64,000 nt of DNA, taken from positions 163,039 to 227,038 of the forward strand of contig QULU01000003.1 of NCBI GenBank assembly GCA_003481775.1, in the 5' to 3' direction. The stretch's first letter is position 1. Each line of letters starts with the position of its first letter. Source of the DNA: Clostridiaceae bacterium OM02-2AC (GTDB lineage Bacteria; Bacillota_I; Bacilli_A; Erysipelotrichales; Erysipelotrichaceae). The notes under the pieces were generated by a model. That model was not told the DNA's origin, searched no databases, and was given only the letters and a program-made list of their open reading frames with translations. This document shows positions 1 to 64,000 of this stretch, one piece after another. The position numbers and the translations under genes are program-made.

Positions 1-2093
1 TCACACATAGAAATGTAAGGAATTATATGCGCAGTGTGTTTACCGCATTCAGTGATGAATCAGAAACAAAATGGCTGAACACAAGCAGTCGTATCAAATT
101 CCCAATCAGTTCCTCCACAGCACCTGGGTTGAAAGCAGGAACCTATGTTCAGATCCTGGAAGCTGACGAGAATGGAAACGGAATCGGATATGATGAAAAC
201 AACTTCACACTGGTGGATGACGATGATCCATTCTATACATTCCATCAGGAAGGAAAATACGTTGTCTATCAGTACTATGCTTACTATAAAGAAGGCGAGG
301 AGGATCGACCATCCAAACCGGATGCGGACAAGATCACGAAATCCTACTTCAATATCGATGGGACAGCACCGGATTCTTTGAAGCTGACAGCTGAAGTCGA
401 TGGAAGCAGTACGATATTGAATAACCTGACCGGCGGCTTATTCTTTAAAGAGCCGATCGTGATCATACCACAGGGAAGCGATTCCCTGTCCGGTATCGAT
501 CATTACGAATTCCAGAGCGTTGCATGTAGTGGTGAGGAGTGCGACACAGCCACACCAAAGGACAACAAATGGAAGACAGCAGAAACGTTCACGGTTCCAC
601 AGGACTTTGAAGGATATGTCTATGTAAGAGCAGCCGATGCAGCGGAGCCGGCAAACTATCTGGAGAAATCTGTCCAGCTCGCAGTAAAAGATGATACGAC
701 GACCTATAAGATCCTGGAGGATATCAGTGACTGGACGAACACCAGAGATCTGAATATCGAAGTCACACCTTCTACTACAGGACTACAGGAATTGAACTAT
801 AAGGTCTTTGCGGAGGATAAGGAAGAGGACGCATCCAGAATCAATATTCCGGCAACCGATACAGAAAATAAGCTGTTCACGATTCATGATATCCCGGAGG
901 GAGTCTATAACCTGAAGGTGATCCCGGTAGAGAATGGGGGAACCTCTATCAATCGTGGAGCACATTCTCTGAAGGTAGACAGAACAAAGCCTGTCGTACA
1001 GGTAAAACTGGAACAGAGCAATCAGGACACAGCTGCGAAGCTGATGAACACATTGACACTGAACAGCTTCTATCAGCCAGGACTGATGGTCAGTGCATCC
1101 GCAACCGACTTGGCGGGAGCTTTACAAATAGATCCTCAGGAATTGAAAATCGAATACAGTCTGCATGGGGCAGCCTGGAAGGACTACACGTCACCTTTGA
1201 CCTTTGATGATGAGGAAGTCATCAGCGTATCCTTCCGTGCCATTGATCCGGCTGGAAATATTAGTGAAGTAGTGACACAGGATGGTATTGCAGTAGACGC
1301 AACAGCACCGAGCTTTGAGGGGGCAGGAAACAATATGACCTATTGGCTTCCTAGAACGGTAAGTGTCAAAGATGGCATGAGTGGTGTAGATACTGTGAAG
1401 TTGAACGATCAAAGTGTAGGCTCCAGAGTGCTTGTGAAGGACTATGGCACATCCAGAATCGAAGCGAAGGACCGCTCCGGTAATGAAAGTGCGATCGCAT
1501 TCACGATCAAAGGGTTGGATGGAATCAAGGATGAGGATATCACCAATGATCTGATCGATGCGATTGAGAAGGAATTCGAGGAACAGAAGCCGGGCTATGA
1601 CAAAGATCTGGCAGATAAGATCCAGCAACAGATCGATGATCTGAAGAACAGAAATCAAGACCCATCCGATCCGGGAAACAATGGACAGGGGAACAATGAC
1701 GGGTCCAATCAGAAGCCTGATGATGGAAACGGTAATGGAAACAGCAGTTCCGGGGATGGAACTAACGGGGGAGGCTCTGCACAGACACCGGGAACCGATG
1801 GAAGTAACGGTGGCAGCGGCTCCGGTAATGGAGCTGACGGCACTGGCACAGGAACGAAGGGTTCCGGTACGGGCAGCGGAAATTCCAATGGAAGCAGTAA
1901 TGGCACATCCATGAGCAGCGGACAGGGAACGAGCGTCATGAGTGGAAACACGAGGACTCCGGTTGCATCGGGAACTGTGAAAACAGGAGATGGAAGCAGT
2001 ATCTTCGCCCTACTCATGCTTGGCGTGCTGTCCTTATTACTGGCAGGAGCTGTCAAGCTGAAACAAAGACTCAATGCATTACATAACAGATAG
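1..2093 (+). CDS. C-terminal part of a large cell-surface protein (5'-truncated by window edge)
   Basis: The frame is open from base 3, so the true start lies outside the window. The visible part, about 690 residues, contains several beta-rich Ig-like modules with recurring Asp/Gly-rich phrases typical of bacterial adhesin repeats (for example VDRTKPVVQV and VDATAPSFEG). An acidic helical stretch follows (near IEKEFEEQKPGYDKDLADK), then a long Gly/Ser/Asn/Thr-rich wall-spanning linker. The end is a sorting-like tail: VKTGD, one hydrophobic helix and a basic KLKQRL tail. It is probably an extracellular, sortase-anchored protein, although the motif is VKTGD rather than LPxTG. Ile is mostly ATC here, unlike the genes after 5 kb, which fits acquired DNA. 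The ligand is unknown. Confidence 0.75.
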   Translation, partial: THRNVRNYMRSVFTAFSDESETKWLNTSSRIKFPISSSTAPGLKAGTYVQILEADENGNGIGYDENNFTLVDDDDPFYTFHQEGKYVVYQYYAYYKEGEEDRPSKPDADKITKSYFNIDGTAPDSLKLTAEVDGSSTILNNLTGGLFFKEPIVIIPQGSDSLSGIDHYEFQSVACSGEECDTATPKDNKWKTAETFTVPQDFEGYVYVRAADAAEPANYLEKSVQLAVKDDTTTYKILEDISDWTNTRDLNIEVTPSTTGLQELNYKVFAEDKEEDASRINIPATDTENKLFTIHDIPEGVYNLKVIPVENGGTSINRGAHSLKVDRTKPVVQVKLEQSNQDTAAKLMNTLTLNSFYQPGLMVSASATDLAGALQIDPQELKIEYSLHGAAWKDYTSPLTFDDEEVISVSFRAIDPAGNISEVVTQDGIAVDATAPSFEGAGNNMTYWLPRTVSVKDGMSGVDTVKLNDQSVGSRVLVKDYGTSRIEAKDRSGNESAIAFTIKGLDGIKDEDITNDLIDAIEKEFEEQKPGYDKDLADKIQQQIDDLKNRNQDPSDPGNNGQGNNDGSNQKPDDGNGNGNSSSGDGTNGGGSAQTPGTDGSNGGSGSGNGADGTGTGTKGSGTGSGNSNGSSNGTSMSSGQGTSVMSGNTRTPVASGTVKTGDGSSIFALLMLGVLSLLLAGAVKLKQRLNALHNR

Positions 2094-2141
2094 GAAGCAC
2101 AGCCATGTGCTTTCCTGTCTATCGATAAGGAGAATGACGAA

Positions 2142-2486
2142 ATGAAGAAAAAAGTGAAAAACAGAGGAAAGCGGAAGATCACAGGCATCCTACTGAGTGT
2201 GCTGTTTACCCTGATCGTACCGATCGGCTTCGTATTCCTTATGGGCATGCTGTCAGAAAGCTTTCCGGTATTGTATTTCTATACCAAGCAGATATTCCTT
2301 GCATTCGTGGCACTTGTGATCATCGGCATCGGCATGATCATCTATCAGATCTATCGGTATGTGAAAGGCGATAAGATCGATCCGAAGGAGGAAGAAAGAA
2401 GAGCACGCAGAGAGCGAAGAGAACAGCGCAGAGCAGGCGAATTATCAGATAGTACCATGAAGCACGGACAGATCGTTTCAGAATAA
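2142..2486 (+). CDS. Small two-helix membrane protein of unknown function
   Basis: This 114-residue protein has a basic N-terminus, two hydrophobic helices (about residues 14-36 and 45-68) and a very basic, Arg/Glu-rich cytoplasmic tail (near EEERRARRERREQRRA). It starts 48 bases after the surface-protein gene, with AAGGAG upstream of the ATG, so the two are probably cotranscribed. I do not recognise the family. Small membrane proteins of this shape are common in conjugative-element operons, which would fit the neighbourhood, but nothing in the sequence proves transfer function. Confidence 0.6.
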   Translation: MKKKVKNRGKRKITGILLSVLFTLIVPIGFVFLMGMLSESFPVLYFYTKQIFLAFVALVIIGIGMIIYQIYRYVKGDKIDPKEEERRARRERREQRRAGELSDSTMKHGQIVSE

Positions 2487-2610
2487 ACGAAACGATGCTG
2501 TTTCATACAGGAGGTTGTTTTCCTGTATGATCGTAGATATGAGGAAACCTCTTCATATCTATGCTCATATGAGAAAAAGGTCTGACATATGAAAAAGGAT
2601 TGGAATTCAG

Positions 2611-3138
2611 GTGATGAGGATGGATAGACGAATCAGGCATGGGAAAATGATATCGTCCTATGATGAAGCTGTCATGGATCTGATGATCAAGGTGGAGGAA
2701 AGCGAACGATATCTTCAAAAATATAGAAAAAGTGTCGGCGCTGTCATCGTGGTGGAGAATGGTGAAGAGGAACAGTATCCCTCATTTTCTATCAAAAGGA
2801 AAGATAAAGAGGATCCTGTACAGATCAGAGAATTCTTCCGGCGAGAAGAAATGGAAGAGGAAACTGATGATAGGGCAGAGTACGAAAAGATGAATGTTAC
2901 TACCGTGAAGCTGACACTATGGGAATGGATGGAAGCAAGGAAGAAAGGAATCGTGAATGTGATCCTGTTGTCTACTGCTTTTTTTCTACAGATTTATATC
3001 GTGTGGACAGATATGAATGAATTATCCCTTTTGATCTTAAGCGGCTTGAAATATCTGTGCATCCTGCTTCTCGTATTGAAATTCGCTCGCTGGATCATCA
3101 GTGGTGAGATGCATAGGTTCCTGAATGAAGACTGTTGA
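2611..3138 (+). CDS. Hypothetical membrane protein with charged N-terminal region
   Basis: This is a 175-residue protein. The first 115 residues are hydrophilic and highly charged. Two hydrophobic helices (about 116-137 and 140-160) lie near the C-terminus, so most of the protein should be cytoplasmic. The frame begins at GTG 2611, but ATG 2614 or ATG 2620 are equally possible; the upstream bases AGGTGAT resemble a ribosome site for the latter. It lies between two genes on the same strand and ends 16 bases before the thioredoxin-like lipoprotein gene. No recognisable family. Confidence 0.5.
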   Translation: MMRMDRRIRHGKMISSYDEAVMDLMIKVEESERYLQKYRKSVGAVIVVENGEEEQYPSFSIKRKDKEDPVQIREFFRREEMEEETDDRAEYEKMNVTTVKLTLWEWMEARKKGIVNVILLSTAFFLQIYIVWTDMNELSLLILSGLKYLCILLLVLKFARWIISGEMHRFLNEDC

Positions 3139-3154
3139 AAGGATAGGATGAGAT

Positions 3155-4048
3155 ATGGTGAAGAAGATCGTAATCGTGGGGATCGTTTTACTAATGCTGG
3201 TGGGGATGTTTGGATGCAGCTCGAAAGCAGAGGCTGATAAAGGAAATGAAAAAGAAACAACTGTGGAAAAGACCAAGGAAATCAAGGAACAGGATGGCAT
3301 CAAGCAGCTGGATCTGGATCAAGCTTTTCAGAAGATCGATGACAAGGAAAGATTCATCTTCATGGTAACACAGAGCACCTGTACGTATTGTAATTCCTTC
3401 AAAAAGACACTGGTACCGTTTTTGAAAGAACATAAAGATATCCCCTTCTATGAAATCGAGGTCGACATGCTGGGAGAAATGAAAGCGGATGTAGAAAAGA
3501 ACTTTGCGAAACTGCAGAAAAAGGTGCCGGAATTTGGTGGTGGAACACCGGAAATGTTCTGTTATGAAAATGGGAAGATCAAGAAGAGTGCAAGTGGGGA
3601 AATGAGTGAAGTAGCATTATATAATTTCATGATCGACTGTGGATATATCAAAGGGGAAAAGAAGGAAGAAGAAAAAACTGAAGACTATACGTTTCCAACA
3701 AGCAAGCAGATAGAAAATAAGAATCTCATAGAGGTTGCGAAGAAAATCGATGATAAAGATACCTTCTATCTGATGGTCACACAGAGTGACCGCTATAATC
3801 AGGCATTCATCAAGAAGCTGATTCCGATCGTGGAAGAAAAAGATATCGATGTGATCGCACTTCACTTCCCGCTGGAACAAAAAGGGACAGATGATGAGAT
3901 GAACAAGGCATATGAAACATTGATGAACTGTGTCAAGGATCTAAGTGTATCACCGGCTGTATTTGAGATAAAAAAAGGAAAGGCAGAGAAGTTGCTGGAG
4001 GATAATGTACCGGCCAAGGATATCAGAAAAGCATTGGAAAAGAAATAG
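3155..4048 (+). CDS. Thioredoxin-like lipoprotein with two tandem domains
   Basis: The N-terminus is a lipoprotein signal (hydrophobic MVKKIVIVGIVLLMLVG followed by the lipobox Cys in MFGC), so the protein should be tethered to the outer membrane leaflet. Domain 1 (about residues 50-165) is thioredoxin-like with a CTYC redox motif in MVTQSTCTYCNSF. Domain 2 (about 190-297) repeats the same layout (KIDDKDTFYLMVTQSDRYNQ) but has no CxxC, so it looks like a redox-dead copy. Similar domains occur in bacteriocin-transport accessory and disulfide-handling proteins. The likely role is extracytoplasmic thiol chemistry for neighbouring surface or transfer proteins. It is cotranscribed with flanking genes. 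Confidence 0.7.
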   Translation: MVKKIVIVGIVLLMLVGMFGCSSKAEADKGNEKETTVEKTKEIKEQDGIKQLDLDQAFQKIDDKERFIFMVTQSTCTYCNSFKKTLVPFLKEHKDIPFYEIEVDMLGEMKADVEKNFAKLQKKVPEFGGGTPEMFCYENGKIKKSASGEMSEVALYNFMIDCGYIKGEKKEEEKTEDYTFPTSKQIENKNLIEVAKKIDDKDTFYLMVTQSDRYNQAFIKKLIPIVEEKDIDVIALHFPLEQKGTDDEMNKAYETLMNCVKDLSVSPAVFEIKKGKAEKLLEDNVPAKDIRKALEKK

Positions 4049-4070
4049 GGATAAGGTAAGGTGATGGAAC

Positions 4071-4526
4071 ATGTACAGGAAAGAAGAAGGAAGCTATGTA
4101 GAAAAGAAAAGTATCGATCTGCAGATGATCTCCGATTATGAACAGACGGGATGCAGGCTGAAGGAGTTTCTGGAGAGCTGTCAAAAAAAGGATGTCAAGA
4201 TTGCTTTTCAGAATAAGACCGTGGAGCCGGAGTGGATGATGGAAGTGTATCAGATGATCATGAAGCGAACAAGAGAAGAACTGAAGGTAGAGCAGAGAGC
4301 GGGAATCAAGCGTGCCTTAAAAAGACGGGAGGAGGGAACGGGAACCTATGGCAGACCCCGTGTGGAGCTTCCGGAGGATTTTGAAAATCAGCTGAAGGAG
4401 CGTATCAGAAAGCATGAGAATCTTTCTACGTATTGCGAACAGATCAAAATGAAGAAGTCGACGTTTTATAAATGGGCAAAGGTATACAGAGATGCGTGGG
4501 AGACAAATGAAGTCAAAATAGAGTAA
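4071..4526 (+). CDS. Small DNA-binding protein resembling a serine-recombinase C-terminal part
   Basis: This is a 151-residue basic protein. The central stretch (about residues 80-125, with RAGIKRALKRREEGTGTYGRPR followed by LPEDFENQLK) resembles the linker and helix-turn-helix tail of resolvase/invertase-type recombinases. The last 30 residues (STYCEQIKMKKSTFYKWAK) also read as a helix-turn-helix. The N-terminal catalytic Ser domain of such recombinases is absent, so it cannot be a complete resolvase. It may be a regulator or accessory factor of the mobile block in which it is the last clear gene. The start at 4071 follows AAGGTGATGG. Confidence 0.5.
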   Translation: MYRKEEGSYVEKKSIDLQMISDYEQTGCRLKEFLESCQKKDVKIAFQNKTVEPEWMMEVYQMIMKRTREELKVEQRAGIKRALKRREEGTGTYGRPRVELPEDFENQLKERIRKHENLSTYCEQIKMKKSTFYKWAKVYRDAWETNEVKIE

Positions 4527-5090
4527 GGGATGTTATTAAAAGGCATGTCGATAGAACTAAAAAGAAACATAATGCTGGTAAGCAAGCATACACGGATATC
4601 ATTGAAAGCACATAAATGGGCAATCCTTGCATTTTATATAACGGATATCGCCATAAAGCTTTTGAGTATAAGGACTTCAGATGCATCAGACCATCAGGAG
4701 AAGCTAGAGGAAGAAGAAATTTTTGATACAATAACACTATGATTCAGAATCATGTACTGCATATGTCTAAACGGAAGGTGCGTTTCTGAGGAATATGACA
4801 ACAAATTCTCATAATGATATTCTGCAATTACATTGTTGAGAATTTGTTATTTTTTTGTATTCAAAAAACAATTCGATGCGTTCTGTAAAGAAATACCATT
4901 TGACTTGTGGATAGGGGTATGTAATAATTAGCCATGTATGACCTCCTGCTTAACAGCAGGATACTGGTGAATGATGATAACAAACGGTAGATACACGATG
5001 CAGGAAATGCAGAGGCTATCAACCTTCGTTCTTGCTTTCAAGGACACGTTTGAACAAAATTCACAAGCAAGAAGGAGAACCATCATATTC
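4527..5090. other. Gene-poor junction between accessory block and core genes
   Basis: There is no convincing gene. Around 4528-4740 several frames carry protein-like text broken by stops (for example a frame reading RDVIKRHVDRTKKKHNAGKQ, then a stop), which suggests decayed coding sequence. A strong hairpin terminator lies at 4800-4856. A perfect 7-bp inverted repeat, TCCTGCT-TAAC-AGCAGGA, sits at 4944-4961. Codon habits change across this stretch, so it may be the edge of an acquired segment. I could not find duplicated attachment sites. Confidence 0.4.
4799..4857 (+). terminator. Rho-independent terminator closing the accessory block
   Basis: AACAAATTCTC (4800-4810) pairs perfectly with GAGAATTTGTT (4838-4848). 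The stem extends inward with one small bulge (to 4817 and from 4831), and a T-rich tract follows at 4850-4856. Confidence 0.75.
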
Positions 5091-5597
5091 ATGAAAACCA
5101 TATCCATTGTTTTAACCAATTATCCGAGTCATCTCTCCAGCTTTATGGAGACGGTGTACGGTTATGAATATACGCATGCTTCCATCTGTCTGGATGCGAT
5201 GAATGAGAAGATGTACAGCTTTAACTATAAGGGCTTCTGCATGGAAACCGTATCCAAATACAAGCGGCATGGTGTAGAGAAGAGCATCAGCTTCCAGCTT
5301 CAGGTGACGGATGCGGCCTTTGAGCGGCTGCAAAGCAAAATTGAGCAGTTTGTGGAAAACCGTGAGGAATTCTGTTATTCCAGCATCGGTGTCGTATTCT
5401 GCTTCGTACGCATTCCGTTTAAACGAAAGAAGCACTATTTCTGTTCGCAGTTCGTAGCTGAAATACTTGCGGAATCCGGAGCATTGAAGCTGAAACGACG
5501 TCCATCCCTGTATCTGCCCAATCATTTCTATCGTGAATTAAAGGAAGCTGCCGAGCTGCAGGAAATCCAATATGATATTTTACCGGAGGCAGTTTAA
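5091..5597 (+). CDS. YiiX/NlpC-P60-like permuted papain-fold hydrolase
   Basis: The start chosen is ATG 5091 (MKTISIVLTNYP), with AAGGAG 13 bases upstream, giving 168 residues; the frame stays open to 4971 but that part is not protein-like. The order of motifs fits the circularly permuted papain-like family that includes YiiX/YebB: an early His in YEYTHASICLD (about residue 24) and a later Cys in HYFCSQFVAEIL (about residue 117), which would form the His/Cys catalytic pair. Such enzymes cleave amide or thioester bonds in peptides or lipids. No signal peptide is visible, so it is probably cytoplasmic. It is transcribed alone and ends at a clear terminator. Confidence 0.65.
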   Translation: MKTISIVLTNYPSHLSSFMETVYGYEYTHASICLDAMNEKMYSFNYKGFCMETVSKYKRHGVEKSISFQLQVTDAAFERLQSKIEQFVENREEFCYSSIGVVFCFVRIPFKRKKHYFCSQFVAEILAESGALKLKRRPSLYLPNHFYRELKEAAELQEIQYDILPEAV

Positions 5598-5610
5598 AAA
5601 CCATATACCT

Positions 5611-5641
5611 AAGCCAGAGCAACCCCATGTTCTGGCTTTTT
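5611..5641 (+). terminator. Rho-independent terminator
   Basis: AAGCCAGA (5611-5618) pairs with TCTGGCTT (5631-5638), followed by T residues. It lies just after the hydrolase gene. Confidence 0.8.
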
Positions 5642-5732
5642 AAGAATTTCGTTCGCTGTAAACAAAGCTTTCTTTAACCCTGTCAGGAAAAATACAGCCA
5701 TGTGATACGATTGTAATAGGAGGTAGTAAGGT

Positions 5733-6635
5733 GTGAAAGAGAACAGATATTTTCAAATGATTTATCTTTTATTGGAAAAAGGGCAGATGACTGCACCGGA
5801 GCTTGCTGATTATTTCGAGGTGTCCGTCAGAACCATATACCGCGATATTGACATCCTGAGCTCAGCAGGGATTCCGATTTATGCTATGCAGGGGAAAGGG
5901 GGAGGAATCGCGATTCAGGACAGCTACGTTCTTAAAAAATCACTTCTCAGCGAGCAGGAGCAGAAGCAGATACTCATGGCGCTGCAGGGTATTCGTGTGA
6001 TGGAGGATGAGCAGGTAAGCATGCTTCGCTCCAAGCTGAGCGGAGTATTTCAAAGACCGCAGGAAAACTGGCTGGAAATCGATTTTTCAACCTGGACAAA
6101 AAGCGGTGCCGGCAAACATAATGTGCAGTTACTGCAAAATGCCATATGGAAAAGCAAAATTGTTTCCTTTCACTATTACAGTGGAAAAGGAAAACAAACC
6201 GACCGGATTGTTGAGCCACATAAGCTTGTTTTCAAGACCTCTGACTGGTATTTGTATGGCTACTGCAAACTGCGTAAAGATTTTCGATTCTTCAAATTGA
6301 CAAGGATAAGAGATTTAAAGCTGCAGGATGAGGAATTTATGCGAGCAACTCCGGAGCATATTTTTGAAAGATCAGATGAATTTGAAATGAAGACCGTCCC
6401 GGTTACCCTGTTGTTTGATGCGTGTATGTCCTTCCAGGTGTATGAAAAATTTGATGATGAGGTCCAAGTGCGGGAGGATGGCAGCTTACTCGTGAATACC
6501 ATCCTGCCGGATAATGAATTATTATACAGCTATATTTTTTCCTGTCAGGACAAGGTTGAAGTGCTGGCTCCCCGGCATGTACGTGATCTGGTTTCGCAAA
6601 GAGTAAGAAAAATGACAGAAATATATAAAACATGA
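5733..6635 (+). CDS. HTH-WYL transcriptional regulator (YafY/DeoR-like)
   Basis: This 300-residue protein starts at GTG 5733, nine bases after a perfect AGGAGG. Residues 1-60 form a DeoR/HTH_11-type winged helix (MTAPELADYFEVSVRTIYRDID). A WYL domain follows at about 137-215, with the signature DWYLYGYC at 171-178, and the C-terminus matches the WCX extension. Such proteins bind DNA and sense nucleic-acid or nucleotide ligands through the WYL domain. It lies 226 bases upstream of the isochorismatase-like gene on the same strand. Its target is unknown. Confidence 0.85.
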   Translation: MKENRYFQMIYLLLEKGQMTAPELADYFEVSVRTIYRDIDILSSAGIPIYAMQGKGGGIAIQDSYVLKKSLLSEQEQKQILMALQGIRVMEDEQVSMLRSKLSGVFQRPQENWLEIDFSTWTKSGAGKHNVQLLQNAIWKSKIVSFHYYSGKGKQTDRIVEPHKLVFKTSDWYLYGYCKLRKDFRFFKLTRIRDLKLQDEEFMRATPEHIFERSDEFEMKTVPVTLLFDACMSFQVYEKFDDEVQVREDGSLLVNTILPDNELLYSYIFSCQDKVEVLAPRHVRDLVSQRVRKMTEIYKT

Positions 6636-6861
6636 CATCGTGTTGCAGGTTATGAATGGTATGATGATGGTAACATAGGGAGGCGAAATAGTCTGCAGGA
6701 ATGCCAAGGAATACGGTGTTGCAGAAGCTGAAGGAGTAGCGTAGATGCAGACCTTCAGCAGCTGCCGCAGTCAGAGGCCTTATGCAGTGCAGATAGCCGT
6801 ATATGTTTGTTATCAGATACCTGCACGACAGGGACAGGCGATAACGCGAAAGGAGTAGCAT

Positions 6862-7353
6862 ATGAAGAAAGCTTTGATTGTAATTGATATTCAAAATGAT
6901 ATTACCAAAAATTATAAGGAGATCATCGATAATATCAACAGCGCTATCGACTGGGCGGTGGCGCAAGAAATTCCGGTTGTTTATATACGGCATGAGAATT
7001 TATCACAGGGAACAAGAACCTTTAAGCCCAATACGCGTGGTTCTGAATTGGCCTGTGATTTAAAGGTGGTATCCGATCGTGTTTTCACAAAATATAAGGG
7101 GAATGCATTAACCAGTGAGGCATTTGCTGCCTATGTGCAGCAGCATGAAATTACCGAGTTCTATTTAACAGGTGCGGATGCCTGTGCATGTGTGAAATCA
7201 ACCTGTTATAATTTGCTGAAGGCGCAATATAAGGTCACGGTTCTGTCGGACTGTATTACGAGCTATGATAAAAGAAAGCTGGAGGAAATGCTGCAATATT
7301 ACGAGAAAAAAGGCAGTACGATCGCCACACTGCAGGAGCTGCAAAAGGCATAA
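6862..7353 (+). CDS. Isochorismatase-family cysteine hydrolase
   Basis: A 163-residue cytoplasmic enzyme, with AAAGGAG before the ATG. The family's catalytic triad is visible: Asp9 in VIDIQND, Lys77 in FTKYKGNAL, and Cys110 in GADACACVKST, preceded by the usual Gly-rich turn. Members hydrolyse amides such as nicotinamide, ureidoacrylate or N-carbamoyl compounds. The substrate cannot be told from sequence. Length is slightly short of the usual 180-200 residues but the fold elements are all present. It may be controlled by the upstream WYL regulator. Confidence 0.85.
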   Translation: MKKALIVIDIQNDITKNYKEIIDNINSAIDWAVAQEIPVVYIRHENLSQGTRTFKPNTRGSELACDLKVVSDRVFTKYKGNALTSEAFAAYVQQHEITEFYLTGADACACVKSTCYNLLKAQYKVTVLSDCITSYDKRKLEEMLQYYEKKGSTIATLQELQKA

Positions 7354-7564
7354 GCAGATAAGGACAGCTTTTTGAAAAGAAGGTAATCTATCTGTAACGC
7401 TAGCGAAAAAAACGCTTCTATGTACATTGCTTTGCATGGACAAAAGGCATACAGCATAAGGACAGACATGAAGTTGTTCATCAGCCATAGCAGACAAAGC
7501 GGATCTATGGATGATGGAACAGCTTGTATTTTCAACAAACGCGCCTGTAGCGCTGGGAGAAGAG

Positions 7565-7608
7565 AAAACGCATCAACGAGGAGCACGGTTCTCATATGAA
7601 GCGTTTTT
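7565..7608. terminator. Bidirectional terminator between convergent genes
   Basis: AAAACGC (7565-7571) pairs with GCGTTTT (7601-7607), with an inner GAG/CTC pairing and A and T runs on either side. It can stop transcription from both the hydrolase side and the PEBP gene on the minus strand. Confidence 0.6.
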
Positions 7609-7617
7609 ATTTTTAGC

Positions 7618-8077
7618 TTAGCGGTAATGTCCGGTTAGCACAGACTGCTGTAGGATGTGCTGTTCCATGGCTGCCAGCAGATGCTTCTTTCTCGCAGTAG
7701 GCGGCAGTGTCAGGACAGTATCCAGAACATATACGGTAAATTGATAGGTATGCGACCAATGGAACGGCGGCTTTGGTCCCCTGTAGACATGCTTGCCATA
7801 TCCAATCCCCTGCATTGCCCCTGATAGGCTTGGTACCTGTGCACCGTAGGGAATACTGCCGGGGATGATTGACATTACCGGAAGATTCCAGATTACCCAG
7901 TGATTATATGCCGGTATCGGATGATCCATATCGTTCAGGATAACTGCCAGAGATACTGCTTCCTCACAAATTTCGTGCAGCACCAGCTCCGGTGATTGAT
8001 CCGCACCATATCCGGTATGTATAACAGGAATCAGCGCACCATCTGGAAAGCTGGGGGAAGATATTGTCAGTGTGCAT
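7618..8077 (-). pseudogene. YbhB/YbcL-like PEBP (Raf-kinase-inhibitor-like) protein, frameshifted at its start
   Basis: The minus-strand protein carries PEBP features: NDMDHPIPAYNHWVIWNLP, GYGKHVYRGPKPP and HTYQFTVYVLD. Protein similarity continues upstream of the first in-frame Met through a clean PEBP N-terminus (TLTISSPSFPDGALIP). However, the only well-placed start, ATG 8077-8075 behind GGAGG, is one base out of frame. Dropping the single C at 8074 would give MTLTISSPSFPDG and a normal-length protein of about 150 residues. So the gene is either inactivated by a 1-nt insertion, carries a sequence error, or is read from an unusual start. PEBPs are small cytoplasmic ligand-binding proteins of uncertain role. 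Confidence 0.65.
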
Positions 8078-8219
8078 AAAAGGCCTCCATTTATGATATA
8101 AGGGTAACATAAATGATTTCTCAGTGCAACTGGTTGAAAGGCACACTACAAAGTGAAAAGACTTCCCGAAGCAGAACGCAATGGCTTTGGAAATTGTTAC
8201 ATTTTATCTTGAAATATAC

Positions 8220-8231
8220 GAGGGAACCCTC
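8220..8231. promoter_or_regulatory. Short palindrome upstream of the sodium symporter
   Basis: GAGGG-AA-CCCTC is a perfect 5-bp inverted repeat just after an A/T-rich TATAC stretch and 41 bases before the symporter start. It could be an operator or a small leader hairpin; no T-tract follows. Confidence 0.3.
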
Positions 8232-8271
8232 TAAAATAGAAGAGCTGTATAATTTGAGGGAGGATTTATTT

Positions 8272-9657
8272 GTGCAGAAAAATAGAGGAGAGTGGTCTAA
8301 CCACCTCGGATTTATCCTGGCAGCTGCCGGTTCGGCAGTAGGTCTGGGAAATATCTGGAAATTTCCAGGAAAGCTTGGGGCAAACGGAGGCGGTTTGTTT
8401 CTGCTGATTTACATCGTGGTTGTGGCAGTAATCGGTCTGACCATTATGCTGGCAGAGCTGGCGATTGGAAGAGCAACTCAGAAAAACGCTGTTGGAGCAT
8501 TTCGTCAGCTGAATAAAAAGTGGATGTTTGCCGGTGTGATCGGCATGATTACCTTGTTTGTTATTTTATCCTATTACAGCATCGTTGGCGGCTGGATCAT
8601 GAAATATATTGCCGTTTATGTCAGCGGTGCACATTTTTCCGGAGCTGCAACGCAGTATCAGGATTTCTTTACCGGCTTTATCACGGATCCGATCGAGCCA
8701 GTTTTGTGGGGACTGCTGTTTCTTGGCTTGTGTATCTTCATTATTTTAAAGGGCGTAGCAGAGGGAATCGAGAAAATCAGTAAGATTTTAATGCCGGCTC
8801 TCTTCCTTCTGCTGATTGCGACGGCGATTCGCTCCGTCACATTGCCGAAAGCTATGGAGGGCGTGCGCTTCATGCTGCATATCGATTTTTCAACCTTCCA
8901 TACCGATATGCTGGTAGGGGCAGTAGGACAGGCCTTTTTCTCACTCTCTGTGGGAATGGGCATTCTCATTACCTATGGCTCCTATGTGGGAAAGCAGGAA
9001 AATCTGATGAAAAGTGCGGTCTGGATTTGTGTGCTGGATACCCTGGTCGCAATTCTGGCAGCCTTTGCCATCATTCCGGCAGTCTTTGTGACAATGGGAG
9101 CCGAAGGACTAGGGATGGGCGGAGGGTTTGCATTCATGGCACTGCCCAATGTGTTTGCTTCCATTCCCGGAGGTATTATCTTCGGTGCGGTCTTCTTTAT
9201 TCTCTTGTTTCTGGCAGCATTAACAAGTGCCATCAGTATACTGGAGAGCATTGTCGCCTGTATGAGTGAGGAATTTCATATCACGAGAAGAAAGGCTGTA
9301 GTCTGGCTGTTTCTGCCGCTGATGATTTTAGCTGCCGGTTATTCTCTTTCACAGCTGGAATCACGCGGTTTGAACCTGCCCTGGTTTGATATGCGTAACG
9401 GGTTACAGCTGCTGCCGATGAATGCTGTGATGGAGAAATTTACAGATAATCTGATGATTCCGCTTGGTGCACTTTGCTTCTGTGTATTTACCGGATGGGT
9501 GTGGGGTGTCCAGAAAGCTGCAGACGAATTCGAGAACGAAGGTACACTGCGGTTTCGCTGGAAAAAGCTCTGGTCCCTTGCTATCCGTTATCTGGCACCG
9601 GCAGCGATTCTGATTATTCTCTATTTTACGATTTGTGAAGGAATGATTCTGTCCTGA
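8272..9657 (+). CDS. Neurotransmitter:sodium symporter (SNF/NSS) family transporter
   Basis: The start chosen is GTG 8272, eight bases after GAGGGAGG, giving 461 residues. Longer frames upstream add a non-family leader. The N-terminus WSNHLGFILAAAGSAVGLGNIWKFP is the hallmark of the LeuT-fold NSS family (TM1 with Na+ and substrate sites), followed by about eleven hydrophobic helices. Bacterial members such as LeuT, TnaT and MhsT import amino acids with Na+. Glu and Gly residues around the unwound TM1 and TM6 (VGAVGQAFFSLSVGMG) are intact. It is monocistronic, ending at a terminator. The specific amino acid is not predictable. Confidence 0.92.
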   Translation: MQKNRGEWSNHLGFILAAAGSAVGLGNIWKFPGKLGANGGGLFLLIYIVVVAVIGLTIMLAELAIGRATQKNAVGAFRQLNKKWMFAGVIGMITLFVILSYYSIVGGWIMKYIAVYVSGAHFSGAATQYQDFFTGFITDPIEPVLWGLLFLGLCIFIILKGVAEGIEKISKILMPALFLLLIATAIRSVTLPKAMEGVRFMLHIDFSTFHTDMLVGAVGQAFFSLSVGMGILITYGSYVGKQENLMKSAVWICVLDTLVAILAAFAIIPAVFVTMGAEGLGMGGGFAFMALPNVFASIPGGIIFGAVFFILLFLAALTSAISILESIVACMSEEFHITRRKAVVWLFLPLMILAAGYSLSQLESRGLNLPWFDMRNGLQLLPMNAVMEKFTDNLMIPLGALCFCVFTGWVWGVQKAADEFENEGTLRFRWKKLWSLAIRYLAPAAILIILYFTICEGMILS

Positions 9658-9666
9658 AAACCAATT

Positions 9667-9688
9667 GCCTGTCGTGTACAGGCTTTTT
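9667..9688 (+). terminator. Rho-independent terminator of the symporter gene
   Basis: GCCTGT (9667-9672) pairs with ACAGGC (9678-9683) around loop CGTGT, then five T. Confidence 0.8.
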
Positions 9689-10230
9689 CTGTAAGTATGA
9701 AAATCTTCTTGGACAAGCATCTGCACAGCAGTACGACATCGGGGCTTATCAATTTCTTTAACAAAGCGTGCAAAGCGGTTGTTTTTCTTCTGGAAAAAAC
9801 ATCCATACAGGAAAATTTTACCCTTTATTCTCTGAAAGCAAAGAATGTCGTTTTTGAGTAATAGATGGTATAATGGAATACGAATCGCTAGTGCAGCATA
9901 TTGATTATAAATTCGGTTTATACCGCAGGTCTTTGTAATCGGCTATCTCATGTGGTGCTGTACAGAAACTTAAAATAATCCGTTGAGGAAATCGCATCGT
10001 GATGGAAGGTGATTCTGCGGCAGGGGGTGTACAGGAGGATTCATAAATCCTGTGATCATGGGAATGCAGGATTCACCATTCCTTCATAGGTAACCCTCAG
10101 GCTGACTCTTATCAGATGCTTACCACATCCATTTTCATAAGAGATATGGAAGCTCTGGGGATGTATTGCAAGATGGACAATCGTATAAATCAAGGATGTA
10201 TTCTGCTATGGATTGGAAAGGAACGGCTAT
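9689..10230. other. Intergenic region without supported gene
   Basis: About 540 bases with no frame that looks like protein and no structured RNA I recognise. It must contain the promoter of the MmcQ/YjbR gene; a possible -10, TATAAT at 9870-9875, is far upstream. Confidence 0.4.
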
Positions 10231-10878
10231 ATGAAAAATAAACGTGTGCAAAAGCTGTCAGAGCAAAAGCTGATACAGTATGGATGTAGTAAGGAAGGGA
10301 TGACGTACCGCTGTATCCAGAAGCTGAAGGCTCCGGATTTTTATGCGGTTATCACCTATGAAAAGCAGGAACTGCATGTTGAAGTATACGATGCACAGCT
10401 AAAGGAGCCTTATACACCGTTTCATGTACCGATGGCAAATGGCAGCTTTGTGTCATCGATCCGTGAGGAGGTTGAGGAGCTGCTGGAGAACATGGTACAG
10501 CAGTGTGCAGATGGAAATCCCTATCGTACACGCATTCTGGATTATGTTGCAAAGCGTTATCAGAGCTATCCCCAATTTCCCTGGAAGAGTGCTCCGGAGC
10601 ATGGAACCTTAAAGACAGCAAAGGGAAAGTGGTATGGTGTTATCATGCATATCCCCTATCGTAGTCTGGGAATAGATGCCGATGGTATGACGGATGTCTG
10701 TAACTTAAAAAATCGTCCGGAATGCATCCAGGAGCTGATAGATTATAAGCGCTTTTATCCTGCGTATCATATGAATAAAACATACTGGTTTACGATTCTG
10801 CTTGATCAGGAGCTGTCCTGGAAGCAGCTTCAGGAGCTCATTGATGAAAGCTATCAGCTGGTAAGTGCTGCTAAATAG
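10231..10878 (+). CDS. MmcQ/YjbR-like protein
   Basis: The start is ATG 10231 (MKNKRVQKLSEQ), eight bases after AAAGGA, giving 215 residues. The second half (from about residue 110: YPQFPWKSAPEHGTLK...KWYGVIMHI) resembles the MmcQ/YjbR family, with its phosphotransfer-like alpha/beta fold and the closing LLDQELSWKQLQELIDESYQLV. The first half is an extra domain rich in beta segments. Family members are small DNA-binding or nucleotide-associated proteins of unclear role. Fifty-two bases separate it from the AraC-type gene, so the two may be cotranscribed. Confidence 0.65.
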   Translation: MKNKRVQKLSEQKLIQYGCSKEGMTYRCIQKLKAPDFYAVITYEKQELHVEVYDAQLKEPYTPFHVPMANGSFVSSIREEVEELLENMVQQCADGNPYRTRILDYVAKRYQSYPQFPWKSAPEHGTLKTAKGKWYGVIMHIPYRSLGIDADGMTDVCNLKNRPECIQELIDYKRFYPAYHMNKTYWFTILLDQELSWKQLQELIDESYQLVSAAK

Positions 10879-10930
10879 TGTTGTAATTCTTAAAAAAAGA
10901 CAGAAATCATAGAAAAGGAGCTGCAATCAA

Positions 10931-11779
10931 ATGGAATGGATGGAACGATTGAATGAGGCAATCGCATATATGGAGGAGCATATGCAGGAGGAGATCAGCT
11001 TGGAGGAGGTCGCCAAAATCGCCTGTACATCCTCCTATAATTTTCAGCGGATGTTCTCTTACATGACTGGCATTTCCCTGTCGGAATACATACGCAGAAG
11101 AAGAATGAGTCTAGCTGCGGAGGAATTGCAGCAGGGCACGGATAAGATTATTGATATCGCATTGCGCTATCAATATGCATCACCTACCGCGTTTAATCGT
11201 GCATTCCGCTCCGTGCATGGAATCGCACCATCCTTATTGCGCAATACGCAGACGGCTGTAAAGCTGTATCCTCCTCTTCACTTTCAGCTGTCAATCGCAG
11301 GGAGCCGCGAGCTGCAGTACAGAATCGTGAAGAAGCCGGCCTTTCGCGTTGTTGGCGTTAGCCATGAGCTGGCAAAGGAGCTGGAAAACAATTATGAGGT
11401 GGTTCCCAATCTCTGGCGTGCAGCGGCAGAAGCTGGGACGATTGCAGAGCTTGCAGCACATAGTGGATTGTGTGAGCCGAGCGGTCTTTTGGGAATCAGC
11501 ATGTGTCAGGATCAGGCGGACTGGAAATTCTGGATTGGAGTGGCGAGGGAAGAGCCGCTTAACGGATATGAGGAGGTCCTGCTTCCAGAGGCATCCTGGA
11601 TTGTTTTCCAGAGTGAAGGTACGCATGCGTCCATTCAGGAGCTGGAACGCAGAATCTGGACGGAATGGTTCCCGTCAACCGGCTATCGTTACGTAAATGG
11701 TCCGGTGATGGAGGTTTATCTGGATCCCGATCCTCGCTCTTCAAGACTTGAGATGTGGCTGATGATCAGCGACATGTGA
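10931..11779 (+). CDS. AraC-family regulator with GyrI-like effector domain
   Basis: This 282-residue protein starts at ATG 10931 after AAAAGGAGCTG. Residues 5-105 hold the two AraC helix-turn-helices (ISLEEVAKIACTSSYNFQRMFSYMTG and ALRYQYASPTAFNRAFRSVHG). Residues 120-282 form a GyrI/SOUL-like small-molecule-binding domain. This is the Rob/BmrR-like layout found in regulators of drug or toxin responses. The next gene encodes a stand-alone GyrI-like domain, suggesting a shared ligand. It is cytoplasmic. Confidence 0.85.
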   Translation: MEWMERLNEAIAYMEEHMQEEISLEEVAKIACTSSYNFQRMFSYMTGISLSEYIRRRRMSLAAEELQQGTDKIIDIALRYQYASPTAFNRAFRSVHGIAPSLLRNTQTAVKLYPPLHFQLSIAGSRELQYRIVKKPAFRVVGVSHELAKELENNYEVVPNLWRAAAEAGTIAELAAHSGLCEPSGLLGISMCQDQADWKFWIGVAREEPLNGYEEVLLPEASWIVFQSEGTHASIQELERRIWTEWFPSTGYRYVNGPVMEVYLDPDPRSSRLEMWLMISDM

Positions 11780-11866
11780 AAAGCACGCAATATCGGGCAG
11801 AGAAAGAGAGGATAGGAAGGATAGGACAAGATATACTAATATCATGAAAAGCAGGAGGAATTGATG

Positions 11867-12367
11867 ATGAACAAACCGTTTCGTATCGAAGCTAGAGAGA
11901 GCTTTCGTGTTATAGGATATTGCGTACATACGACAAATAAGAGAAAAGAAGGTCGAAAAGCGATTCCGCAGCAATGGGAGGAGCTTCAAACACAGGGACT
12001 GCAGAAGGAATTGCTGCAGCTTATGAACAAGGAGCCTTTTGGACTGTTTGGCATCAGCGTTTATAACACAGCAGCAGAGGACAGTCGTAAATTTGATCAT
12101 TGGATTGCTGTTTCCAGCGACCATGCATGTACAAAGGCGCAGGAAGAATATATCGTACCGGCAGCAACCTGGGCAGTGTTTCCATGTACGATTGATACCA
12201 TCGGAAAAACAGAGGTGCAGGCAATAACCAAATGGCTGCCAAAATCTGATTACAGACCGCTGAATTCCGGATATATCACCGGAAGGATGAAAGCAAAGGC
12301 GCCGGATATAACATATTATGGAGAGAATGATTTGGCTGAGGTATGGGTGGCAGTGGAAAAGAGATAA
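11867..12367 (+). CDS. Stand-alone GyrI-like small-molecule-binding protein
   Basis: ATG 11867 is eight bases after AGGAGG and is preferred over ATG 11864 and TTG 11861. The 166-residue protein matches the effector half of the preceding AraC regulator in layout: IEARESFRVIGYCVHTT at the start, WIAVSSDHACTK in the middle, and a C-terminal ENDLAEVWVAVEK strand. Such domains bind hydrophobic or cationic ligands, and some have hydrolase activity or inhibit gyrase. It has no DNA-binding region. It probably buffers or degrades the inducer of its upstream partner; that is inference from adjacency. Confidence 0.75.
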   Translation: MNKPFRIEARESFRVIGYCVHTTNKRKEGRKAIPQQWEELQTQGLQKELLQLMNKEPFGLFGISVYNTAAEDSRKFDHWIAVSSDHACTKAQEEYIVPAATWAVFPCTIDTIGKTEVQAITKWLPKSDYRPLNSGYITGRMKAKAPDITYYGENDLAEVWVAVEKR

Positions 12368-12387
12368 TAACAGAAAATTAACAGCTT

Positions 12388-12424
12388 GATGCATGAGGGT
12401 ACCTTTCCTATATGCATCTTTTTT
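12388..12424 (+). terminator. Rho-independent terminator
   Basis: GATGCAT (12388-12394) pairs with ATGCATC (12412-12418), followed by six T. It ends the AraC/GyrI-like unit. Confidence 0.75.
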
Positions 12425-12523
12425 ATGATGTCCTGTATAAAAAAGCTGATAAACAGCTTTCCTTCTCATGATTTCAAAGAAGAAAGGGATACCGGTAATG
12501 AGGCTATAAAAATAGAAAATATA

Positions 12524-12552
12524 TTGTATTTAACTGTATTTGGCGCTATACT
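12524..12552 (+). promoter_or_regulatory. Predicted sigma-A promoter of the surface-protein leader
   Basis: The -35 TTGTAT (12524-12529) and -10 TATACT (12547-12552) are separated by exactly 17 bases. Transcription would begin near 12559, about 255 bases before the surface-protein start codon. Confidence 0.6.
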
Positions 12553-12558
12553 GTAGGT

Positions 12559-12654
12559 GTAATGTCATCACTATAAGGGGCAGTTACATCACATATATGT
12601 CATATCGTATACCTTTGTAAATAGTAGGTGGTTATTTAAAAAACCACCTTTTTT
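12559..12654 (+). ncRNA. Candidate leader RNA or small RNA ending at tandem terminators
   Basis: From the predicted start near 12559 to the first T-tract there are about 95 bases with no good reading frame. The segment has repeated TCAT/ACATCAC phrases and ends in an 8-bp hairpin plus T-run, then a second hairpin. It could be an attenuated 5' leader of the surface-protein gene or an independent small RNA. I recognise no known riboswitch class. Confidence 0.4.
12626..12654 (+). terminator. First of two tandem terminator hairpins in the leader
   Basis: AGGTGGTT (12626-12633) pairs with AACCACCT (12642-12649), and T residues follow to 12654. Confidence 0.75.
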
Positions 12655-12687
12655 AGACTTGTTTTTTAAAAAAATAAGTCTTTTTTT
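12655..12687 (+). terminator. Second tandem terminator hairpin in the leader
   Basis: AGACTT (12655-12660) pairs with AAGTCT (12676-12681), with T6/A-rich inner pairing and seven T at 12681-12687. It starts directly at the end of the first terminator. Confidence 0.7.
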
Positions 12688-12814
12688 GCTACATTTCAAA
12701 AAAATCGCAGCGTGTATAAAAGTATACGTATTGATACGGATTGAGGTGATAGGGGAAAAATCAGAGGTTAAGAAGAACATTTCATGATTGAGATATGAAG
12801 GAGGGAATTTAACA

Positions 12815-15133
12815 ATGAAAAAGTTTATAACAGCTCTGGCATCGCTCGCATTGATGCTTGGATGTTTAACGCCTACTCAGCTGCTCGCAGCTGATTCAAA
12901 ATCGGAAGACAAGTTAACTGAGAATACAGTAAGTGGAAAACGCTATGTATTTGCAAATGGAAACGATGTCGTTATCGAGCAGGATACAGATGGCAATACC
13001 TACGCAGCTTTAAAAAACGATAAGAATAAACGCATCGTTGTAGACAAGGATACCTTTCTGTTCGCAGGAGCAGAGGAAAATGGCAGCTATGATGAGGTAA
13101 CCATTGAAATGAAGAGTGGCGTCATTGGTACAATCATCGGTTCAAATAAGGGACCGGGAAGTATTGGTACCTCCAATATTATTATTGACAATGGAACAAT
13201 TGGCATGGCAATTGGAAATCAGGGGGCAAAGGCAAAGGATATAGTCTCCGGTGGTGGGGCTGCATCGTATGAAAAAAGAAAAGAGCATACCGTTCATACA
13301 GTAAATATTACGATGAATGGCGGCTCTGCTCAGGCGCTTGTTCCTGGCAGCTATGGCAATACCTATGTAGAGAATGCGAATGTTACGGTAAATGGAGGTG
13401 CAATTGCAGCTACTACATCTCCGATGCAGGCTGGTGTTTTGGGTGGAACGAATGGAGAAATTGGTCAGCTGACAATCAATTTTAATGGAGGAACCACCAA
13501 AGATATTGCTCTTATGCAGAGAACGATGGTTACAGGAAAAGCAACCGTGAATGTCAATGGCGGCGTTGTTGGCAATATTTATGCAGGCTCCTACTATGAT
13601 GACAATGATAACGCATTAGGAACCGCAAATTGGAATAACTGGGGTGCAGGAGATGTGAATTACGGGCAGGCTGCAGCAATTGATGTTAATATCGGAAGTA
13701 ATGCAGCGTATGACAATATATTCTCCGGATTTCAATATGTTGATAAGAGTGTTTTCGTAAACAAATATAAGAACTGGATTTCTACCTTGGATGGCTCTGA
13801 GTCTGCATCACTTACCATTCATATGAATGCGGAGCCTTCATTGGAAAGAGGTGCGACTACACAGAAAGCAACCAGTGTATTTGATTTACAGGGTGATTTT
13901 ATCCGGATCCCTGTTACCTCCGTTCATATGGATAAAACAGAGCTGAAGCTACAGACTGGTGAAGCAGCAACCTTACATGCCGAAGCTGCTCCAAGCCTTG
14001 CAAAAGATAAGAATCTTGTTTGGACATCCAGTGATCCTACGATTGCTACATTTGATGGGGATACAAATAGGGTTTTAGCGCTACGTCCGGGAACAGCGGT
14101 GATAACAGCAGCTGCTGGAAATGTGAGTGCAAGCTGTACAGTTACAGTGGATGAAGTGACAGCGGTGATACCGCCGCTCGATACAACAAAGCCTGCGGAA
14201 AGGGTAGAAGCTGGACTGAATGATAAAACTGTTATAGAAAAGCTCAATAAAAGTATTGATGTGCTTGCAGAAAGCATTTTGGCAGGAAGAGAAACTTCAA
14301 TGGTAAGCGAAGAAACAGCTGCTAAAATTAAAAAAGGGCTGGAGGATGGAAAAGCGTTAACGGTTGAGGTTGTATCCCAACGCACAGAAGCATCTGAAAT
14401 CAGTAAGGAGGAAGCTTCACAGATTGGTGATACGCTAGAACAGCTTTCTGCCAAAAATAATTCCAGCACGGGAATCGCTCAATATCTTGACCTACGGATT
14501 GTACTGAAGGTTGGCGGAGCTGTTGTTGGAAATATGCAGGAAGCATCCTCACCACTGGTGTATTCAATTATACTTCCAGAGAATCTGATGAAGGAGGGAA
14601 GAATTTTCCATGTTGTCCGCATACATAATGGAAAAGCAGAAATTCTAACTACAAAGCAGAATGAGCATATTTTAAATTTTGAAACCGATAAATTTTCAAC
14701 CTATGCTGTTATATACGAGGATAAAAAGGCGGATAACGGTGGTACTACCACAAATCCGACACCGGATACCACAATCTATGATGTCGTTTTCGTTGATCAC
14801 ACCGGCGCTGTTTTGAAAGTAGATAAAGTAGAGGCTGGTGCTTCAGCAACTGCTCCACAGGCCCCTGAGCTTGAAAATTATCGCTTTGTAAAATGGGATA
14901 CAGATTTCACAAAGGTAAGTAAAAATCTTCTTGTAAAACCGATTTATGAAAAAATAACAGAGGATGCAGTAAATACTACTCCAACAGAAGGGGAAAAGGA
15001 CGATAAGGAGCATAGCTCTCCAGATACCGGTGATACTACCGCAGCAGGCTTATTTTCTGCATTTGCTTTGCTTGGTCTTGTATCCATGGCTATTGTTGTA
15101 ACAGTTCGTAAAAAAAGCAGCTTGCATAAGTAA
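12815..15133 (+). CDS. Sortase-type surface protein with beta-helix-like, Big_2-like and InlB-like repeats
   Basis: ATG 12815 follows AAGGAGGG by nine bases and gives 772 residues. A Sec signal peptide (MKKFITALASLALMLGCL...LLAADS) leads into a repeat region rich in VTVNGG/INFNGG phrases, which suggests a beta-solenoid (about 50-350). A Big_2-like Ig domain follows (VTSVHMDKTELKLQTGEAAT, about 370-450), then a mixed domain and an InlB-like repeat (DVVFVDHTGAVLKVDKVEAG, about 655-710). The C-terminus has SPDTGD, a hydrophobic helix and KKKSSLHK. SPDTG fits the (S/P)PxTG signals known for class B-type clostridial sortases, so the protein should be wall-anchored. No sortase gene is in the window. 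Confidence 0.85.
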   Translation: MKKFITALASLALMLGCLTPTQLLAADSKSEDKLTENTVSGKRYVFANGNDVVIEQDTDGNTYAALKNDKNKRIVVDKDTFLFAGAEENGSYDEVTIEMKSGVIGTIIGSNKGPGSIGTSNIIIDNGTIGMAIGNQGAKAKDIVSGGGAASYEKRKEHTVHTVNITMNGGSAQALVPGSYGNTYVENANVTVNGGAIAATTSPMQAGVLGGTNGEIGQLTINFNGGTTKDIALMQRTMVTGKATVNVNGGVVGNIYAGSYYDDNDNALGTANWNNWGAGDVNYGQAAAIDVNIGSNAAYDNIFSGFQYVDKSVFVNKYKNWISTLDGSESASLTIHMNAEPSLERGATTQKATSVFDLQGDFIRIPVTSVHMDKTELKLQTGEAATLHAEAAPSLAKDKNLVWTSSDPTIATFDGDTNRVLALRPGTAVITAAAGNVSASCTVTVDEVTAVIPPLDTTKPAERVEAGLNDKTVIEKLNKSIDVLAESILAGRETSMVSEETAAKIKKGLEDGKALTVEVVSQRTEASEISKEEASQIGDTLEQLSAKNNSSTGIAQYLDLRIVLKVGGAVVGNMQEASSPLVYSIILPENLMKEGRIFHVVRIHNGKAEILTTKQNEHILNFETDKFSTYAVIYEDKKADNGGTTTNPTPDTTIYDVVFVDHTGAVLKVDKVEAGASATAPQAPELENYRFVKWDTDFTKVSKNLLVKPIYEKITEDAVNTTPTEGEKDDKEHSSPDTGDTTAAGLFSAFALLGLVSMAIVVTVRKKSSLHK

Positions 15134-15150
15134 GCGGCTATGAATTGAAA

Positions 15151-15174
15151 AGAAGACGGATTCCGTCTTCTTTT
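15151..15174 (+). terminator. Rho-independent terminator of the surface-protein gene
   Basis: AGAAGACGGA pairs with TCCGTCTTCT almost without loop, followed by T4. Confidence 0.8.
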
Positions 15175-15624
15175 GCGTTGCGGTGGACAATAAAAATAAG
15201 GCTGGTATTCAATACGGAGAAGGTGTGCAAGGATAATCTTACGAAGGAATAAGGCTGTAGAGGCTTTTTAAATACTTATCATGCTCTTTCAGTATATAGA
15301 GTAGTCTGCTTTCTTTCCTTAATGCATGATAAAAATACAGTAGAGATAGAATCGTGTTTATTTGCAAAACTGTTCTTACAGGCAGTGTACGAGAAGGTTA
15401 TATACGTGTTAAAACACAGTTGACGATGATTTCCGCATCCGCTATAATCAAACCATACAGAAGGCAGGCAAATCATAATGGCATAGCCAATAAAAGCCAA
15501 CGATTCTTTGGTTTCTTCTCATCACAGCACTATTTGTTTGATCAGACTTTATCATTGGCGCTTGATGTAAGTGTGCAGGTGTTATGAAGACAATACAGCT
15601 CAATACTATGAGGAGGGAATAACG
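15175..15624. other. Intergenic region without supported gene
   Basis: About 450 bases with no convincing reading frame; short frames on both strands lack ribosome sites. The ribosome site GAGGAGGG at 15610-15617 belongs to the next gene. Confidence 0.4.
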
Positions 15625-16467
15625 ATGTATAATTTAGAAAAAAAGGTCATTCTGATCGATGTGGATGGAACGCTGGTGGATTATGAAAATCATCTGCCGC
15701 CTTCTGCAGTCGAAGCGATACGTATGGCCAGAGCGCAAGGACATCTGGTTTACATCTGTACCGGTAGAAGCCGCAGTGAGGTATATGATGAAATATGGAA
15801 TATCGGTCTGGATGGGATGATTGGCGCAAATGGCGGATATATCGAGCATCATGGAGACATATTATTTCATGCACATTTAAAAAAAGAACAATGCAGTGCA
15901 ATCGTAGACTGGCTGCATAGCCGTAATCTGGAATTTTATCTGGAAAGCAATACGGGGCTGTACGCAAGTGAACATTTTGAAGAAGCAGGAGAACCTGTCA
16001 TGCAGAAATACATGCAGCGCAAGGGGAAAGCGCAGGAGAATATCCATATACGTACACAGTTTCCGAATATGGTGTTTGGAGAAAATCTGTATCGAAAGGA
16101 TGTTAATAAAATCAGCTTTATTTTAAATTCCTATGCGGATGTGACTGCCGCAAGGCAATACTTTCCGGATTTAAAAATCAGTACCTGGGGTGGTAAGGGG
16201 GAAACAGCTCTTTTTGGTGATATTGGAATACAGGATATTGACAAGGCGACAGCGATCTCTCTTCTGCTGAATTATCTTCATATGGAGCAAAAGGATACGA
16301 TTGCTTTTGGGGATGCGGCAGTGGATATTCCTATGCTGGAATATTGTGCGCTGGGAATCGCTATGGATAGTGGAGGTAAGGAAATCAAAGCTATGGCGGA
16401 TGATATCACTGCTGCCGTGGATCAGGATGGACTATATAAGGCATTTTTGAAATACAAATTGCTTTGA
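15625..16467 (+). CDS. Cof-type HAD-superfamily phosphatase
   Basis: ATG 15625 lies eight bases after GAGGAGGG, giving 280 residues. HAD motif I is LIDVDGTLVDY (Asp nucleophile and acid), motif II is the ICTGRS Thr, motif III is the Lys before GDI, and motif IV is IAFGDAAVDIPML. The large C2-type cap between motifs II and III places it in the Cof/YbiV class of cytosolic sugar-phosphate or cofactor phosphatases. The substrate is not predictable. It appears transcribed alone. Two other Cof-type genes lie in the window (19.4 and 41.0 kb, minus strand). Confidence 0.88.
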   Translation: MYNLEKKVILIDVDGTLVDYENHLPPSAVEAIRMARAQGHLVYICTGRSRSEVYDEIWNIGLDGMIGANGGYIEHHGDILFHAHLKKEQCSAIVDWLHSRNLEFYLESNTGLYASEHFEEAGEPVMQKYMQRKGKAQENIHIRTQFPNMVFGENLYRKDVNKISFILNSYADVTAARQYFPDLKISTWGGKGETALFGDIGIQDIDKATAISLLLNYLHMEQKDTIAFGDAAVDIPMLEYCALGIAMDSGGKEIKAMADDITAAVDQDGLYKAFLKYKLL

Positions 16468-16706
16468 TGCGCTTGCAATTCCGATATTGCATCACAAGGC
16501 AAACGCGATATGCTAGCGCAGTAAGAATGAGAAGCAGCAGATTTATCATTTTCCGAATCGTTGATTACAAGGCCGTAAGCCTATAGTGTAGGATTCTTGG
16601 GATGCAGGAAGCGCATGTGACACCGCGTGAAATAATTCCATACTGTCTTGCAGCCCTGAGAAATACACGAAGCGAAAAGCTTCAGATGGAAGAAGGAGTG
16701 GGAAGA

Positions 16707-17174
16707 ATGGAACTTACCTATAGAAAAGCAACAACGGATGATGCGGAGTTACTGCTGGATATTTATAATGCTTCGTTCTATGATGATTACATACGATATG
16801 GAGAATGTCCCGGTTACGGGAAAACTAAGGCGGAAATGGAGGCAGCTATCGAAACCTCTAGCAAATATATCGTGTTGTATGATACGGATTTTGTCGGAGT
16901 AATTTCTGTGATTGAAAAGGAAAAAGAAATGTATGAGCTTAACTGTCTATGTGTACTTCCAGCATATCAGGGAATGGGAATCGGCACGCAGGCATTTCAA
17001 TATATGCTAACAGTTTGTCCCAACTGGAAACAAATTACGCTCGTCACTCCTGCTGACAAAGAACAGAATATCAACTTCTATACAAAGAAATGCGGGTTTC
17101 ATCTGGGCAGAAAAACGATGGATGGTAATGTGGAAATTGTAAGCTTTTATAGGAATCGATTTACTGACTCTTGA
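16707..17174 (+). CDS. GNAT-family N-acetyltransferase
   Basis: The start ATG 16707 has AGAAGGAG eight bases upstream, giving 155 residues; the frame runs open upstream to 16602 without family similarity. The GNAT core is clear: IRKA-like first strand, LNCLCVLPAYQGMGIGTQAFQYML (acetyl-CoA pyrophosphate loop with Q-G-M-G-I-G), then NINFYTKKCGFHLGRK. It transfers acetyl from acetyl-CoA to an unknown amine. It is probably transcribed alone, about 145 bases before the gpmA start and upstream of the gpmA promoter. Confidence 0.85.
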   Translation: MELTYRKATTDDAELLLDIYNASFYDDYIRYGECPGYGKTKAEMEAAIETSSKYIVLYDTDFVGVISVIEKEKEMYELNCLCVLPAYQGMGIGTQAFQYMLTVCPNWKQITLVTPADKEQNINFYTKKCGFHLGRKTMDGNVEIVSFYRNRFTDS

Positions 17175-17242
17175 GGGCTTCCTATTTCTGTGTGACGATT
17201 TGCCGGGATTTGGACCTTTTCATGACAGTGTGGGCAAATGCA

Positions 17243-17271
17243 TTGACAGCACTCCTTTACAAGCATATACT
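17243..17271 (+). promoter_or_regulatory. Strong sigma-A promoter of gpmA
   Basis: TTGACA (17243-17248) and TATACT (17266-17271) are separated by 17 bases, 50 bases upstream of the gpmA start. A near-consensus site suits a housekeeping glycolytic gene. Confidence 0.8.
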
Positions 17272-17320
17272 GTTATTAGTTAGATAGAGATAACTTTTAA
17301 CACCTAAGGAGAAGTCACAA

Positions 17321-18073
17321 ATGAAGCTTGTATTGATTCGTCACGGAGAGAGTGAATGGAATAAATTAAACCTGTTTACCGGATGGACAGATGTTGATCT
17401 GAGTGAAAAAGGACATGAAGAAGCCAAGGCGGCAGGAAGAGTGCTGAAGCAGGAAGGATTGGATTTTGATATCTGCTATACTTCCTATTTAAAAAGAGCG
17501 GTGCATACGCTGGATCACATTCTGGATGAAATGGATCGCACCTGGCTTCCAGTTGTGAAGTCATGGAAGCTGAATGAGCGTCACTATGGAGCTTTGCAGG
17601 GCTTGAATAAAGCGGAAACCGCTGAAAAATACGGAGAAGAGCAGGTCAGGGAGTGGCGGCGCTCCTACGATATCCTCCCACCGGCATTGAACCCAAACGA
17701 TGCGCGGAGTGCTGTTGCACAGATAATGTATCGGGATGTGGATCCGGATGAGCTGCCGAGCTGTGAGAGCTTGGAAACGACGGTTGCACGGGTGGTACCG
17801 TATTTCAACAAGGTCATCAAAAAGGATATGATGGCAGGGAAACGCGTCATCATTGCGGCACATGGAAATTCTCTGCGTGCATTGGTGAAATATTTTGATA
17901 AGCTCAGTGAGGAGGATATCGTGAATGTGAATATTCCAACGGGCATTCCGCTGCTATACGAATTCGATGCACAGGGCAATCCTTTGCACCATAGATATCT
18001 TGGTGATCCGCAGCTTTTGAAGCAGAAAATGGAGGCTGTTGCCAATCAGGGAAAAAAAGCAATCGGCGTGTAA
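17321..18073 (+). CDS. gpmA: 2,3-bisphosphoglycerate-dependent phosphoglycerate mutase
   Basis: This 250-residue cytoplasmic enzyme interconverts 3- and 2-phosphoglycerate in glycolysis. The phospho-acceptor motif [10 protein letters not shown] is at residues 4-13 (His near 8), followed by [15 protein letters not shown] and the second catalytic His in [14 protein letters not shown]. The substrate-binding motif [16 protein letters not shown] is intact. Length matches the dPGM family. AAGGAGA precedes the ATG, and the gene has its own strong promoter. Nothing unusual. Confidence 0.96.
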
Positions 18074-18193
18074 AGGAAAACGGTTTGATCCTATGCATCG
18101 GAAAACAGGGCATTTCGCTTTATATACCATGGAACATAAAATCGCTCAATTCCAACGGATGTCTTCTTTTTACAATTCCTATTGACGGCCCTC

Positions 18194-18202
18194 TGGTATA
18201 AT
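18194..18202 (+). promoter_or_regulatory. Extended -10 promoter of the VOC-HTH gene
   Basis: TGG-TATAAT (TG 18194-18195, TATAAT 18197-18202) lies 26 bases before the start codon. No good -35 is visible, which is usual for extended -10 promoters. Confidence 0.6.
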
Positions 18203-18228
18203 GGCTGTATTCACAGGGAGGCAGCGAT

Positions 18229-18714
18229 ATGAAATACATGGGAAGCTTATATGCAGTAGATGATAAAGAACGCACGATTGCTTTTTATAAGGAGGTGTGC
18301 GGTCTTCGCGTGATACAGGATTTTGGTACAAATTTCACGATGACAGGAGGTATATCCTTTCAGATAAGAGAAAGCTGGGCGGATTTTCTGGAGAAGGAGC
18401 CTATGGATGTTCATTACGGCGGCAATGATGCGGAGCTGTATTTGGAATGTGAGGATCTGGACGCTTTTGTAAAGCTGTTAAACAGTCGTACGGATATCGT
18501 GCAGCTTCATCCGGTAAAGGAGCATGACTGGGGACAAAGAGGCATTCGTTTTTACGATCCGGACATGCACATCATCGAGGTCAGTGAACCACTGCCTGTT
18601 GTCGTCAGCCGCTTCACACAGCAGGGGATGAGCCTTTCACAGATTTCTGAGAAAATGGGATTGTCTGAACGCATGGTGAACCGTATGCTGAAAAGGAACG
18701 AAAAAAATTTATAG
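18229..18714 (+). CDS. Glyoxalase/VOC-domain protein fused to a C-terminal helix-turn-helix
   Basis: Residues 1-120 form a vicinal-oxygen-chelate domain (LYAVDDKERTIAFYKEVCGLRVIQDFG at the start; FYDPDMHIIEVSE with the metal-type Glu near the end). The last 35 residues (FTQQGMSLSQISEKMGLSERMVNRMLKR) read as a compact helix-turn-helix. A VOC sensor with a DNA-binding tail suggests a ligand-responsive regulator, or a resistance protein with self-control, rather than a plain glyoxalase. The 161-residue gene has GGGAGG before ATG 18229, its own extended -10 promoter and a weak terminator. The ligand is unknown. Confidence 0.75.
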   Translation: MKYMGSLYAVDDKERTIAFYKEVCGLRVIQDFGTNFTMTGGISFQIRESWADFLEKEPMDVHYGGNDAELYLECEDLDAFVKLLNSRTDIVQLHPVKEHDWGQRGIRFYDPDMHIIEVSEPLPVVVSRFTQQGMSLSQISEKMGLSERMVNRMLKRNEKNL

Positions 18715-18720
18715 TACAAG

Positions 18721-18744
18721 GGCTGTCCTGCGGCAGTCTTTTTT
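18721..18744 (+). terminator. Weak terminator after the VOC-HTH gene
   Basis: GGCTG (18721-18725) pairs with CAGTC (18734-18738) with one G-U pair, followed by six T. Confidence 0.5.
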
Positions 18745-19101
18745 ACATAAGAAAAACAAAGCTCGTCCGAAGGTTCAGGCTTGCGTATTTTGTATAATCG
18801 CATCAACTTCGTCTCGTGTATCAGCTTTTTATTGACCTCCCTGCGCCTGTGCTATGGGGTACGCACTGCGGGCGAGGTATCATGAAAAAAGATAGATATA
18901 GGCGAGCGATGACGTTAAAAATACTAGTAGGAAATAGCACGCTGTGATTTGACAGCGCTGGACTATGTGCATACGCAGTAAGGGATACAGCACGGGAAAC
19001 AGCAGGTGCATCTTCCTTATATTATATGCAAATATAAGCAAAGCAGGATGGAACATCATGCATATTCGGGGATTCCTTGTCACAATAAAGGAGGACAAGG
19101 T

Positions 19102-19227
19102 ATGCGCCCTGTGTGCATCGTAAAGCCTTCCTGTGGAAGCTGTCCTGTTTGCGAATTGCAGGTAACCAGAAATGCAGGAAATAAAATACAGGACAACGGG
19201 AATAGCTGTATGAAAAGGGATATATGA
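19102..19227 (+). CDS. Possible cysteine-rich small protein
   Basis: A 41-codon frame starts at ATG 19102, seven bases after a full AAAGGAGGA ribosome site. It has five Cys, four of them clustered near the N-terminus (VC, then SCGSCPVC), and a hydrophilic tail. A Cys-x6-Cys-x2-Cys-x2-Cys cluster could bind a metal or form disulfides. No family is recognised and no leader or export signal is seen. The strong ribosome site is the main evidence; chance cannot be ruled out for so short a frame. Confidence 0.35.
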   Translation: MRPVCIVKPSCGSCPVCELQVTRNAGNKIQDNGNSCMKRDI

Positions 19228-19312
19228 ACGTCATATACATAGGGTGACAAGTGCATGAGGATAGCATGATCGTACAAGGGATTGGCAGGTTCAAAGAAAT
19301 AAAGCGAGAAAA

Positions 19313-19357
19313 CAAAAAAGCCGATGCTGCAGGTATATCACCTGCCGTATTGGCTTT
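19313..19357. terminator. Large two-part hairpin terminator, mainly for the minus-strand HAD gene
   Basis: AAAAAGCC (19313-19320) pairs with GGCTTTTT (19350-19357), with an inner GCAGGT/ACCTGC stem. T-runs exist in both orientations, so it can be bidirectional. It lies 55 bases beyond the end of the minus-strand HAD gene. Confidence 0.75.
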
Positions 19358-19411
19358 TTCATTCCCTCTGTTACGTATTCACAGGAATTCACGCGGTAGA
19401 TTGCGGACTTG

Positions 19412-20218
19412 TTATCTGGCTAGAATATGCTTTTCCAGATACCAGGCCACACCGTCCTCCTCATTGGAAATTGTCTGGGCGTCCGCATGGGCAAAGGTAT
19501 CCATGGTCCCGTTGCTCATCCATACGCCGTGTCCGACTTCCTTCAACATCTCGTTGTCATTGCTCGTATCACCAAAGGCGAGCACCTCATCCATCGCGAT
19601 ACCAATATCCGCACACAGGTGTCGAAGCCCGCTTGCCTTATTCACCCGCTTATCCACAAACTCAAACAGGGTAGGATCGGAACGAAAGGCTGCACAGGTC
19701 GTAAGATTCAGCTTTTTTGCACGCTGCTCTACCATATCCATATCCTTCGGCTGACATTCTACAATCAGCTTTTGTCTTGGTCGGTCACAGAGCGCATACA
19801 AATCTGTGATCTGTTCATCCTCATGATACAGAGCAGCCTTGGCACGGGTTGCCGCAGTTCCCGTATTCACATAGCGCTTTTCCTTTTCAAAGATCCAGAA
19901 GCGCACGGGCATATCCTGATATTGATCCATGATATGCTTCAGCAGCTCTCCGTCTATGGTATAAAAGTTCTTCTGCGTATCCTTTGCTTTATCATAAATG
20001 CATCCGCCATTCATACCGAGTACATAATCCACGAGCTCCTCCATTTCCCATTGCTTTATGAGGGAGAGAATCGGATACAGCGGTCTTCCACTGGCGATTG
20101 CAAAGGACATTCCCTGTTTCCTTGCCTTGCGGATTGCTTCCTTATTTATACTGCTTACAAATTTTTGCTCGTTTAACAGCGTCCCATCTAAATCACTTAC
20201 CATTAGCTTATATTTCAT
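19412..20218 (-). CDS. Cof-type HAD-superfamily phosphatase
   Basis: The start is the ATG at 20218 (MKYKLMVSDLDGTLLNEQ), preceded by AGGTGATG, giving 268 residues. Motif I is SDLDGTLLN, motif II is the Ser in FAIASGRPL, motif III the Lys in NKASGLRHL, and motif IV is LAFGDTSNDNEML. The large cap between motifs II and III marks the Cof/YidA class of sugar-phosphate and cofactor phosphatases. It is cytoplasmic and transcribed alone, convergent with the VOC-HTH gene. The substrate is unknown. Confidence 0.88.
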   Translation of the reverse strand: MKYKLMVSDLDGTLLNEQKFVSSINKEAIRKARKQGMSFAIASGRPLYPILSLIKQWEMEELVDYVLGMNGGCIYDKAKDTQKNFYTIDGELLKHIMDQYQDMPVRFWIFEKEKRYVNTGTAATRAKAALYHEDEQITDLYALCDRPRQKLIVECQPKDMDMVEQRAKKLNLTTCAAFRSDPTLFEFVDKRVNKASGLRHLCADIGIAMDEVLAFGDTSNDNEMLKEVGHGVWMSNGTMDTFAHADAQTISNEEDGVAWYLEKHILAR

Positions 20219-20405
20219 ATCATCACCTGCGGGAATCATACCATAAAATAAGAAGCAGGAAAAGATGACAAAGCAGCTCTATTGTTATATCCGCCTGAAG
20301 GGCAGCGCGTTCTTTGTTATGTTTGGTTGACAAAATGCTGTCTTGCGTTGATAGCATTTCCTTCTGCATTCCTGTATAGTATAGGTATATGATGAGGTGA
20401 TGAGG

Positions 20406-22850
20406 ATGAAGGATATCGTGATAACACATGCCACACAGGGAAATCTGAAAAATGTCAGTGTATGTATACCGCATGGGAAGCTGACAGGAGTCATCGGTGT
20501 TTCCGGTTCAGGAAAATCAACACTCGTAATCGATGTTTTGTATCAGGAATGTCAGCGGCAGTATCTGGAGGCGATTTCCTATCAGGGAATTGCTAAGCCA
20601 AGGGTGGAATCCATACAGCATGCGGCTGCGGCAATCGTGATATCTCAGGATTATAAAAATATGAATCCAAGATCCTCTCTTGGTACCATGACGGATATGT
20701 ATACAGATCTTCGTATGCTGTTTGAAAAGCTGTCTGTCTATCCATGTCCCTGCTGTCACATGCCTGTCCATGCGCCTATGCTCAGCGAGGAGCTGGTTAA
20801 GGAGCATGAGGAATATAGTGTTTATACCATATGTCCACATTGTAAAAAACGCTTTGAAAAGCTGACGCGAACACATTTTTCATTTAATACCGCAAGAGGA
20901 GCCTGTCCCCACTGTGAGGGGATGGGGACGGTTTTTGCGCTGGATATGAACCGCCTGATACAGCCGCAGCTGTCGCTGCAGGAAGGAGCGATAACCCTGT
21001 GGCAGCACCGATATCTGGACTATCGCCTGCAGCTGCTTGCGAAGGTGCTGCAGCCGGTTTCCCTTTCTGTCCGACCGGATGTACCATTTGCTTCGCTGCA
21101 TCCGGATGTGCAGAAAATATTGATACATGGCAGTGCAGCGGTAAAGGAGCGCTATCCAAGCCTTGCGGAATTTGAAGGAGCCGTTCCAAATTTCTGGCGG
21201 AGATACAAGGAATCGGAGGGAAGCTTTTCGGGAAAGCGTCTTCTTGTGTCAAAGGAATGCCCGCATTGTCACGGAGAGCGTCTGCAGAAACGAAGCAGAG
21301 AGGCTGTCCTCTGTGGGAAAACACTGCCGCAGCTGGCACAGCTGTCCCTGCAGGAGCTGCTGGATTGGGTGGAAGTCTTCTTTACAGAGCAAAAGCAGCT
21401 ATCGCAGGATGCGCAATCCTATCTGCTGGATTTGAAAACGAAGTGCTCCCGATTGCTTCGCATCGGACTGGGCTATCTGCATCTGGATCGTACGATGATG
21501 AGCTTATCCGGTGGAGAAAAGCAGCGTGTTCGTCTGGCAGCGAGTCTGGACAGCTCTCTGACGGGGATGATCTATATACTGGATGAGCCGACACTCGGTT
21601 TGCATCCCAGAGATAACGAGGGAATCATTACAGTTATGAAGCAGCTGCGTGATCAGGGCAATACGGTCATCGTTATCGAGCATGATAAACATGTGATTCA
21701 GGCATGCGACTATCTGCTTGAGGTAGGCCCCGGCGCTGGGATGCTTGGCGGGGAGATATTGTGCTCGGGAAGCATGACAGAAGTATTGAAAAATCCCAAA
21801 TCCCTGTATGCAGCGGCCTTGCGGCGACGACATGGGAAGCTACCTCATACAATATCCAGTATCCAGACCTTTGGTATCCGGCATGCCAGTATGCATAATC
21901 TGAAAAATCAGAATGCCGTCTTTTTAAAGCAGGCGGTAAATGCTGTCAGCGGGGTATCCGGCTCAGGGAAGAGCACACTGCTGTTTGATTGCCTGTTGCA
22001 GGATGATACCAATATGCAATGCAACGATATGCAGCGCTTTGGATTTGAAGGCATTCAGGATATTGTAATGGTACAGCAGCAGCCGTTGCACACTATGAAG
22101 CGCTCTGTGGTCGCCACATTTACGGACGTCTGGGATGAAATACGAAGGCTGTTTGCTAAAACTGAAGACAGTAAACAGCTGCATCTGCAGGCGCAGGATT
22201 TCTCCTTCAATAAGGGAAGCGGCCGCTGTCCGCGCTGTGAGGGATTAGGAACAATTACCAGCAGCATGCTGTTTTTTGAGGATGTTGAGCTGCCCTGTCC
22301 AATTTGTAATGGCAGGCGATTTCAGGATTCTGTTTTACAGGTACGCGTACAGGGGCAGACGGTGGATGACATTCTCTGTATGCCGGTAGCTCAGGCGGCA
22401 GTTCTGTTTCAAGAGCATCATAAGCTGACCAGAATTTTGACACTGCTTCAGGAAATCGGTCTGGGTCATCTGTGTTTGGGACAGCGGCTAACAACCTTGT
22501 CAACCGGCGAACAGATGCGGCTGAAGCTGGCAAGGGAGCTGCTGCGCAATACAAAGGCAGAGGCTCTTTATGTGCTGGATGAACCTACGGCGGGACTGCA
22601 CCCGCAGGATGTGGAGCAGCTTATGATGATATTGCGGAAAATGGCAGCGGAAAAGAATACCATAATCGTAATTGAACATGATTTGCAGGTGCTGCGTCAG
22701 GCGGACTGGATCGTTGATCTGGGAGTCGGAGGAGGCGCTGCCGGTGGAGAGGTATTATGCTGCGGTCCTGTGAAGGATATCATTTCCTGCACACGCTCAA
22801 TAACCGGGAAATATTTGAAAAAGGAGATGGAAGTATATGGAGATGTCTGA
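20406..22850 (+). CDS. UvrA-like excinuclease ABC protein (UvrA2/resistance-type)
   Basis: About 814 residues from ATG 20406 (MKDIVITHATQG), preceded by GAGGTGAT. Two ABC ATPase halves each carry a GVSGSGKST Walker A. Signatures are LSGGEKQRVRLA in the first half and LSTGEQMRLKLA in the second (T for the second G). Several Cys-x2-Cys zinc modules are present (CPCC..CPHC, CPHCEG, CPHCHGE, CPRCEG, CPICNG). It is shorter than housekeeping UvrA (about 940), consistent with the UvrA2 class lacking the UvrB-interaction region. Such proteins give tolerance to DNA-binding drugs. It overlaps the following XRE gene by 14 bases. Confidence 0.85.
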   Translation: MKDIVITHATQGNLKNVSVCIPHGKLTGVIGVSGSGKSTLVIDVLYQECQRQYLEAISYQGIAKPRVESIQHAAAAIVISQDYKNMNPRSSLGTMTDMYTDLRMLFEKLSVYPCPCCHMPVHAPMLSEELVKEHEEYSVYTICPHCKKRFEKLTRTHFSFNTARGACPHCEGMGTVFALDMNRLIQPQLSLQEGAITLWQHRYLDYRLQLLAKVLQPVSLSVRPDVPFASLHPDVQKILIHGSAAVKERYPSLAEFEGAVPNFWRRYKESEGSFSGKRLLVSKECPHCHGERLQKRSREAVLCGKTLPQLAQLSLQELLDWVEVFFTEQKQLSQDAQSYLLDLKTKCSRLLRIGLGYLHLDRTMMSLSGGEKQRVRLAASLDSSLTGMIYILDEPTLGLHPRDNEGIITVMKQLRDQGNTVIVIEHDKHVIQACDYLLEVGPGAGMLGGEILCSGSMTEVLKNPKSLYAAALRRRHGKLPHTISSIQTFGIRHASMHNLKNQNAVFLKQAVNAVSGVSGSGKSTLLFDCLLQDDTNMQCNDMQRFGFEGIQDIVMVQQQPLHTMKRSVVATFTDVWDEIRRLFAKTEDSKQLHLQAQDFSFNKGSGRCPRCEGLGTITSSMLFFEDVELPCPICNGRRFQDSVLQVRVQGQTVDDILCMPVAQAAVLFQEHHKLTRILTLLQEIGLGHLCLGQRLTTLSTGEQMRLKLARELLRNTKAEALYVLDEPTAGLHPQDVEQLMMILRKMAAEKNTIIVIEHDLQVLRQADWIVDLGVGGGAAGGEVLCCGPVKDIISCTRSITGKYLKKEMEVYGDV

Positions 22851-23295
22851 GAAGCTATATCAGCTGCGCAAAGAAAGAGGCTGGTCACAGGAAGAAGTGG
22901 CAGTTGAGCTACAAGTGAGCCGGCAGACGGTTTCAAAATGGGAGAGCGGCGCGACGATGCCAGATACAAAACGGTTAAAACAGTTAAGCGATCTTTATGG
23001 TATTGGTGTGGAGAGTCTGCTGAAAGGAAGCGCGCTGCCAAATGCACAGCAGCCCTTTGATACTGCCAGTGACCTAATTGACTGGACATCTGCATGGGCA
23101 AAGAAATATCCTATCCTACAGGAATATAAAACGATGGAGGATATACATAAGCATCAGGAAAAAATAGATATATGGTTTCAGCGCTTCCAACAAGTATATG
23201 GTACGAATGATCTGGACACCTTTCTAATATTAAAGGATATGCTGTATCAGAGTTATCTTAAAAGAAATGAAAAAAATAAAGCTGATAGGGAATAG
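22837..23295 (+). CDS. XRE-family transcriptional regulator
   Basis: This 152-residue protein starts at ATG 22837, ten bases after AAGGAG. Residues 1-60 are a Cro/C1 helix-turn-helix (YQLRKERGWSQEEVAVELQVSRQTVSKWESG). The rest is helical and unclassified, with an aromatic stretch (IDIWFQRFQQVYG). The start lies inside the end of the UvrA-like gene, so translation is coupled, and the protein is a likely regulator of that gene or of a response to the same damage. Confidence 0.85.
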   Translation: MEMSEKLYQLRKERGWSQEEVAVELQVSRQTVSKWESGATMPDTKRLKQLSDLYGIGVESLLKGSALPNAQQPFDTASDLIDWTSAWAKKYPILQEYKTMEDIHKHQEKIDIWFQRFQQVYGTNDLDTFLILKDMLYQSYLKRNEKNKADRE

Positions 23296-23797
23296 AAGCC
23301 TTTACTTCTTTGAGCTTGTTAGGAATACATTTACATGCTGATGCATCTTTTGCTTTCCATGCTGGTGTATCCTATTCATTTTTGTAGAGGGTACCGCAAA
23401 GCAGCTGTTTATGGAGCACTATGAAAATCTTGAAAAATTATCCAAAATAGAAAAATACCGCCAGCGGAATCCCTCTACCTACTATGAAACAGAATGGAGT
23501 AAGGTATTGCTGCATAGAAATCATGAGGAAGACAAGGAAGTCTGAGCTTTTACACATCGTCTTTTATTCTTCCGGCAGAGGTTGTGTGCAATGTATGTTC
23601 GGCTGCTTTCACGAAGGAATTCTAAAACAGCATTCCCTACTTATGAAAGGCTCCTGTATCCTTCAAGTACATATGCAGAGCCGCTTCTATAAGCTACTGT
23701 TTGGATTTCATAAAGATAGGTATATATTTCGTAAATATGATATATATGGAAGGAAGAGCTTCTGCAATCGCTGTTATACTGATACAGGGTGATGGCA
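23296..23797. other. Intergenic region with a coding remnant
   Basis: It holds the short frame at 23411-23545, described separately, and nothing else convincing. No clear promoter for the KdpD-like gene is visible; A/T-rich TATATT and TATAT boxes lie at 23720-23755. Confidence 0.35.
23411..23545 (+). pseudogene. Short coding remnant (44 codons)
   Basis: A hydrophilic, protein-like frame (MEHYENLEKLSKIEKYRQRN, then TYYETEWSKVLLHRN) ends at a TGA at 23543. The frame is open further upstream without a start or ribosome site, reading VEGTAKQLF just before the Met. This looks like the tail of a lost gene rather than a functional one. Family not recognised. Confidence 0.3.
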
Positions 23798-25705
23798 ATG
23801 AAACAGGGTAAAATGAAAATATTCTTCGGATATTGTGCAGGTGTGGGAAAAACCTATGCCATGCTGGAAGCTGCCCATGAGCGGAGACGGGAAGGCATGG
23901 ATGTGGTTATCGGCTACATCGAAAAGCATGATCGATCAGATACGATTGCATTGATGCAGGGACTGGAGTGTATACCGTTAAAAGCGATTATGTATCATGG
24001 TATTACACTGGAGGAATTTGATTTGGATCAGGCATTGCAGCGACATCCGCAGCTGATACTGGTAGATGAGCTTGCGCATACCAATGCACATGAATCGCGG
24101 CACCCTAAGCGCTATAGTGATATTCAGGAGCTGCTGCATGCGGGAATCGATGTGTATACGACTGTGAATGTACAGCATTTGGAAAGTCTGCAGGATGTGG
24201 TTGCAGGTATTACGAGAGTGCAGGTACAGGAGCGTATTCCGGATGCTGTATTTGATGAAGCAGATCAGGTGGAGCTGGTGGATATAGAACCGGATGAGCT
24301 GCTTGAACGTCTGAAAAGAGGGAAAATCTATCATAAGACCGCCGCACAGAAGGCGATGCATAATTTTTTTGTGAGAGATAATCTCATCGCACTGCGTGAA
24401 ATAGCCTTGCGTCGTTGTGCGGATCGGGTAAATATGCGCGTCAGCCTGAAGGATCGCAAGTCCACACGGGAGCATATCCTTCTCTGTCTGAGCCCGTCCC
24501 GCAGCAATGCGCTGGTTATTCGTACCGCTGCACGCATGGCAAGTGCTTTTTTCGCAGAGTTCACGGCACTGTATGTAGAAAATGTAAACGAGGAGCCGCT
24601 TTGTCGTGAGGATTTGGAACAGCTGGAACAAAACCGACGTCTTGCGCAGCATTTTCATGCGAATATCGTATCTGTGGCAGGAGAGAATATTGCACAGCAG
24701 ATCAGTGAATATGCCAAAATCAGCGGTGTTTCCAAGATTGTTATCGGCCGTACCTCTCCCCGTCCGCACTTCCGTGCAAAAACACTGATCGATCAGCTCA
24801 CTCTGCTGGCTCCCGATCTTGATATCTATATCATTCCGGACGCTAATGTGAAGCCTGTGAAAAAGAAAAGGCGAAGGCGGATACAGCCCCATGTATTCCA
24901 TCATCGTGACTTCATGCTTGCAGTATTCTTGTTTCTGGGAGCGACCGGAATCAATTTGCTCATGTATCATTTTCAGCTGCCGGAAGCAAATATCATCATG
25001 GTATATCTTTTGGCAATCGTTTTGATTTCCTATAGCACCAGCTCCCGCGTTTATGGATTGAGTGTTTCTCTGCTGATTGTCGCCGTATTCAATTTCTTTT
25101 TTACAGCACCCCGCTTTTCCATGGAGGCATACGATCCTGCATATGCAATGACCTTTGCCGTCCTGTTTATCGTTTCCTTTATCATCAGTACCCTGACCCG
25201 AACAATGCGCATGCAGCTTAAGGTAAATGCCATGCAGGCACATCGCATGGAGCTGTTGCTGGAAACCTCACAGCAGCTGCAGCTGGCAGAGAACATGGCA
25301 CAGCTGGGTGAGGAGGCAGTCCGACAGCTGTATAAGCTGCTGAACCGTACCATCATCATATACAGTGTAAGGAATAAAACCCTACAGGAGCCAATCATTT
25401 ATCATGAGCATTTAAGTGAGGAAGAGGAACAGAAATATCTTACGGATAACGAGCGTGCTGTTGCACAATGGGTGTTAAAAAACAATCGCAAGGCCGGGGT
25501 TTCAACCAGTACGCTGCCCTATGCAAAGGCCCTGTATTATTCCATCCGAAAGAGGGAACAGGTCTATGCTGTTATTGGAATAGCTCTGCAGCAAAAGGAG
25601 GTATTGTCACCGTTTGAGCGCAGTATGCTGGCAACCATGCTGAATGAGATTGCTTTGGCAATGGATTCTATGCGCAAGCAGAATCGCAGAAGTACGAATC
25701 ATTAA
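23798..25705 (+). CDS. KdpD-like potassium sensor protein lacking the histidine-kinase domain
   Basis: The start chosen is ATG 23798, about 635 residues. Residues 1-215 are the KdpD N-terminal sensor domain with Walker A-like GYCAGVGKT (11-19) and LILVDELAHTNA. A universal-stress-protein-like domain follows (ILLCLSPSRSNALVIRTAARMASAF...IVIGRTSP, to about 350). A four-helix DUF4118 membrane segment comes next (about 370-470), then a GAF-like C-terminal domain ending at MDSMRKQNR. The HisKA and ATPase domains are absent and there is no frameshift. A second KdpD-like protein at 31.0 kb has exactly the missing part, so the two probably act together. In known KdpD the N-terminal and USP-like regions sense K+ status and bind c-di-AMP. 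Confidence 0.85.
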   Translation: MKQGKMKIFFGYCAGVGKTYAMLEAAHERRREGMDVVIGYIEKHDRSDTIALMQGLECIPLKAIMYHGITLEEFDLDQALQRHPQLILVDELAHTNAHESRHPKRYSDIQELLHAGIDVYTTVNVQHLESLQDVVAGITRVQVQERIPDAVFDEADQVELVDIEPDELLERLKRGKIYHKTAAQKAMHNFFVRDNLIALREIALRRCADRVNMRVSLKDRKSTREHILLCLSPSRSNALVIRTAARMASAFFAEFTALYVENVNEEPLCREDLEQLEQNRRLAQHFHANIVSVAGENIAQQISEYAKISGVSKIVIGRTSPRPHFRAKTLIDQLTLLAPDLDIYIIPDANVKPVKKKRRRRIQPHVFHHRDFMLAVFLFLGATGINLLMYHFQLPEANIIMVYLLAIVLISYSTSSRVYGLSVSLLIVAVFNFFFTAPRFSMEAYDPAYAMTFAVLFIVSFIISTLTRTMRMQLKVNAMQAHRMELLLETSQQLQLAENMAQLGEEAVRQLYKLLNRTIIIYSVRNKTLQEPIIYHEHLSEEEEQKYLTDNERAVAQWVLKNNRKAGVSTSTLPYAKALYYSIRKREQVYAVIGIALQQKEVLSPFERSMLATMLNEIALAMDSMRKQNRRSTNH

Positions 25706-25769
25706 GAGCTATATGGAACAACAGGGCAAAGAATATCTGTTATCGGCTCCTTGCTTTCGGAAGGAAAGG

Positions 25770-25795
25770 GGAGGCTTACAATAGACCTCCTTTTT
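25770..25795 (+). terminator. Rho-independent terminator
   Basis: GGAGG (25770-25774) pairs with CCTCC (25786-25790), followed by five T. Confidence 0.65.
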
Positions 25796-26324
25796 ATATC
25801 CGGGCTTTGCATAAGCCCTGTGCAATCCATGCTATGAACTTACGGGAAAGCATGGAAAAGGCATGACGCAGCTTACCTGGGATGATATAATAGGCATAGA
25901 ATGCTTGCAATACATACTGTGGATTGCCGGTATATTACATAGGAGGCGGTAGCTGTACATGCATCCGTGTTGCCACCGCTGCGCATAATAAGAGGATGCA
26001 GTATACTTTACAGCAAGAGGGTTTCAACCTTGCGGTGTGATTTCTTAAATAGTCCCAAGCTTGCCTATAAGCTAATGCTTTCGGAAGAACGGATGTTTTT
26101 AACATAATTGTATGAAACTGAGCAGAGAGTGCAGTATACAGAAGGGATGAGAAAGCATGCGGAAAAATTCAGAAGCTCTGTGCCTGCATTCGGGTGTGCT
26201 GGGCGCTGTATGAATCCGAATTTAAGGATATCCGCCCTATCGTGTGAGCGGGTACACAAAAGCTTACAAGCAATGGGGTTCTGTGGAGAAAATCGCGAAG
26301 AAGCGTAAGGCAGGGTGAAGGAAA
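25796..26324. other. Intergenic region without supported gene
   Basis: About 530 bases. A 66-codon frame at 26108 lacks a ribosome site and protein-like composition. The only clear signal is GAAGGA just before the YkvA start. Confidence 0.4.
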
Positions 26325-26708
26325 TTGAAAGAGAATTCGTTACGTATGGTTTTGAAAAAAAGGGCAAGACAGCTGAAGCAGGATTTGCCGATTATTTATC
26401 TGGTATGGAAGGATAGGGATACGCCGATGTTAGCGAAGGTGCTTGCGGCTATGACGGCAGTATATGCACTTTCACCGATTGATTTGATTCCTGATTTTAT
26501 ACCGGTGCTCGGCTTGCTGGATGATGTGATTTTGTTACCGGCGCTGATTGTATTGACGTGTAAACTGATTCCTGATGAAATCTGGAAGCGAAATCGCCGG
26601 CAATGCGAAGAAAACCAGGAGAAGAAGCAAAAGAAATGGTATTATGCGGTTCCGATTGTCGTTATATGGCTGCTGATTATCTGCCTCATTGTTAAAGCGG
26701 TGTTGTAG
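26325..26708 (+). CDS. YkvA-like (DUF1232) membrane protein
   Basis: This 127-residue protein probably starts at TTG 26325, behind GAAGGA. The DUF1232 core MTAVYALSPIDLIPDFIPVLGLLDD (residues about 45-70) is unmistakable and is followed by a hydrophobic LLPALIVLTCKLI segment. A basic stretch then leads to a second helix at the C-terminus (VPIVVIWLLIICLIVKAVL). Family members are small membrane proteins of unknown biochemical function. No operon partner is obvious. Confidence 0.8.
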   Translation: MKENSLRMVLKKRARQLKQDLPIIYLVWKDRDTPMLAKVLAAMTAVYALSPIDLIPDFIPVLGLLDDVILLPALIVLTCKLIPDEIWKRNRRQCEENQEKKQKKWYYAVPIVVIWLLIICLIVKAVL

Positions 26709-26774
26709 GGATAGCTTCTGGATTGGATATAGAAAAATTGCGGATACCTGAGAAATGAAAAAGGAGAATGAAGG

Positions 26775-26963
26775 ATGTACAGTGGTTTTGAGGATACACA
26801 GGAAGCGGTGATTAACCCGTGGGATATTGTAAAAAGAAGAGAGGATTGTCCAAAGGTTGCTGTGACCTGCTTTGCACATAATCTGATTGCATATGCAACT
26901 GAAAAATATCAAGCGCAGGTTTATGACTATTTGCATACAACAAACGGTGATAAGCCTATTTAA
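26775..26963 (+). pseudogene. Truncated nucleoside-phosphorylase-like N-terminus
   Basis: This 62-codon frame starts at ATG 26775, eight bases after AAGGAG. The text (EDTQEAVINPWDIVKRRED, then KVAVTCFAHNLIAYATEK) resembles the start of Firmicute purine/uridine phosphorylase-family proteins, which are normally 250 residues or longer. The frame stops after GDKPI and no continuation is found in the next 200 bases in any frame. It looks like the preserved head of a deleted gene; a real micro-protein is less likely. Confidence 0.5.
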
Positions 26964-27134
26964 CAGGCAGCAGCTCATATTTATATAGAATACAGGAAAA
27001 CACGTATAAATGATACAGATTCCGGATTAAGAATAGTATGAGAAAAAAGGCTGGTCATTTTTACAATTCATGAAAGATGTTACAGAAAACTTTGTGATTC
27101 AGGAAGACAGAGCATGGAAACCTTTACCAAAAAG

Positions 27135-27143
27135 TGTTATAAT
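27135..27143 (+). promoter_or_regulatory. Extended -10 promoter of ald
   Basis: TGT-TATAAT (TATAAT 27138-27143) lies 26 bases upstream of the ald start codon. Confidence 0.6.
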
Positions 27144-27169
27144 GAAGCACATAAGGAGTGTGAATCATT

Positions 27170-28279
27170 ATGAAGATTGGAATCCCTAAAGAAATAAAAA
27201 ACAACGAAAATCGTGTATCCTGTACACCTGCTGGTGTATTTGCATTATGCAAGGCGGGACATGAAGTTTATGTGGAAACAAATGCCGGAGCAGGAAGCGG
27301 TTTTCCGGATAAGGAATATGAAGAAGCCGGTGCACAGATCAAAGCGGCCGATGAAGTATTTGCTTTGGCTGATCTGATTGTGAAGGTCAAGGAATATCTG
27401 CCACAGGAATATCATTATCTGCGTGAGGATCAGATGGTTTTCACGTATCTGCATATCGCAAATGATGAAGCCTTTGCGAATGCATTGCTGGAATCAAAGA
27501 CAACCTCCATTGCCTATGAAACAGTACGTGACAGAAAAGGCGGACTTCCACTGCTGACACCGATGAGCGAGGTTGCGGGACGCATGGCTGTTCAGGTCGG
27601 AGCAACGATGCTGCAGAAAAACAATGGTGGACGCGGCTTGCTGCTGGGGGGAGTTCCCGGTGTGTTCCCGGCAGAGGTTGTGGTGATCGGCGGAGGTACT
27701 GTTGGTCTGAATGCGGCAAAAATTGCCTGCGGCTTAGGTGCAATCGTAACAATATTCGATATCAGTGCAGAGCGTATGGGCTATATCGATGATATTTCCG
27801 GAGGAACGATTCATACAGCCTACAACAATGAATATAATCTGCGCAGAGCGCTGCGTACAGCGGATCTCGTTATCGGAGCAGTGCTTGTGCCTGGCGCAAA
27901 GGCACCGAAAATCGTAACTGAGGATATGGTCAAAACAATGAAGCCGGGAAGTGCGATTGTCGATGTGGCGATTGATCAGGGTGGCTGTATTGAAACAAGT
28001 GATCATATCACAACACATGATGATCCGTATTTTGAACGCCATGGTGTTATGCATTATTCTGTAGCTAATATGCCGGGGGCGGTACCTCGTACCTCAACGA
28101 TGGCGCTTTCCAATGCTACGCTTCCATATATCTTAAAGCTGGCGGAAAAGGGAATGGATGCTTTGAAGGAGGATGCAGGCTTTTTAGCAGGATTGAACAC
28201 ATGCCAAGGGCATATCACCTATCAGGGAGTCAGCGATGCCCTGCGATTGCCGTTTACTGATCCCAAGGAGCTGCTGTAG
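27170..28279 (+). CDS. ald: Alanine dehydrogenase
   Basis: This 369-residue NAD-dependent enzyme interconverts L-alanine and pyruvate plus ammonia. The N-terminus MKIGIPKEIKNNENRVSCTPAGV is diagnostic. The Rossmann motif VVVIGGGTVGLNAAKIA (about 167-183), the catalytic Lys and His residues of the N-terminal lobe, and the C-terminal NMPGAVPRTSTMALSNATLPY are all intact. AAGGAG precedes the ATG. It is monocistronic with an extended -10 promoter and a terminator. It would supply pyruvate or nitrogen from alanine. Confidence 0.95.
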   Translation: MKIGIPKEIKNNENRVSCTPAGVFALCKAGHEVYVETNAGAGSGFPDKEYEEAGAQIKAADEVFALADLIVKVKEYLPQEYHYLREDQMVFTYLHIANDEAFANALLESKTTSIAYETVRDRKGGLPLLTPMSEVAGRMAVQVGATMLQKNNGGRGLLLGGVPGVFPAEVVVIGGGTVGLNAAKIACGLGAIVTIFDISAERMGYIDDISGGTIHTAYNNEYNLRRALRTADLVIGAVLVPGAKAPKIVTEDMVKTMKPGSAIVDVAIDQGGCIETSDHITTHDDPYFERHGVMHYSVANMPGAVPRTSTMALSNATLPYILKLAEKGMDALKEDAGFLAGLNTCQGHITYQGVSDALRLPFTDPKELL

Positions 28280-28615
28280 GCCCTGCAAGCGATAAAAAAG
28301 CATTCCCGATATTGCTGAAACGGTTGTAATAGTATATCGTAGCTTCACAAATAGCAGATAGTATAAAATAGGAGAATTCAACTCTGAGCATAGAATTGAA
28401 ATTCTCCTTTTTTGTGGAACTATGACAGGAATAGAGGAAGGTTTTATAAGTCTTCACTTTATGCTGTAAAAGGAATACAGACATATATTTCGTGAAATCC
28501 TTCAAAGGTCAGTATAATCAAACAGAGGAAGAATTTCAGATAATATCCATTTTCTGCATACTTTGATTACAACGGTAGCGTGAGGAGCGCTGCTGCATAA
28601 AGGCGCTTATCAACT
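28280..28615. other. Convergent intergenic region
   Basis: It contains the ald terminator at 28371-28406 and otherwise no gene or structure I can support. Confidence 0.4.
28371..28408 (+). terminator. Rho-independent terminator after ald
   Basis: GGAGAATT-CAA (28371-28381) pairs with TTGAAATTCTCC (28396-28407 region) with a one-base bulge, followed by six T. Confidence 0.65.
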
Positions 28616-29446
28616 CTACGCAGCCGCCGCTTTCATTAGATTCATGAGAATCTGATCTGTATACGCGCGTATAACCTCCTGCTCCACCTGCTGAATTTTA
28701 TCCAGCTGTATATTGGCGGGATTCCCGCAATAGCCAAGCGGTGTCAGCTGCTTGGCACTGCTTCCTCCCTGAATCCACTGCTTCATATCACACAGTTTCA
28801 GCTGTGTCGGCTGCAAGGCCTTTGCACATTCCATATCCACAAGCTGCTCATATTGCAAAGCCATCCAGCTGGTTTCCATTGCTCCTGCATGGATATCGAT
28901 GCAGGAGGTTTCGATCGCTATCGTATCTGGTGACAGAGAAACCGGTATCAGACAGTCTGGAAGAGGAGCATAGCCAAGCTGCTGAAAGATGCTTTGATCG
29001 GCGAGGTATGCAACCGGACTGCTTTTTGAATGCAGCTCGATAACCGTCTCTGCCAGCATCCTCATATGACGGAAATCGCCATGAAAGCTAACAAGAAAAA
29101 TATGTTGAAAGCCCCAGCTGTCCAAATTCTCAATGATTTCCTTTAACAGAGCTTGAGCGGTTTCCTTGCGAATGCTAAAGCTTCCGGTAAAGCCATCCGT
29201 TATGCTGTTGATGCCCCAGTAAAACGGTGGTGCAATCACAGTGCTTTTCCCCTGCTGCTGCAGCTCATCTCTGATTTTTCGGCATACGACCCCGGTCAGG
29301 TACATATCAGTTCCCGTGCATAAATGCGGACCGTGTTCCTCGATTACGGATACAGGCAGTAAAACGGCTGCCTGCTGCTGTATGGCTGCCTCAATCTGGG
29401 GATAGCTCATTTCTGCCATAGTTCCTTTAAATACGGACGTATTCAT
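28616..29446 (-). CDS. Creatininase-family amidohydrolase-like protein
   Basis: The ATG at 29446 (MNTSVFKGTM) is nine bases from AAGGAGG, giving 276 residues; a Met two codons earlier is too close to the ribosome site. Family metal-binding motifs are visible: LLPVSVIEEHGPHL with Glu and His, GTDMYL with Asp, FLVSFHGDFRH with His, and a later Glu in IAIETSCIDIHAGAMETSWM. Creatininase-fold enzymes open cyclic amides or hydrolyse formamides in a two-metal site. The cognate substrate is unknown. It is cotranscribed with the MerR-type gene 61 bases upstream. Confidence 0.8.
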   Translation of the reverse strand: MNTSVFKGTMAEMSYPQIEAAIQQQAAVLLPVSVIEEHGPHLCTGTDMYLTGVVCRKIRDELQQQGKSTVIAPPFYWGINSITDGFTGSFSIRKETAQALLKEIIENLDSWGFQHIFLVSFHGDFRHMRMLAETVIELHSKSSPVAYLADQSIFQQLGYAPLPDCLIPVSLSPDTIAIETSCIDIHAGAMETSWMALQYEQLVDMECAKALQPTQLKLCDMKQWIQGGSSAKQLTPLGYCGNPANIQLDKIQQVEQEVIRAYTDQILMNLMKAAAA

Positions 29447-29507
29447 ATTCATATTCCTCCTTGTATAGCAGCAGTATAAACGTTGCCCCAGGGGAAAGGT
29501 CAAGTGC

Positions 29508-30308
29508 TCAGGAGCAGATTTTAAATTGATATTCGCTGATGTAATTCTCTTCACTGTTGGTAACTGCCTCATTTATATAATAGATGATAAAGACATCCTC
29601 CTGTGTTTGCAGACATCTGTTTGTAAGCTCCTGTCGTAAGCATTGCAGCTGGAAGCCAAGATTGGCATAGGAGCCTTTGACGGTGAAGCAGGCATAATCT
29701 CCCGCAGGAAGAAGATAATCACAGGGGGAGCGCAGTGTACACTGTGTGCAGAAGGATACGGTTGTCATCTGTGCCTTTGTAGAGAGCAGCAGGGAGGGAA
29801 ACATGGATCCATCCTGTGTCTGTTCCTGTGCAATCTGCTGCTCCAGCTGCAGAAATCCATCGGTAAATGCAGCTTCTGACAGTGGAGAGGTTGAGGCGAA
29901 GCGCAGCTGCCGTGATGGAAACCTACGAATTGTAAGCTCTGCAGGCTGCAGCTCTGGCAGCTCCTTTTGTATACGGTGTATGGTATCCAGACGCTTTTGC
30001 AGAAGCCTCTGCTCCTCATAGAGCCGTGTTTCCTGAACAGCGAGCTGCTGCTTCAGCTGGTCAAATGCGACATGCTGCTGATCGATCTGCAAAAGCTCCT
30101 TCAGCTCCTTTAGTGAGCATCCTAGCTCCTGCAATCCTTTTATGACGTGCAGCTGAGCAATCTGCTTTCTGGAATACAGGCGGTACCCGTTTTCCGGATG
30201 AAGCTGCATCGGCTTCAGCAATCCGATTTTATCATAATGGCGCAGTGTTTTGGTGCTGATTGCACAAAGCTCTGCGATTTCTCCGATTGTCAGCGGCTTC
30301 TCTTTCAC
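29508..30308 (-). CDS. MerR-family transcriptional regulator with effector domain
   Basis: This 266-residue protein starts at GTG 30308 behind GGGGTGATC. The MerR helix-turn-helix LTIGEIAELCAISTKTLRHYDKIGLLKP is at residues 6-33 and is followed by a long coiled-coil dimer helix (about 75-120). The C-terminal half is a GyrI/BmrR-like binding domain with several Cys (FCTQCTLRSPCDYLLPAGDYACF). The layout resembles BmrR-type drug sensors. It probably controls itself and the downstream creatininase-family gene. Confidence 0.85.
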   Translation of the reverse strand: MKEKPLTIGEIAELCAISTKTLRHYDKIGLLKPMQLHPENGYRLYSRKQIAQLHVIKGLQELGCSLKELKELLQIDQQHVAFDQLKQQLAVQETRLYEEQRLLQKRLDTIHRIQKELPELQPAELTIRRFPSRQLRFASTSPLSEAAFTDGFLQLEQQIAQEQTQDGSMFPSLLLSTKAQMTTVSFCTQCTLRSPCDYLLPAGDYACFTVKGSYANLGFQLQCLRQELTNRCLQTQEDVFIIYYINEAVTNSEENYISEYQFKICS

Positions 30309-30721
30309 ACGATCACCCCGTTTCTAGTCTTCATCGTAGCATATCGTACGAAATAGTCAATAGAAAGCCTGAGTCTCCTGAACGTTATAGGATTTCTCTG
30401 CGTGCATCCAAAAAGCAATCGATTCGAGGGGACTGCTGTCTGTCCATTCGTATAGGAAATCGTGCCGACTTTCTATAATGGAGCAAATCTGCGCAATTAT
30501 GAATAATCGTTCCGATTTCCCATAATAGCTTTATGTCTTGCTCTCTGCATAGCTTCTTAACAAAAAAGCTGCAAAATCTTTATATCCTTAATGGAAACGC
30601 CGGCACTCTTTATGCAGTCTTCACACATTCTTAACACCGGCTTTGGATTGCTTACACTGTCTTTATATGCAACCTGCTAGTATATAGGAGATAAGAGAGG
30701 CTAAGGCAAGAGGTGTTCCTG
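30309..30721. promoter_or_regulatory. Divergent control region carrying KdpE-like boxes
   Basis: About 410 bases between the minus-strand MerR gene and the potassium sensor operon. It contains TTCTTAACA at 30554-30562, GTCTTCACA at 30617-30625 and TTCTTAACA at 30628-30636. The last two are 11 bases apart, about one helical turn. A possible -10 (TTATAT) is near 30663. The same box type occurs upstream of kdpF, so KdpE is a candidate binder; this is inference. Confidence 0.4.
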
Positions 30722-31015
30722 ATGTTTATAAGAAATCATTTCAGAAATCAGAAGGTGCTGGTTGCGGGCTTTGGAAGATTTGGAGCCTGTCTGGCAGCAT
30801 TGAGTAAGGCAGGCTATGCTGTCGTGGTGATAGATAAACTGAAAAGTGCCTTTCAGCATCTGTCGGACAGCCTTCAGGGCTTTGTGATTGAGAGGAGTGC
30901 GGCGAATGTGCATGTGCTGGACTCCTGTCAGGCTGGAAATCTAAGTTGTACTGCTTGCGGCAGCAAGGCTGGTAAAGATATCCGCAGCTGTGTAAGGCGT
31001 AGGAAAACCACATGA
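30722..31015 (+). pseudogene. Truncated TrkA-N (NAD-binding potassium-channel regulator) domain
   Basis: From ATG 30722 (AAGAGG eight bases upstream) the first 70 residues match a TrkA/KtrA Rossmann domain: KVLVAGFGRFGACLAALSKAGYAVVVID and NVHVLDSCQAG. After that point the family pattern is lost. A shift of frame near 30940 would restore a better match (VVLLAAARLVKISAAV) but also stops soon. The domain is therefore cut short at about 97 residues against the usual 120-220. Its TGA overlaps the next ATG (ATGA), so it may still serve translation coupling of the sensor kinase. Confidence 0.6.
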
Positions 31016-32559
31016 AATCTGCTATAATTGGTAAGGAAATGAGGGGTCTGATGAAAAACAGTCATATATGGAAAAATCTATGCATCACTGCTGTGATTCT
31101 GTTTCTCTGCACACTGGTATCCTCTGTCTTTGATGATATAGAAATCCGTACGGAAAACATCATGCTGATTTATTTGATCGGAGTATTGCTGATCGTTGTG
31201 GAAACCAGAAGCTTTCTGTGGGGCATCACCTCCAGCCTTCTGAGTATTCTTACCTTTAATTATCTGTTTACCAATCCGACATTTTCGTTGCAAATTGATG
31301 ATTTCAATTATATTATCACGATTATCGTGTTTCTGATTGTTTCCTTTGTGACCGGCTCTCTGGTCAACAAGCTGCAGCAGCATGCCCATAAGGCCAGAAG
31401 CAGTGCCCGTCAAACCACTGCCTTATATGAAATTACGAGAGCCTATCTGACTTTGTCCGGTGTAGATACGATTTTACAGCACACGATTCGCTCACTGTAT
31501 ACTGCCCAGCAGACCATCTGTATTGTCTATTATAAAGATAAAGAGGCACTAAAGAAGATACAGGAGCCAGTGGATACCATCGCTGCGCCGGATGACGGTA
31601 TGGCGGCGTGGTGTATGGAAAAGGATTGTGACTGTGGTGGGGGAACCTCCTATTATGAAGCGCAGCCCTGGACCTATCATCCCATGCACTGCAACAATCA
31701 GCTGCTGGGTGTGTATGCGCTGTATGAGGAAACCTCCCTGCGGGAAGAACAGCGTCTGTTTGTCCATACACTGATTTCACAGATGGTAATGGCGGTGGAA
31801 CGGGAGCTGCTGTATGCGGAGCAGGAGCAAAGCAGAATCGAAATAGAAAAGGAAAAGCTGCGCAACAATCTTCTGCGCAGTATCTCTCATGATCTTCGTA
31901 CCCCTCTGACTGGGATTGCGGGAAGCAGCACGCTGATCTGCGAAAATTATCAGGATCTGGACGATGATACCATCTACCATCTGGTAAAGTCCATCAGCAG
32001 TGATGCCTTGTGGCTCAATCAGCTGGTAGAGAACTTATTGAATATGACAAGGATTCAGGATGGGAAGCTGCTGCTGAAACAGAATGAGGAGGTCGTGGAT
32101 GATATCATCTGTGAAGCCGTATCACGATGTGAAAGCAGAAAGCGGGAGCATACGCTGAGGGTGACGCTGCCGGATGAGGTTTTGCTTGTGGAAATGGATG
32201 GACGGCTGATCATACAGGTGCTTGTCAATATGATTGATAACGCCATTAAGCATACACCGGATGCGACAAGTATCGATATTCGCTGCTATAAGAATCACGA
32301 CTGGGCGGTGTTTGAGGTCATTGATCAGGGAGAAGGCATTGATGAATCCATCCGCGAGCATTTGTTTGAAAGCTTTGTGACCACCAAAAGTGAACGCAGC
32401 GATTCCAGACGCGGCGTGGGTCTTGGCTTAACCATATGCAAAAGCATAGTAGAGGCACATCACGGGGAAATCTTTGCCTATAACCGGTTGGATGTGCAGG
32501 GCGCAGTGTTCGGCTTTCAGCTGAAGCTGGCCGCAGAAAGGAAGGAATACCATGCATGA
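31012..32559 (+). CDS. KdpD-like sensor histidine kinase lacking the N-terminal sensor domain
   Basis: This 515-residue protein from ATG 31012 overlaps the previous stop; ATG 31051 is an alternative. Residues 20-115 are the four-helix DUF4118 membrane domain. A GAF-like domain spans about 130-260. HisKA carries the phospho-accepting His293 in ISHDLRTPLTGIAG. The ATPase boxes NMIDNAIKHT, VIDQGEGID and GVGLGLTICKSIVEAH are intact. The cytoplasmic KdpD and USP domains of classical KdpD (about 900 residues) are missing but exist in the separate protein at 23.8 kb. It should phosphorylate the adjacent KdpE. Confidence 0.88.
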   Translation: MKSAIIGKEMRGLMKNSHIWKNLCITAVILFLCTLVSSVFDDIEIRTENIMLIYLIGVLLIVVETRSFLWGITSSLLSILTFNYLFTNPTFSLQIDDFNYIITIIVFLIVSFVTGSLVNKLQQHAHKARSSARQTTALYEITRAYLTLSGVDTILQHTIRSLYTAQQTICIVYYKDKEALKKIQEPVDTIAAPDDGMAAWCMEKDCDCGGGTSYYEAQPWTYHPMHCNNQLLGVYALYEETSLREEQRLFVHTLISQMVMAVERELLYAEQEQSRIEIEKEKLRNNLLRSISHDLRTPLTGIAGSSTLICENYQDLDDDTIYHLVKSISSDALWLNQLVENLLNMTRIQDGKLLLKQNEEVVDDIICEAVSRCESRKREHTLRVTLPDEVLLVEMDGRLIIQVLVNMIDNAIKHTPDATSIDIRCYKNHDWAVFEVIDQGEGIDESIREHLFESFVTTKSERSDSRRGVGLGLTICKSIVEAHHGEIFAYNRLDVQGAVFGFQLKLAAERKEYHA

Positions 32560-33235
32560 TAAAATATTGCTGATTGAGGATGATGCCAGCATTATTCGAT
32601 TTCTGAGTCTGTCCTTGGATAAGAACGGATATAAGGTGATAGAGGCACGAAACGGCATTGAGGGAATTTCATTATTCATGAGCGATAATCCGGATTTGAT
32701 TCTCTTGGATCTGGGACTGCCGGATATCGACGGCAGTGAGGTGCTGCGTCAGATTCGTTCCCAAAGCGAGGTGCCGATTCTGGTAGTATCTGCCAGAGGG
32801 CAGGAAAGGGAAAAGGTGGAGGCACTGGATCTGGGGGCGGATGATTATGTCACCAAGCCGTTTCATATCAATGAGCTGCTTGCCAGAGTACGCGTAGCAC
32901 TGCGCAAGAAAACACCGCGCGTTGTTAAGGAAAAGGTGTTTGTGCTGGATGGTCTGCGGGTGGATTTTGAAAAATACAAGGTCTATGTGGAAGACAAAGA
33001 GGTGCATCTGACGCCAATCGAGTTTAAGCTTCTGGTATTGCTGATCGAGCATGCAGGCAAGGTGCTGACCCACAGCTTTATCATCCGTAATATCTGGGGG
33101 TACAGCTCCTGTGAGGATTCACAGTCCCTGCGCGTTTTTATGGCGAATATCCGCAGAAAAATAGAAAAGGACAGCTCACATCCCCGCTATATACTGACAG
33201 AGGTAGGCGTAGGATATCGCTTTGTCGATGAATGA
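32552..33235 (+). CDS. kdpE: KdpE-like OmpR-family response regulator
   Basis: This 227-residue protein overlaps the kinase gene by eight bases and has AAAGGAAGG upstream. The receiver domain has Asp10-Asp11, phospho-acceptor Asp53 (LILLDLGLPD), and the Ser and Lys switch residues (VVSARG, YVTKPF). The C-terminal winged helix (HLTPIEFKLLVLLIEHAGKVLTH ... SLRVFMANIRRKIE) is typical of OmpR/KdpE. It is expected to activate kdpFABC when potassium is limiting, binding tandem direct repeats. Confidence 0.92.
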   Translation: MHDKILLIEDDASIIRFLSLSLDKNGYKVIEARNGIEGISLFMSDNPDLILLDLGLPDIDGSEVLRQIRSQSEVPILVVSARGQEREKVEALDLGADDYVTKPFHINELLARVRVALRKKTPRVVKEKVFVLDGLRVDFEKYKVYVEDKEVHLTPIEFKLLVLLIEHAGKVLTHSFIIRNIWGYSSCEDSQSLRVFMANIRRKIEKDSSHPRYILTEVGVGYRFVDE

Positions 33236-33255
33236 CCGGTACAAACCGGTTTTTT
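33235..33255 (+). terminator. Terminator overlapping the kdpE stop
   Basis: ACCGGT (33235-33240)-ACAA-ACCGGT (33245-33250), then T6. The stem begins inside the stop codon. Confidence 0.75.
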
Positions 33256-33540
33256 CATTGCATAGGCATATTGCTAAACCATACCAGCGCGCTGTAAACC
33301 TTCATGCAAACATACGTCGTGTGCAATATCCATATAACTGGGGCTATGACAAAGCTTCGCACAAACAATCGTATTGCGCTATAAAGGATGCAAACTGATG
33401 ACGGATACAAAGGACTGCGCAAAGCTAAAGCTGTATAGCAACCAAACAGGAGTATGCAGCTTGCGCGAAATTGCATAAAGAGATTTTAAAAACCGTATTT
33501 TCAAGCGTGAGGATAGGGATAAACAGCATCCATATCATGA

Positions 33541-33584
33541 AGAGGGGACTGCCGTGGTTTACCGCAGCATTCCCTCTTTTTTTT
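33541..33584 (+). terminator. Strong orphan terminator hairpin upstream of kdpF
   Basis: AGAGGG (33541-33546) pairs with CCCTCT (33572-33577), an inner CTGC/GCAG stem extends it, and eight T follow. It is co-directional with kdp but upstream of the predicted kdp -10. Confidence 0.7.
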
Positions 33585-33681
33585 CAATATTTTTTCGATT
33601 GCATCCCCTCTCACGATACCTTCTTCCTTCCATTTGAGCGAATCGTCAGGCGCAATCGCTTTCATCAGAAATCCTTACAGC

Positions 33682-33737
33682 TTCTTAACATTTGCTCCCT
33701 GTTCTTCACACCTGCTTTATACGGGATTCGCTATAAT
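33682..33737 (+). promoter_or_regulatory. kdpFABC promoter with direct repeats
   Basis: TTCTTAACA (33682-33690) and TTCTTCACA (33702-33710) are 20 bases apart, two helical turns, and the second ends 21 bases before the -10 TATAAT (33732-33737). No consensus -35 is present. This layout suits an activated promoter bound by an OmpR-family dimer such as KdpE. Confidence 0.55.
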
Positions 33738-33767
33738 GGAACTCGTTAAGAAAGGAAGGGTTTGGAT

Positions 33768-33857
33768 ATGGAAATGATCGTTATATTGTTTTATGGCGTT
33801 GCCATTGTCCTGTTAGCATATTTGTTTTACATGCTGTTTAAGGGTGAATCCATATGA
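33768..33857 (+). CDS. kdpF: KdpF small subunit of the potassium pump
   Basis: This is a 29-residue, single-helix membrane peptide ([20 protein letters not shown], then YMLFKGESI) directly before kdpA, with GGAAGG upstream. Size, hydrophobicity and position match KdpF, which stabilises the KdpABC complex. Its TGA overlaps the kdpA ATG (ATGA), so the two are translationally coupled. Confidence 0.85.
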
Positions 33858-35572
33858 ACAGCGCATGGATTTTGCAGGATGTCGTTTATGTCGTGGCACT
33901 GCTTGCCATCGGATATCCGCTTGGCTGTTATATCTACAAGATTTATAACGGGGAGCAAGTAGCTCTCATGCGGGTTTTTGCACCGTTGGAGCAGTTGCTG
34001 TACCGTGTGATGGGAGTCGATGAAGAGCAACAGATGCATGCGAAAAAATATGCATCCAGCGTTTTGTGGTTTTCCTTTTTCGGATTTCTGATCGTCATGG
34101 GGCTGCATCTGGTGCAGGCATGGCTGCCGCTGAATCCAGAGCAGCTGGAAAACACCAGTCTGCATCTCGCCTACAACACAGCCGCAAGCTTTGTATCCAA
34201 TACAAACTGGCAAGCATATACCGGGGAAGTCACACTGTCCTATCTGACGCAGATGGCAGGACTTACCGTACAGAACTTTGTATCTGCGGCTACCGGAATC
34301 GCTGTTTTGTTTGTCCTATGCAGAGGCTTTGTGCGCAGGGAAACGAAAAATCTCGGGAACTTCTGGAGTGATCTTGTAAAGATTACATTGTATATTCTGC
34401 TGCCGCTGTCTGTCGTGGTATGCCTGCTTCTGGTCAGTCAGGGTGTTGTACAGACACTGGATCCGTATGCATCCTATACAACACTGGAAGGTACACAGGG
34501 CGTGTTGCCGCTGGGACCTGCGGCCAGTCAGATTGCCATCAAGCAGTTGGGCACCAATGGCGGCGGCTTCTTCGGTGTCAACGCAGCATTCCCGTATGAG
34601 AATGCAACCCCGCTGTCCAATTTTATTGAAGCGCTCTGCTTACTGCTGATACCGGCTGCTCTGTGCTTTACCTTTGGAAAAGCGGTTAAGGATACCCGAC
34701 AGGGAAAGACGATTCTTATCGTTATGACGGTGATCTTTGTTGCTGCATTGGTGGGTCTGAGCTGTGCGGAAATCTTCGGTGCTCCATCCTGGGATAGCGT
34801 AGCATCTCTTGGCGGAAGCATGGAGGGGAAGGAAACCCGCTTCGGTGTCGGTGGTAGCTCCTTGTGGGCTGCGGCAACAACTGCCGCAAGCAATGGCTCG
34901 GTAAATGCAATGCATGATTCTCTGACTCCCCTTGGCGGGATGATCACCATGTTTCTCATGCAGCTGGGTGAGGTCGTTTTTGGCGGCGTGGGCTGCGGCT
35001 TGTATGGCATGCTGGCCTTTGCCCTGCTGACGGTGTTTATGGCCGGGCTGATGGTCGGACGCACACCGGAGTACATCGGCAAAAAGATCAATGCCTTTGA
35101 TATGAAGATGGTCTGCATCATCCTTCTGGTACCGCCGCTGTGTCTGCTGCTGGCAACCGCAATCACCACCCTTTTCCCGGCTGCACAGCAGCTGCAGGCT
35201 GACGGCGGATGGCTGAGCAACACCGGAAGTCACGGTTTCTCAGAAATTCTGTATGCCTACACCTCCATGGCGGGGAACAACGGAAGTGCCTTTGCCGGTT
35301 TTCAGGCTAACACGGTGCTCACCAATGTGATGGGCGGTACGGTGATGCTGCTGGTACGCTTTCTTCCCATGGTTGCGGTTATCTATCTGGCACAGAGTCT
35401 GGCCAGTAAAAAATACGTACCGGCCGGCTCGGGAACGCTTGCGACAACATCCCCGCTGTTTGTCGGATTTCTGATTGTGATCGTGCTGATTGTCGGAGCA
35501 CTGACATTTTTGCCGGTGTTGGCGCTTGGGCCGCTTGCGGAATTCTTTACGCAGCTGCATGTACTCGGTTGA
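33854..35572 (+). CDS. kdpA: Potassium-transporting ATPase subunit KdpA
   Basis: This 572-residue polytopic membrane protein is the K+-selective channel subunit of the high-affinity KdpFABC pump. Selectivity-loop motifs of the SKT superfamily are visible ([60 protein letters not shown]). Length matches the family. It overlaps kdpF by four bases and is 18 bases before kdpB. Confidence 0.95.
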
Positions 35573-35590
35573 AAGGGCAGGTGATATGCT

Positions 35591-37648
35591 ATGAAGCAGG
35601 TAAATAAGCAGGCAGTATACAAGGATTCCATACTGCAGGCATTAAAAAAGCTGGCACCCAATGTGCAGGTGCATAATCCGGTTATGTTTATCGTTTATAT
35701 CGGGGCAATCTTTACGACAATATTGTTTGTCGCTGGTATAGGGGGGATGCAGGACGAGCCCTCCTGGTATGTATTCGTCATTGCGCTGATTTTATGGTTT
35801 ACCGTGCTATTTGCCAATTTTGCGGAGGCAATCGCAGAGGGCAGAGGACGGGCACAGGCAGAGAGCTTGAAAAAATCAAGGAAACAGGTACTTGCACATA
35901 AGCTTTCAAGCATTGCAGAGAAAGAAGCATATACCGATGTATCCTCCTCTGATTTGCAGGTGGGTGATATCTGCTATGTAAAAACAGGAGAAATTATCCC
36001 GATGGATGGGGAAGTGATAGAGGGAATCGCTTCTGTCGATGAATCGGCGATTACCGGAGAAAGTGCGCCGGTAATACGGGAATCCGGAGGCGATCGCAGT
36101 GCGGTGACCGGAGGTACCACCGTTGTGAGTGACTGGATCGTACTGCGGGTTACGGCCGCAAGCGGTGCGTCCTTTCTGGATAAGATGATTGCCATGGTTG
36201 AGGGAGCGGCACGAAAAAAGACGCCCAACGAAATTGCTTTACAGATTCTGTTGATCACTTTGACCATCATCTTTCTGATAGTTTGTGCAACGCTGCTTCC
36301 GATTTCCCGGTATGTGAGAGATATGGTGGGACAGGGGGCGGCAGTATCCCTGAGCAATGTGGTTGCCCTGCTGGTGTGTCTTGCTCCGACAACGATCGGC
36401 GCCCTTATGTCCAGTATCGGAATTGCCGGCATGTCCAGACTGAATCAGGCAAATGTACTGGCAATGAGCGGACGTGCCATTGAAGCAGCCGGGGATGTGG
36501 ATGTTCTGCTGCTGGATAAAACGGGAACGATAACGCTGGGGAACCGGCAGGCAGTTGCCTTTCAAAGCGTATCGGGGGTGCAGGAGCAGGAGCTTGCGGA
36601 AGCAGCTCAGCTGTCCTCCTTGGCGGATGAAACCGCCGAGGGAAGAAGTATCGTCGTACTCGCAAAAAAGAAGTTTCATATCCGTGAGCATCCCATGCAG
36701 CAGCTGCATGCTACATTTATCGAATTCTCCGCAAGAACCCGTATGTCCGGCATCGATATTGCCGGCGGTATGGAAATTCGCAAGGGTGCCGCAGATGCTA
36801 TCAGAAGATACGTGGAGGCTGGTGGAAACACATATCCGAAGGAGTGTGAAGCAGCTGTTCAAGCCATTGCCGAGCAGGGAGGAACACCATTGGTTGTCGC
36901 TAAAAACCATAGGGTGCTCGGTGTTATTTATCTGAAGGATATCGTAAAGGACGGCATACAGGAAAATTTTGAAGCGCTGCGCAAAAGCGGAATCAAAACG
37001 ATTATGATAACCGGGGATAATCCGATGACCGCCGCAGCCATCGCAGCGGAAGCAGGCGTGGATGATTTTGTCGCTGAGGCAACCCCGGAAACCAAGCTGG
37101 AGCTGATTCGGGAATACCAAAGAAAGGGGCATTTGGTTGCAATGACCGGAGATGGAACAAATGATGCACCGGCGCTTGCACAGGCAGATGTCGCTGTGGC
37201 AATGAATTCTGGTACACAGGCAGCAAAGGAAGCAGGCAATATGGTGGATCTGGACTCCAGTCCGACCAAGCTGATTGAGGTTGTTCGTATCGGAAAGCAG
37301 CTGCTGATGACGCGCGGGGCACTGACCACATTTTCCATTGCCAACGATGTAGCGAAGTATTTCGCCATCATACCGGTGCTGTTTATGGGAATCTTTCCCA
37401 ATCTGGCAGCGCTGAATATCATGCATCTGACAAGCGCGACCACGGCCATTCTATCCGCGGTCATCTACAATGCCGTTATTATCATAGCTTTGATTCCCTT
37501 ATCCCTGCGCGGTGTGAAATATCGGGAGCTTCCAGCGGATAAACAGCTGCGGCACAATCTGATGATATATGGCGTCGGGGGAATCATCCTTCCATTTATC
37601 GTCATCAAGCTGATCGATATGGCACTTACCATGTGTGGCATTGCTTAG
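35591..37648 (+). CDS. kdpB: Potassium-transporting P-type ATPase subunit KdpB
   Basis: This 685-residue P-type ATPase carries TGES at residues 155-158, phosphorylation site DKTGTIT with Asp309, and the hinge [22 protein letters not shown]. The shortened membrane helix with [12 protein letters not shown] fits the KdpB subclass. It hydrolyses ATP to drive K+ uptake through KdpA. AGGTGAT lies before ATG 35591. It sits between kdpA and kdpC in the usual order. Confidence 0.96.
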
Positions 37649-37659
37649 GAGGTAGAATG

Positions 37660-38235
37660 ATGAAAAAAGGAAAAAAGACATGGATTGCGGCATTGCTCTG
37701 TATTTTATCAATGACGCTGATTTGCGGATTGATCTATCCGCTGGTTATGACTGTCTCGGCATCGCTGCTGTTTCCCGAACAGGCCAAGGGCAGTCAGCTT
37801 ACGGTGACAAGAAATGGCAAAACACAGAATGTGGGATCAGCCCTGATCGGACAGTCCTGGACAAAGCCGGAGTATCTGATCGGACGTCCGAACAGCGGTG
37901 CACCGACAAACCGCAGTGCAGTATCCGATGAGCAGCAGCAGGCGGTTGCTGATTCTGTGGCATGGTGGAATGCATTTGATCCCCAAACCAAGGGAAAGGA
38001 TATACCAGAGGATCTGGTGACGGCATCCGGCAGCGGTGTCGATCCGGAAATCAGTCCGCAGGCTGCCTATTTTCAGGTAGAGCGAATCGCCCGTGTACGT
38101 AAGATATCACAACAAAGTGTTCGCAGGATTATCGATAAATACACCACAGGCAAAACCCTCGGATTTCTGGGTGAGGAACGCGTCAATGTGTTAAAGGTCA
38201 ATCTGGAGCTGGATGGCTATACAATCAACGATTAA
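37660..38235 (+). CDS. kdpC: Potassium-transporting ATPase subunit KdpC
   Basis: ATG 37660 is seven bases after AGGAGG, giving 191 residues; the upstream in-frame extension overlaps kdpB and is not used. A single N-terminal helix (WIAALLCILSMTLICGLIYPLVMT) anchors an outer domain with the family motifs GSALIGQSWTKPEYLIGRPN and SGSGVDPEISPQAAYFQVERIARVR. KdpC stabilises the complex and raises ATP affinity. Confidence 0.95.
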   Translation: MKKGKKTWIAALLCILSMTLICGLIYPLVMTVSASLLFPEQAKGSQLTVTRNGKTQNVGSALIGQSWTKPEYLIGRPNSGAPTNRSAVSDEQQQAVADSVAWWNAFDPQTKGKDIPEDLVTASGSGVDPEISPQAAYFQVERIARVRKISQQSVRRIIDKYTTGKTLGFLGEERVNVLKVNLELDGYTIND

Positions 38236-38328
38236 AGGTATTTGCATCATCTTAACAATACCTCCTGCCTGCTAACGGCACATTAACCTGACCGCTGTTA
38301 GAATATAGGTGTAAGGAAGGTGATGGAT

Positions 38329-38451
38329 ATGTTGAGTACCATCGATATCGTAATCAGTGCAGGAGGTATTCTGCTTGCGGCCGGTTTGCTGTATGCAGCA
38401 TATCGTCTTATGAAATCTGCCGTCGATACCAAGCAGTGCCATATGCACTAA
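38329..38451 (+). CDS. Small single-helix membrane protein after kdpC
   Basis: This 40-residue protein from ATG 38329 is eight bases after AAGGAAGG (ATG 38323 is too close). It is a hydrophobic helix (IVISAGGILLAAGLLYAAYRL) with a hydrophilic tail, KSAVDTKQCHMH. TTAAC-type repeats (38251, 38283) lie upstream, similar in part to the boxes before kdpF, and a GAATATAGG sequence could be a -10. It may be an extra small regulator or subunit of the pump; no family is recognised. Confidence 0.5.
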   Translation: MLSTIDIVISAGGILLAAGLLYAAYRLMKSAVDTKQCHMH

Positions 38452-38494
38452 AGAAAAGCATGCAGAAACAAGTAGCAGCGATGCAAAGGAACCT

Positions 38495-38559
38495 ACGGTA
38501 CCTGTAAAAGAAGCGTGTGAGCACACAGTGTTCTACATGCTCTGCAGGTACCGTTTTTT
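38495..38559 (+). terminator. Terminator closing the kdp region
   Basis: ACGGTACCTG (38495-38504) pairs perfectly with CAGGTACCGT (38545-38554). The 40-base loop holds an inner GTGT/ACAC hairpin, and six T follow. Confidence 0.75.
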
Positions 38560-38968
38560 CTATTTGCTGCAGCTACATAACAGTACTTGATATGAGACAC
38601 CTCCTGCCTTGCTGCGGTTGGAGAACAGAGCACAGAAGCAATCGCTGGTGCTGCGTCTGTAAAAAAACAGGAATAATCAAAGTTCTGCAAGGAGGCAGCA
38701 AGGGCATGCAGGCGAGCGGGATGATCGCTTATTGTATCCAGCCTGAGCATCCGGTGCAAATTTCAGGCACGATGCATCCATCGCTGCATAGGAAATGTCT
38801 CCTCCTTATACGCGCCAAGCTCTGTTGTCTTGTGGCTTTTTTGCGGTGGTATATGCTTTATACTTTCGGATTACAAATACTCTGAGTTCACCTTTGCCTG
38901 CATATGGTAGTTCTGCACCATAGCTTTTCATACTGAAAATGCTCTCGTCAATTCCATTTTTTTAATTG
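38560..38968. other. Intergenic region without supported gene
   Basis: Frames here lack ribosome sites and protein-like composition. The region separates the kdp terminator from the terminator of the minus-strand exporter. Confidence 0.4.
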
Positions 38969-39020
38969 AAAAAAGCACCGGATGGTGTCGGTGAATTCGT
39001 TCACCGCACGTACAGGTGCT
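38969..39020 (-). terminator. Terminator of the FUSC-like exporter
   Basis: On the minus strand AGCACC and GGTGCT pair, with an inner CGGTGAA/TTCACCG stem, followed by a T-run (plus-strand A-run 38969-38974). Confidence 0.7.
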
Positions 39021-39023
39021 GAT

Positions 39024-40064
39024 TTAAAACAGTGCTGCAGTTTCCTTGCTTTTTGGATGATCATCTGCCATGGCGGTATGCACGCTCCAGCGCTGTATTC
39101 GATGGACCTTGCGTGCTATATGTGCGAGCATGTAGATCACGATCACGATAACGATACCCAATACAAGGCAGAACAACCGGTTTTCGATGGCCGTTTTGGT
39201 GTCCAGAATGACAAGGGATGCATTCAAGGCTGAAATGGCGTTGATCACCTGCTTGTATTTGTATTCGGGTAGAAAGAAGCCGATATAACCCAAAAGCATG
39301 ATGACCAGCATCGCATACTGCTGGGGAATCAGCAGCTGGAAGAAAACGAAGAACAGCACGATTCCGGCCAGTGTACCGATGAAGCGATGCCGTATTCTTT
39401 CCAGCGTTTCGGAAAACTCCAGCTGTGTCAGGGACATCACGACAATGCTGATCCATAACGGCTTGGATAGCTGGAAGATGGAGGCAATGAGCATGGCAAT
39501 CGATATTCCCAGCGACATCCGAAGAATATAGCTGCGATGCACCTTACTGCGCTGAAACTGTTCTTTCAGGGTACAGCCGTTTCTGCCAATGCCCTTTCGT
39601 TTCCAGTTTAGGACGATGCAGCCGCAGATCAGCAGCGCACCAAAGCTCACGCATGCCAAACGTGCAGGAAACTGCGTCCATGGAACATAGGTGGATTGTG
39701 AAAATACAAAGCAGAGCAGAAAAGAGATATTTGCCTTCATTTCCATTGGCTCACTGATGAGCACCAGCAGCAATACGAGAAACCAGAAATTGATGAGGAA
39801 AGCGAGCGCGGGGTGCAGCAATGCACTCTGCGCAGCGATTCCCCCACCGATATACAGCAGCAGAACAATGCAGCACATAGCGCCGGGGCGTATATGCAGC
39901 TCACTGTTGGGAAGCATGGTGAAGCCTACCCCCAGTGCAACCGCAGTCAGCGTATTTTCTGCATGAAAAATCATTTGAAACAAAAAGATAAAGCCGACAT
40001 TGATAACAAATCGAAAAGCATTGTAGAGCGCTTCTTTAGCAAAGGATATACTGATTTTGCGCAT
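39024..40064 (-). CDS. FUSC/aromatic-acid-exporter-like membrane protein
   Basis: This 346-residue protein has two clusters of hydrophobic helices (about residues 15-150 and 195-320) separated by a basic cytoplasmic stretch (NWKRKGIGRNGCTLKEQFQRSKVHRSY). The repeated arrangement and RIRHRFIGTLAGIVLFFVFF match the FUSC/YccS/AaeB fold that exports aromatic acids or other toxic anions. It is divergent from a MarR-family gene with a perfect 20-bp palindrome between them, so it is probably repressed by that protein. Confidence 0.75.
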   Translation of the reverse strand: MRKISISFAKEALYNAFRFVINVGFIFLFQMIFHAENTLTAVALGVGFTMLPNSELHIRPGAMCCIVLLLYIGGGIAAQSALLHPALAFLINFWFLVLLLVLISEPMEMKANISFLLCFVFSQSTYVPWTQFPARLACVSFGALLICGCIVLNWKRKGIGRNGCTLKEQFQRSKVHRSYILRMSLGISIAMLIASIFQLSKPLWISIVVMSLTQLEFSETLERIRHRFIGTLAGIVLFFVFFQLLIPQQYAMLVIMLLGYIGFFLPEYKYKQVINAISALNASLVILDTKTAIENRLFCLVLGIVIVIVIYMLAHIARKVHRIQRWSVHTAMADDHPKSKETAALF

Positions 40065-40143
40065 GATATCACTCCTTTTTTCACCTTTTCTTGCTTTTTT
40101 ACAAAGTTTCCGTTATGATGTGCATATAGTAAATATAAATGAA

Positions 40144-40163
40144 TAGTACATAATTATGTACTA
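40144..40163. promoter_or_regulatory. Perfect palindromic operator for the MarR regulator
   Basis: AGTACATAATTATGTACT at 40145-40162, extended by T and A to 20 bp, is a perfect palindrome. It is centred between the divergent exporter and MarR starts. Size and symmetry fit a MarR dimer site. Confidence 0.7.
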
Positions 40164-40220
40164 ATTGTATTGTATCCGTTTTTGAAAATATGTCAATACC
40201 AAACGAAGGAGGATATCACC

Positions 40221-40658
40221 ATGAACCACACAGCTTCCATGCAGGAACTGATTCGTCTGCTGCCGCACTGGCACTATAAAGTAGAGCGCAGCATCCGGCG
40301 GCAACAAAAATCAAGACAGATCAGCTATGAGACTTATTTCTGTCTGATGACGCTGAAAAACTGCGGACAAATGAAAATGGGAGAGCTTGCGAAGGCAATG
40401 CGTCTCAGCAAGCAGCAGGCTACCCACATGATTGACAGTCTGCATCGCTATGGTCTTGTGGAGCGAAGCGAAAATCCCGGAGACCGTCGCAGCATCTACA
40501 TAGGGATCACCACACAGGGCTCCTGCTTTCTAAAGGAAAATGCGCTGGATGCCACAGCGTTATACGAACAGATGCTGCAGAAGCTGAGTGACAGGGAAAT
40601 CGCGGCATTTGAACAAGCCGTACATACCATGCTGGAGGTACTGACAAAGCTGGAATAA
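40221..40658 (+). CDS. MarR-family transcriptional regulator
   Basis: ATG 40221 (MNHTASMQELI) follows GAAGGAGGATATC, giving 145 residues. The winged-helix core is visible (YFCLMTLKNCGQMKMGELAKAMRLSKQQATHMIDSLHRYGLVERSENPGDRRSIYIGIT), with the conserved wing DRR. The C-terminal helix completes the dimer interface. It likely represses itself and the divergent FUSC-like exporter through the 20-bp palindrome and is released by a phenolic or similar ligand. Confidence 0.88.
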   Translation: MNHTASMQELIRLLPHWHYKVERSIRRQQKSRQISYETYFCLMTLKNCGQMKMGELAKAMRLSKQQATHMIDSLHRYGLVERSENPGDRRSIYIGITTQGSCFLKENALDATALYEQMLQKLSDREIAAFEQAVHTMLEVLTKLE

Positions 40659-40950
40659 CAGGAAATGTGCTGAACACAAATAGGCACAGTGCAGCATTTC
40701 CATACATATAGGATAGCATCAAAATGAATTGCTTAAGTAAGCCATGACGTACTTTCATATCGTCCTATGGGGAGGACAAAACTGATCATTGGTGCATTTC
40801 CATAAGGCATCTGCTTCTTTTGGACTGCAGCTGAATCATTGCAAGCAAGAAGCTTTCACCACGATGAAAACAAAAGAAAAAGACTATTTCACAGCAGGAA
40901 AAGAAAGGGGCATAAAAAGCAAGCACACAGGCAATCGATAAAGCAAAAGA
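40659..40950. other. Gap downstream of marR
   Basis: An imperfect inverted repeat (GGAAATG..GCTG with CAGCATTTCC, 40662-40702) without a T-tract follows marR. No gene is seen. Confidence 0.35.
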
Positions 40951-40988
40951 AAAAAGGCGCTTCGTGATTTCAAATGAAACGCCTTTTT
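40951..40988. terminator. Bidirectional terminator
   Basis: AAAAAGGCG (40951-40959) pairs with CGCCTTTTT (40980-40988). It serves the minus-strand HAD gene and possibly marR. Confidence 0.75.
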
Positions 40989-41014
40989 GGAATGCTGTTT
41001 GATACATCGAAGTC

Positions 41015-41791
41015 CTATGCAATCCATCCGAATTTCAAGCATGCCTTATAGATTCCGTCATCCACATTGCGCTCGGTAACGTAATCCGCCTTTTTCTTCA
41101 GCGCATCACAGGCATTGCCCATAGCGATACTGAACCATGCATCATCAAACATAACCAGATCATTATAATCATCCCCAAATACGACAACATCCTCCACGGA
41201 GCCGCCAAGACGCTCCATCATATCGAGAATGCCTTGCTTCTTGCGGTCATGCTGAAACATCAGATACGCCTCGACAAAGCGAAGATTCCCCAGCGTATCT
41301 TTTTTCGTAAGTCGGTGCTCCTCCTCTTTGGGAATAGATATGTAAAGCTTATAAATATCCTTTACCTGATCAATATCAAAGTCTGCATTAAATATGTAAT
41401 TGGTTGGTTCCTTCCGCTCTCCGCACTGCCGCAGGAAACGATCATCCACATCGTACACATCAATGGAATCATCCAGCATCACCAGTGCACCATAGCCCAG
41501 ATTGCGCGCCTCCTTATAAACTGCGATTGCTTTCTGCCGGTCCAGCGGTGTATTTATGACCAGCTCATCATTGATCACCAGAGCGTTCCCTCCACAGCAT
41601 ACCATGTTATGCAAACCTACAGCCTCCATAAAGCCCCTTGCTTTATAGTGAGCTCTTCCTGTGGCGATTGCGACAAAATGCCCGGCCTCCTGCAGACTGT
41701 CCAGTGTCTTTTGGGCACTGGGAACGATTTCTTTCGTCGCATTATCCGTCAGCGTACCGTCAATATCGAAAAACATATACTTTTTCTTCAT
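41015..41791 (-). CDS. Cof-type HAD-superfamily phosphatase
   Basis: The start is the ATG at 41791 (MKKKYMFFDIDGTLTDNATK), about ten bases after AAAGGAGG, giving 258 residues. Motif I is FFDIDGTLTD, motif II the Thr in VAIATGRAHY, motif III a Lys near HDRKKQGI, and motif IV VVFGDDYNDLVMFD. The large cap domain places it in the Cof/YkrA group of cytosolic phosphatases. Substrate unknown. It is divergent from uvsE. Confidence 0.88.
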   Translation of the reverse strand: MKKKYMFFDIDGTLTDNATKEIVPSAQKTLDSLQEAGHFVAIATGRAHYKARGFMEAVGLHNMVCCGGNALVINDELVINTPLDRQKAIAVYKEARNLGYGALVMLDDSIDVYDVDDRFLRQCGERKEPTNYIFNADFDIDQVKDIYKLYISIPKEEEHRLTKKDTLGNLRFVEAYLMFQHDRKKQGILDMMERLGGSVEDVVVFGDDYNDLVMFDDAWFSIAMGNACDALKKKADYVTERNVDDGIYKACLKFGWIA

Positions 41792-41985
41792 GAATTTCCA
41801 TCCTCCTTTATCGTCTTTATCATAACGGCTATCAGGGAAATTGACAAGAAAAAATGATGTGGTGCAGTGATTGCATGCTGCCGGCTTTTTCGTAACGTTC
41901 GCCATGGAGCATCCTGTTTTTCAGCGTTTGCTCATAATTCTTCTGCATATGCACAAGCTAAGGAAAGAGAAAAGGAGTTGTGTAT

Positions 41986-43239
41986 ATGAAAATCGGATAT
42001 GCCTGTATATGTCTTGACCCGCGATTTCATTTTGAAACCTGCATACAAAAATTTGCGACTGAGAGCCGGCTGCGCAGTATTATCCGTGCAAATCTGACAA
42101 CGATGCAAAAGCTGCTGGAATATAATGCAGGACACAGCATCCGTATGTATCGGCTGTCCTCTGACCTGATTCCCTTTGGCTCCAGTCCGGTCAATACCGT
42201 TCCCTGGCTACAGGAATTTGCTGCACAGTTTCAAAGCCTGGGGGACTATGTGCGAAAACACGGGATGCGTGTATCCCTGCATCCGGGGCAGTATTGTGTG
42301 ATCAATTCACCGCGTGAGGATGTCGTAGAGCGCAGTATCGATGAGCTATGGTATCATGCGTCCATTCTGGAAGCGATGGGATTGGATGCGACACATAAAA
42401 TGGTATTGCATGTCGGTGGCATCTATGGCGATAAGCAGGAGGCGATGCAGCGCTTTGCTAGCGTATACAAGCGTTTGGATCCCATCATTCAAAAGCATCT
42501 CATAATAGAAAATGACGATCGCTACTATACAATAGAGGATGTGTTATATTTATCAGCGCAGCTATCCATCCCGGTGGTATTTGATAATCTGCATCACGCC
42601 ATACTTCCTCCGGCAATAGAGCGTACACAGCTGGAATGGCTCACGCTTGTATCCAACACATGGAAAAAAGAGGATGGCATCATGAAAATACATTTCTGTC
42701 AGCAGGATGTGAAAAAGCGTAAGGGTGCTCATGCAATGCACATTGATGCTGATACATTTCTGGCGTTTATCCGCGAACGGGAAGGGTTGGATCTGGATAT
42801 CATGCTGGAGGTGAAGGATAAAAACATATCTGCAATCAAATGCAGGAATCTATTAGCGAAATCGCTGCAGGATGCGCAAGGGGAGTGGAAGCGATACTGG
42901 CTGTTGTTTTTACTCGACAGTACCCGTCTGTATGAGGTCTGGAATACGCTTATGCACAGCAGCTGTGAGATTCAAAGTCTTGATTTTTACCATGTATGCG
43001 AGGATATCGGAAGAAGAGTGCACAGTGCTTCGGATGTTTCGCGTATGCTGCAGCATGTAGTACAGAATATGGACTGGACACAGCGTACAGTCAATCTGCT
43101 GCAACGTGCTATAACGGCATACGAAGCCGGGGAAAAAAGTCTGGAGCAGCTGCTGGACACCTTGCTTCGGGCATGCGAGCGTGAACAAACGTATGACCTG
43201 TATGATGCGGTGCTGCTTCTGAAAACCTATGAGGTATAA
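41986..43239 (+). CDS. uvsE: UV damage endonuclease UvsE (UVDE)
   Basis: ATG 41986 is eight bases after AAAGGAG; GTG 41980 is too close. This TIM-barrel family cuts 5' to UV photoproducts. Diagnostic motifs are MKIGYACICL, RMYRLSSDLIPFGSS, SLHPGQYCVINSP, KMVLHVGGIYGDK (His), LIIENDDRYYTIEDV (Glu), and VVFDNLHHAI (Asp, His). The core spans about 1-290. The roughly 120-residue C-terminal extension is helical and longer than in minimal family members. It gives an alternative excision pathway beside UvrABC. Confidence 0.92.
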   Translation: MKIGYACICLDPRFHFETCIQKFATESRLRSIIRANLTTMQKLLEYNAGHSIRMYRLSSDLIPFGSSPVNTVPWLQEFAAQFQSLGDYVRKHGMRVSLHPGQYCVINSPREDVVERSIDELWYHASILEAMGLDATHKMVLHVGGIYGDKQEAMQRFASVYKRLDPIIQKHLIIENDDRYYTIEDVLYLSAQLSIPVVFDNLHHAILPPAIERTQLEWLTLVSNTWKKEDGIMKIHFCQQDVKKRKGAHAMHIDADTFLAFIREREGLDLDIMLEVKDKNISAIKCRNLLAKSLQDAQGEWKRYWLLFLLDSTRLYEVWNTLMHSSCEIQSLDFYHVCEDIGRRVHSASDVSRMLQHVVQNMDWTQRTVNLLQRAITAYEAGEKSLEQLLDTLLRACEREQTYDLYDAVLLLKTYEV

Positions 43240-43283
43240 AACCGTAAGGATGAGACATACTACCTATGACAGGAGGCTGGAAT

Positions 43284-43913
43284 ATGAATAAACTACTACA
43301 GAAAGCAGCATGCATCGCGCTTTTGGCGGCACTGATGGGCGGCTGCAGTATGAATGACAAGAAGGATGCAAATACAAAAACCAATGAAACCAAGGAAGCT
43401 GCGGAAAAAAGCGTAAAGGACGCAAAGAATAAGACGGAAGACAGCATTGATAATGTCATGAATTATTTCAAGGATAAAGGTCTGAAATATGAAAATTCCA
43501 AGGCGATTACTGATATTGACTTTGCGGCTTATGAGGGCAGAAGCTTTGATTACAATGGCAGCACTGGGTATTTGTATCGTGTAAAATCCGATGATGACAA
43601 TATGAAAAAGGTTCTGAAGGAAGCAAAGGATAACGGTAAGGTGAAGGTCAGCATCAATAATAAGGAACAGGAATACGGTGCCAAGGTAAACGGTGATTTC
43701 CTATTCCTGTATGATACCAATGCGGACTGGAATGATGTTGTCACGGCATTCCCAAATTATACCTATGCTGGTACGGGCACAACCGGAACAAATGGAACAA
43801 ATGGAACAAATGGTGTGAGTGAGCCCTCCAATCCGGGGACTACGAATAATGCAAATGAGCAGAACAGCAATGTCAATACACCGAATGATGCCAAAAACGG
43901 TATGGAAGACTAA
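43284..43913 (+). CDS. Small lipoprotein with low-complexity tail
   Basis: ATG 43284 follows AGGAGG, giving 209 residues. A lipoprotein signal (KLLQKAACIALLAALMGGC) precedes a charged Lys/Glu/Asn-rich linker. A globular part follows (about 65-160: SKAITDIDFAAYEGRSFDYNG, then YLYRVKSDDDNMKKVLKEAKDNGKV). The tail is Thr/Gly/Asn-rich with a short DNA repeat encoding TNG (43784-43812). It should be membrane-anchored and extracellular. No enzyme motif is seen. It is monocistronic. Confidence 0.7.
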   Translation: MNKLLQKAACIALLAALMGGCSMNDKKDANTKTNETKEAAEKSVKDAKNKTEDSIDNVMNYFKDKGLKYENSKAITDIDFAAYEGRSFDYNGSTGYLYRVKSDDDNMKKVLKEAKDNGKVKVSINNKEQEYGAKVNGDFLFLYDTNADWNDVVTAFPNYTYAGTGTTGTNGTNGTNGVSEPSNPGTTNNANEQNSNVNTPNDAKNGMED

Positions 43914-43930
43914 ACAGCTTATGGAGAAAG

Positions 43931-43958
43931 GCAGGTTCCTTGTGAATCTGCTTTTTTT
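43931..43958 (+). terminator. Rho-independent terminator
   Basis: GCAGGTTC (43931-43938) pairs with GAATCTGC (43944-43951) with one G-U pair, followed by seven T. Confidence 0.8.
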
Positions 43959-44128
43959 GCGAGCTCGCGTAGGAACGCTATCAATCATAGGATAGGCAAG
44001 CTCACTTGTCGTCAAAAAGATCTGCTTCCTTTTTTTGTGTGCAATACAGGCTGTATAGGACAGCGTATAGGATCATCCGCTATGCTGATGTGATTGCTGT
44101 GTTCCCATATTTTTATAGATAAATTGGA

Positions 44129-44151
44129 TTGTTACATGTATAATGTAACAA
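44129..44151. promoter_or_regulatory. Inverted repeat overlapping the -10 of the ankyrin/WYL unit
   Basis: TTGTTACAT (44129-44137), GTATA, ATGTAACAA (44143-44151) is a perfect 9-bp inverted repeat that overlaps a TATAAT (44139-44144). A repressor bound here would block the promoter 40 bases before the ankyrin gene. Confidence 0.55.
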
Positions 44152-44190
44152 TAGGGCATATCATAAAGACATCAAGAAAGGATGTGCCTT

Positions 44191-44550
44191 ATGATGAGTG
44201 ATAGAAAACTGGCAACAATGATGTTGAATGCTGTATGGAATGAGGATGTCAGAGGTCTGCGTCGCGTACTTCGCATGGGAGCGGATCCAAACTGGATATT
44301 CAATGGATATCCGATTCTGATTCATGCTGTTTTCACAAGAAATGAAAAAATTATGATGCTGCTGATCAAGGCAGGGGCCGTGCAGGTTGAGGAAGCACTG
44401 GGCTTTGCACTGGATCGCTGTGTGGGAGAGATGATATTTCCGCTGGCATTTCTGGGAATCGTGCCAAAGGAGGAAGAGGTCAAGGAGAAGTTCGGACCTT
44501 ACCCGTCCCGGTACTGTCCGCTCGATTATCCGCTACCTGCACGAGCATAG
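44191..44550 (+). CDS. Small ankyrin-repeat-like protein
   Basis: ATG 44191 lies eight bases after AAAGGA, giving 119 residues. Two ankyrin-like repeats are seen: AVWNEDVRGLRRVLRMGADPNWIF and YPILIHAVFTRNEKIMMLLIKAGA. A short irregular C-terminus follows. Ankyrin repeats mediate protein-protein contacts. It sits 12 bases before the WYL regulator, so the two are cotranscribed and may interact. No signal peptide. Confidence 0.7.
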   Translation: MMSDRKLATMMLNAVWNEDVRGLRRVLRMGADPNWIFNGYPILIHAVFTRNEKIMMLLIKAGAVQVEEALGFALDRCVGEMIFPLAFLGIVPKEEEVKEKFGPYPSRYCPLDYPLPARA

Positions 44551-44562
44551 ACGGGAGGAATT

Positions 44563-45504
44563 ATGAAACGATGTGCTGCCTGTATCCGTATGCTTCAGCT
44601 TTTGCGTTCCCGCGGGTTTATGACGCGTGAGGAGCTGGCACAGGAGCTGGATACCAATGTCAGAAATATTCTGGAATACCGCAAGGAGTTAGAGGAAGCG
44701 GGCTATGTGATTGAGGGGACAACCGGAAAATACGGCGGTTATCAGCTGAAATCCGGAACGCTTCTTCCGGTGGCGGGGCTGTATGAGGAGGAGCTGCGCT
44801 CCCTTCAGGAATCCAGACGCTATCTGGAAAGTCACCGTGACTTTCTGCCTTATCCCGCATTTTGCAGGGCAATCGATAAATTTCTGGCAACTACCACGCT
44901 GCAGGTGCGTGAAAGCGGCGTGTACGTGGAAGAAAGCGCGGATGTAACCAGTGCGATGATTTCGATGATCCGCATCTGTGAGCAGGGAAGGGATGCCCTG
45001 TTTGCGGTGGAGCTGCAGTATAAAAGTCTGCATGCTTCTGAATTTGAAACCATCGTAATTCAGCCCTATGAAATCATCAATGTAAAGGGCAGCTATTATT
45101 GTCTTGCATATTCGCTGAAGGCCAGAGATTATCGAAACTTCAAATTCAGTGAGGAGCGTATGCGAAATGTACGCCTGACCAGACGTCCGTTTGTGCGGGA
45201 TGCGGCCTTTCACATCCGCGATTACATCGGGAAGACCGGACTGATCCGTGATGAAATCATCGAGCTGAAGCTGTATGTCTATGGGGAAAGTGCGCGCCTA
45301 ATCAGTGAAAAAAAGCCCGGTATTTCCCCGGTGCTGGAATGGGTGGATGAGCAGACACTGTATCTGACCACCATGATGGAGGGAAGAATCAGTGCGCGTA
45401 ATTTCCTGTTGTCGCTGGGAAATCAGTGCCGGCTTGTCAGTCCGCAGGACCTGAAGCAGGAAATTCATGCGATTGCAAAAGATATGCTCTCTTTATATTC
45501 CTAA
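44563..45504 (+). CDS. HTH-WYL transcriptional regulator
   Basis: This 313-residue protein is preceded by GGGAGGA. Residues 1-60 form a DeoR/HTH_11-like winged helix (LQLLRSRGFMTREELAQELDTNVRNILEYRKELEEAGYVIEG). A WYL-type core lies at about 145-215, where the usual W-Y-L reads as YYCLAYSLKARDYRNFKF, followed by a WCX-like C-terminus. WYL proteins often control DNA-damage or phage-defence genes by sensing nucleic-acid fragments. It is directly upstream of the Fe-S/DEDD nuclease gene. Confidence 0.8.
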   Translation: MKRCAACIRMLQLLRSRGFMTREELAQELDTNVRNILEYRKELEEAGYVIEGTTGKYGGYQLKSGTLLPVAGLYEEELRSLQESRRYLESHRDFLPYPAFCRAIDKFLATTTLQVRESGVYVEESADVTSAMISMIRICEQGRDALFAVELQYKSLHASEFETIVIQPYEIINVKGSYYCLAYSLKARDYRNFKFSEERMRNVRLTRRPFVRDAAFHIRDYIGKTGLIRDEIIELKLYVYGESARLISEKKPGISPVLEWVDEQTLYLTTMMEGRISARNFLLSLGNQCRLVSPQDLKQEIHAIAKDMLSLYS

Positions 45505-45517
45505 TTTCTCTTACATC

Positions 45518-45526
45518 TGGTATAAT
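45518..45526 (+). promoter_or_regulatory. Extended -10 promoter before the nuclease gene
   Basis: TGG-TATAAT (TATAAT 45521-45526) lies 27 bases before the ATG at 45554, inside the 49-base gap after the WYL gene, so the nuclease can be expressed separately from the regulator. Confidence 0.55.
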
Positions 45527-45553
45527 TTTACCTGGAGAGTGAGTTGATACGCG

Positions 45554-47017
45554 ATGCTGCATCTTACAGATATAAAGAAATATGAGCGCTGTCCCAGAGC
45601 ATTCTGGCTGTCACGGCGCAAAAAAAAGGAATTCGTTCCCTTTGTAAATTATAATGAAAGCATGAGTGAGCTGGTGAAACAGCTGCTGATGATTCGTGAA
45701 GAGGAAGCGTTTATCGGGCAGGCGAATGACAGCGGTGAGCTGGCATTGCAGGCACTGCGTGAGAAAAAAGTGCTTATCCATGCCCGCTTTGTTTATGAAG
45801 ATTTAAGAATCAATGTACCGTTTCTGATGCAGGAGGATGGCAGGCGTATTCTATATTTCACCTATCGCAGCTGTTATCCCAAGGAGCATGAGGCTGTCCG
45901 TATCGCACAGTATCTGGCGGTGCTGGAAAAGCTGGACGTTTCGATTGATGAGATATATGCCATTCATCTGAATGCGGCGTATGTTCGAGGAAAAGAGCTG
46001 GATGTCAGGCAGCTGCTGATCATTGATGAATATTTATACAACGGTAAAAACAAGGCACACAAAACGATTCGGGAGTTGCTGGCAAAGCAGGAAATCGATC
46101 TGGACAGCATACTGGAAAAGCTGCATGCCTGTGAGGCTATGGACGATATTCCTGTGAAGCGAAGTCATGTCTGTACCCGCGGTGGCAAGTGTATGTATTA
46201 TGATGATTGCTTCCCGGAAGAGCTTGCGGATGATTCTATTTTAAATCTGGTGCAGGCTGCCCAAAAATACGATATGCAGGAGGAGGGAATCACCACCCTG
46301 CGGGATGCGGATATCGATCGAATCGAGGGAACACGGCATCAGTACGCACAGATTATGGCAGCTCGCAATCACGGGCTGTACGTGGATAAGGGAGCGCTGC
46401 GCTGCTGGAAGAAGGCACATATTCAGGCACCGATATCCTATCTGGATTTTGAATGGGAAACCTATGCATTCCCTCCATATGAAGGGATGAAGCCGTTTGA
46501 TGTGCTTGTTTTCCAATACAGCCTGCATATCGAGGAGCAGCAGGGGCTGCGCCATGTTGGCTTTATCGGTGAGAAAGACTGCCGCAAGGAGTTCATTGAG
46601 CATCTGCTTGCCAATCTGCCTAAGACGGGGACGGTTCTCGTTTATAATATGGAGGGTGCGGAAAAGCTTCGACTCGTACAGCTGGCACAGCAGTTTCCGG
46701 AATATGAGGAGCGCCTTAGAGCTGTGTGGGAGCGTATGGTCGATCTGTCCCTTCCGTTTTCTACGGGTAACGTCTACGATATACAGATGGCAGGGCTGTA
46801 TTCCCTGAAGAAGCTGGTCCCTGTTTTCTCTGATTACAGCTATCAGGATTTGGAGATTTCCTATGGCATGGATGCGGTTGAAAAATGGAGAGAATACTGT
46901 ACGGCGGATGATGCCAAAAAACAGGTGATCTACGAGCAGCTGGAGCAATACTGTGCCATGGATACCTATGCTGAATATATCGTGTATCACGCCCTGAAGG
47001 ATATGATGCGTGACTAA
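45554..47017 (+). CDS. DUF2779 protein: Cas4-like Fe-S module fused to a DEDD-type nuclease
   Basis: This protein has 487 residues. The N-terminal 220 residues resemble a Cas4/RecB-type nuclease: an early Cys13 in DIKKYERCPRAFWL plus Cys207, Cys213 and Cys219 (HVCTRGGKC, YYDDCF). That arrangement typically holds a [4Fe-4S] cluster. The C-terminal half is RNase-H/DnaQ-like: YLDFEWETYAFP (Asp, Glu), VLVYNMEGAEK, a mid Asp in NVYDIQMAGL and final YCAMDTYA. Two nuclease-like modules in one chain suggest processing of DNA ends or damaged DNA. It overlaps the EamA gene by eight bases. No cas genes are nearby. Confidence 0.75.
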   Translation: MLHLTDIKKYERCPRAFWLSRRKKKEFVPFVNYNESMSELVKQLLMIREEEAFIGQANDSGELALQALREKKVLIHARFVYEDLRINVPFLMQEDGRRILYFTYRSCYPKEHEAVRIAQYLAVLEKLDVSIDEIYAIHLNAAYVRGKELDVRQLLIIDEYLYNGKNKAHKTIRELLAKQEIDLDSILEKLHACEAMDDIPVKRSHVCTRGGKCMYYDDCFPEELADDSILNLVQAAQKYDMQEEGITTLRDADIDRIEGTRHQYAQIMAARNHGLYVDKGALRCWKKAHIQAPISYLDFEWETYAFPPYEGMKPFDVLVFQYSLHIEEQQGLRHVGFIGEKDCRKEFIEHLLANLPKTGTVLVYNMEGAEKLRLVQLAQQFPEYEERLRAVWERMVDLSLPFSTGNVYDIQMAGLYSLKKLVPVFSDYSYQDLEISYGMDAVEKWREYCTADDAKKQVIYEQLEQYCAMDTYAEYIVYHALKDMMRD

Positions 47018-47861
47018 ACGTCCTATGGCTGCCTATCTGTGTGCCATGCTGCTGTTTGGTACACTGGGGCTGTTTGTCCGTCAGGCAAATGCAGAAAGTG
47101 ATGTGCTTGCCTTTCTGCGTACGCTGATCGGTGCTGTCTTTCTGGGCGGTCTTCTTCTGCTGCAAAGGAAGCGGATCCAGAAAATCGGTGGCAGACAGCT
47201 GTTGTATGTCCTGCTGTCCGCCGCCTTTTTGGGCTTTAACTGGGTCTTTTTGTTTGAAGCCTATGCTGCGACTACGATTTCCATCGCAACTGTGATTTAT
47301 TATACTGCGCCGGTGCTTGCCCTTCTGGCCGCGGTTTTCCTGTTTCATGAGCCAGTGCACTGCCGCACGGCACTGGGAATCGTGCTGACGATGGGTGGGC
47401 TTTTGTGCATTACGCGCGTAACAGGAGACGCTGTACAGCTCAAGGGAATTTTGTTTGCGGCTGCGGCTGCGCTGTGCTATGCGGGTGTGTTGCTTACAAA
47501 CCGGTTTCTTCATAATATCGACGGTTTGTACTTTACCTTTTTGCAGCTGCTGTGCTCTGCGGCGATTCTGTTTGTGTATCTGTTGCTGGAAGGACGTATC
47601 CAGCAGGTATCGCAGCTTCCTGCAGACTCATGGCTGTGGATCGTATGTATTGCCGTGGTGCACACCGGAATTGCCTATGCACTGTATTTTACATCACTGC
47701 ACCAGCTTTCCAGCTCGCAAGCAGCCATCGGCAGCTACCTTGATCCCTGTGTAGCGCTTGTGCTGTCAATTTTCTTTCTTCAGGAGCCATCCACCCTGAT
47801 ACAGGGTATTGGAATTGCTGCCATCGTAAGCGGTATTATCCTTAGTGATTCATCAGCATGA
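47010..47861 (+). CDS. EamA/DMT-family transporter
   Basis: This 283-residue protein has ten hydrophobic helices in two EamA repeats (5+5), for example AMLLFGTLGLFVRQA and TISIATVIYYTAPVLALLAAVFLF in the first, and VVHTGIAYALYFTSLHQLSSSQAAIGSYLDPCVALVLSIFFLQE in the second. The start is GTG 47010 inside the end of the nuclease gene, so it is translationally coupled. DMT members export amino acids, nucleosides or other metabolites. The substrate is unknown and coupling to a nuclease is unexpected. Confidence 0.85.
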   Translation: MTKRPMAAYLCAMLLFGTLGLFVRQANAESDVLAFLRTLIGAVFLGGLLLLQRKRIQKIGGRQLLYVLLSAAFLGFNWVFLFEAYAATTISIATVIYYTAPVLALLAAVFLFHEPVHCRTALGIVLTMGGLLCITRVTGDAVQLKGILFAAAAALCYAGVLLTNRFLHNIDGLYFTFLQLLCSAAILFVYLLLEGRIQQVSQLPADSWLWIVCIAVVHTGIAYALYFTSLHQLSSSQAAIGSYLDPCVALVLSIFFLQEPSTLIQGIGIAAIVSGIILSDSSA

Positions 47862-47883
47862 ATGGTGTCTGATGAATTTTTTT
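47848..47883 (+). terminator. Terminator overlapping the end of the EamA gene
   Basis: ATTCATCAG (47848-47856) pairs with CTGATGAAT (47869-47877), then a T-run. The stop codon lies in the loop. Confidence 0.75.
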
Positions 47884-48201
47884 ATTGCCGTAAGCCTTTC
47901 TGCCGCCGTTTTTCTGTAGTAAGCTATGCGATAGAGTGAAAGCAGCCTGTGTGTTTCTATAGATGAACTTGATTGACGAGCTGCTGCTTAAGGAAGGGAG
48001 CCAAAAGAAAAACGGGCTGCCAATGCTGATAACAGGAGCAAGCTGCCGCATGGGGAATGCACGGTCATTTCGGTGCTGTAACAGAACGTTATTTCGTATA
48101 AGCACTGCGCTGTATTCTTGGAAAAGGGGAATGAGGCGCACAGGGATTCTCTTTCAAAACCACACAGACCTGTGGTACAATAAGCAAAAGGAAGTGAGCA
48201 T
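47884..48201. other. Gap upstream of the CorA-like gene
   Basis: No supported gene. An extended -10 TGG-TACAAT (48173-48181) lies 20 bases before the CorA-like start. Confidence 0.4.
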
Positions 48202-49122
48202 ATGCTGTATGATCTTTACCGAAAGCAGGAGACTTCCCCGCAGGAAGCAAAGGAAGGTCAGTTTTTGCTTGGCATATACAAACAGGAGGAATGGAAACCG
48301 CTTGTGGAAGCCTTCGGATTTTCACCGGCAACGCTTTTGGAGTTGGAACATATGGAGCAAAGCCGCACGCTGCATAAGCTCGACAGCTATTACGGCTACT
48401 GCTTTGGCTTTGTGCATCCGCTAAAGGTCCTAAAGCAGTCCCCCGCAGGTATCGGCATATATTGCCGGCAAAGGGAGGTTATTCTAATCAGTGAGAATAC
48501 CGAACAGCTGCTGGATTTTTATCGCCTGCTTCAGCAGCTGCCAACAGCACAGCTCAGTGCTGAGCATGTTCTTTCGCTGCTTTTTGAATATCTCTTGAAG
48601 AAGCATAAGGAGGAGCACGATCAGCTGGAGGATTTGATTGAGGAGCTGGACAATGATGTTCTGAATGATCATTTGCAGAATTTCAATCAGCGAATCACCG
48701 GAATACGAAACAGGATTCGCTACCTTCTGCAATATGACGAGCAGTTCAGCGATGTATGCGAGGAGCTGCTGGAGGATGAAAATGATCTGTTCGCCAGAGA
48801 GCATCTGCATCATCTTCGCATTTGTTCTGACAGAGTGGAGCGACTGGGACAGCACACGCGTATCCTGCGGGATTACAGTGTACAGGTTCGTGAGTCCTAT
48901 CAGGCGCAGGTGGATATCCGCTTGAATCGCATGATGTATATATTCACAATCGTTACCGTGATTTTTCTGCCGTTGACGCTGATCGTCGGCTGGTATGGCA
49001 TGAATTTCATCGGAATGCCGGAGCTGCATTGGAGGTATGGATATCCCTTTGTCATCATCCTTTCCCTTGCTTCCATCGGCATCTGTGTGTGGTTTATTTA
49101 TAGGAAACGGATACGAAAATAG
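48202..49122 (+). CDS. CorA-like Mg2+/divalent-cation transporter
   Basis: This 306-residue protein from ATG 48202 is preceded by AAAAGGAAG. A soluble N-terminal alpha/beta domain (about 1-130) and a long coiled stalk helix (LLKKHKEEHDQLEDLIEELDND onward) lead to two C-terminal membrane helices. The signature YGMNF follows TM1 (TIVTVIFLPLTLIVGWYGMNF). The tail is basic. It forms a pentameric Mg2+ channel in the cell membrane. It is monocistronic with its own extended -10 promoter. Confidence 0.9.
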   Translation: MLYDLYRKQETSPQEAKEGQFLLGIYKQEEWKPLVEAFGFSPATLLELEHMEQSRTLHKLDSYYGYCFGFVHPLKVLKQSPAGIGIYCRQREVILISENTEQLLDFYRLLQQLPTAQLSAEHVLSLLFEYLLKKHKEEHDQLEDLIEELDNDVLNDHLQNFNQRITGIRNRIRYLLQYDEQFSDVCEELLEDENDLFAREHLHHLRICSDRVERLGQHTRILRDYSVQVRESYQAQVDIRLNRMMYIFTIVTVIFLPLTLIVGWYGMNFIGMPELHWRYGYPFVIILSLASIGICVWFIYRKRIRK

Positions 49123-49635
49123 GGGCAATTCGAGTGTTTTGAAACGATCGATGTGTCGTTTTCCTGTTGAAGCCTTCCTGCCATATGCAGGAGATATCGG
49201 CTATATACATATGGGAAGGGACATAGCGGCATATGGAAATCGTTCATGATTCCTTGTACAGGCTGTGGACAGAGATAGTCATAGCGATCATCAGAGAAAA
49301 CGGCAGGGGCTATGGTCTTCGAAAATCCGTCCGGTATAGGAAACGTGTATGGTATGCTCAAACGTACACAAGTGAATCACCGCTATAATAGGAAAGATAA
49401 GGCGGGTAAGGCTTTACCTTATCGTATGCTTCTTCTTTTCCACGGTATGTTTATACTGCTATGATTTACGTTCACGAATGCTCGTGCTATTCTGTTTATA
49501 AAGGACGATTTCCGGTCCTTCTTTTCTTATGCTGCTGAGGGCTGTTTTTCTAATATCAGAAAATATCATTTCATCCATAAAATGCAGCGCTTATGTACTT
49601 AAAAGACATATCCTGTATTTTTTTAAAAATAAAAG

Positions 49636-49664
49636 TTGACAAAGGCTAACACATAGTGTATTCT
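49636..49664 (+). promoter_or_regulatory. Strong promoter of the candidate small RNA
   Basis: Perfect -35 TTGACA (49636-49641), 17-base spacer, -10 TATTCT (49659-49664), and an upstream A/T tract that could act as an UP element. Confidence 0.75.
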
Positions 49665-49676
49665 ATAGGGGAAGAA

Positions 49677-49692
49677 GTTAGATAAAACTAAC
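49677..49692. promoter_or_regulatory. GTTAG-N6-CTAAC palindrome at the small-RNA start
   Basis: GTTAG-ATAAAA-CTAAC lies just after the predicted transcription start, where a repressor would block transcription. TTAG/CTAA symmetry is reminiscent of DtxR/IdeR-type metal-repressor sites. The assignment is inference only. Confidence 0.45.
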
Positions 49693-49787
49693 AAGACTGC
49701 AGAGCGTTCCTTTCTCACGTACTGCTGAATTGTTTCCTCTATAACTTTACAACCAAACATATCATCATCTGACTTCTATTCCTGAAA

Positions 49788-49812
49788 GGCGGTTTCCTCG
49801 ACCGTCTTTTTT
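49788..49812 (+). terminator. Terminator of the candidate small RNA
   Basis: GGCGGT (49788-49793) pairs with ACCGTC (49801-49806) around TTCCTCG, followed by six T. Confidence 0.75.
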
Positions 49813-50047
49813 AGTCCTTCTCAATATTGGATGACAGCGGTATGGAAACTGTGCTGTATCTTTTTCGCGAAGCTTGTGGGTCAAAATAGAAGCTATCGCA
49901 TCGCTAAGAACTGCCACGCTCTTTCTTGGACCTAACGGGTAAGTGTAAGGGCTATCTTAAAAAACATCGGAAAAACACGTAAAATCCGATGGGAGAAGCG
50001 GGAAAAGTATGGTAAGATTATAGCGCAAGTGAGGAGTGTGTGTTGCT

Positions 50048-51937
50048 ATGGCTTTTTTACCAACGACCAGAGAGGAAATGCTGGAGCAGGGATTTGAGAG
50101 TGTTGATTTTGTTTATGTGAGCGGGGATGCCTATGTGGATCATCCATCCTTTGGCTGTGCAATCATAACTAGGACACTGCAGGCATACGGCTACAGCTGT
50201 GCTGTTTTGCCGCAGCCCGACTGGCATAATGATGATGAATTTACACAATTCGGGGAGCCGCGTCTGGGGTTTCTTGTTTCTGCCGGAAATATTGATTCCA
50301 TGGTGAATCATTATTCTGTCAATAAACGAAGAAGAGATAAGGATTCCTACAGTGATGAGGGCGTTATGGGAAAGCGTCCCGATCGTCCGACCATTGTCTA
50401 TACGCAGATAGTAAAGCGTCTGTTTCCGCATAAGCCGGTGCTGATTGGCGGTATTGAGGCAAGTCTGCGACGTCTTTCTCATTATGATTACTGGGATGAT
50501 AAGGTACGCAGAAGCATCCTCATTGATTCGCAGGCTGATTTATTGATGTATGGGATGGGAGAAAACACCATCATCGAGGTTGCCGATGCATTAAACAGCG
50601 GACTGCGGGCGGAGGATCTCTGCTATATCCGGGGAACCTGCTGGAAAACCAAATCTTTGGAGTATCTGAGCGATTATGTGCTGCTGCCCTCCTATGAAGA
50701 GGTGTGTGCCGATAAGCATACATATGCAAAGAGCTTTCACATACAGCATGAAAATATTGACGCCATCGCTGCCAGTGTGCTGGTGGAGCCGTATGACGGC
50801 TGGTACGTCGTGCAGAATCAGCCTCCGCTGCCACTGACGCAGGAGGAAATGGATTTCACCTATTCTCTGCCGTATGAGCGCACCTATCATCCGCGCTATA
50901 CATATATTCCTGCAATCGAGGAGGTACAGTTTTCCATTGTCAGCAACCGCGGCTGCTTCGGCTCCTGCGCGTTCTGTGCCATCACGCATCATCAGGGACG
51001 TGTGATTTCAACAAGAAGCAAGGATTCGATCGTCGATGAAGCGAAGCGTATTACAGAAATGCCGAATTTCAAGGGATATATTCATGATGTCGGAGGACCG
51101 ACTGCCAATTTTTCAAGAGAAGCCTGCGATAAACAGCGGGAATACGGTGCGTGTAAGAATCGGGAGTGCCTGTTTCCCAAGGGCTGTGCAAATTTAAAGG
51201 TGGATCACAGCCGCTATCTGGAAATCCTTCGCGCAGTGCGCACACTTCCAAGAGTAAAAAAGGTGTTTATCCGTTCCGGTATTCGCTATGATTATCTGAT
51301 GTATGATAAAAATGATGAATTTTTCGATGAGCTTGTCCAGCATCATATCAGCGGCCAGCTGAAGGTGGCTCCCGAGCATATCAATGCAGCGGTACTGGAT
51401 AAAATGGGAAAGCCGAGAAAAGAGCTGTATCTGAAGTTTGTGGATAAATTCAAGCAGAAGAATGAGCAGTTCAACAAGAATCAGTTTATTGTTCCTTATC
51501 TTATGAGCTCCCATCCGGGCAGTGATCTGCAGGCGGCAATCGAGCTGGCCTGCTATCTGAAAAAAATCCGGTATACACCGAAGCAGGTTCAGGATTTCTA
51601 TCCGACACCGGGGACACCGGCAACCTGTATGTATTATACCGGTCTGGATCCGAAGACGATGCGTCCGGTTTATGTTGCGAGAACCTATGAGGAAAAAGCG
51701 ATGCAGCGGGCATTGATGCAGTTTACCTATCCGCAAAATTATGATCTTGTCTACAAGGCATTAAAGACAGCCGGCCGTATGGATCTGGTGGGAAATTCAC
51801 CAAAATGTCTGATACCGTATCGCAAGGGGCATACCGGAAATGGCTTTGCCGGCGGCAAGCAGAAAGAGCAGCACAGAAAGCCCTATGCGAAAAAAGCAGG
51901 CGGACATCAGCCGGAGCGAAAGGGGAAACGCTCATGA
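50048..51937 (+). CDS. YgiQ-family radical SAM protein
   Basis: ATG 50048 (MAFLPTTREEML) gives 629 residues, with GAGGAG about eleven bases upstream. An N-terminal YgiQ domain (FVYVSGDAYVDHPSFG) precedes the radical SAM core with the Cys-x3-Cys-x2-Cys cluster motif in NRGCFGSCAFCAI (near residue 305). A second Cys-rich segment (CKNRECLFPKGCANL) and a basic tail follow. The reaction catalysed by YgiQ enzymes is not established. Its stop overlaps the lrgA start. Confidence 0.92.
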   Translation: MAFLPTTREEMLEQGFESVDFVYVSGDAYVDHPSFGCAIITRTLQAYGYSCAVLPQPDWHNDDEFTQFGEPRLGFLVSAGNIDSMVNHYSVNKRRRDKDSYSDEGVMGKRPDRPTIVYTQIVKRLFPHKPVLIGGIEASLRRLSHYDYWDDKVRRSILIDSQADLLMYGMGENTIIEVADALNSGLRAEDLCYIRGTCWKTKSLEYLSDYVLLPSYEEVCADKHTYAKSFHIQHENIDAIAASVLVEPYDGWYVVQNQPPLPLTQEEMDFTYSLPYERTYHPRYTYIPAIEEVQFSIVSNRGCFGSCAFCAITHHQGRVISTRSKDSIVDEAKRITEMPNFKGYIHDVGGPTANFSREACDKQREYGACKNRECLFPKGCANLKVDHSRYLEILRAVRTLPRVKKVFIRSGIRYDYLMYDKNDEFFDELVQHHISGQLKVAPEHINAAVLDKMGKPRKELYLKFVDKFKQKNEQFNKNQFIVPYLMSSHPGSDLQAAIELACYLKKIRYTPKQVQDFYPTPGTPATCMYYTGLDPKTMRPVYVARTYEEKAMQRALMQFTYPQNYDLVYKALKTAGRMDLVGNSPKCLIPYRKGHTGNGFAGGKQKEQHRKPYAKKAGGHQPERKGKRS

Positions 51938-52287
51938 AAATCTTTCGTGAGGTGCTTGTGATCTTCGGACTGTATTACGCCGGAGAGCTGATTAGTAAGA
52001 CGCTGTCCCTGCCGCTTCCCGGAAGTCTGGTGGGCATGATCCTGCTGTTTGTTCTGCTGCAGCTGCATATCGTAGAGCTAAAGCAGATTGCGACGGTTTC
52101 CGATTTTCTGCTGGGGCATCTGCCGTTTTTCTTTCTTCCTGCCGGGGTGGCGCTGATGGCGAGCTTTTCTGCGATGGAGGGCTTATGGATCTGGATGCTG
52201 GTCATCTGTCTGGTGACGACGATGATTACGATGGGCTGCAGCGGGCGCATCATTCAGCATATGATGGAAAGGAAATCGAAGCCATGA
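51934..52287 (+). CDS. lrgA: LrgA/CidA-family membrane protein
   Basis: ATG 51934 forms ATGA with the YgiQ stop and has AAAGGGGA upstream, giving 117 residues. Four hydrophobic helices and the family signature (SLPLPGSLVGMILLFVLLQ, then LLGHLPFFFLPAGVALM) identify the holin-like LrgA/CidA family. With LrgB it forms the pair that modulates murein-hydrolase activity or pyruvate uptake. I cannot separate LrgA from CidA by sequence alone. Confidence 0.88.
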   Translation: MKIFREVLVIFGLYYAGELISKTLSLPLPGSLVGMILLFVLLQLHIVELKQIATVSDFLLGHLPFFFLPAGVALMASFSAMEGLWIWMLVICLVTTMITMGCSGRIIQHMMERKSKP

Positions 52288-52985
52288 GGGAGCTGCTGGA
52301 AAATCCGATGTTCGGGATTCTGCTTTCCTTAGCGGCCTTTGAGGCAGGGCTCTTGCTACAAAAGAAGACGAAGCTGATTTTCCTCAATCCGCTGCTTACC
52401 GCAATCATAATGGTCATCGCAGTGCTGCTTCTGAGTGGAATCAAACTCAAGACGTATCAGCTGGGCGGTGATATCATTTCCTTGTTCCTTGGCCCTGCCA
52501 CCGTGGTTCTGGCAGTTCCGCTGTATCAGCAGGTGCACAGCCTGAAAAACTATTTTGTTCCCATCATGGTGGGCATTCTCTGCGGCATTGCTGTCGGGCT
52601 GGTATCCACTCTGCTGTGTGCATGGCTTGTACGGATGGAGCCGGCAATCATTGCCAGTCTGGTGCCAAAATCCATCACCACGCCGATTGGCATGGAGCTG
52701 AGTGCTGAACTGGGCGGTATTCAGGCAGTTACCGTTCTCGCAATTCTGGTCACCGGAATCATCGGTGCCGTTGTTGCGGAATTTGTCTTCCGCATATTTC
52801 GCATCGAGCATCCGATTGCGCGGGGGATTGCACTGGGCTGCAGTGCCCATGCGATCGGAACCAGTAAGGCTTTGCAGCTGGGACATGTGGAGGGGGCGAT
52901 GAGCTCGCTTGCCATTGGTGTATGCGGAATTCTCACCGTTTTTCTGGCACCGCCGATATGGAGTCTGGTATCCTCTGTGCTGTAA
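52284..52985 (+). CDS. lrgB: LrgB-family membrane protein
   Basis: ATG 52284 overlaps the lrgA stop (ATGA), giving 233 residues in several helices. The family motifs FLGPATVVLAVPLYQQVHSLK, SLVPKSITTPIGMELSAELGG and RGIALGCSAHAIGTSKA are all present. It works with LrgA in the membrane. No LytSR-type regulator lies next to the pair, which often accompanies it elsewhere. Confidence 0.92.
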   Translation: MRELLENPMFGILLSLAAFEAGLLLQKKTKLIFLNPLLTAIIMVIAVLLLSGIKLKTYQLGGDIISLFLGPATVVLAVPLYQQVHSLKNYFVPIMVGILCGIAVGLVSTLLCAWLVRMEPAIIASLVPKSITTPIGMELSAELGGIQAVTVLAILVTGIIGAVVAEFVFRIFRIEHPIARGIALGCSAHAIGTSKALQLGHVEGAMSSLAIGVCGILTVFLAPPIWSLVSSVL

Positions 52986-53017
52986 TCAACAGAAAGCAAT
53001 CGCGTTCAATATGTAAA

Positions 53018-53057
53018 AAGTCAGGTACACGCTTAGATTCGCGCGCCTGGCTTTTTT
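53018..53057. terminator. Bidirectional terminator between lrgB and the minus-strand gene
   Basis: AAGTCAGG (53018-53025) pairs with CCTGGCTT (53046-53053), with A and T tracts on both sides. Confidence 0.7.
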
Positions 53058-53069
53058 GTATTGGTATGC

Positions 53070-54308
53070 TTATATGGGAGGAATATTTAGCTCCTCACTG
53101 ATTTCAAGCAGTAATCTGCAGTCACGATCATGCAGAACACCATCAATGGGAAGCGAGAGCAGCCTTTGAAATGCACATACATTTTCTGTAAAGGAAGCAT
53201 TGTCTTGGGTCTTGTGATAGACCTTCAATACCTTTCTTAGCAGTGCCTCTACGTCGGATTCCTTCAGCTGTTCACGTAAGACAGGGGGCTCACGCTTCAG
53301 AATATCGGTATCCTGCAGCCTGTGATACAGGTTCTTTGCTTCTTTTTTCAAACACTGTGTCCATTCCGCTTTGGAAACGGCTGTCTGGCTGCTTTGGCTC
53401 TGGGAGAGCCAGGCATACAGCAGCGACTTTCCAAGAAACAGCTTCAGTATTTCATAGCTGCCGGTTGTCTCTTGCAGCAGCAGCTCCCACGCATCCCATG
53501 GCAGCAGCTGTACAGGCTCCTTTGGTAGAGCATTTACAAGAGCCTGCAGTGCGCGCTTCCTGCTGTTGATTTTATCCTTGGCAGCGGCACTGTCTGTTGA
53601 AGTGACTTCCATATGAAGCTGATTGTATAGCGCAGCTTCCACGCTGTCCTGTTCATCTGCTGTACAGACGGGAACACAGGCCTGAAGAAAACGCTGCCAC
53701 TGTCCTTGCTCGAGTGTCGGGGAAGAGGCTGTCCTACAGGCAGCATCCGACACAGAACAGGACGTATGCTTCTCGAAAACCTCCGCAGCGATTTTGTAAA
53801 TGCGCTGATGAAGCAGGAGCCATGGCGGCAGAAAGGCCGGGCTTGTCTCCCTTGAAAGCTGTATCCAGATCTCCTCCGCGCGCTGACGGAGCATCTCCGC
53901 CGGCAAGGTAGGATTCAAATAGCGCAGAGAATACAGGAAGGCTTCAAAGGAAAACGCCGGTTTGTTTTTTTCATGCAGCTTGTATGGTGGTGGAAGCTGC
54001 GGCTGCGTGTGCATATGCAGCTCGGGTATCATGAAAACGATAAGCTCGCTGTGTACGCCCGGATACAGGGGAAGGACGATATGAACGGCATGGAAGTGCT
54101 TTGCACGGATATCGATTTCATATCCGGCAGTCTGTGTTTCGTCCACATACAATGGGATTTCGGGTGTTTTTCCATCTTCCCCTGTCATGAAGAAATCTTC
54201 ATAGACAAGAACACTGTTGTGCTTCATTGTAATGCGGAGCATGGCATTCGGTATATTGAAAAGTCCCAGACCACAGGTGGCATGGATTTGTAACGTACCT
54301 GTTGCGAT
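53070..54308 (-). CDS. Uncharacterised protein with N-terminal wall-type beta-sandwich; apparent ATC start
   Basis: Protein-like sequence extends upstream of the first Met (54242) to codon ATC at 54308-54306. ATC is preceded, at an ideal seven-base distance, by GGGGGTGAT. Read from there the protein begins (M)ATGTLQIHATCGLGLFNIPNA, followed by GKTPEIPLYVD and VFMIP. This resembles the start of Firmicute spore/wall peptidoglycan-binding proteins, which open with M-x-TG-x-L. Residues about 110-412 are helical, Leu/Gln-rich and unrecognised. Either a rare ATC start is used, or the ATG has mutated and translation restarts at 54242 or 54227. It is transcribed alone. Confidence 0.6.
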   Translation of the reverse strand: MATGTLQIHATCGLGLFNIPNAMLRITMKHNSVLVYEDFFMTGEDGKTPEIPLYVDETQTAGYEIDIRAKHFHAVHIVLPLYPGVHSELIVFMIPELHMHTQPQLPPPYKLHEKNKPAFSFEAFLYSLRYLNPTLPAEMLRQRAEEIWIQLSRETSPAFLPPWLLLHQRIYKIAAEVFEKHTSCSVSDAACRTASSPTLEQGQWQRFLQACVPVCTADEQDSVEAALYNQLHMEVTSTDSAAAKDKINSRKRALQALVNALPKEPVQLLPWDAWELLLQETTGSYEILKLFLGKSLLYAWLSQSQSSQTAVSKAEWTQCLKKEAKNLYHRLQDTDILKREPPVLREQLKESDVEALLRKVLKVYHKTQDNASFTENVCAFQRLLSLPIDGVLHDRDCRLLLEISEELNIPPI

Positions 54309-54888
54309 AGTATCACCCCCTACTTTACGGTATGTGAATGCAAAGAAAGGGCATGGTGGTTTCGCCTACATCTTTATGTGAATTATGGGATGATTGCATA
54401 GAATTATGGATTTCAAAGTACAGCTGTTGACCATCCAGGGCTTCCGTATTATAGTATGTGTAAATATTTCATGTATGAAATATTACAGCAAAAGAAATGT
54501 GGTTTTATCGTGGATGAGAAAGGGCTGCAGTGTATGCTACTACGCATCCATGCCAGTGTGATGAATGCCCTAAAGTATACGCTGCATGGCATAGGATCTC
54601 AGCGGTGTACAGTAGCAGATCATGCGGTAGCGTGAGGGATTGAGCATGAAGGAACTGATGAGCGCATGCTGATGAAGCCATCGCATTCAGCGCATTGCAA
54701 AGTGGATAAAATCACATGGTCTTATACAAAGAAGACGCTTTGACAGGGGGAGCGAATTGTTTGCGTATCCTATATATGACAGAGAAAGCGTAAAGGAACA
54801 TGCTTCAGGCTGTATGCTTCATGACTTGATGAACGGCAAGTCACGCAAATCTTGAAGCTTCTGGAAGCCGGCATCAGGAGGTGCACAC
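54309..54888. other. Divergent intergenic region before ftsH
   Basis: About 580 bases. It contains GGGGGTGAT of the minus-strand gene, a perfect 10-bp inverted repeat at 54463-54484 and a minus-strand TATAAT (complement of 54448-54453). No gene is seen. The ftsH promoter is not obvious. Confidence 0.4.
54463..54484. repeat. Perfect 10-bp inverted repeat
   Basis: AATATTTCAT-GT-ATGAAATATT lies next to a minus-strand -10-like TATAAT. It may be an operator for the minus-strand gene or a small hairpin. Confidence 0.45.
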
Positions 54889-56742
54889 ATGAATAAACAA
54901 AAGAAACCCTTATATTTTTATTATCTGTTGATACTGATTGTCATTGTTGCAGGAAATATGCTGTTCTCTGCAATGGAACAGAATCGAATCAAGGATGTCA
55001 GCTACAATACCTTTATTCAACAGACAGAACAGAAAAAGATCGACAAGGTGGAAATCGGTGATCAAAGCATAAGCTATACGCTGAAAAAGGATGAGAAGAC
55101 GATTTATCAGACGGAAACGATGGAAACGGATACCGCGCTGTCTCAGCGGCTGTATGATGCCGGGGCAACCTTTACCAGGGTACACACAAAGGAAATGAAT
55201 CCATGGCTGTCCTTCCTGATAACGGGTATCCTGCCAATCATTCTGCTGTTCTGGTTCGGCAATCACATGTTTAAGAAGATGCAGAAGAAAATGGGCGGAG
55301 ATGCCATGAGCTTTGGGGGAGGCGGCTTAGGTGGCTTTGGAAAGAGCGATGCGAAGATATATGTAAAATCACAGACAGGGAAAACCTTTCTGGATGTGGC
55401 CGGTCAGGAGGAAGCAAAGGCAGCGCTGCAGGAAATGGTGGAATTTCTGAAAAGTCCCCAGCGCTATACCCAGATTGGGGCACAGATGCCAAAGGGTGCT
55501 CTGCTTGTCGGTCCTCCCGGTACCGGGAAGACGCTGCTTGCAAAAGCGGTGGCAGGAGAAGCAAATGTACCGTTTTTCTCAATCAGCGGTTCGGAATTTG
55601 TAGAGATGTTTGTCGGGCGCGGCGCTGCCAGAGTCCGTGATCTGTTCAAGCAGGCTAGAGAAAAGGCGCCGTGTATCGTGTTTATCGATGAAATTGACAC
55701 CATAGGAAAGAAGCGTGACGGGGCAGGGGTCGGCGGTAATGATGAACGTGAGCAGACGCTGAATCAGCTGCTGGCAGAAATGGATGGCTTTGACGGAAGC
55801 ACCGGTGTCATCATTCTGGCTGCTACCAATCGCCCGGAATCTCTGGATCAGGCCCTGCTTCGCCCGGGTCGCTTTGACCGGCGCATACCGGTGGATTTGC
55901 CGGATCTTGCCGGACGTCAGGCCATTTTGCAGGTACATGCCAAGGATGTTCGCATGGGCAAGAATATTGACTTTCGTGCAATCGCAAGAGCAACTGCCGG
56001 TGCGAGTGGCGCAGAGCTTGCCAATATTATCAACGAAGCTGCTTTGCTTGCGGTTAAGGATAACCGAACGCAGGTCATCCAAAAGGATTTGGAGGACAGC
56101 GTGGAAACGGTGATCGCCGGATATGAACGTAAAAATGCTGTCATATCCACGAAGGAGAAGCTGATTGTATCCTATCATGAAATCGGCCATGCACTCGTTG
56201 CGGCCAAAGCGAAAAACAGTATGCCGGTAACGAAAATCACGATCGTACCGCGAACAAGCGGTGCATTGGGATACACCCTGCAGGTTCCGGAGGAGGAAAG
56301 CAACCTGATTACCAAAGAAGAAGCATTTACCAAAATCATGACCTGCTGCGGTGGACGTGCGGCAGAGGATCTGGTGTTTCATTCCATCACCAGTGGTGCC
56401 AGCAATGATATTGAGCAGGCAACCAAGATTGCCAGAAGTATGATTACGCGTCTGGGAATGAGTGAAACCTTCGGGATGACAGCTCTGGAAACTGTGAATA
56501 ATAAATATCTGGGTGGCGATACCTCGCTTGCCTGCAGTGATCAGACAGCAACCCGTGTCGATGAAGAGGTCGTCAAGCTGATACAGCAGGCCTATGAGGA
56601 AGCACGCCGCATTCTGGAGGAGAACAAGGAGAAGCTGCATGAGCTGGCAAAATTCCTGTATGAGCGTGAAACGATAACAGGAGAGCAGTTTATGGAGATC
56701 GTCAATCGTGTTCCTCAGCTCGAAACAGCACAGGATTTGTAG
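54889..56742 (+). CDS. ftsH: FtsH-family membrane AAA+ metalloprotease
   Basis: This 617-residue protein starts at an ATG behind AGGAGGTG. Two N-terminal membrane helices (about 8-27 and 106-124) flank an extracellular domain. The AAA+ module has Walker A GPPGTGKT (208-215), Walker B FIDEID (265-270) and the second region of homology ending GRFDRR. The zinc motif is HEIGH (430-434) instead of the usual HEAGH; the catalytic His and Glu remain. The pore region reads [13 protein letters not shown]. It degrades membrane and regulatory proteins. The changes suggest a paralogue, but a sole FtsH cannot be excluded. Confidence 0.9.
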
Positions 56743-56744
56743 AA

Positions 56745-56771
56745 AGAAAGCGAAAAGCAGCGCTTTCTTTT
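56745..56771 (+). terminator. Terminator of ftsH
   Basis: AGAAAGCG (56745-56752) pairs with CGCTTTCT (56761-56768), followed by T. Confidence 0.75.
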
Positions 56772-56842
56772 GCGTTATCAAAGGCGTGCTGTGCTATAAT
56801 AGAAACGTAGTATAAACGTGAAGCAAGCACGAGGAGGGTTCT

Positions 56843-57817
56843 ATGCCAAATATTATTACACATAAGATTTTTGCGGAAGAAGTGCTGAAGAGCATGACCA
56901 AGCACGATATCCGTTCTATGATAGAGCGTCATCCGCAGATTTTCTACATCGGCAGCAACGGTCCTGATTTCCTGTTCTTTTCTCATATCAAGCCATGGGA
57001 ATCCTATAAAAGTCATGCGCTGAACAGGCTGGGCAGTGCCATGCATGCCCATGGCATCAATGCATTTTATGAAACCGCAATCGAATGTATCCGCGCACAA
57101 AAGCATGCGGATATCAAAGAGCTGATGAGCGTCTATCTGTTCGGTCATCTGTGTCACTGGGCGTTGGATAAGACAACGCATCCCTATATTTTCTATCGGA
57201 CAGGAAACTGCCGGGGTGTCAGTGCAGGTCTGCATCACCGCTTTGAATCAATGATGGATACCATGATGCTGGAAAAATACCGCGGATTAAGCATACGGGA
57301 TTATCCGTGCTATGAAATCTGCGCATATGATGAGGATATCTTGAAAGCGATTGCCCGCATATATGTACCGGCTGCCCGCAAGGTTTATCATCATGAGGTC
57401 AAGGTTCACGATATCAGGGAAACGCTGAATTCCTGGTATGATGTACAGAAGCTGCTGTACGATCCTAAAAATATCAAGTATCCGCTGTTAAAGGGCTTTG
57501 AGACAATCGCCCGCAAGCCTTGGGCTGTCAGTGGCAATGTTGTCCGTCCGTCGGTGGATGAGCGCTACGATGTATTGAATGAAGAGCATGCGATCTGGAA
57601 GCATCCGTGTGATGATACGATTACATCCAATGCTTCTTTTATCGACATGTTCAACGAAGCAATCGAAACCGCTGTTCATGTGGTTGATAAGGCATACGGC
57701 TGTATAGAATATGGAGCTGACAGCCATACCGTACTTGATCTATTGCAGGATGCCGCCTACGATACCGGTATGGACGGCAAGCGGGATATGAAGTATTTTG
57801 ATATTATCTACGATTGA
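56843..57817 (+). CDS. Zinc-dependent phospholipase C family protein
   Basis: This 324-residue protein starts at ATG 56843 after GAGGAGGG. The N-terminal MPNIITHKIFAEEVL with an early His, GSNGPDFLFF (Asp), and the helix LFGHLCHWALDKTTHPY with several metal-type His and Asp match the zinc-dependent phospholipase C / S1-P1 nuclease-like helical fold. No signal peptide is seen, so it is probably cytoplasmic, unlike secreted clostridial alpha-toxins. The physiological substrate is unknown. Confidence 0.82.
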   Translation: MPNIITHKIFAEEVLKSMTKHDIRSMIERHPQIFYIGSNGPDFLFFSHIKPWESYKSHALNRLGSAMHAHGINAFYETAIECIRAQKHADIKELMSVYLFGHLCHWALDKTTHPYIFYRTGNCRGVSAGLHHRFESMMDTMMLEKYRGLSIRDYPCYEICAYDEDILKAIARIYVPAARKVYHHEVKVHDIRETLNSWYDVQKLLYDPKNIKYPLLKGFETIARKPWAVSGNVVRPSVDERYDVLNEEHAIWKHPCDDTITSNASFIDMFNEAIETAVHVVDKAYGCIEYGADSHTVLDLLQDAAYDTGMDGKRDMKYFDIIYD

Positions 57818-57834
57818 GGAACATAGTAAGATGG

Positions 57835-57870
57835 GCATGTCCGCAATGTATGCGTGCGGCATGCTCTTTT
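57835..57870 (+). terminator. Rho-independent terminator
   Basis: GCATG (57835-57839) and CCGCA (57841-57845) pair with TGCGG and CATGC (57855-57864), leaving one bulged base; a T-rich stretch follows. Confidence 0.65.
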
Positions 57871-57927
57871 CTATAGGAGAGCTGTAAGAAATCGTGCATA
57901 TACTGAAGGAAGAGAGGAGAATGTACT

Positions 57928-58857
57928 ATGAAGCTGTTTGATTTACATGCGGACATCGGATATGATGTTATGCAGAAGAAGCTCACGGAAACAGATATAC
58001 TGAATCGCTTTCACGTGCAGAAGTTTTTAGAGGGGGAGGTTTTTTATGTCGGTATGGCATCCTTTTTTGAGGGAAGTGAAACGTGGGACTATATGCAGGA
58101 TATGGTGCTGTCCCTGAAAAAGGAAATCGAGCATTGCGAGATGATCGATTTAGTGCTCTGCGCAAAGGATATGAAGGAAAACGGACATATCAAGGCAATA
58201 CTTACCGTAGAGGGAATGTGTGGTATCAAGGAGCATGCCAGAGAAAAAATCGAGTGGCTGTATGCGCAGGGGGTACGGATTGCCTCCTTTTGCTGGAACG
58301 AGGAAAATCTGCTGGCAACCGGCGTAAAGGGAAATCCAGAGCATGGCCTTCATCCGCTCGGGGAAGAGGCATTACAGGCAATGATTGACTGCAACATGCT
58401 GGTGGATGTATCCCATGCCAATGAGCGAACCTTCTGGGATATTATGGCGCATCCCTCAGCACGCGTCATCGCCACGCATTCCAATGCACGAGCATTGTGT
58501 GATCATCCCCGTAATCTTTGGGACGATCAGCTGCAGGCTATCGCTAAGCGCGGTGGAATCATCGGCATGAACAGTGCGCCGGCGTTTGTCCATGCGTGTC
58601 CTGAAAAGCGCGATATTCCTCATCTGGTTGCTCATATGCAGTATATAAAGCAGCTGACAGGAATTGAAACACTGGCACTGGGGCTTGATTATATGGATTT
58701 CTATGAGGGCTGTGAGGAGCTGCATACCAAGCATCTGGAGGATTGTTCAAAGAGCCAGCGGCTGATTGAGGAAATGCGCAATCAGAATTTCAGTGAGGAA
58801 GAGGTAAGGCAGATCGCCAGTGAGAATGCATTGCGCAAGCTGAAAGAGGTTTTGTAA
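57928..58857 (+). CDS. Membrane-dipeptidase-family (M19) peptidase
   Basis: This 309-residue TIM-barrel amidohydrolase carries the His-x-Asp metal motif in LFDLHADIGYD (His7, Asp9), the bridging Glu in LTVEGMCGI, His residues in DVSHANERTFW and IATHSNARALCDHPRNL, and the late Asp in LGLDYMDFYEG. Family members hydrolyse dipeptides, including D-amino-acid and beta-lactam-like ones. No signal peptide. It is cotranscribed with nothing obvious and ends before a large hairpin. Confidence 0.9.
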   Translation: MKLFDLHADIGYDVMQKKLTETDILNRFHVQKFLEGEVFYVGMASFFEGSETWDYMQDMVLSLKKEIEHCEMIDLVLCAKDMKENGHIKAILTVEGMCGIKEHAREKIEWLYAQGVRIASFCWNEENLLATGVKGNPEHGLHPLGEEALQAMIDCNMLVDVSHANERTFWDIMAHPSARVIATHSNARALCDHPRNLWDDQLQAIAKRGGIIGMNSAPAFVHACPEKRDIPHLVAHMQYIKQLTGIETLALGLDYMDFYEGCEELHTKHLEDCSKSQRLIEEMRNQNFSEEEVRQIASENALRKLKEVL

Positions 58858-58929
58858 TAGACGTGGACATAAGGAAGAAGTGTCGCAAATCAGGCTCTTT
58901 CCCGCTTTCATATACAAGCATAAGCTATA

Positions 58930-58976
58930 GAAGAAGAAGTAAAATTCCTGTGGAATCAGGAGCTTTATTTCTTCTT
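58930..58976 (+). terminator. Terminator after the dipeptidase gene
   Basis: AGAAGAAG..TAAA pairs with TTTA..TTCTTCT, with an inner TCCTG/CAGGA stem and a T-run. Confidence 0.65.
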
Positions 58977-59111
58977 TTGCTTTTCTTACAACGTAATGAA
59001 TTATCTAGTATCAAGAGCATTGGTTGCTGTACTCCAGCTTGAGCTATCTCTGTTTTTCTTGTCTTCTTAACAATCAGGAAATAGAATCGTATCGTAAGGA
59101 GAATAGCAGCT

Positions 59112-59449
59112 ATGAAAAAAATACTACTATTCGTTTCGTTGCTTCGTGCCTGCTCAGCAATAGGAAAAAAGAGCGATAAGAAAGAGATTCAGACTACTCT
59201 GAAGAACGATAAGAATACAGAACGTGTAAGTCTATGCAAAGGACAGGCTAGCGGTGATGAGCATCACAACCTGAGCAAACAGAAAGACAGCGATGAATTT
59301 GATTCTGATGTTGCGAAGGTAAAGTCACAGATAACAAGTTCACTCATACATCGTATTCTACATGAGGTCTTCTTGAACAATACGATTTAGCATACAGTGG
59401 AAAGCAGTACAGAGAATTTTTTTCAATAGCTAGCGCAGAAGCCAGCTGA
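59112..59449 (+). pseudogene. Decayed small lipoprotein gene
   Basis: An ATG behind AAGGAGA opens MKKILLFVSLLRACSAIGKK, which looks like a lipoprotein signal with a weakened hydrophobic core, followed by a Lys/Asp-rich mature part. The frame ends at 59390. Protein-like text resumes in another frame (LEQYDLAYSGKQYREFFSIAS) to a stop at 59447-59449. This suggests a frameshift near 59350-59370. It could still give a shortened 92-residue lipoprotein. A TTCTTAACA box lies at 59064-59072. Confidence 0.45.
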
Positions 59450-59581
59450 AAATTGGCATTGCAGCTACTGTTGCATAGACATACCGGATGCTCCTGAAAG
59501 CAAATAAACATACCTTTTTCATGGAGCTACTGAAATGCAGAAAAAAGAGATAGGAATAACGGAAAGAGAAAACCAGTAAAG

Positions 59582-59606
59582 AAAAAGAACGCAGGCTACG
59601 CGTTCT
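59582..59606 (-). terminator. Terminator overlapping the end of the DUF1893 gene
   Basis: AGAACG (59586-59591) pairs with CGTTCT (59601-59606), and the plus-strand A-run 59582-59586 gives a T-tract on the minus strand. Confidence 0.7.
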
Positions 59607-60015
59607 GCATGCTTTTCATTTCGGTGACCTTTTTGCGAAGCAGCTGTTCCGCCAGTTCTGGATCATTCACATCCATAACACACGCTTCCATCGGGCACAT
59701 ACCGGTTTTGGTCCGGTTGATGATATAGGGGACCTGTTCGTCATAGGTTACCGGTAGGTTGTACTGCTGAAAGATTTCCAGTGCATGTGAGGAAATGACA
59801 CAGGCATGTAGCTGACGTACCTCTCCGCGCACCATTAACAGCGCTGCTGCTTTGCCAATGACTTTGTCAACCAGCTGAGCACCCTGCAGCTGTCCCTGAT
59901 CCAGCAGATGCAGGATGGGGAGGATGCCGTTCGCATGTTCCTTGTACAGCCGCTGCTTCTGTAATACGACACAGGTAAGCTCCTCCGCTTTCAGAATTCT
60001 AATAAGTTCATCCAT
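59596..60015 (-). CDS. DUF1893-family protein
   Basis: This 139-residue cytoplasmic protein contains the family hallmarks: SCVVL-like opening (LTCVVLQKQRLYKEHANGILPIL), DKVIGKAAALLMV, and YIINRTKTGMCPMEACVMDVNDPE with a Cys-x4-Cys. DUF1893 resembles the cytidine-deaminase fold but the function is unknown. It is transcribed alone, divergent from hpf, with AAAAAGGAGAAAATC before the ATG. Confidence 0.88.
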   Translation of the reverse strand: MDELIRILKAEELTCVVLQKQRLYKEHANGILPILHLLDQGQLQGAQLVDKVIGKAAALLMVRGEVRQLHACVISSHALEIFQQYNLPVTYDEQVPYIINRTKTGMCPMEACVMDVNDPELAEQLLRKKVTEMKSMQNA

Positions 60016-60183
60016 GATTTTCTCCTTTTTGTTGTAAAAAAATAGGTCATTTTCCTTGCTTTTTCAATAAAATCGTGAAAATGAAACTGTATGAAAAAAG
60101 ACGATATTCATCATCGCCCTTACAATACTAGTCTATCACAAATCCATTGAAAATGTAAGCCTGTTAAATCTAATTTTTTTGCG

Positions 60184-60189
60184 TATAAT
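60184..60189 (+). promoter_or_regulatory. -10 element of hpf
   Basis: TATAAT at 60184-60189, 29 bases before the start, with a weak -35 (TGTTAA, 60162-60167) at 16 bases. Confidence 0.5.
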
Positions 60190-60218
60190 AAAGATATACA
60201 AACAAGGAGGGATTTTAT

Positions 60219-60755
60219 ATGAAAGTCCAGATCTACGGAAAAAACATTACAGTAACTCCAGCGATTGCTGAAAAAATCGAGAAAAAATTGAACCATCTCG
60301 AAAAGTATTTCATAATTGATGAAAACGTGGTCGCTAATGTGGTGGTACGGGTGTATCCGAATAAACAGAAAATCGAGGTTACAATCCCTACAAAATTTGC
60401 AGTATTGCGTGCAGAGGTTGTACAGGATGATTTATATGCAGCGATCGATTTGGCGATTGATAAATTAGAAGATCAGATTCGTCGTCAGAAAACAAGACTG
60501 ACAAGAAAAAATAAAGAGAAACTGGCATATGCGTTCATTGAAGAGGAGGAAATTGAAGAAGAATTTGACGATACCGATAATGAGCTGGTACGTACAAAAT
60601 CACTGGTTCCGGATACTATGGAGCTGGATGAGGCGATCATGCGTATGGAAATGCTGAACCACAGCTTCTTCATTTACCGTGATGATGAAACGAAGGAAAT
60701 AGCGGTTGTCTATAAGCGTCATGACGGCGGTTATGGATTGATTGAAACTGAATAA
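60219..60755 (+). CDS. hpf: Long-form ribosome hibernation-promoting factor
   Basis: This 178-residue protein starts behind CAAGGAGGG. Residues 1-100 are the S30AE domain that sits in the decoding centre (MKVQIYGKNITVTPAIAEKIEKKL ... DDLYAAIDLAIDKLEDQIRRQK). An acidic linker (EEEEIEEEFDD) joins the C-terminal dimerisation domain (about 122-178; TKSLVPDTMELDEAIMRMEMLNHSFFIYRD) that makes 100S ribosome dimers in stationary phase. Length is typical of the Firmicute long form. Confidence 0.95.
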   Translation: MKVQIYGKNITVTPAIAEKIEKKLNHLEKYFIIDENVVANVVVRVYPNKQKIEVTIPTKFAVLRAEVVQDDLYAAIDLAIDKLEDQIRRQKTRLTRKNKEKLAYAFIEEEEIEEEFDDTDNELVRTKSLVPDTMELDEAIMRMEMLNHSFFIYRDDETKEIAVVYKRHDGGYGLIETE

Positions 60756-60766
60756 TAGAAATCAAG

Positions 60767-60800
60767 CAGGCGATGTGCAGCAACTGGCACACCGCCTGTT
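60767..60800 (+). terminator. Hairpin terminator of hpf
   Basis: CAGGCG (60767-60772) pairs with CGCCTG (60793-60798), with inner GTGC/GCAC pairing and a short T-tract. Confidence 0.65.
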
Positions 60801-61363
60801 TCTGTATATATCCGTTACCCTCATGATCATTTCTACCAAGGAACAAAAAGAGGAAGCTATCAAAATTTACATCTAACCTTTTTTTGACGCAATGATAATC
60901 TCGATATGTAGACAATTAAAGAAGGACTTTCTCCTCACGATAAGTTAGGCCTTTATATATGCAGGAAGGGAAGGTATACCGATCGTACGATTGTGGCGCA
61001 ATGCATTGCGTACCCTGAGAATTCTCGATTGTGAAGGCTATGGATTGACACGGGATGATGTTGTCATGATTGCTGTCTGCGGCATTCACAAGCGAAATCG
61101 GTATCCTCCGTTTACATATAGAAACGGATCGTACGATGGATGAAGAACGCATGAGCACCTCCACTGAAAGATAGGGGTGATGAATCCTGCATAAATTGAT
61201 AAGCTTTATACGCGAGCGATGAATCAGAAATCGAGCCGCTATGCCAGAGCATGCGAATATGGATATCTGCTTTTACAACCTATGGTTGATATTATCCACT
61301 TTCTATCCATTGTTATCAACTGATGCTTTATTTATAATGGAAATGTAGAAAGGTTGTGATCAT
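60801..61363. other. Intergenic region with ambiguous coding-like stretch
   Basis: At 60967-61143 a plus-strand frame reads like protein (IVRLWRNALRTLRILDCEGYG, then VVMIAVCGIHKRNR) but has no start. An overlapping minus-strand frame (60916-61152, 78 codons) has ATG and GGAGG but a composition unlike protein. Probably a remnant of a lost gene. A promoter for the XRE gene lies at 61310-61338. Confidence 0.35.
61310..61338 (+). promoter_or_regulatory. Promoter of the XRE/ABC operon
   Basis: -35 TTGTTA (61310-61315), 17-base spacer, -10 TATAAT (61333-61338), 25 bases before the XRE start. Confidence 0.65.
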
Positions 61364-62224
61364 ATGGAATTGACGCTTGGAGGCAGAATTCAGACCCTGC
61401 GAAAGCAAAGAGGAATTACACAGGAGGAGCTGTCCAAGGCTATGCAGGTATCCACACAGGCAGTATCCAAGTGGGAGTGCGGTGGAACACCGGATGCTAT
61501 GCTGTTACCGAGGCTGGCGGATTATTTTAATGTTTCCATCGATTATTTGTTTGGTAGAGAGGAACAAGCGCCGGAAAGACTAAGCGATCTGGTGTTTCAG
61601 AAGCTAAAGGGGCTAGAGCGTAGCAAGCAGCTGGAGCTGGCATTTGAAATCTGTTATATGATGGAAAATGCAATCGGTAAAATTCCGCATCATGAGGCGC
61701 TTCCCGACCAGGAGAGCTTTATGATGCAGGAGGGTGCAGAGCCCCTGCTGTATCAGGTGCTGTATGATGATGTGTATTCCTGCATGCGGTTGAACGAGGA
61801 ATTTCATTATTTTCTATACGTACCGCAGCCGTCCTGTGGCTTTCTGCATGCTCTTCCTGCGCAGGAGGAATTTGAGGAGCTGCTGGCTTTTTTAAATAAA
61901 CCGCATTGCTTTGCGATGCTGTTTCAGCTATCGAAGTGTCCGCAGGGAAGGGGCTTTCAGGTAGAAGGGCTCGCAAAGAAATTGCATATTGAAGGAAGCG
62001 ATGCCGCAAAGATTTTACAGGATTTAAAAAAACGGCAGATCGTTACTGAAATTCAGCTGGAGAAGGAGAATGGGGTGGAGCCAATTTATGTACTGAGTGA
62101 AAAGCCGGGTTTTCTGCCAATGCTGCTGTTTATGGCTGCCTACATACAATCGGGAGTAATTTACGGCTATTTCGCCATGGATCGTGAGCTGCCTATATTG
62201 GATGAGGAGGCATCTCATGAGTAG
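61364..62224 (+). CDS. XRE-family regulator with a C-terminal winged-helix-like domain
   Basis: This 286-residue protein begins with a Cro/C1 helix-turn-helix at 7-62 (RIQTLRKQRGITQEELSKAMQVSTQAVSKWECGG). A middle segment is unclassified. A second winged-helix-like part is near 205-235 (LAKKLHIEGSDAAKILQDLKKRQIVTEIQL). It overlaps the ABC exporter by eight bases, so they form one translationally coupled operon and it is the probable regulator of the exporter. Confidence 0.85.
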   Translation: MELTLGGRIQTLRKQRGITQEELSKAMQVSTQAVSKWECGGTPDAMLLPRLADYFNVSIDYLFGREEQAPERLSDLVFQKLKGLERSKQLELAFEICYMMENAIGKIPHHEALPDQESFMMQEGAEPLLYQVLYDDVYSCMRLNEEFHYFLYVPQPSCGFLHALPAQEEFEELLAFLNKPHCFAMLFQLSKCPQGRGFQVEGLAKKLHIEGSDAAKILQDLKKRQIVTEIQLEKENGVEPIYVLSEKPGFLPMLLFMAAYIQSGVIYGYFAMDRELPILDEEASHE

Positions 62225-63908
62225 CATCAAATCTGCTGTATACAAAAAGAACCGTATGAATTTTATATTAGCCTTGCTGGGCTCGATTGGCAATGCAGGT
62301 ATAGCGGTAGGAGTTGCCTTTTTATTACGTGAATTTGTTGATATAGCAATCAGCGGTTCTATGGATGCGCTTTACCATATGCTTAAACTGTTTGTTCTTC
62401 TATTGCTTGTGATGGTGCTCGTTGACAGTATCAGCTTCGTATTTACCAATCGCTTTATCTGCCGGGGGATGCGTCAGTATAAGCATATGCTGTTAAAAGG
62501 GCTGCTGCAGCGTAGTATTTCCTCCTTTCAAAAGGGGGCGAGTGCACAGTGCATGTCTGCATTAAGCAATGATGCAACGGCGATTGAAAACAATCATTTA
62601 GAAGCAACCTTTGAGCTGTATACCTATGGTATGATGCTTGCGGCCGGTCTTGGCTCTATGCTGTATCTGGACAGCTATGTAACATGCTGTGTGATTGTGG
62701 CAAGTATGATTCCCCTGCTGGTGTCCGTGTTGTTTTCTCATGCTTTGCAAAATGCAGAGCGCTGTACATCCAAGCAGTATGCAGGCTTCACGGGGCTGCT
62801 GAAGGATCTGTTCAGCGGCTTCACGGTCATCAAAAGCTTTCAGGCAGAAGCTGTGATACTCGATGCTTTTGAACGGGAAAATGAAGCGCTGGAAATATCA
62901 AAAAAACGTCGCAGGGATCTGATTTCCATACTGATGCTGCTGTCGCAGATATCCGGATTTCTCGTGAATCTGGTTGTATTTGGTCTGGGTGCCTGGTTGT
63001 GTATACAGGGGAGGATGACCGCAGGAACCGTGATCGCATTTGTCCAGCTGCTGAATTACATTACGATGCCGATTGAAAAGCTTCCTGCTCTGTATTCGGC
63101 AAGAAAGGCGAGCGTTGCCCTCATGGAGAAAGGAGAAGCCCTTTTACAAGCAGAGGATGAAGCGCTCGATGCGAAAACTGTAATGGATTTTCGGCATGCG
63201 ATTACATTGGAGCACGTGAATTTCTCCTATGAAGACGGGAACCAGGTCTTATCCGATATCAATATTTGTTTTGAAAAGGGAAAACGGTATGCTGTTGTTG
63301 GGGCCAGCGGAAGTGGAAAATCCACCCTGCTGCAGCTATTGCTGGGATATGAGCGAGGCTATGAAGGGAATATTTTTCTGGATGATACAGAGCTAAATAC
63401 ATTGAGCAGAGACAGTCTTTACCATCTGGTATCTCTGGTTCAGCAAAATGTCTTTGTTTTTCATGCGACGCTGTTGGAGAATATCACGATGTTTCAAAGC
63501 TTTCCTCCAGAGGTCTGTGAGCATGCCATGCATTGCAGTGGTCTGGATGCACTTGTACGTGAAAAGGGGACCGATTATCTGTGTGGGGAGAACGGATGTC
63601 AGCTTTCCGGAGGCGAAAAACAGCGAATCAGTATTGCACGGGGTCTGATTCGTCATGCGCAAATCCTTATGATGGATGAAGCGACGGCAGCATTGGATCA
63701 TGCAACGGCTCGTTTCGTAGAAGAGTCGATTCTGCGGCTAAGTGATGTGACCGCAATCGTCGTCACCCATAAGCTGCATGCGGATATGCTGAGGCAGTAT
63801 GATCAGATACTCGTTATGAAGGATGGACGGCTGGAAGAGGCTGGCACATTTGAAGAGCTGTACAGGAAGAAGGGCTGCTTTTATTCACTGTATTGCTTGC
63901 GTGTCTGA
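62217..63908 (+). CDS. ABC exporter (fused membrane and ATPase domains)
   Basis: ATG 62217 (MSSIKSAVYKKNR) is behind GAGGAGG, giving 563 residues. Residues 10-300 are a six-helix exporter membrane domain. The ATPase has Walker A VGASGSGKST (about 362-371), Q-loop VQQNVF, signature LSGGEKQRISIARGL, Walker B ILMMDEATAALD and the switch His in VTHKLHAD. Half-transporters like this dimerise to export peptides, lipids or drugs. The substrate is unknown. It ends at a 12-bp hairpin. Confidence 0.92.
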   Translation: MSSIKSAVYKKNRMNFILALLGSIGNAGIAVGVAFLLREFVDIAISGSMDALYHMLKLFVLLLLVMVLVDSISFVFTNRFICRGMRQYKHMLLKGLLQRSISSFQKGASAQCMSALSNDATAIENNHLEATFELYTYGMMLAAGLGSMLYLDSYVTCCVIVASMIPLLVSVLFSHALQNAERCTSKQYAGFTGLLKDLFSGFTVIKSFQAEAVILDAFERENEALEISKKRRRDLISILMLLSQISGFLVNLVVFGLGAWLCIQGRMTAGTVIAFVQLLNYITMPIEKLPALYSARKASVALMEKGEALLQAEDEALDAKTVMDFRHAITLEHVNFSYEDGNQVLSDINICFEKGKRYAVVGASGSGKSTLLQLLLGYERGYEGNIFLDDTELNTLSRDSLYHLVSLVQQNVFVFHATLLENITMFQSFPPEVCEHAMHCSGLDALVREKGTDYLCGENGCQLSGGEKQRISIARGLIRHAQILMMDEATAALDHATARFVEESILRLSDVTAIVVTHKLHADMLRQYDQILVMKDGRLEEAGTFEELYRKKGCFYSLYCLRV

Positions 63909-63913
63909 ATATA

Positions 63914-63940
63914 GAAAGGATCTCTTACAGAGGTTCTTTC
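63914..63940 (+). terminator. Hairpin after the ABC exporter
   Basis: GAAAGGATCTCT (63914-63925) pairs with AGAGGTTCTTTC (63929-63940) with two G-U pairs. The following T-tract is delayed (GTGCGTTTTA), so termination may be weak. Confidence 0.5.
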
Positions 63941-64000
63941 GTGCGTTTTACATAAAAAGCTGAAGTGAAAAGTTAAATTCCACTTTCAAAAGGCGAATAA

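Follow-up and report, generated by a model that had tools for sequence, protein, structure and literature searches.

A predicted small RNA gene between corA and ygiQ

Does the gap between a CorA family gene and a ygiQ-type gene in a bacterium of the Erysipelotrichaceae encode a regulatory RNA and, if it does, what controls the RNA and what does the RNA control? The stretch of DNA analysed here (the window, 64,000 nucleotides) carries on its plus strand, at 49636-49812, a TTGACA box (49636-49641), 17 bases, a TATTCT box (49659-49664), and then ATAGGGGAAGAAGTTAGATAAAACTAAC; about 90 bases further on comes a terminator stem of 11 pairs followed by T's. The upstream neighbour on the same strand is of the CorA family (48202-49122; PF01544), and the downstream neighbour is a ygiQ-type radical SAM protein (50054-51937; PF08497, PF11842, and PF04055). 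An earlier note on this DNA had proposed a stand-alone small RNA here, and the promoter, the palindrome, the terminator, and the absence of ATG that it reported for 49636-49812 are all present in the sequence.

The two boxes form a sigma-A-type promoter (49636-49664, plus strand). With 10 of 12 matches, it scores highest among the 6 promoter-like sites of 48000-52000, but since shuffles of that region yield 6.2 (sd 2.5) such sites, the match by itself is within chance. The predicted RNA (49671-49812, plus strand) would be about 142 nt long because its start is predicted near 49671 from the -10 box, and its end is set by the intrinsic terminator at 49784-49812 (plus strand; stem at 49784-49810, then T's). 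A simple scan for terminators did not list the one at 49784-49812. The transcript has an ATG in none of its frames.

No match was found in the 64-kb window with the 4227 models of Rfam release 15 at the gathering score, nor at up to E = 10 in 49100-50100, where no known leader family appeared either. As the Rfam models do not recognise this RNA, automatic annotation would overlook it.

Conservation among relatives

The region from 49620 to 49830 was compared by blastn with 272 genomes of the family. A match at E <= 0.01 was seen in 25 of these genomes, and all but three of the matches were short. The long ones, in genomes G018, G202, and G177, have E-values from 5.7e-11 to 2.5e-6. The shorter ones include a 67-base match in G017, and direct reading of the corA-ygiQ interval of that genome located the entire RNA, at the same position as in the window. 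A model (R1) built from these five sequences (the window, G018, G202, G177, and G017) identified the same RNA in 4 of the 315 genomes of the order, three of which blastn had found independently. The four relatives score 115-132 bits as training sequences, and two other genomes of the 315 score 34 and 33 bits; as in every R1 search of more than 40 genomes, stricter filters applied, and these lose weak matches. Because the R1 bit scores come from training sequences, the independent support consists of the blastn E-values and the common gene order. Both of the weak R1 matches were rejected as copies of the RNA: the one in G005 (contig C25) is an operator-bearing flavodoxin promoter, and the one in G293 (contig C53) has, by eye, the operator and the promoter alone in common with it.

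The promoter is kept in all four relatives, and so is the unit of predicted promoter, palindrome, and following terminator, the last being a terminator-like stem and T-run of differing sequence (judged by reading). Within the 931 nt between corA and ygiQ, the RNA block is the sole part that aligns to all four. Apart from it, G017 aligns with a promoter-like block just 5' of ygiQ, and G177 shows a 21-base match (E 0.03); other parts could hardly align to G018 and G202, since just short flanks of those two were compared. In this comparison, it is the conservation in four relatives that raises the whole arrangement above chance. The locus is thus very probably a real, conserved small RNA gene that Rfam models do not recognise, and the proposal of a stand-alone RNA is supported by the conserved order of promoter, palindrome, and terminator.

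How widely the RNA occurs was also approached through its neighbours. With ygiQ as bait, 80 loci from other genomes were fetched, the closest records being Erysipelotrichales, and blastn found the RNA in none of the 80. No operator (at most one mismatch) was present in up to 900 bases upstream at the 19 loci inspected, and eleven of these ygiQ-bearing genomes, searched whole, gave chance-level matches alone (best E 0.116). Phage records gave five short matches covering at most 21% of the query, plasmid records gave none, and CorA used as bait in viral contigs found none.

The gene order bears on what kind of RNA this is. It lies directly before ygiQ in three of the five genomes (the window, G177, and G017), as might be expected if it acted in cis on this radical-SAM gene as a leader or attenuator; a related possibility is an iron-regulated RNA that binds a protein instead of pairing with distant mRNAs. 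However, the RNA lies upstream of CidA/LrgA-like genes in G018 (a kind of gene found after ygiQ in the window) and between unrelated genes in G202, both by reading, so the constant downstream gene of a ygiQ leader or riboswitch is missing. Also, the terminator ends the RNA about 240 bases upstream of ygiQ, which has a separate promoter-like block of its own just 5' of it (about 50002-50028, kept in G017), and no leader in Rfam matches. A cis-acting or protein-binding RNA is therefore unlikely.

The palindrome and its regulon

The palindrome, GTTAGATAAAACTAAC, is an exact GTTAG-N6-CTAAC repeat at 49677-49692 (plus strand). It had been placed at the start site; the repeat is exact as described, but it covers positions from about +6 to +21 relative to the predicted start. 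It occurs once in the 64 kb, where a Markov-1 model gives a mean of 0.01 and, over 300 simulations, never more than 1 copy. Among the relatives it is exact in G177 and G017 and has one mismatch in G018 and G202. This site is referred to here as operator 2, since there is an imperfect copy with two mismatches, operator 1 (GTTGACAAAGGCTAAC; 49635-49650, plus strand), that overlaps the -35 box. The centres of the two are 42 bp apart in the window.

The operator-1 pattern, GTTGACNNAGGYTAAC, is found in five of the 272 genomes: at the RNA promoters of G018, G177, and G202, at a FecCD promoter of G017, and in G034, where it was rejected as a promoter operator because it lies inside coding sequence (by reading). 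The RNA of G017 carries GTTGACAAAGACTAAC at operator 1, one change from GTTGACNNAGGYTAAC, and the FecCD promoter of the same genome carries the operator pair of this RNA, with operator 1 identical letter for letter.

To what genes does the palindrome belong? Exact sites were counted in eight genomes (G001, G002, G006, G017, G018, G177, G202, and G220) with one placement rule for all sites. There are 25 copies of GTTAG-N6-CTAAC and 32 of the reversed control CAATC-N6-GATTG, so the palindrome is not commoner than its control; only its placement differs. None of the 25 palindromes lies more than 130 nt inside a frame, compared to 23 of the 32 control sites. Fifteen of the 25 precede, by reading, genes for feoA/feoB (8), FecB/FecCD (3), a NEAT-domain protein (2), or the NrdI flavodoxin (2). 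The other ten comprise seven before ABC, ECF, CbiQ, or MATE transporters, two at this RNA (G017 and G177), and one, in G220 (contig C12), with no gene start nearby. A Pfam scan of representatives returned FeoA, FeoB_N, Peripla_BP_2, FecCD (twice), Flavodoxin_NdrI, and NEAT, as well as DUF3793, Trep_Strep (twice), ABC (twice), MatE, and CbiQ; the remaining neighbours were assigned by resemblance. The 32 control sites, by reading, showed no iron-uptake genes beside them. The palindrome thus stands upstream of iron genes in genomes that have a DtxR-family protein, as a DtxR/IdeR operator would, and judged by this placement it behaves as an iron operator. These bacteria very probably use this iron operator to control the small RNA as well.

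A few other sites carry the operator. In G018, two operators (C32, 1041 and 1098; L127) precede the gene of a NEAT-domain protein. At the G220 site (C12, 99388-99403; L098/L200), the identical GTTAGATAAAACTAAC follows a promoter-like sequence, with a terminator-like stem roughly 100 nt on, a C-rich stretch (TCTTCCCCTT) between palindrome and stem, and no gene start within 400 nt of the palindrome; this is possibly a second, unrelated iron-regulated small RNA. Likewise, the weak R1 match in G293 (C53, 247-336; L307; 32.7 bits) consists of a promoter and GTTAGTTAAAGCTAAC, and the next listed frame, by appearance a DeoR-type regulator, is over 200 nt off. This, too, could be a small RNA governed by that operator.

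The candidate repressor

The DtxR-family domain PF02742 was found in all nine genomes tested, with 13 matches overall. One family member, of 122-124 residues, is common to the four relatives (G177, G017, G018, and G202); the gene beside it we take to be ArsC/Spx-like. In G005, a DtxR-family gene (by Pfam) stands behind NrdI-flavodoxin- and DUF3793-like genes that are fronted by exact operators, and a feoB-like gene with one-mismatch operators adjoins this row (neighbours named by resemblance). The hint of a DtxR-type repressor in the earlier note is therefore strengthened by the palindromes before iron-uptake genes and by DtxR-family genes in the same genomes, once in the same row of genes. 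As far as such co-occurrence goes, the operator is tied to the DtxR protein family, without pointing to a particular paralog.

Metal regulation had likewise been proposed, and the regulon supports it, pointing to iron, with two operators in place of the one described. Could the operators answer instead to another metal or regulator, such as manganese through an MntR-like protein, heme, or Fur, leaving the RNA unresponsive to iron? The DtxR family does include manganese sensors, and seven of the operator sites front transporters with no assigned substrate. Set against this are the eight sites at feoA/feoB, the three at FecB/FecCD, and the two at a NEAT gene, all for uptake of iron or heme iron, as well as the operators at flavodoxin, which is the usual iron-saving replacement. 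Judged by these neighbours, control by another metal or regulator is quite unlikely, and the evidence points to iron as the metal.

The G005 row (C25, 3410-4825; L193) is a compact iron regulon in itself: it has four operators, of which two are exact and two have one mismatch, and a third imperfect copy lies over the -35 box.

Predicted fold and anatomy of the RNA

The predicted fold of 49670-49812 has an energy of -36.7 kcal/mol compared to -22.5 (sd 3.3) in 200 shuffles (z = -4.26), more stable than each of them. Without the terminator, z drops to -1.84 in the window and to -2.29, -1.51, -1.31, and -1.93 in the relatives, so the terminator accounts for much of this stability.

The RNA is closed by a stem, P1, with its 5' arm, GAAGUUAGAU, at 49674-49683 and its 3' arm, AUCUGACUUC, at 49767-49776 (both plus strand); the 5' arm overlaps operator 2. 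Pairing of GAAGUUAGAU with AUCUGACUUC is common to the five RNAs, except that G202 has CUAACUUC in place of AUCUGACUUC. All 49 of the 49 cells in the five sequences are paired, a proportion that falls to 14-47% when the arms are slid by one to three columns. The only variation is a single U-G to U-A change. Because the stem hardly varies, P1 has conservation behind it and no support from covariation. Inside P1, a hairpin, P2 (49699-49725, plus strand), is predicted to display the C/U-rich loop UUCCUUUCUC (49707-49716). Single-sequence folds of the other RNAs also place a hairpin nearby, though weakly in G177 and without conservation of its sequence. Comparison of the five RNAs then gives a conserved core, UUUCCUCUAUAACUUUACAACC (49733-49754, plus strand), mostly single-stranded and proposed as the pairing element. 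The best conserved strand lies before the 3' arm of P1; it reads TTTCCTCTATAACTTTACAACC in the window, and its TTTACAACC is invariant in all five.

Which part of the RNA would pair? Three C/U-rich segments had been suggested for pairing with ribosome sites. All three are present in 49636-49812, but the third is the terminator loop, and the C/U runs upstream of the terminator add up to a length that is ordinary for this composition (p = 0.113, 2000 shuffles). What stands of the suggestion is one C/U patch, beside the invariant UUUACAACC, which is likely to be the main pairing element.

A different use of the same sequence would be a short conserved reading frame, or a dual-function RNA, encoding a peptide of 11-15 residues that ends in Pro-Leu-stop, with the pairing signals secondary. 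By reading, frames that begin ATG AGA are present in G018, G202, and G177 (11, 15, and 15 residues) and end in Pro-Leu-stop at CTNTAA, and a frame in the window ends in ...SVPFSRTAELFPL*, though it has no ATG. However, the window lacks ATG in every frame, G017 lacks a corresponding frame (by reading), no good ribosome site was seen upstream of the frames, and UUUACAACC and the 3' arm of P1, where conservation is highest, lie downstream of the stop. A coding or dual-function RNA of this kind is very unlikely.

Predicted targets

Since the invariant core suggested pairing of this kind, its complement, GGTTGTAAA, was sought before start codons. Throughout the target tests, the limits of the core were set by hand and the start codons picked by a simple rule. 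In the four RNA-bearing genomes, the core-complement pattern precedes ATG 49 times compared to 35 for the reversed pattern. Reading covered 48 of the 49 hits, the remaining one being the RNA itself. Ten hits open frames of 80 or more codons, eight of them inside a frame already open 44 or more codons upstream. Two hits resemble real gene starts, one of a rubrerythrin (G018) and one of a glutamate-5-kinase-like gene (G177).

The tests were then extended to orthologs of the G018 rubrerythrin (MELKGSKTEQN type) in G017, G202, and G177. As background, gene starts were sampled from each genome (178 in G177, 161 in G017, 162 in G202, and 112 in G018). By duplex energy, this rubrerythrin comes first of 113 in G018, the genome of discovery, and first of 162 in G017; in G202 it is third of 163, and in G177 it is 15th of 179; the three non-discovery ranks combine to about 0.001 by Fisher's method. 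The summed energy in those three genomes was reached by 0 of 1000 sets of shuffled cores (singly, by 32 of 1000 in G177, 2 in G202, and 6 in G017), in a test that is uncalibrated on background genes and in which any C/U-rich core favours ribosome sites. Contiguous pairing extends to 9 bases in G177, matched or exceeded by 4 of 178 background starts, and to 10 in both G018 (2 of 113, itself counted) and G017 (3 of 161). The longest such run in G202 is 7 bases, a length that 31 of 162 background starts reach.

The pairing in G017 is an example of a core and a target that differ together. The core is altered (TTCTTTTACA) and the target is correspondingly altered (TGTAAAAGAA); the predicted energy is -22.5 kcal/mol with its own RNA and -14.7 to -16.9 with the other four. 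When RNAs are swapped among genomes, the targets of G202 and G017 alone prefer their own RNA: the G177 target reaches -17.8 with its own and -19.3 to -19.9 with those of the window, G018, and G202, and the G018 target does best with the RNA of the window.

Two further proteins were named before testing. Pyruvate:ferredoxin oxidoreductase (PFOR) ranks 3 of 163, 12 of 113, and 38 of 162, which Fisher's method combines to about 0.02; no PFOR gene was found in G177. No shuffled-core set of 1000 reaches its summed energy, and singly 2, 5, and 99 of 1000 do. Aconitase, a textbook target, is unsupported (77 of 163, 157 of 163, and 144 of 179); a fourth locus was dropped because the script took a neighbouring gene, and two genomes have no member. 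A second rubrerythrin paralog is also unsupported, ranking 40 of 114, 11 of 163, and 28 of 162; the tests covered all but three weaker ones of the ten rubrerythrin-family matches. Among 48 genes of the window scored as targets, ygiQ comes 18th, and a VOC-type protein (by reading) at 18229 comes first, with -22.6 kcal/mol.

Of the genes tested, one rubrerythrin has a start region complementary to the core, and PFOR does so less clearly. Both proteins are rich in iron, and they serve in anaerobic oxygen defence and in pyruvate metabolism. On this complementarity, the small RNA probably acts in trans on the mRNAs of iron proteins.

A model for the RNA and its likeness to known systems

Comparison of genomes supplies the conservation, the operator regulon, the presence of DtxR-family genes, and the target complementarity. 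Taken with these, we consider it rather probable that the locus is a DtxR-repressed, iron-sparing, trans-acting small RNA that works like FsrA, IsrR, and MrsI. In such a model, ample iron would cause a short DtxR-family repressor that depends on iron, whose identity we infer along with the response to iron, to occupy two operators and block transcription, as membership in the regulon suggests. Operator 1 over the -35 box and operator 2 just past the start would be its two seats. As iron falls, the repressor would release the DNA, and the RNA would be transcribed as far as the terminator. It would then fold shut through the ten pairs of P1, the stem that overlaps operator 2 with its 5' arm, and display the C/U patch in a hairpin loop together with the conserved strand UUUCCUCUAUAACUUUACAACC. 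In the mRNAs of iron-rich proteins, foremost the one rubrerythrin and probably PFOR, this strand would pair in the region of the ribosome-binding site. Such pairing would lower translation of the targets, which is an iron-sparing response; this repression, and any chaperone, we infer.

Similar strategies have been described in other bacteria. In the passages cited here, the iron-sparing RNAs FsrA, IsrR, and RyhB are under Fur, and MrsI of mycobacteria has an IdeR box (PMC9410917, PMC12871923, PMC8628891). IsrR of Staphylococcus has its own sigma-A promoter and terminator, repressor boxes in the promoter and just after the start, and single-stranded C-rich regions aimed at the Shine-Dalgarno regions of mRNAs for iron enzymes (PMC9410917). 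The RNA here is alike in its own predicted promoter and terminator, in the placing of its two boxes, and in C-rich single strands that would be directed toward ribosome sites, with iron enzymes as predicted targets. IsrR is controlled by Fur, whereas the boxes here are GTTAG-N6-CTAAC in genomes bearing DtxR-family genes, and the particular predicted targets differ.

FsrA of Bacillus subtilis, which is 84 nt long, under Fur, and helped by FbpABC, is derepressed on iron starvation and pairs with iron-protein mRNAs (PMC12871923). The present RNA is also a small RNA of a Firmicute, for which derepression and target pairing would be similar, but it is about 142 nt long and has putative DtxR-type operators; a sequence relation, judged by the Rfam scan alone, gave no match. 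RyhB of enteric bacteria follows the rule that with the iron repressor off, the small RNA is on and iron proteins are down (PMC12871923). It depends on Fur and Hfq, and the RNA here, which matches nothing through Rfam, would share its regulatory logic. The earlier comparison with FsrA and RyhB would therefore hold as a likeness in working, with no homology by Rfam.

A parallel for the operator is MrsI (ncRv11846) of Mycobacterium, an iron-sparing RNA with a box for IdeR, a DtxR-family protein, in its promoter and the iron-storage gene bfrA as a target (PMC8628891). The iron-sparing logic and the DtxR-family type of box would be shared; MrsI differs in being mycobacterial, about 100 nt long, and equipped with a six-base seed, and here too the sequence relation was judged by Rfam alone. 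The DtxR sites of Corynebacterium diphtheriae are, in the text cited, inverted repeats of the form TTAGG.../...CTAA before iron genes (PMC524172). The half-sites are related, and the putative operators here have a GTTAG half-site and a fixed six-base spacer. The strategy is thus known in other bacteria; the RNA that carries it here would work like IsrR, FsrA, MrsI, and RyhB but is filed in none of their families.

Among the literature matches listed, including a functional genome comparison returned for Erysipelotrich- and small RNAs, nothing described such an RNA or regulon in this clade. A search for Clostridium innocuum with DtxR returned no match, and matches for rubrerythrin with sRNA, small RNA, or iron limitation concern, as listed, other organisms. 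If the model is correct, the Erysipelotrichales, which are Firmicutes, would have an iron small RNA of the DtxR type, a hint that bacteria reached this solution anew with a different repressor. The iron response of these bacteria would also gain an operator, candidate repressors, and candidate targets.

A more specific reading can be offered as a possibility, though a doubtful one. The RNA would represent a new Erysipelotrichales family of DtxR-repressed iron-sparing RNAs that chiefly cut rubrerythrin and PFOR. Its core and the rubrerythrin leader would have changed together in G017, and the DNA operator would double as a strand of P1. The operator would also have recruited several small RNAs independently, since other lineages may carry unrelated RNAs (the G220 and G293 sites).

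Another feature of the window

Away from this locus, a KdpD-like N-terminal part (23789-25705) and a sensor-kinase-like part (31012-32559) are separated by about 5 kb that contains other genes, and kdpABC-like genes are nearby (33854-38235). Judging from the translations, kdpD may be split in the window.
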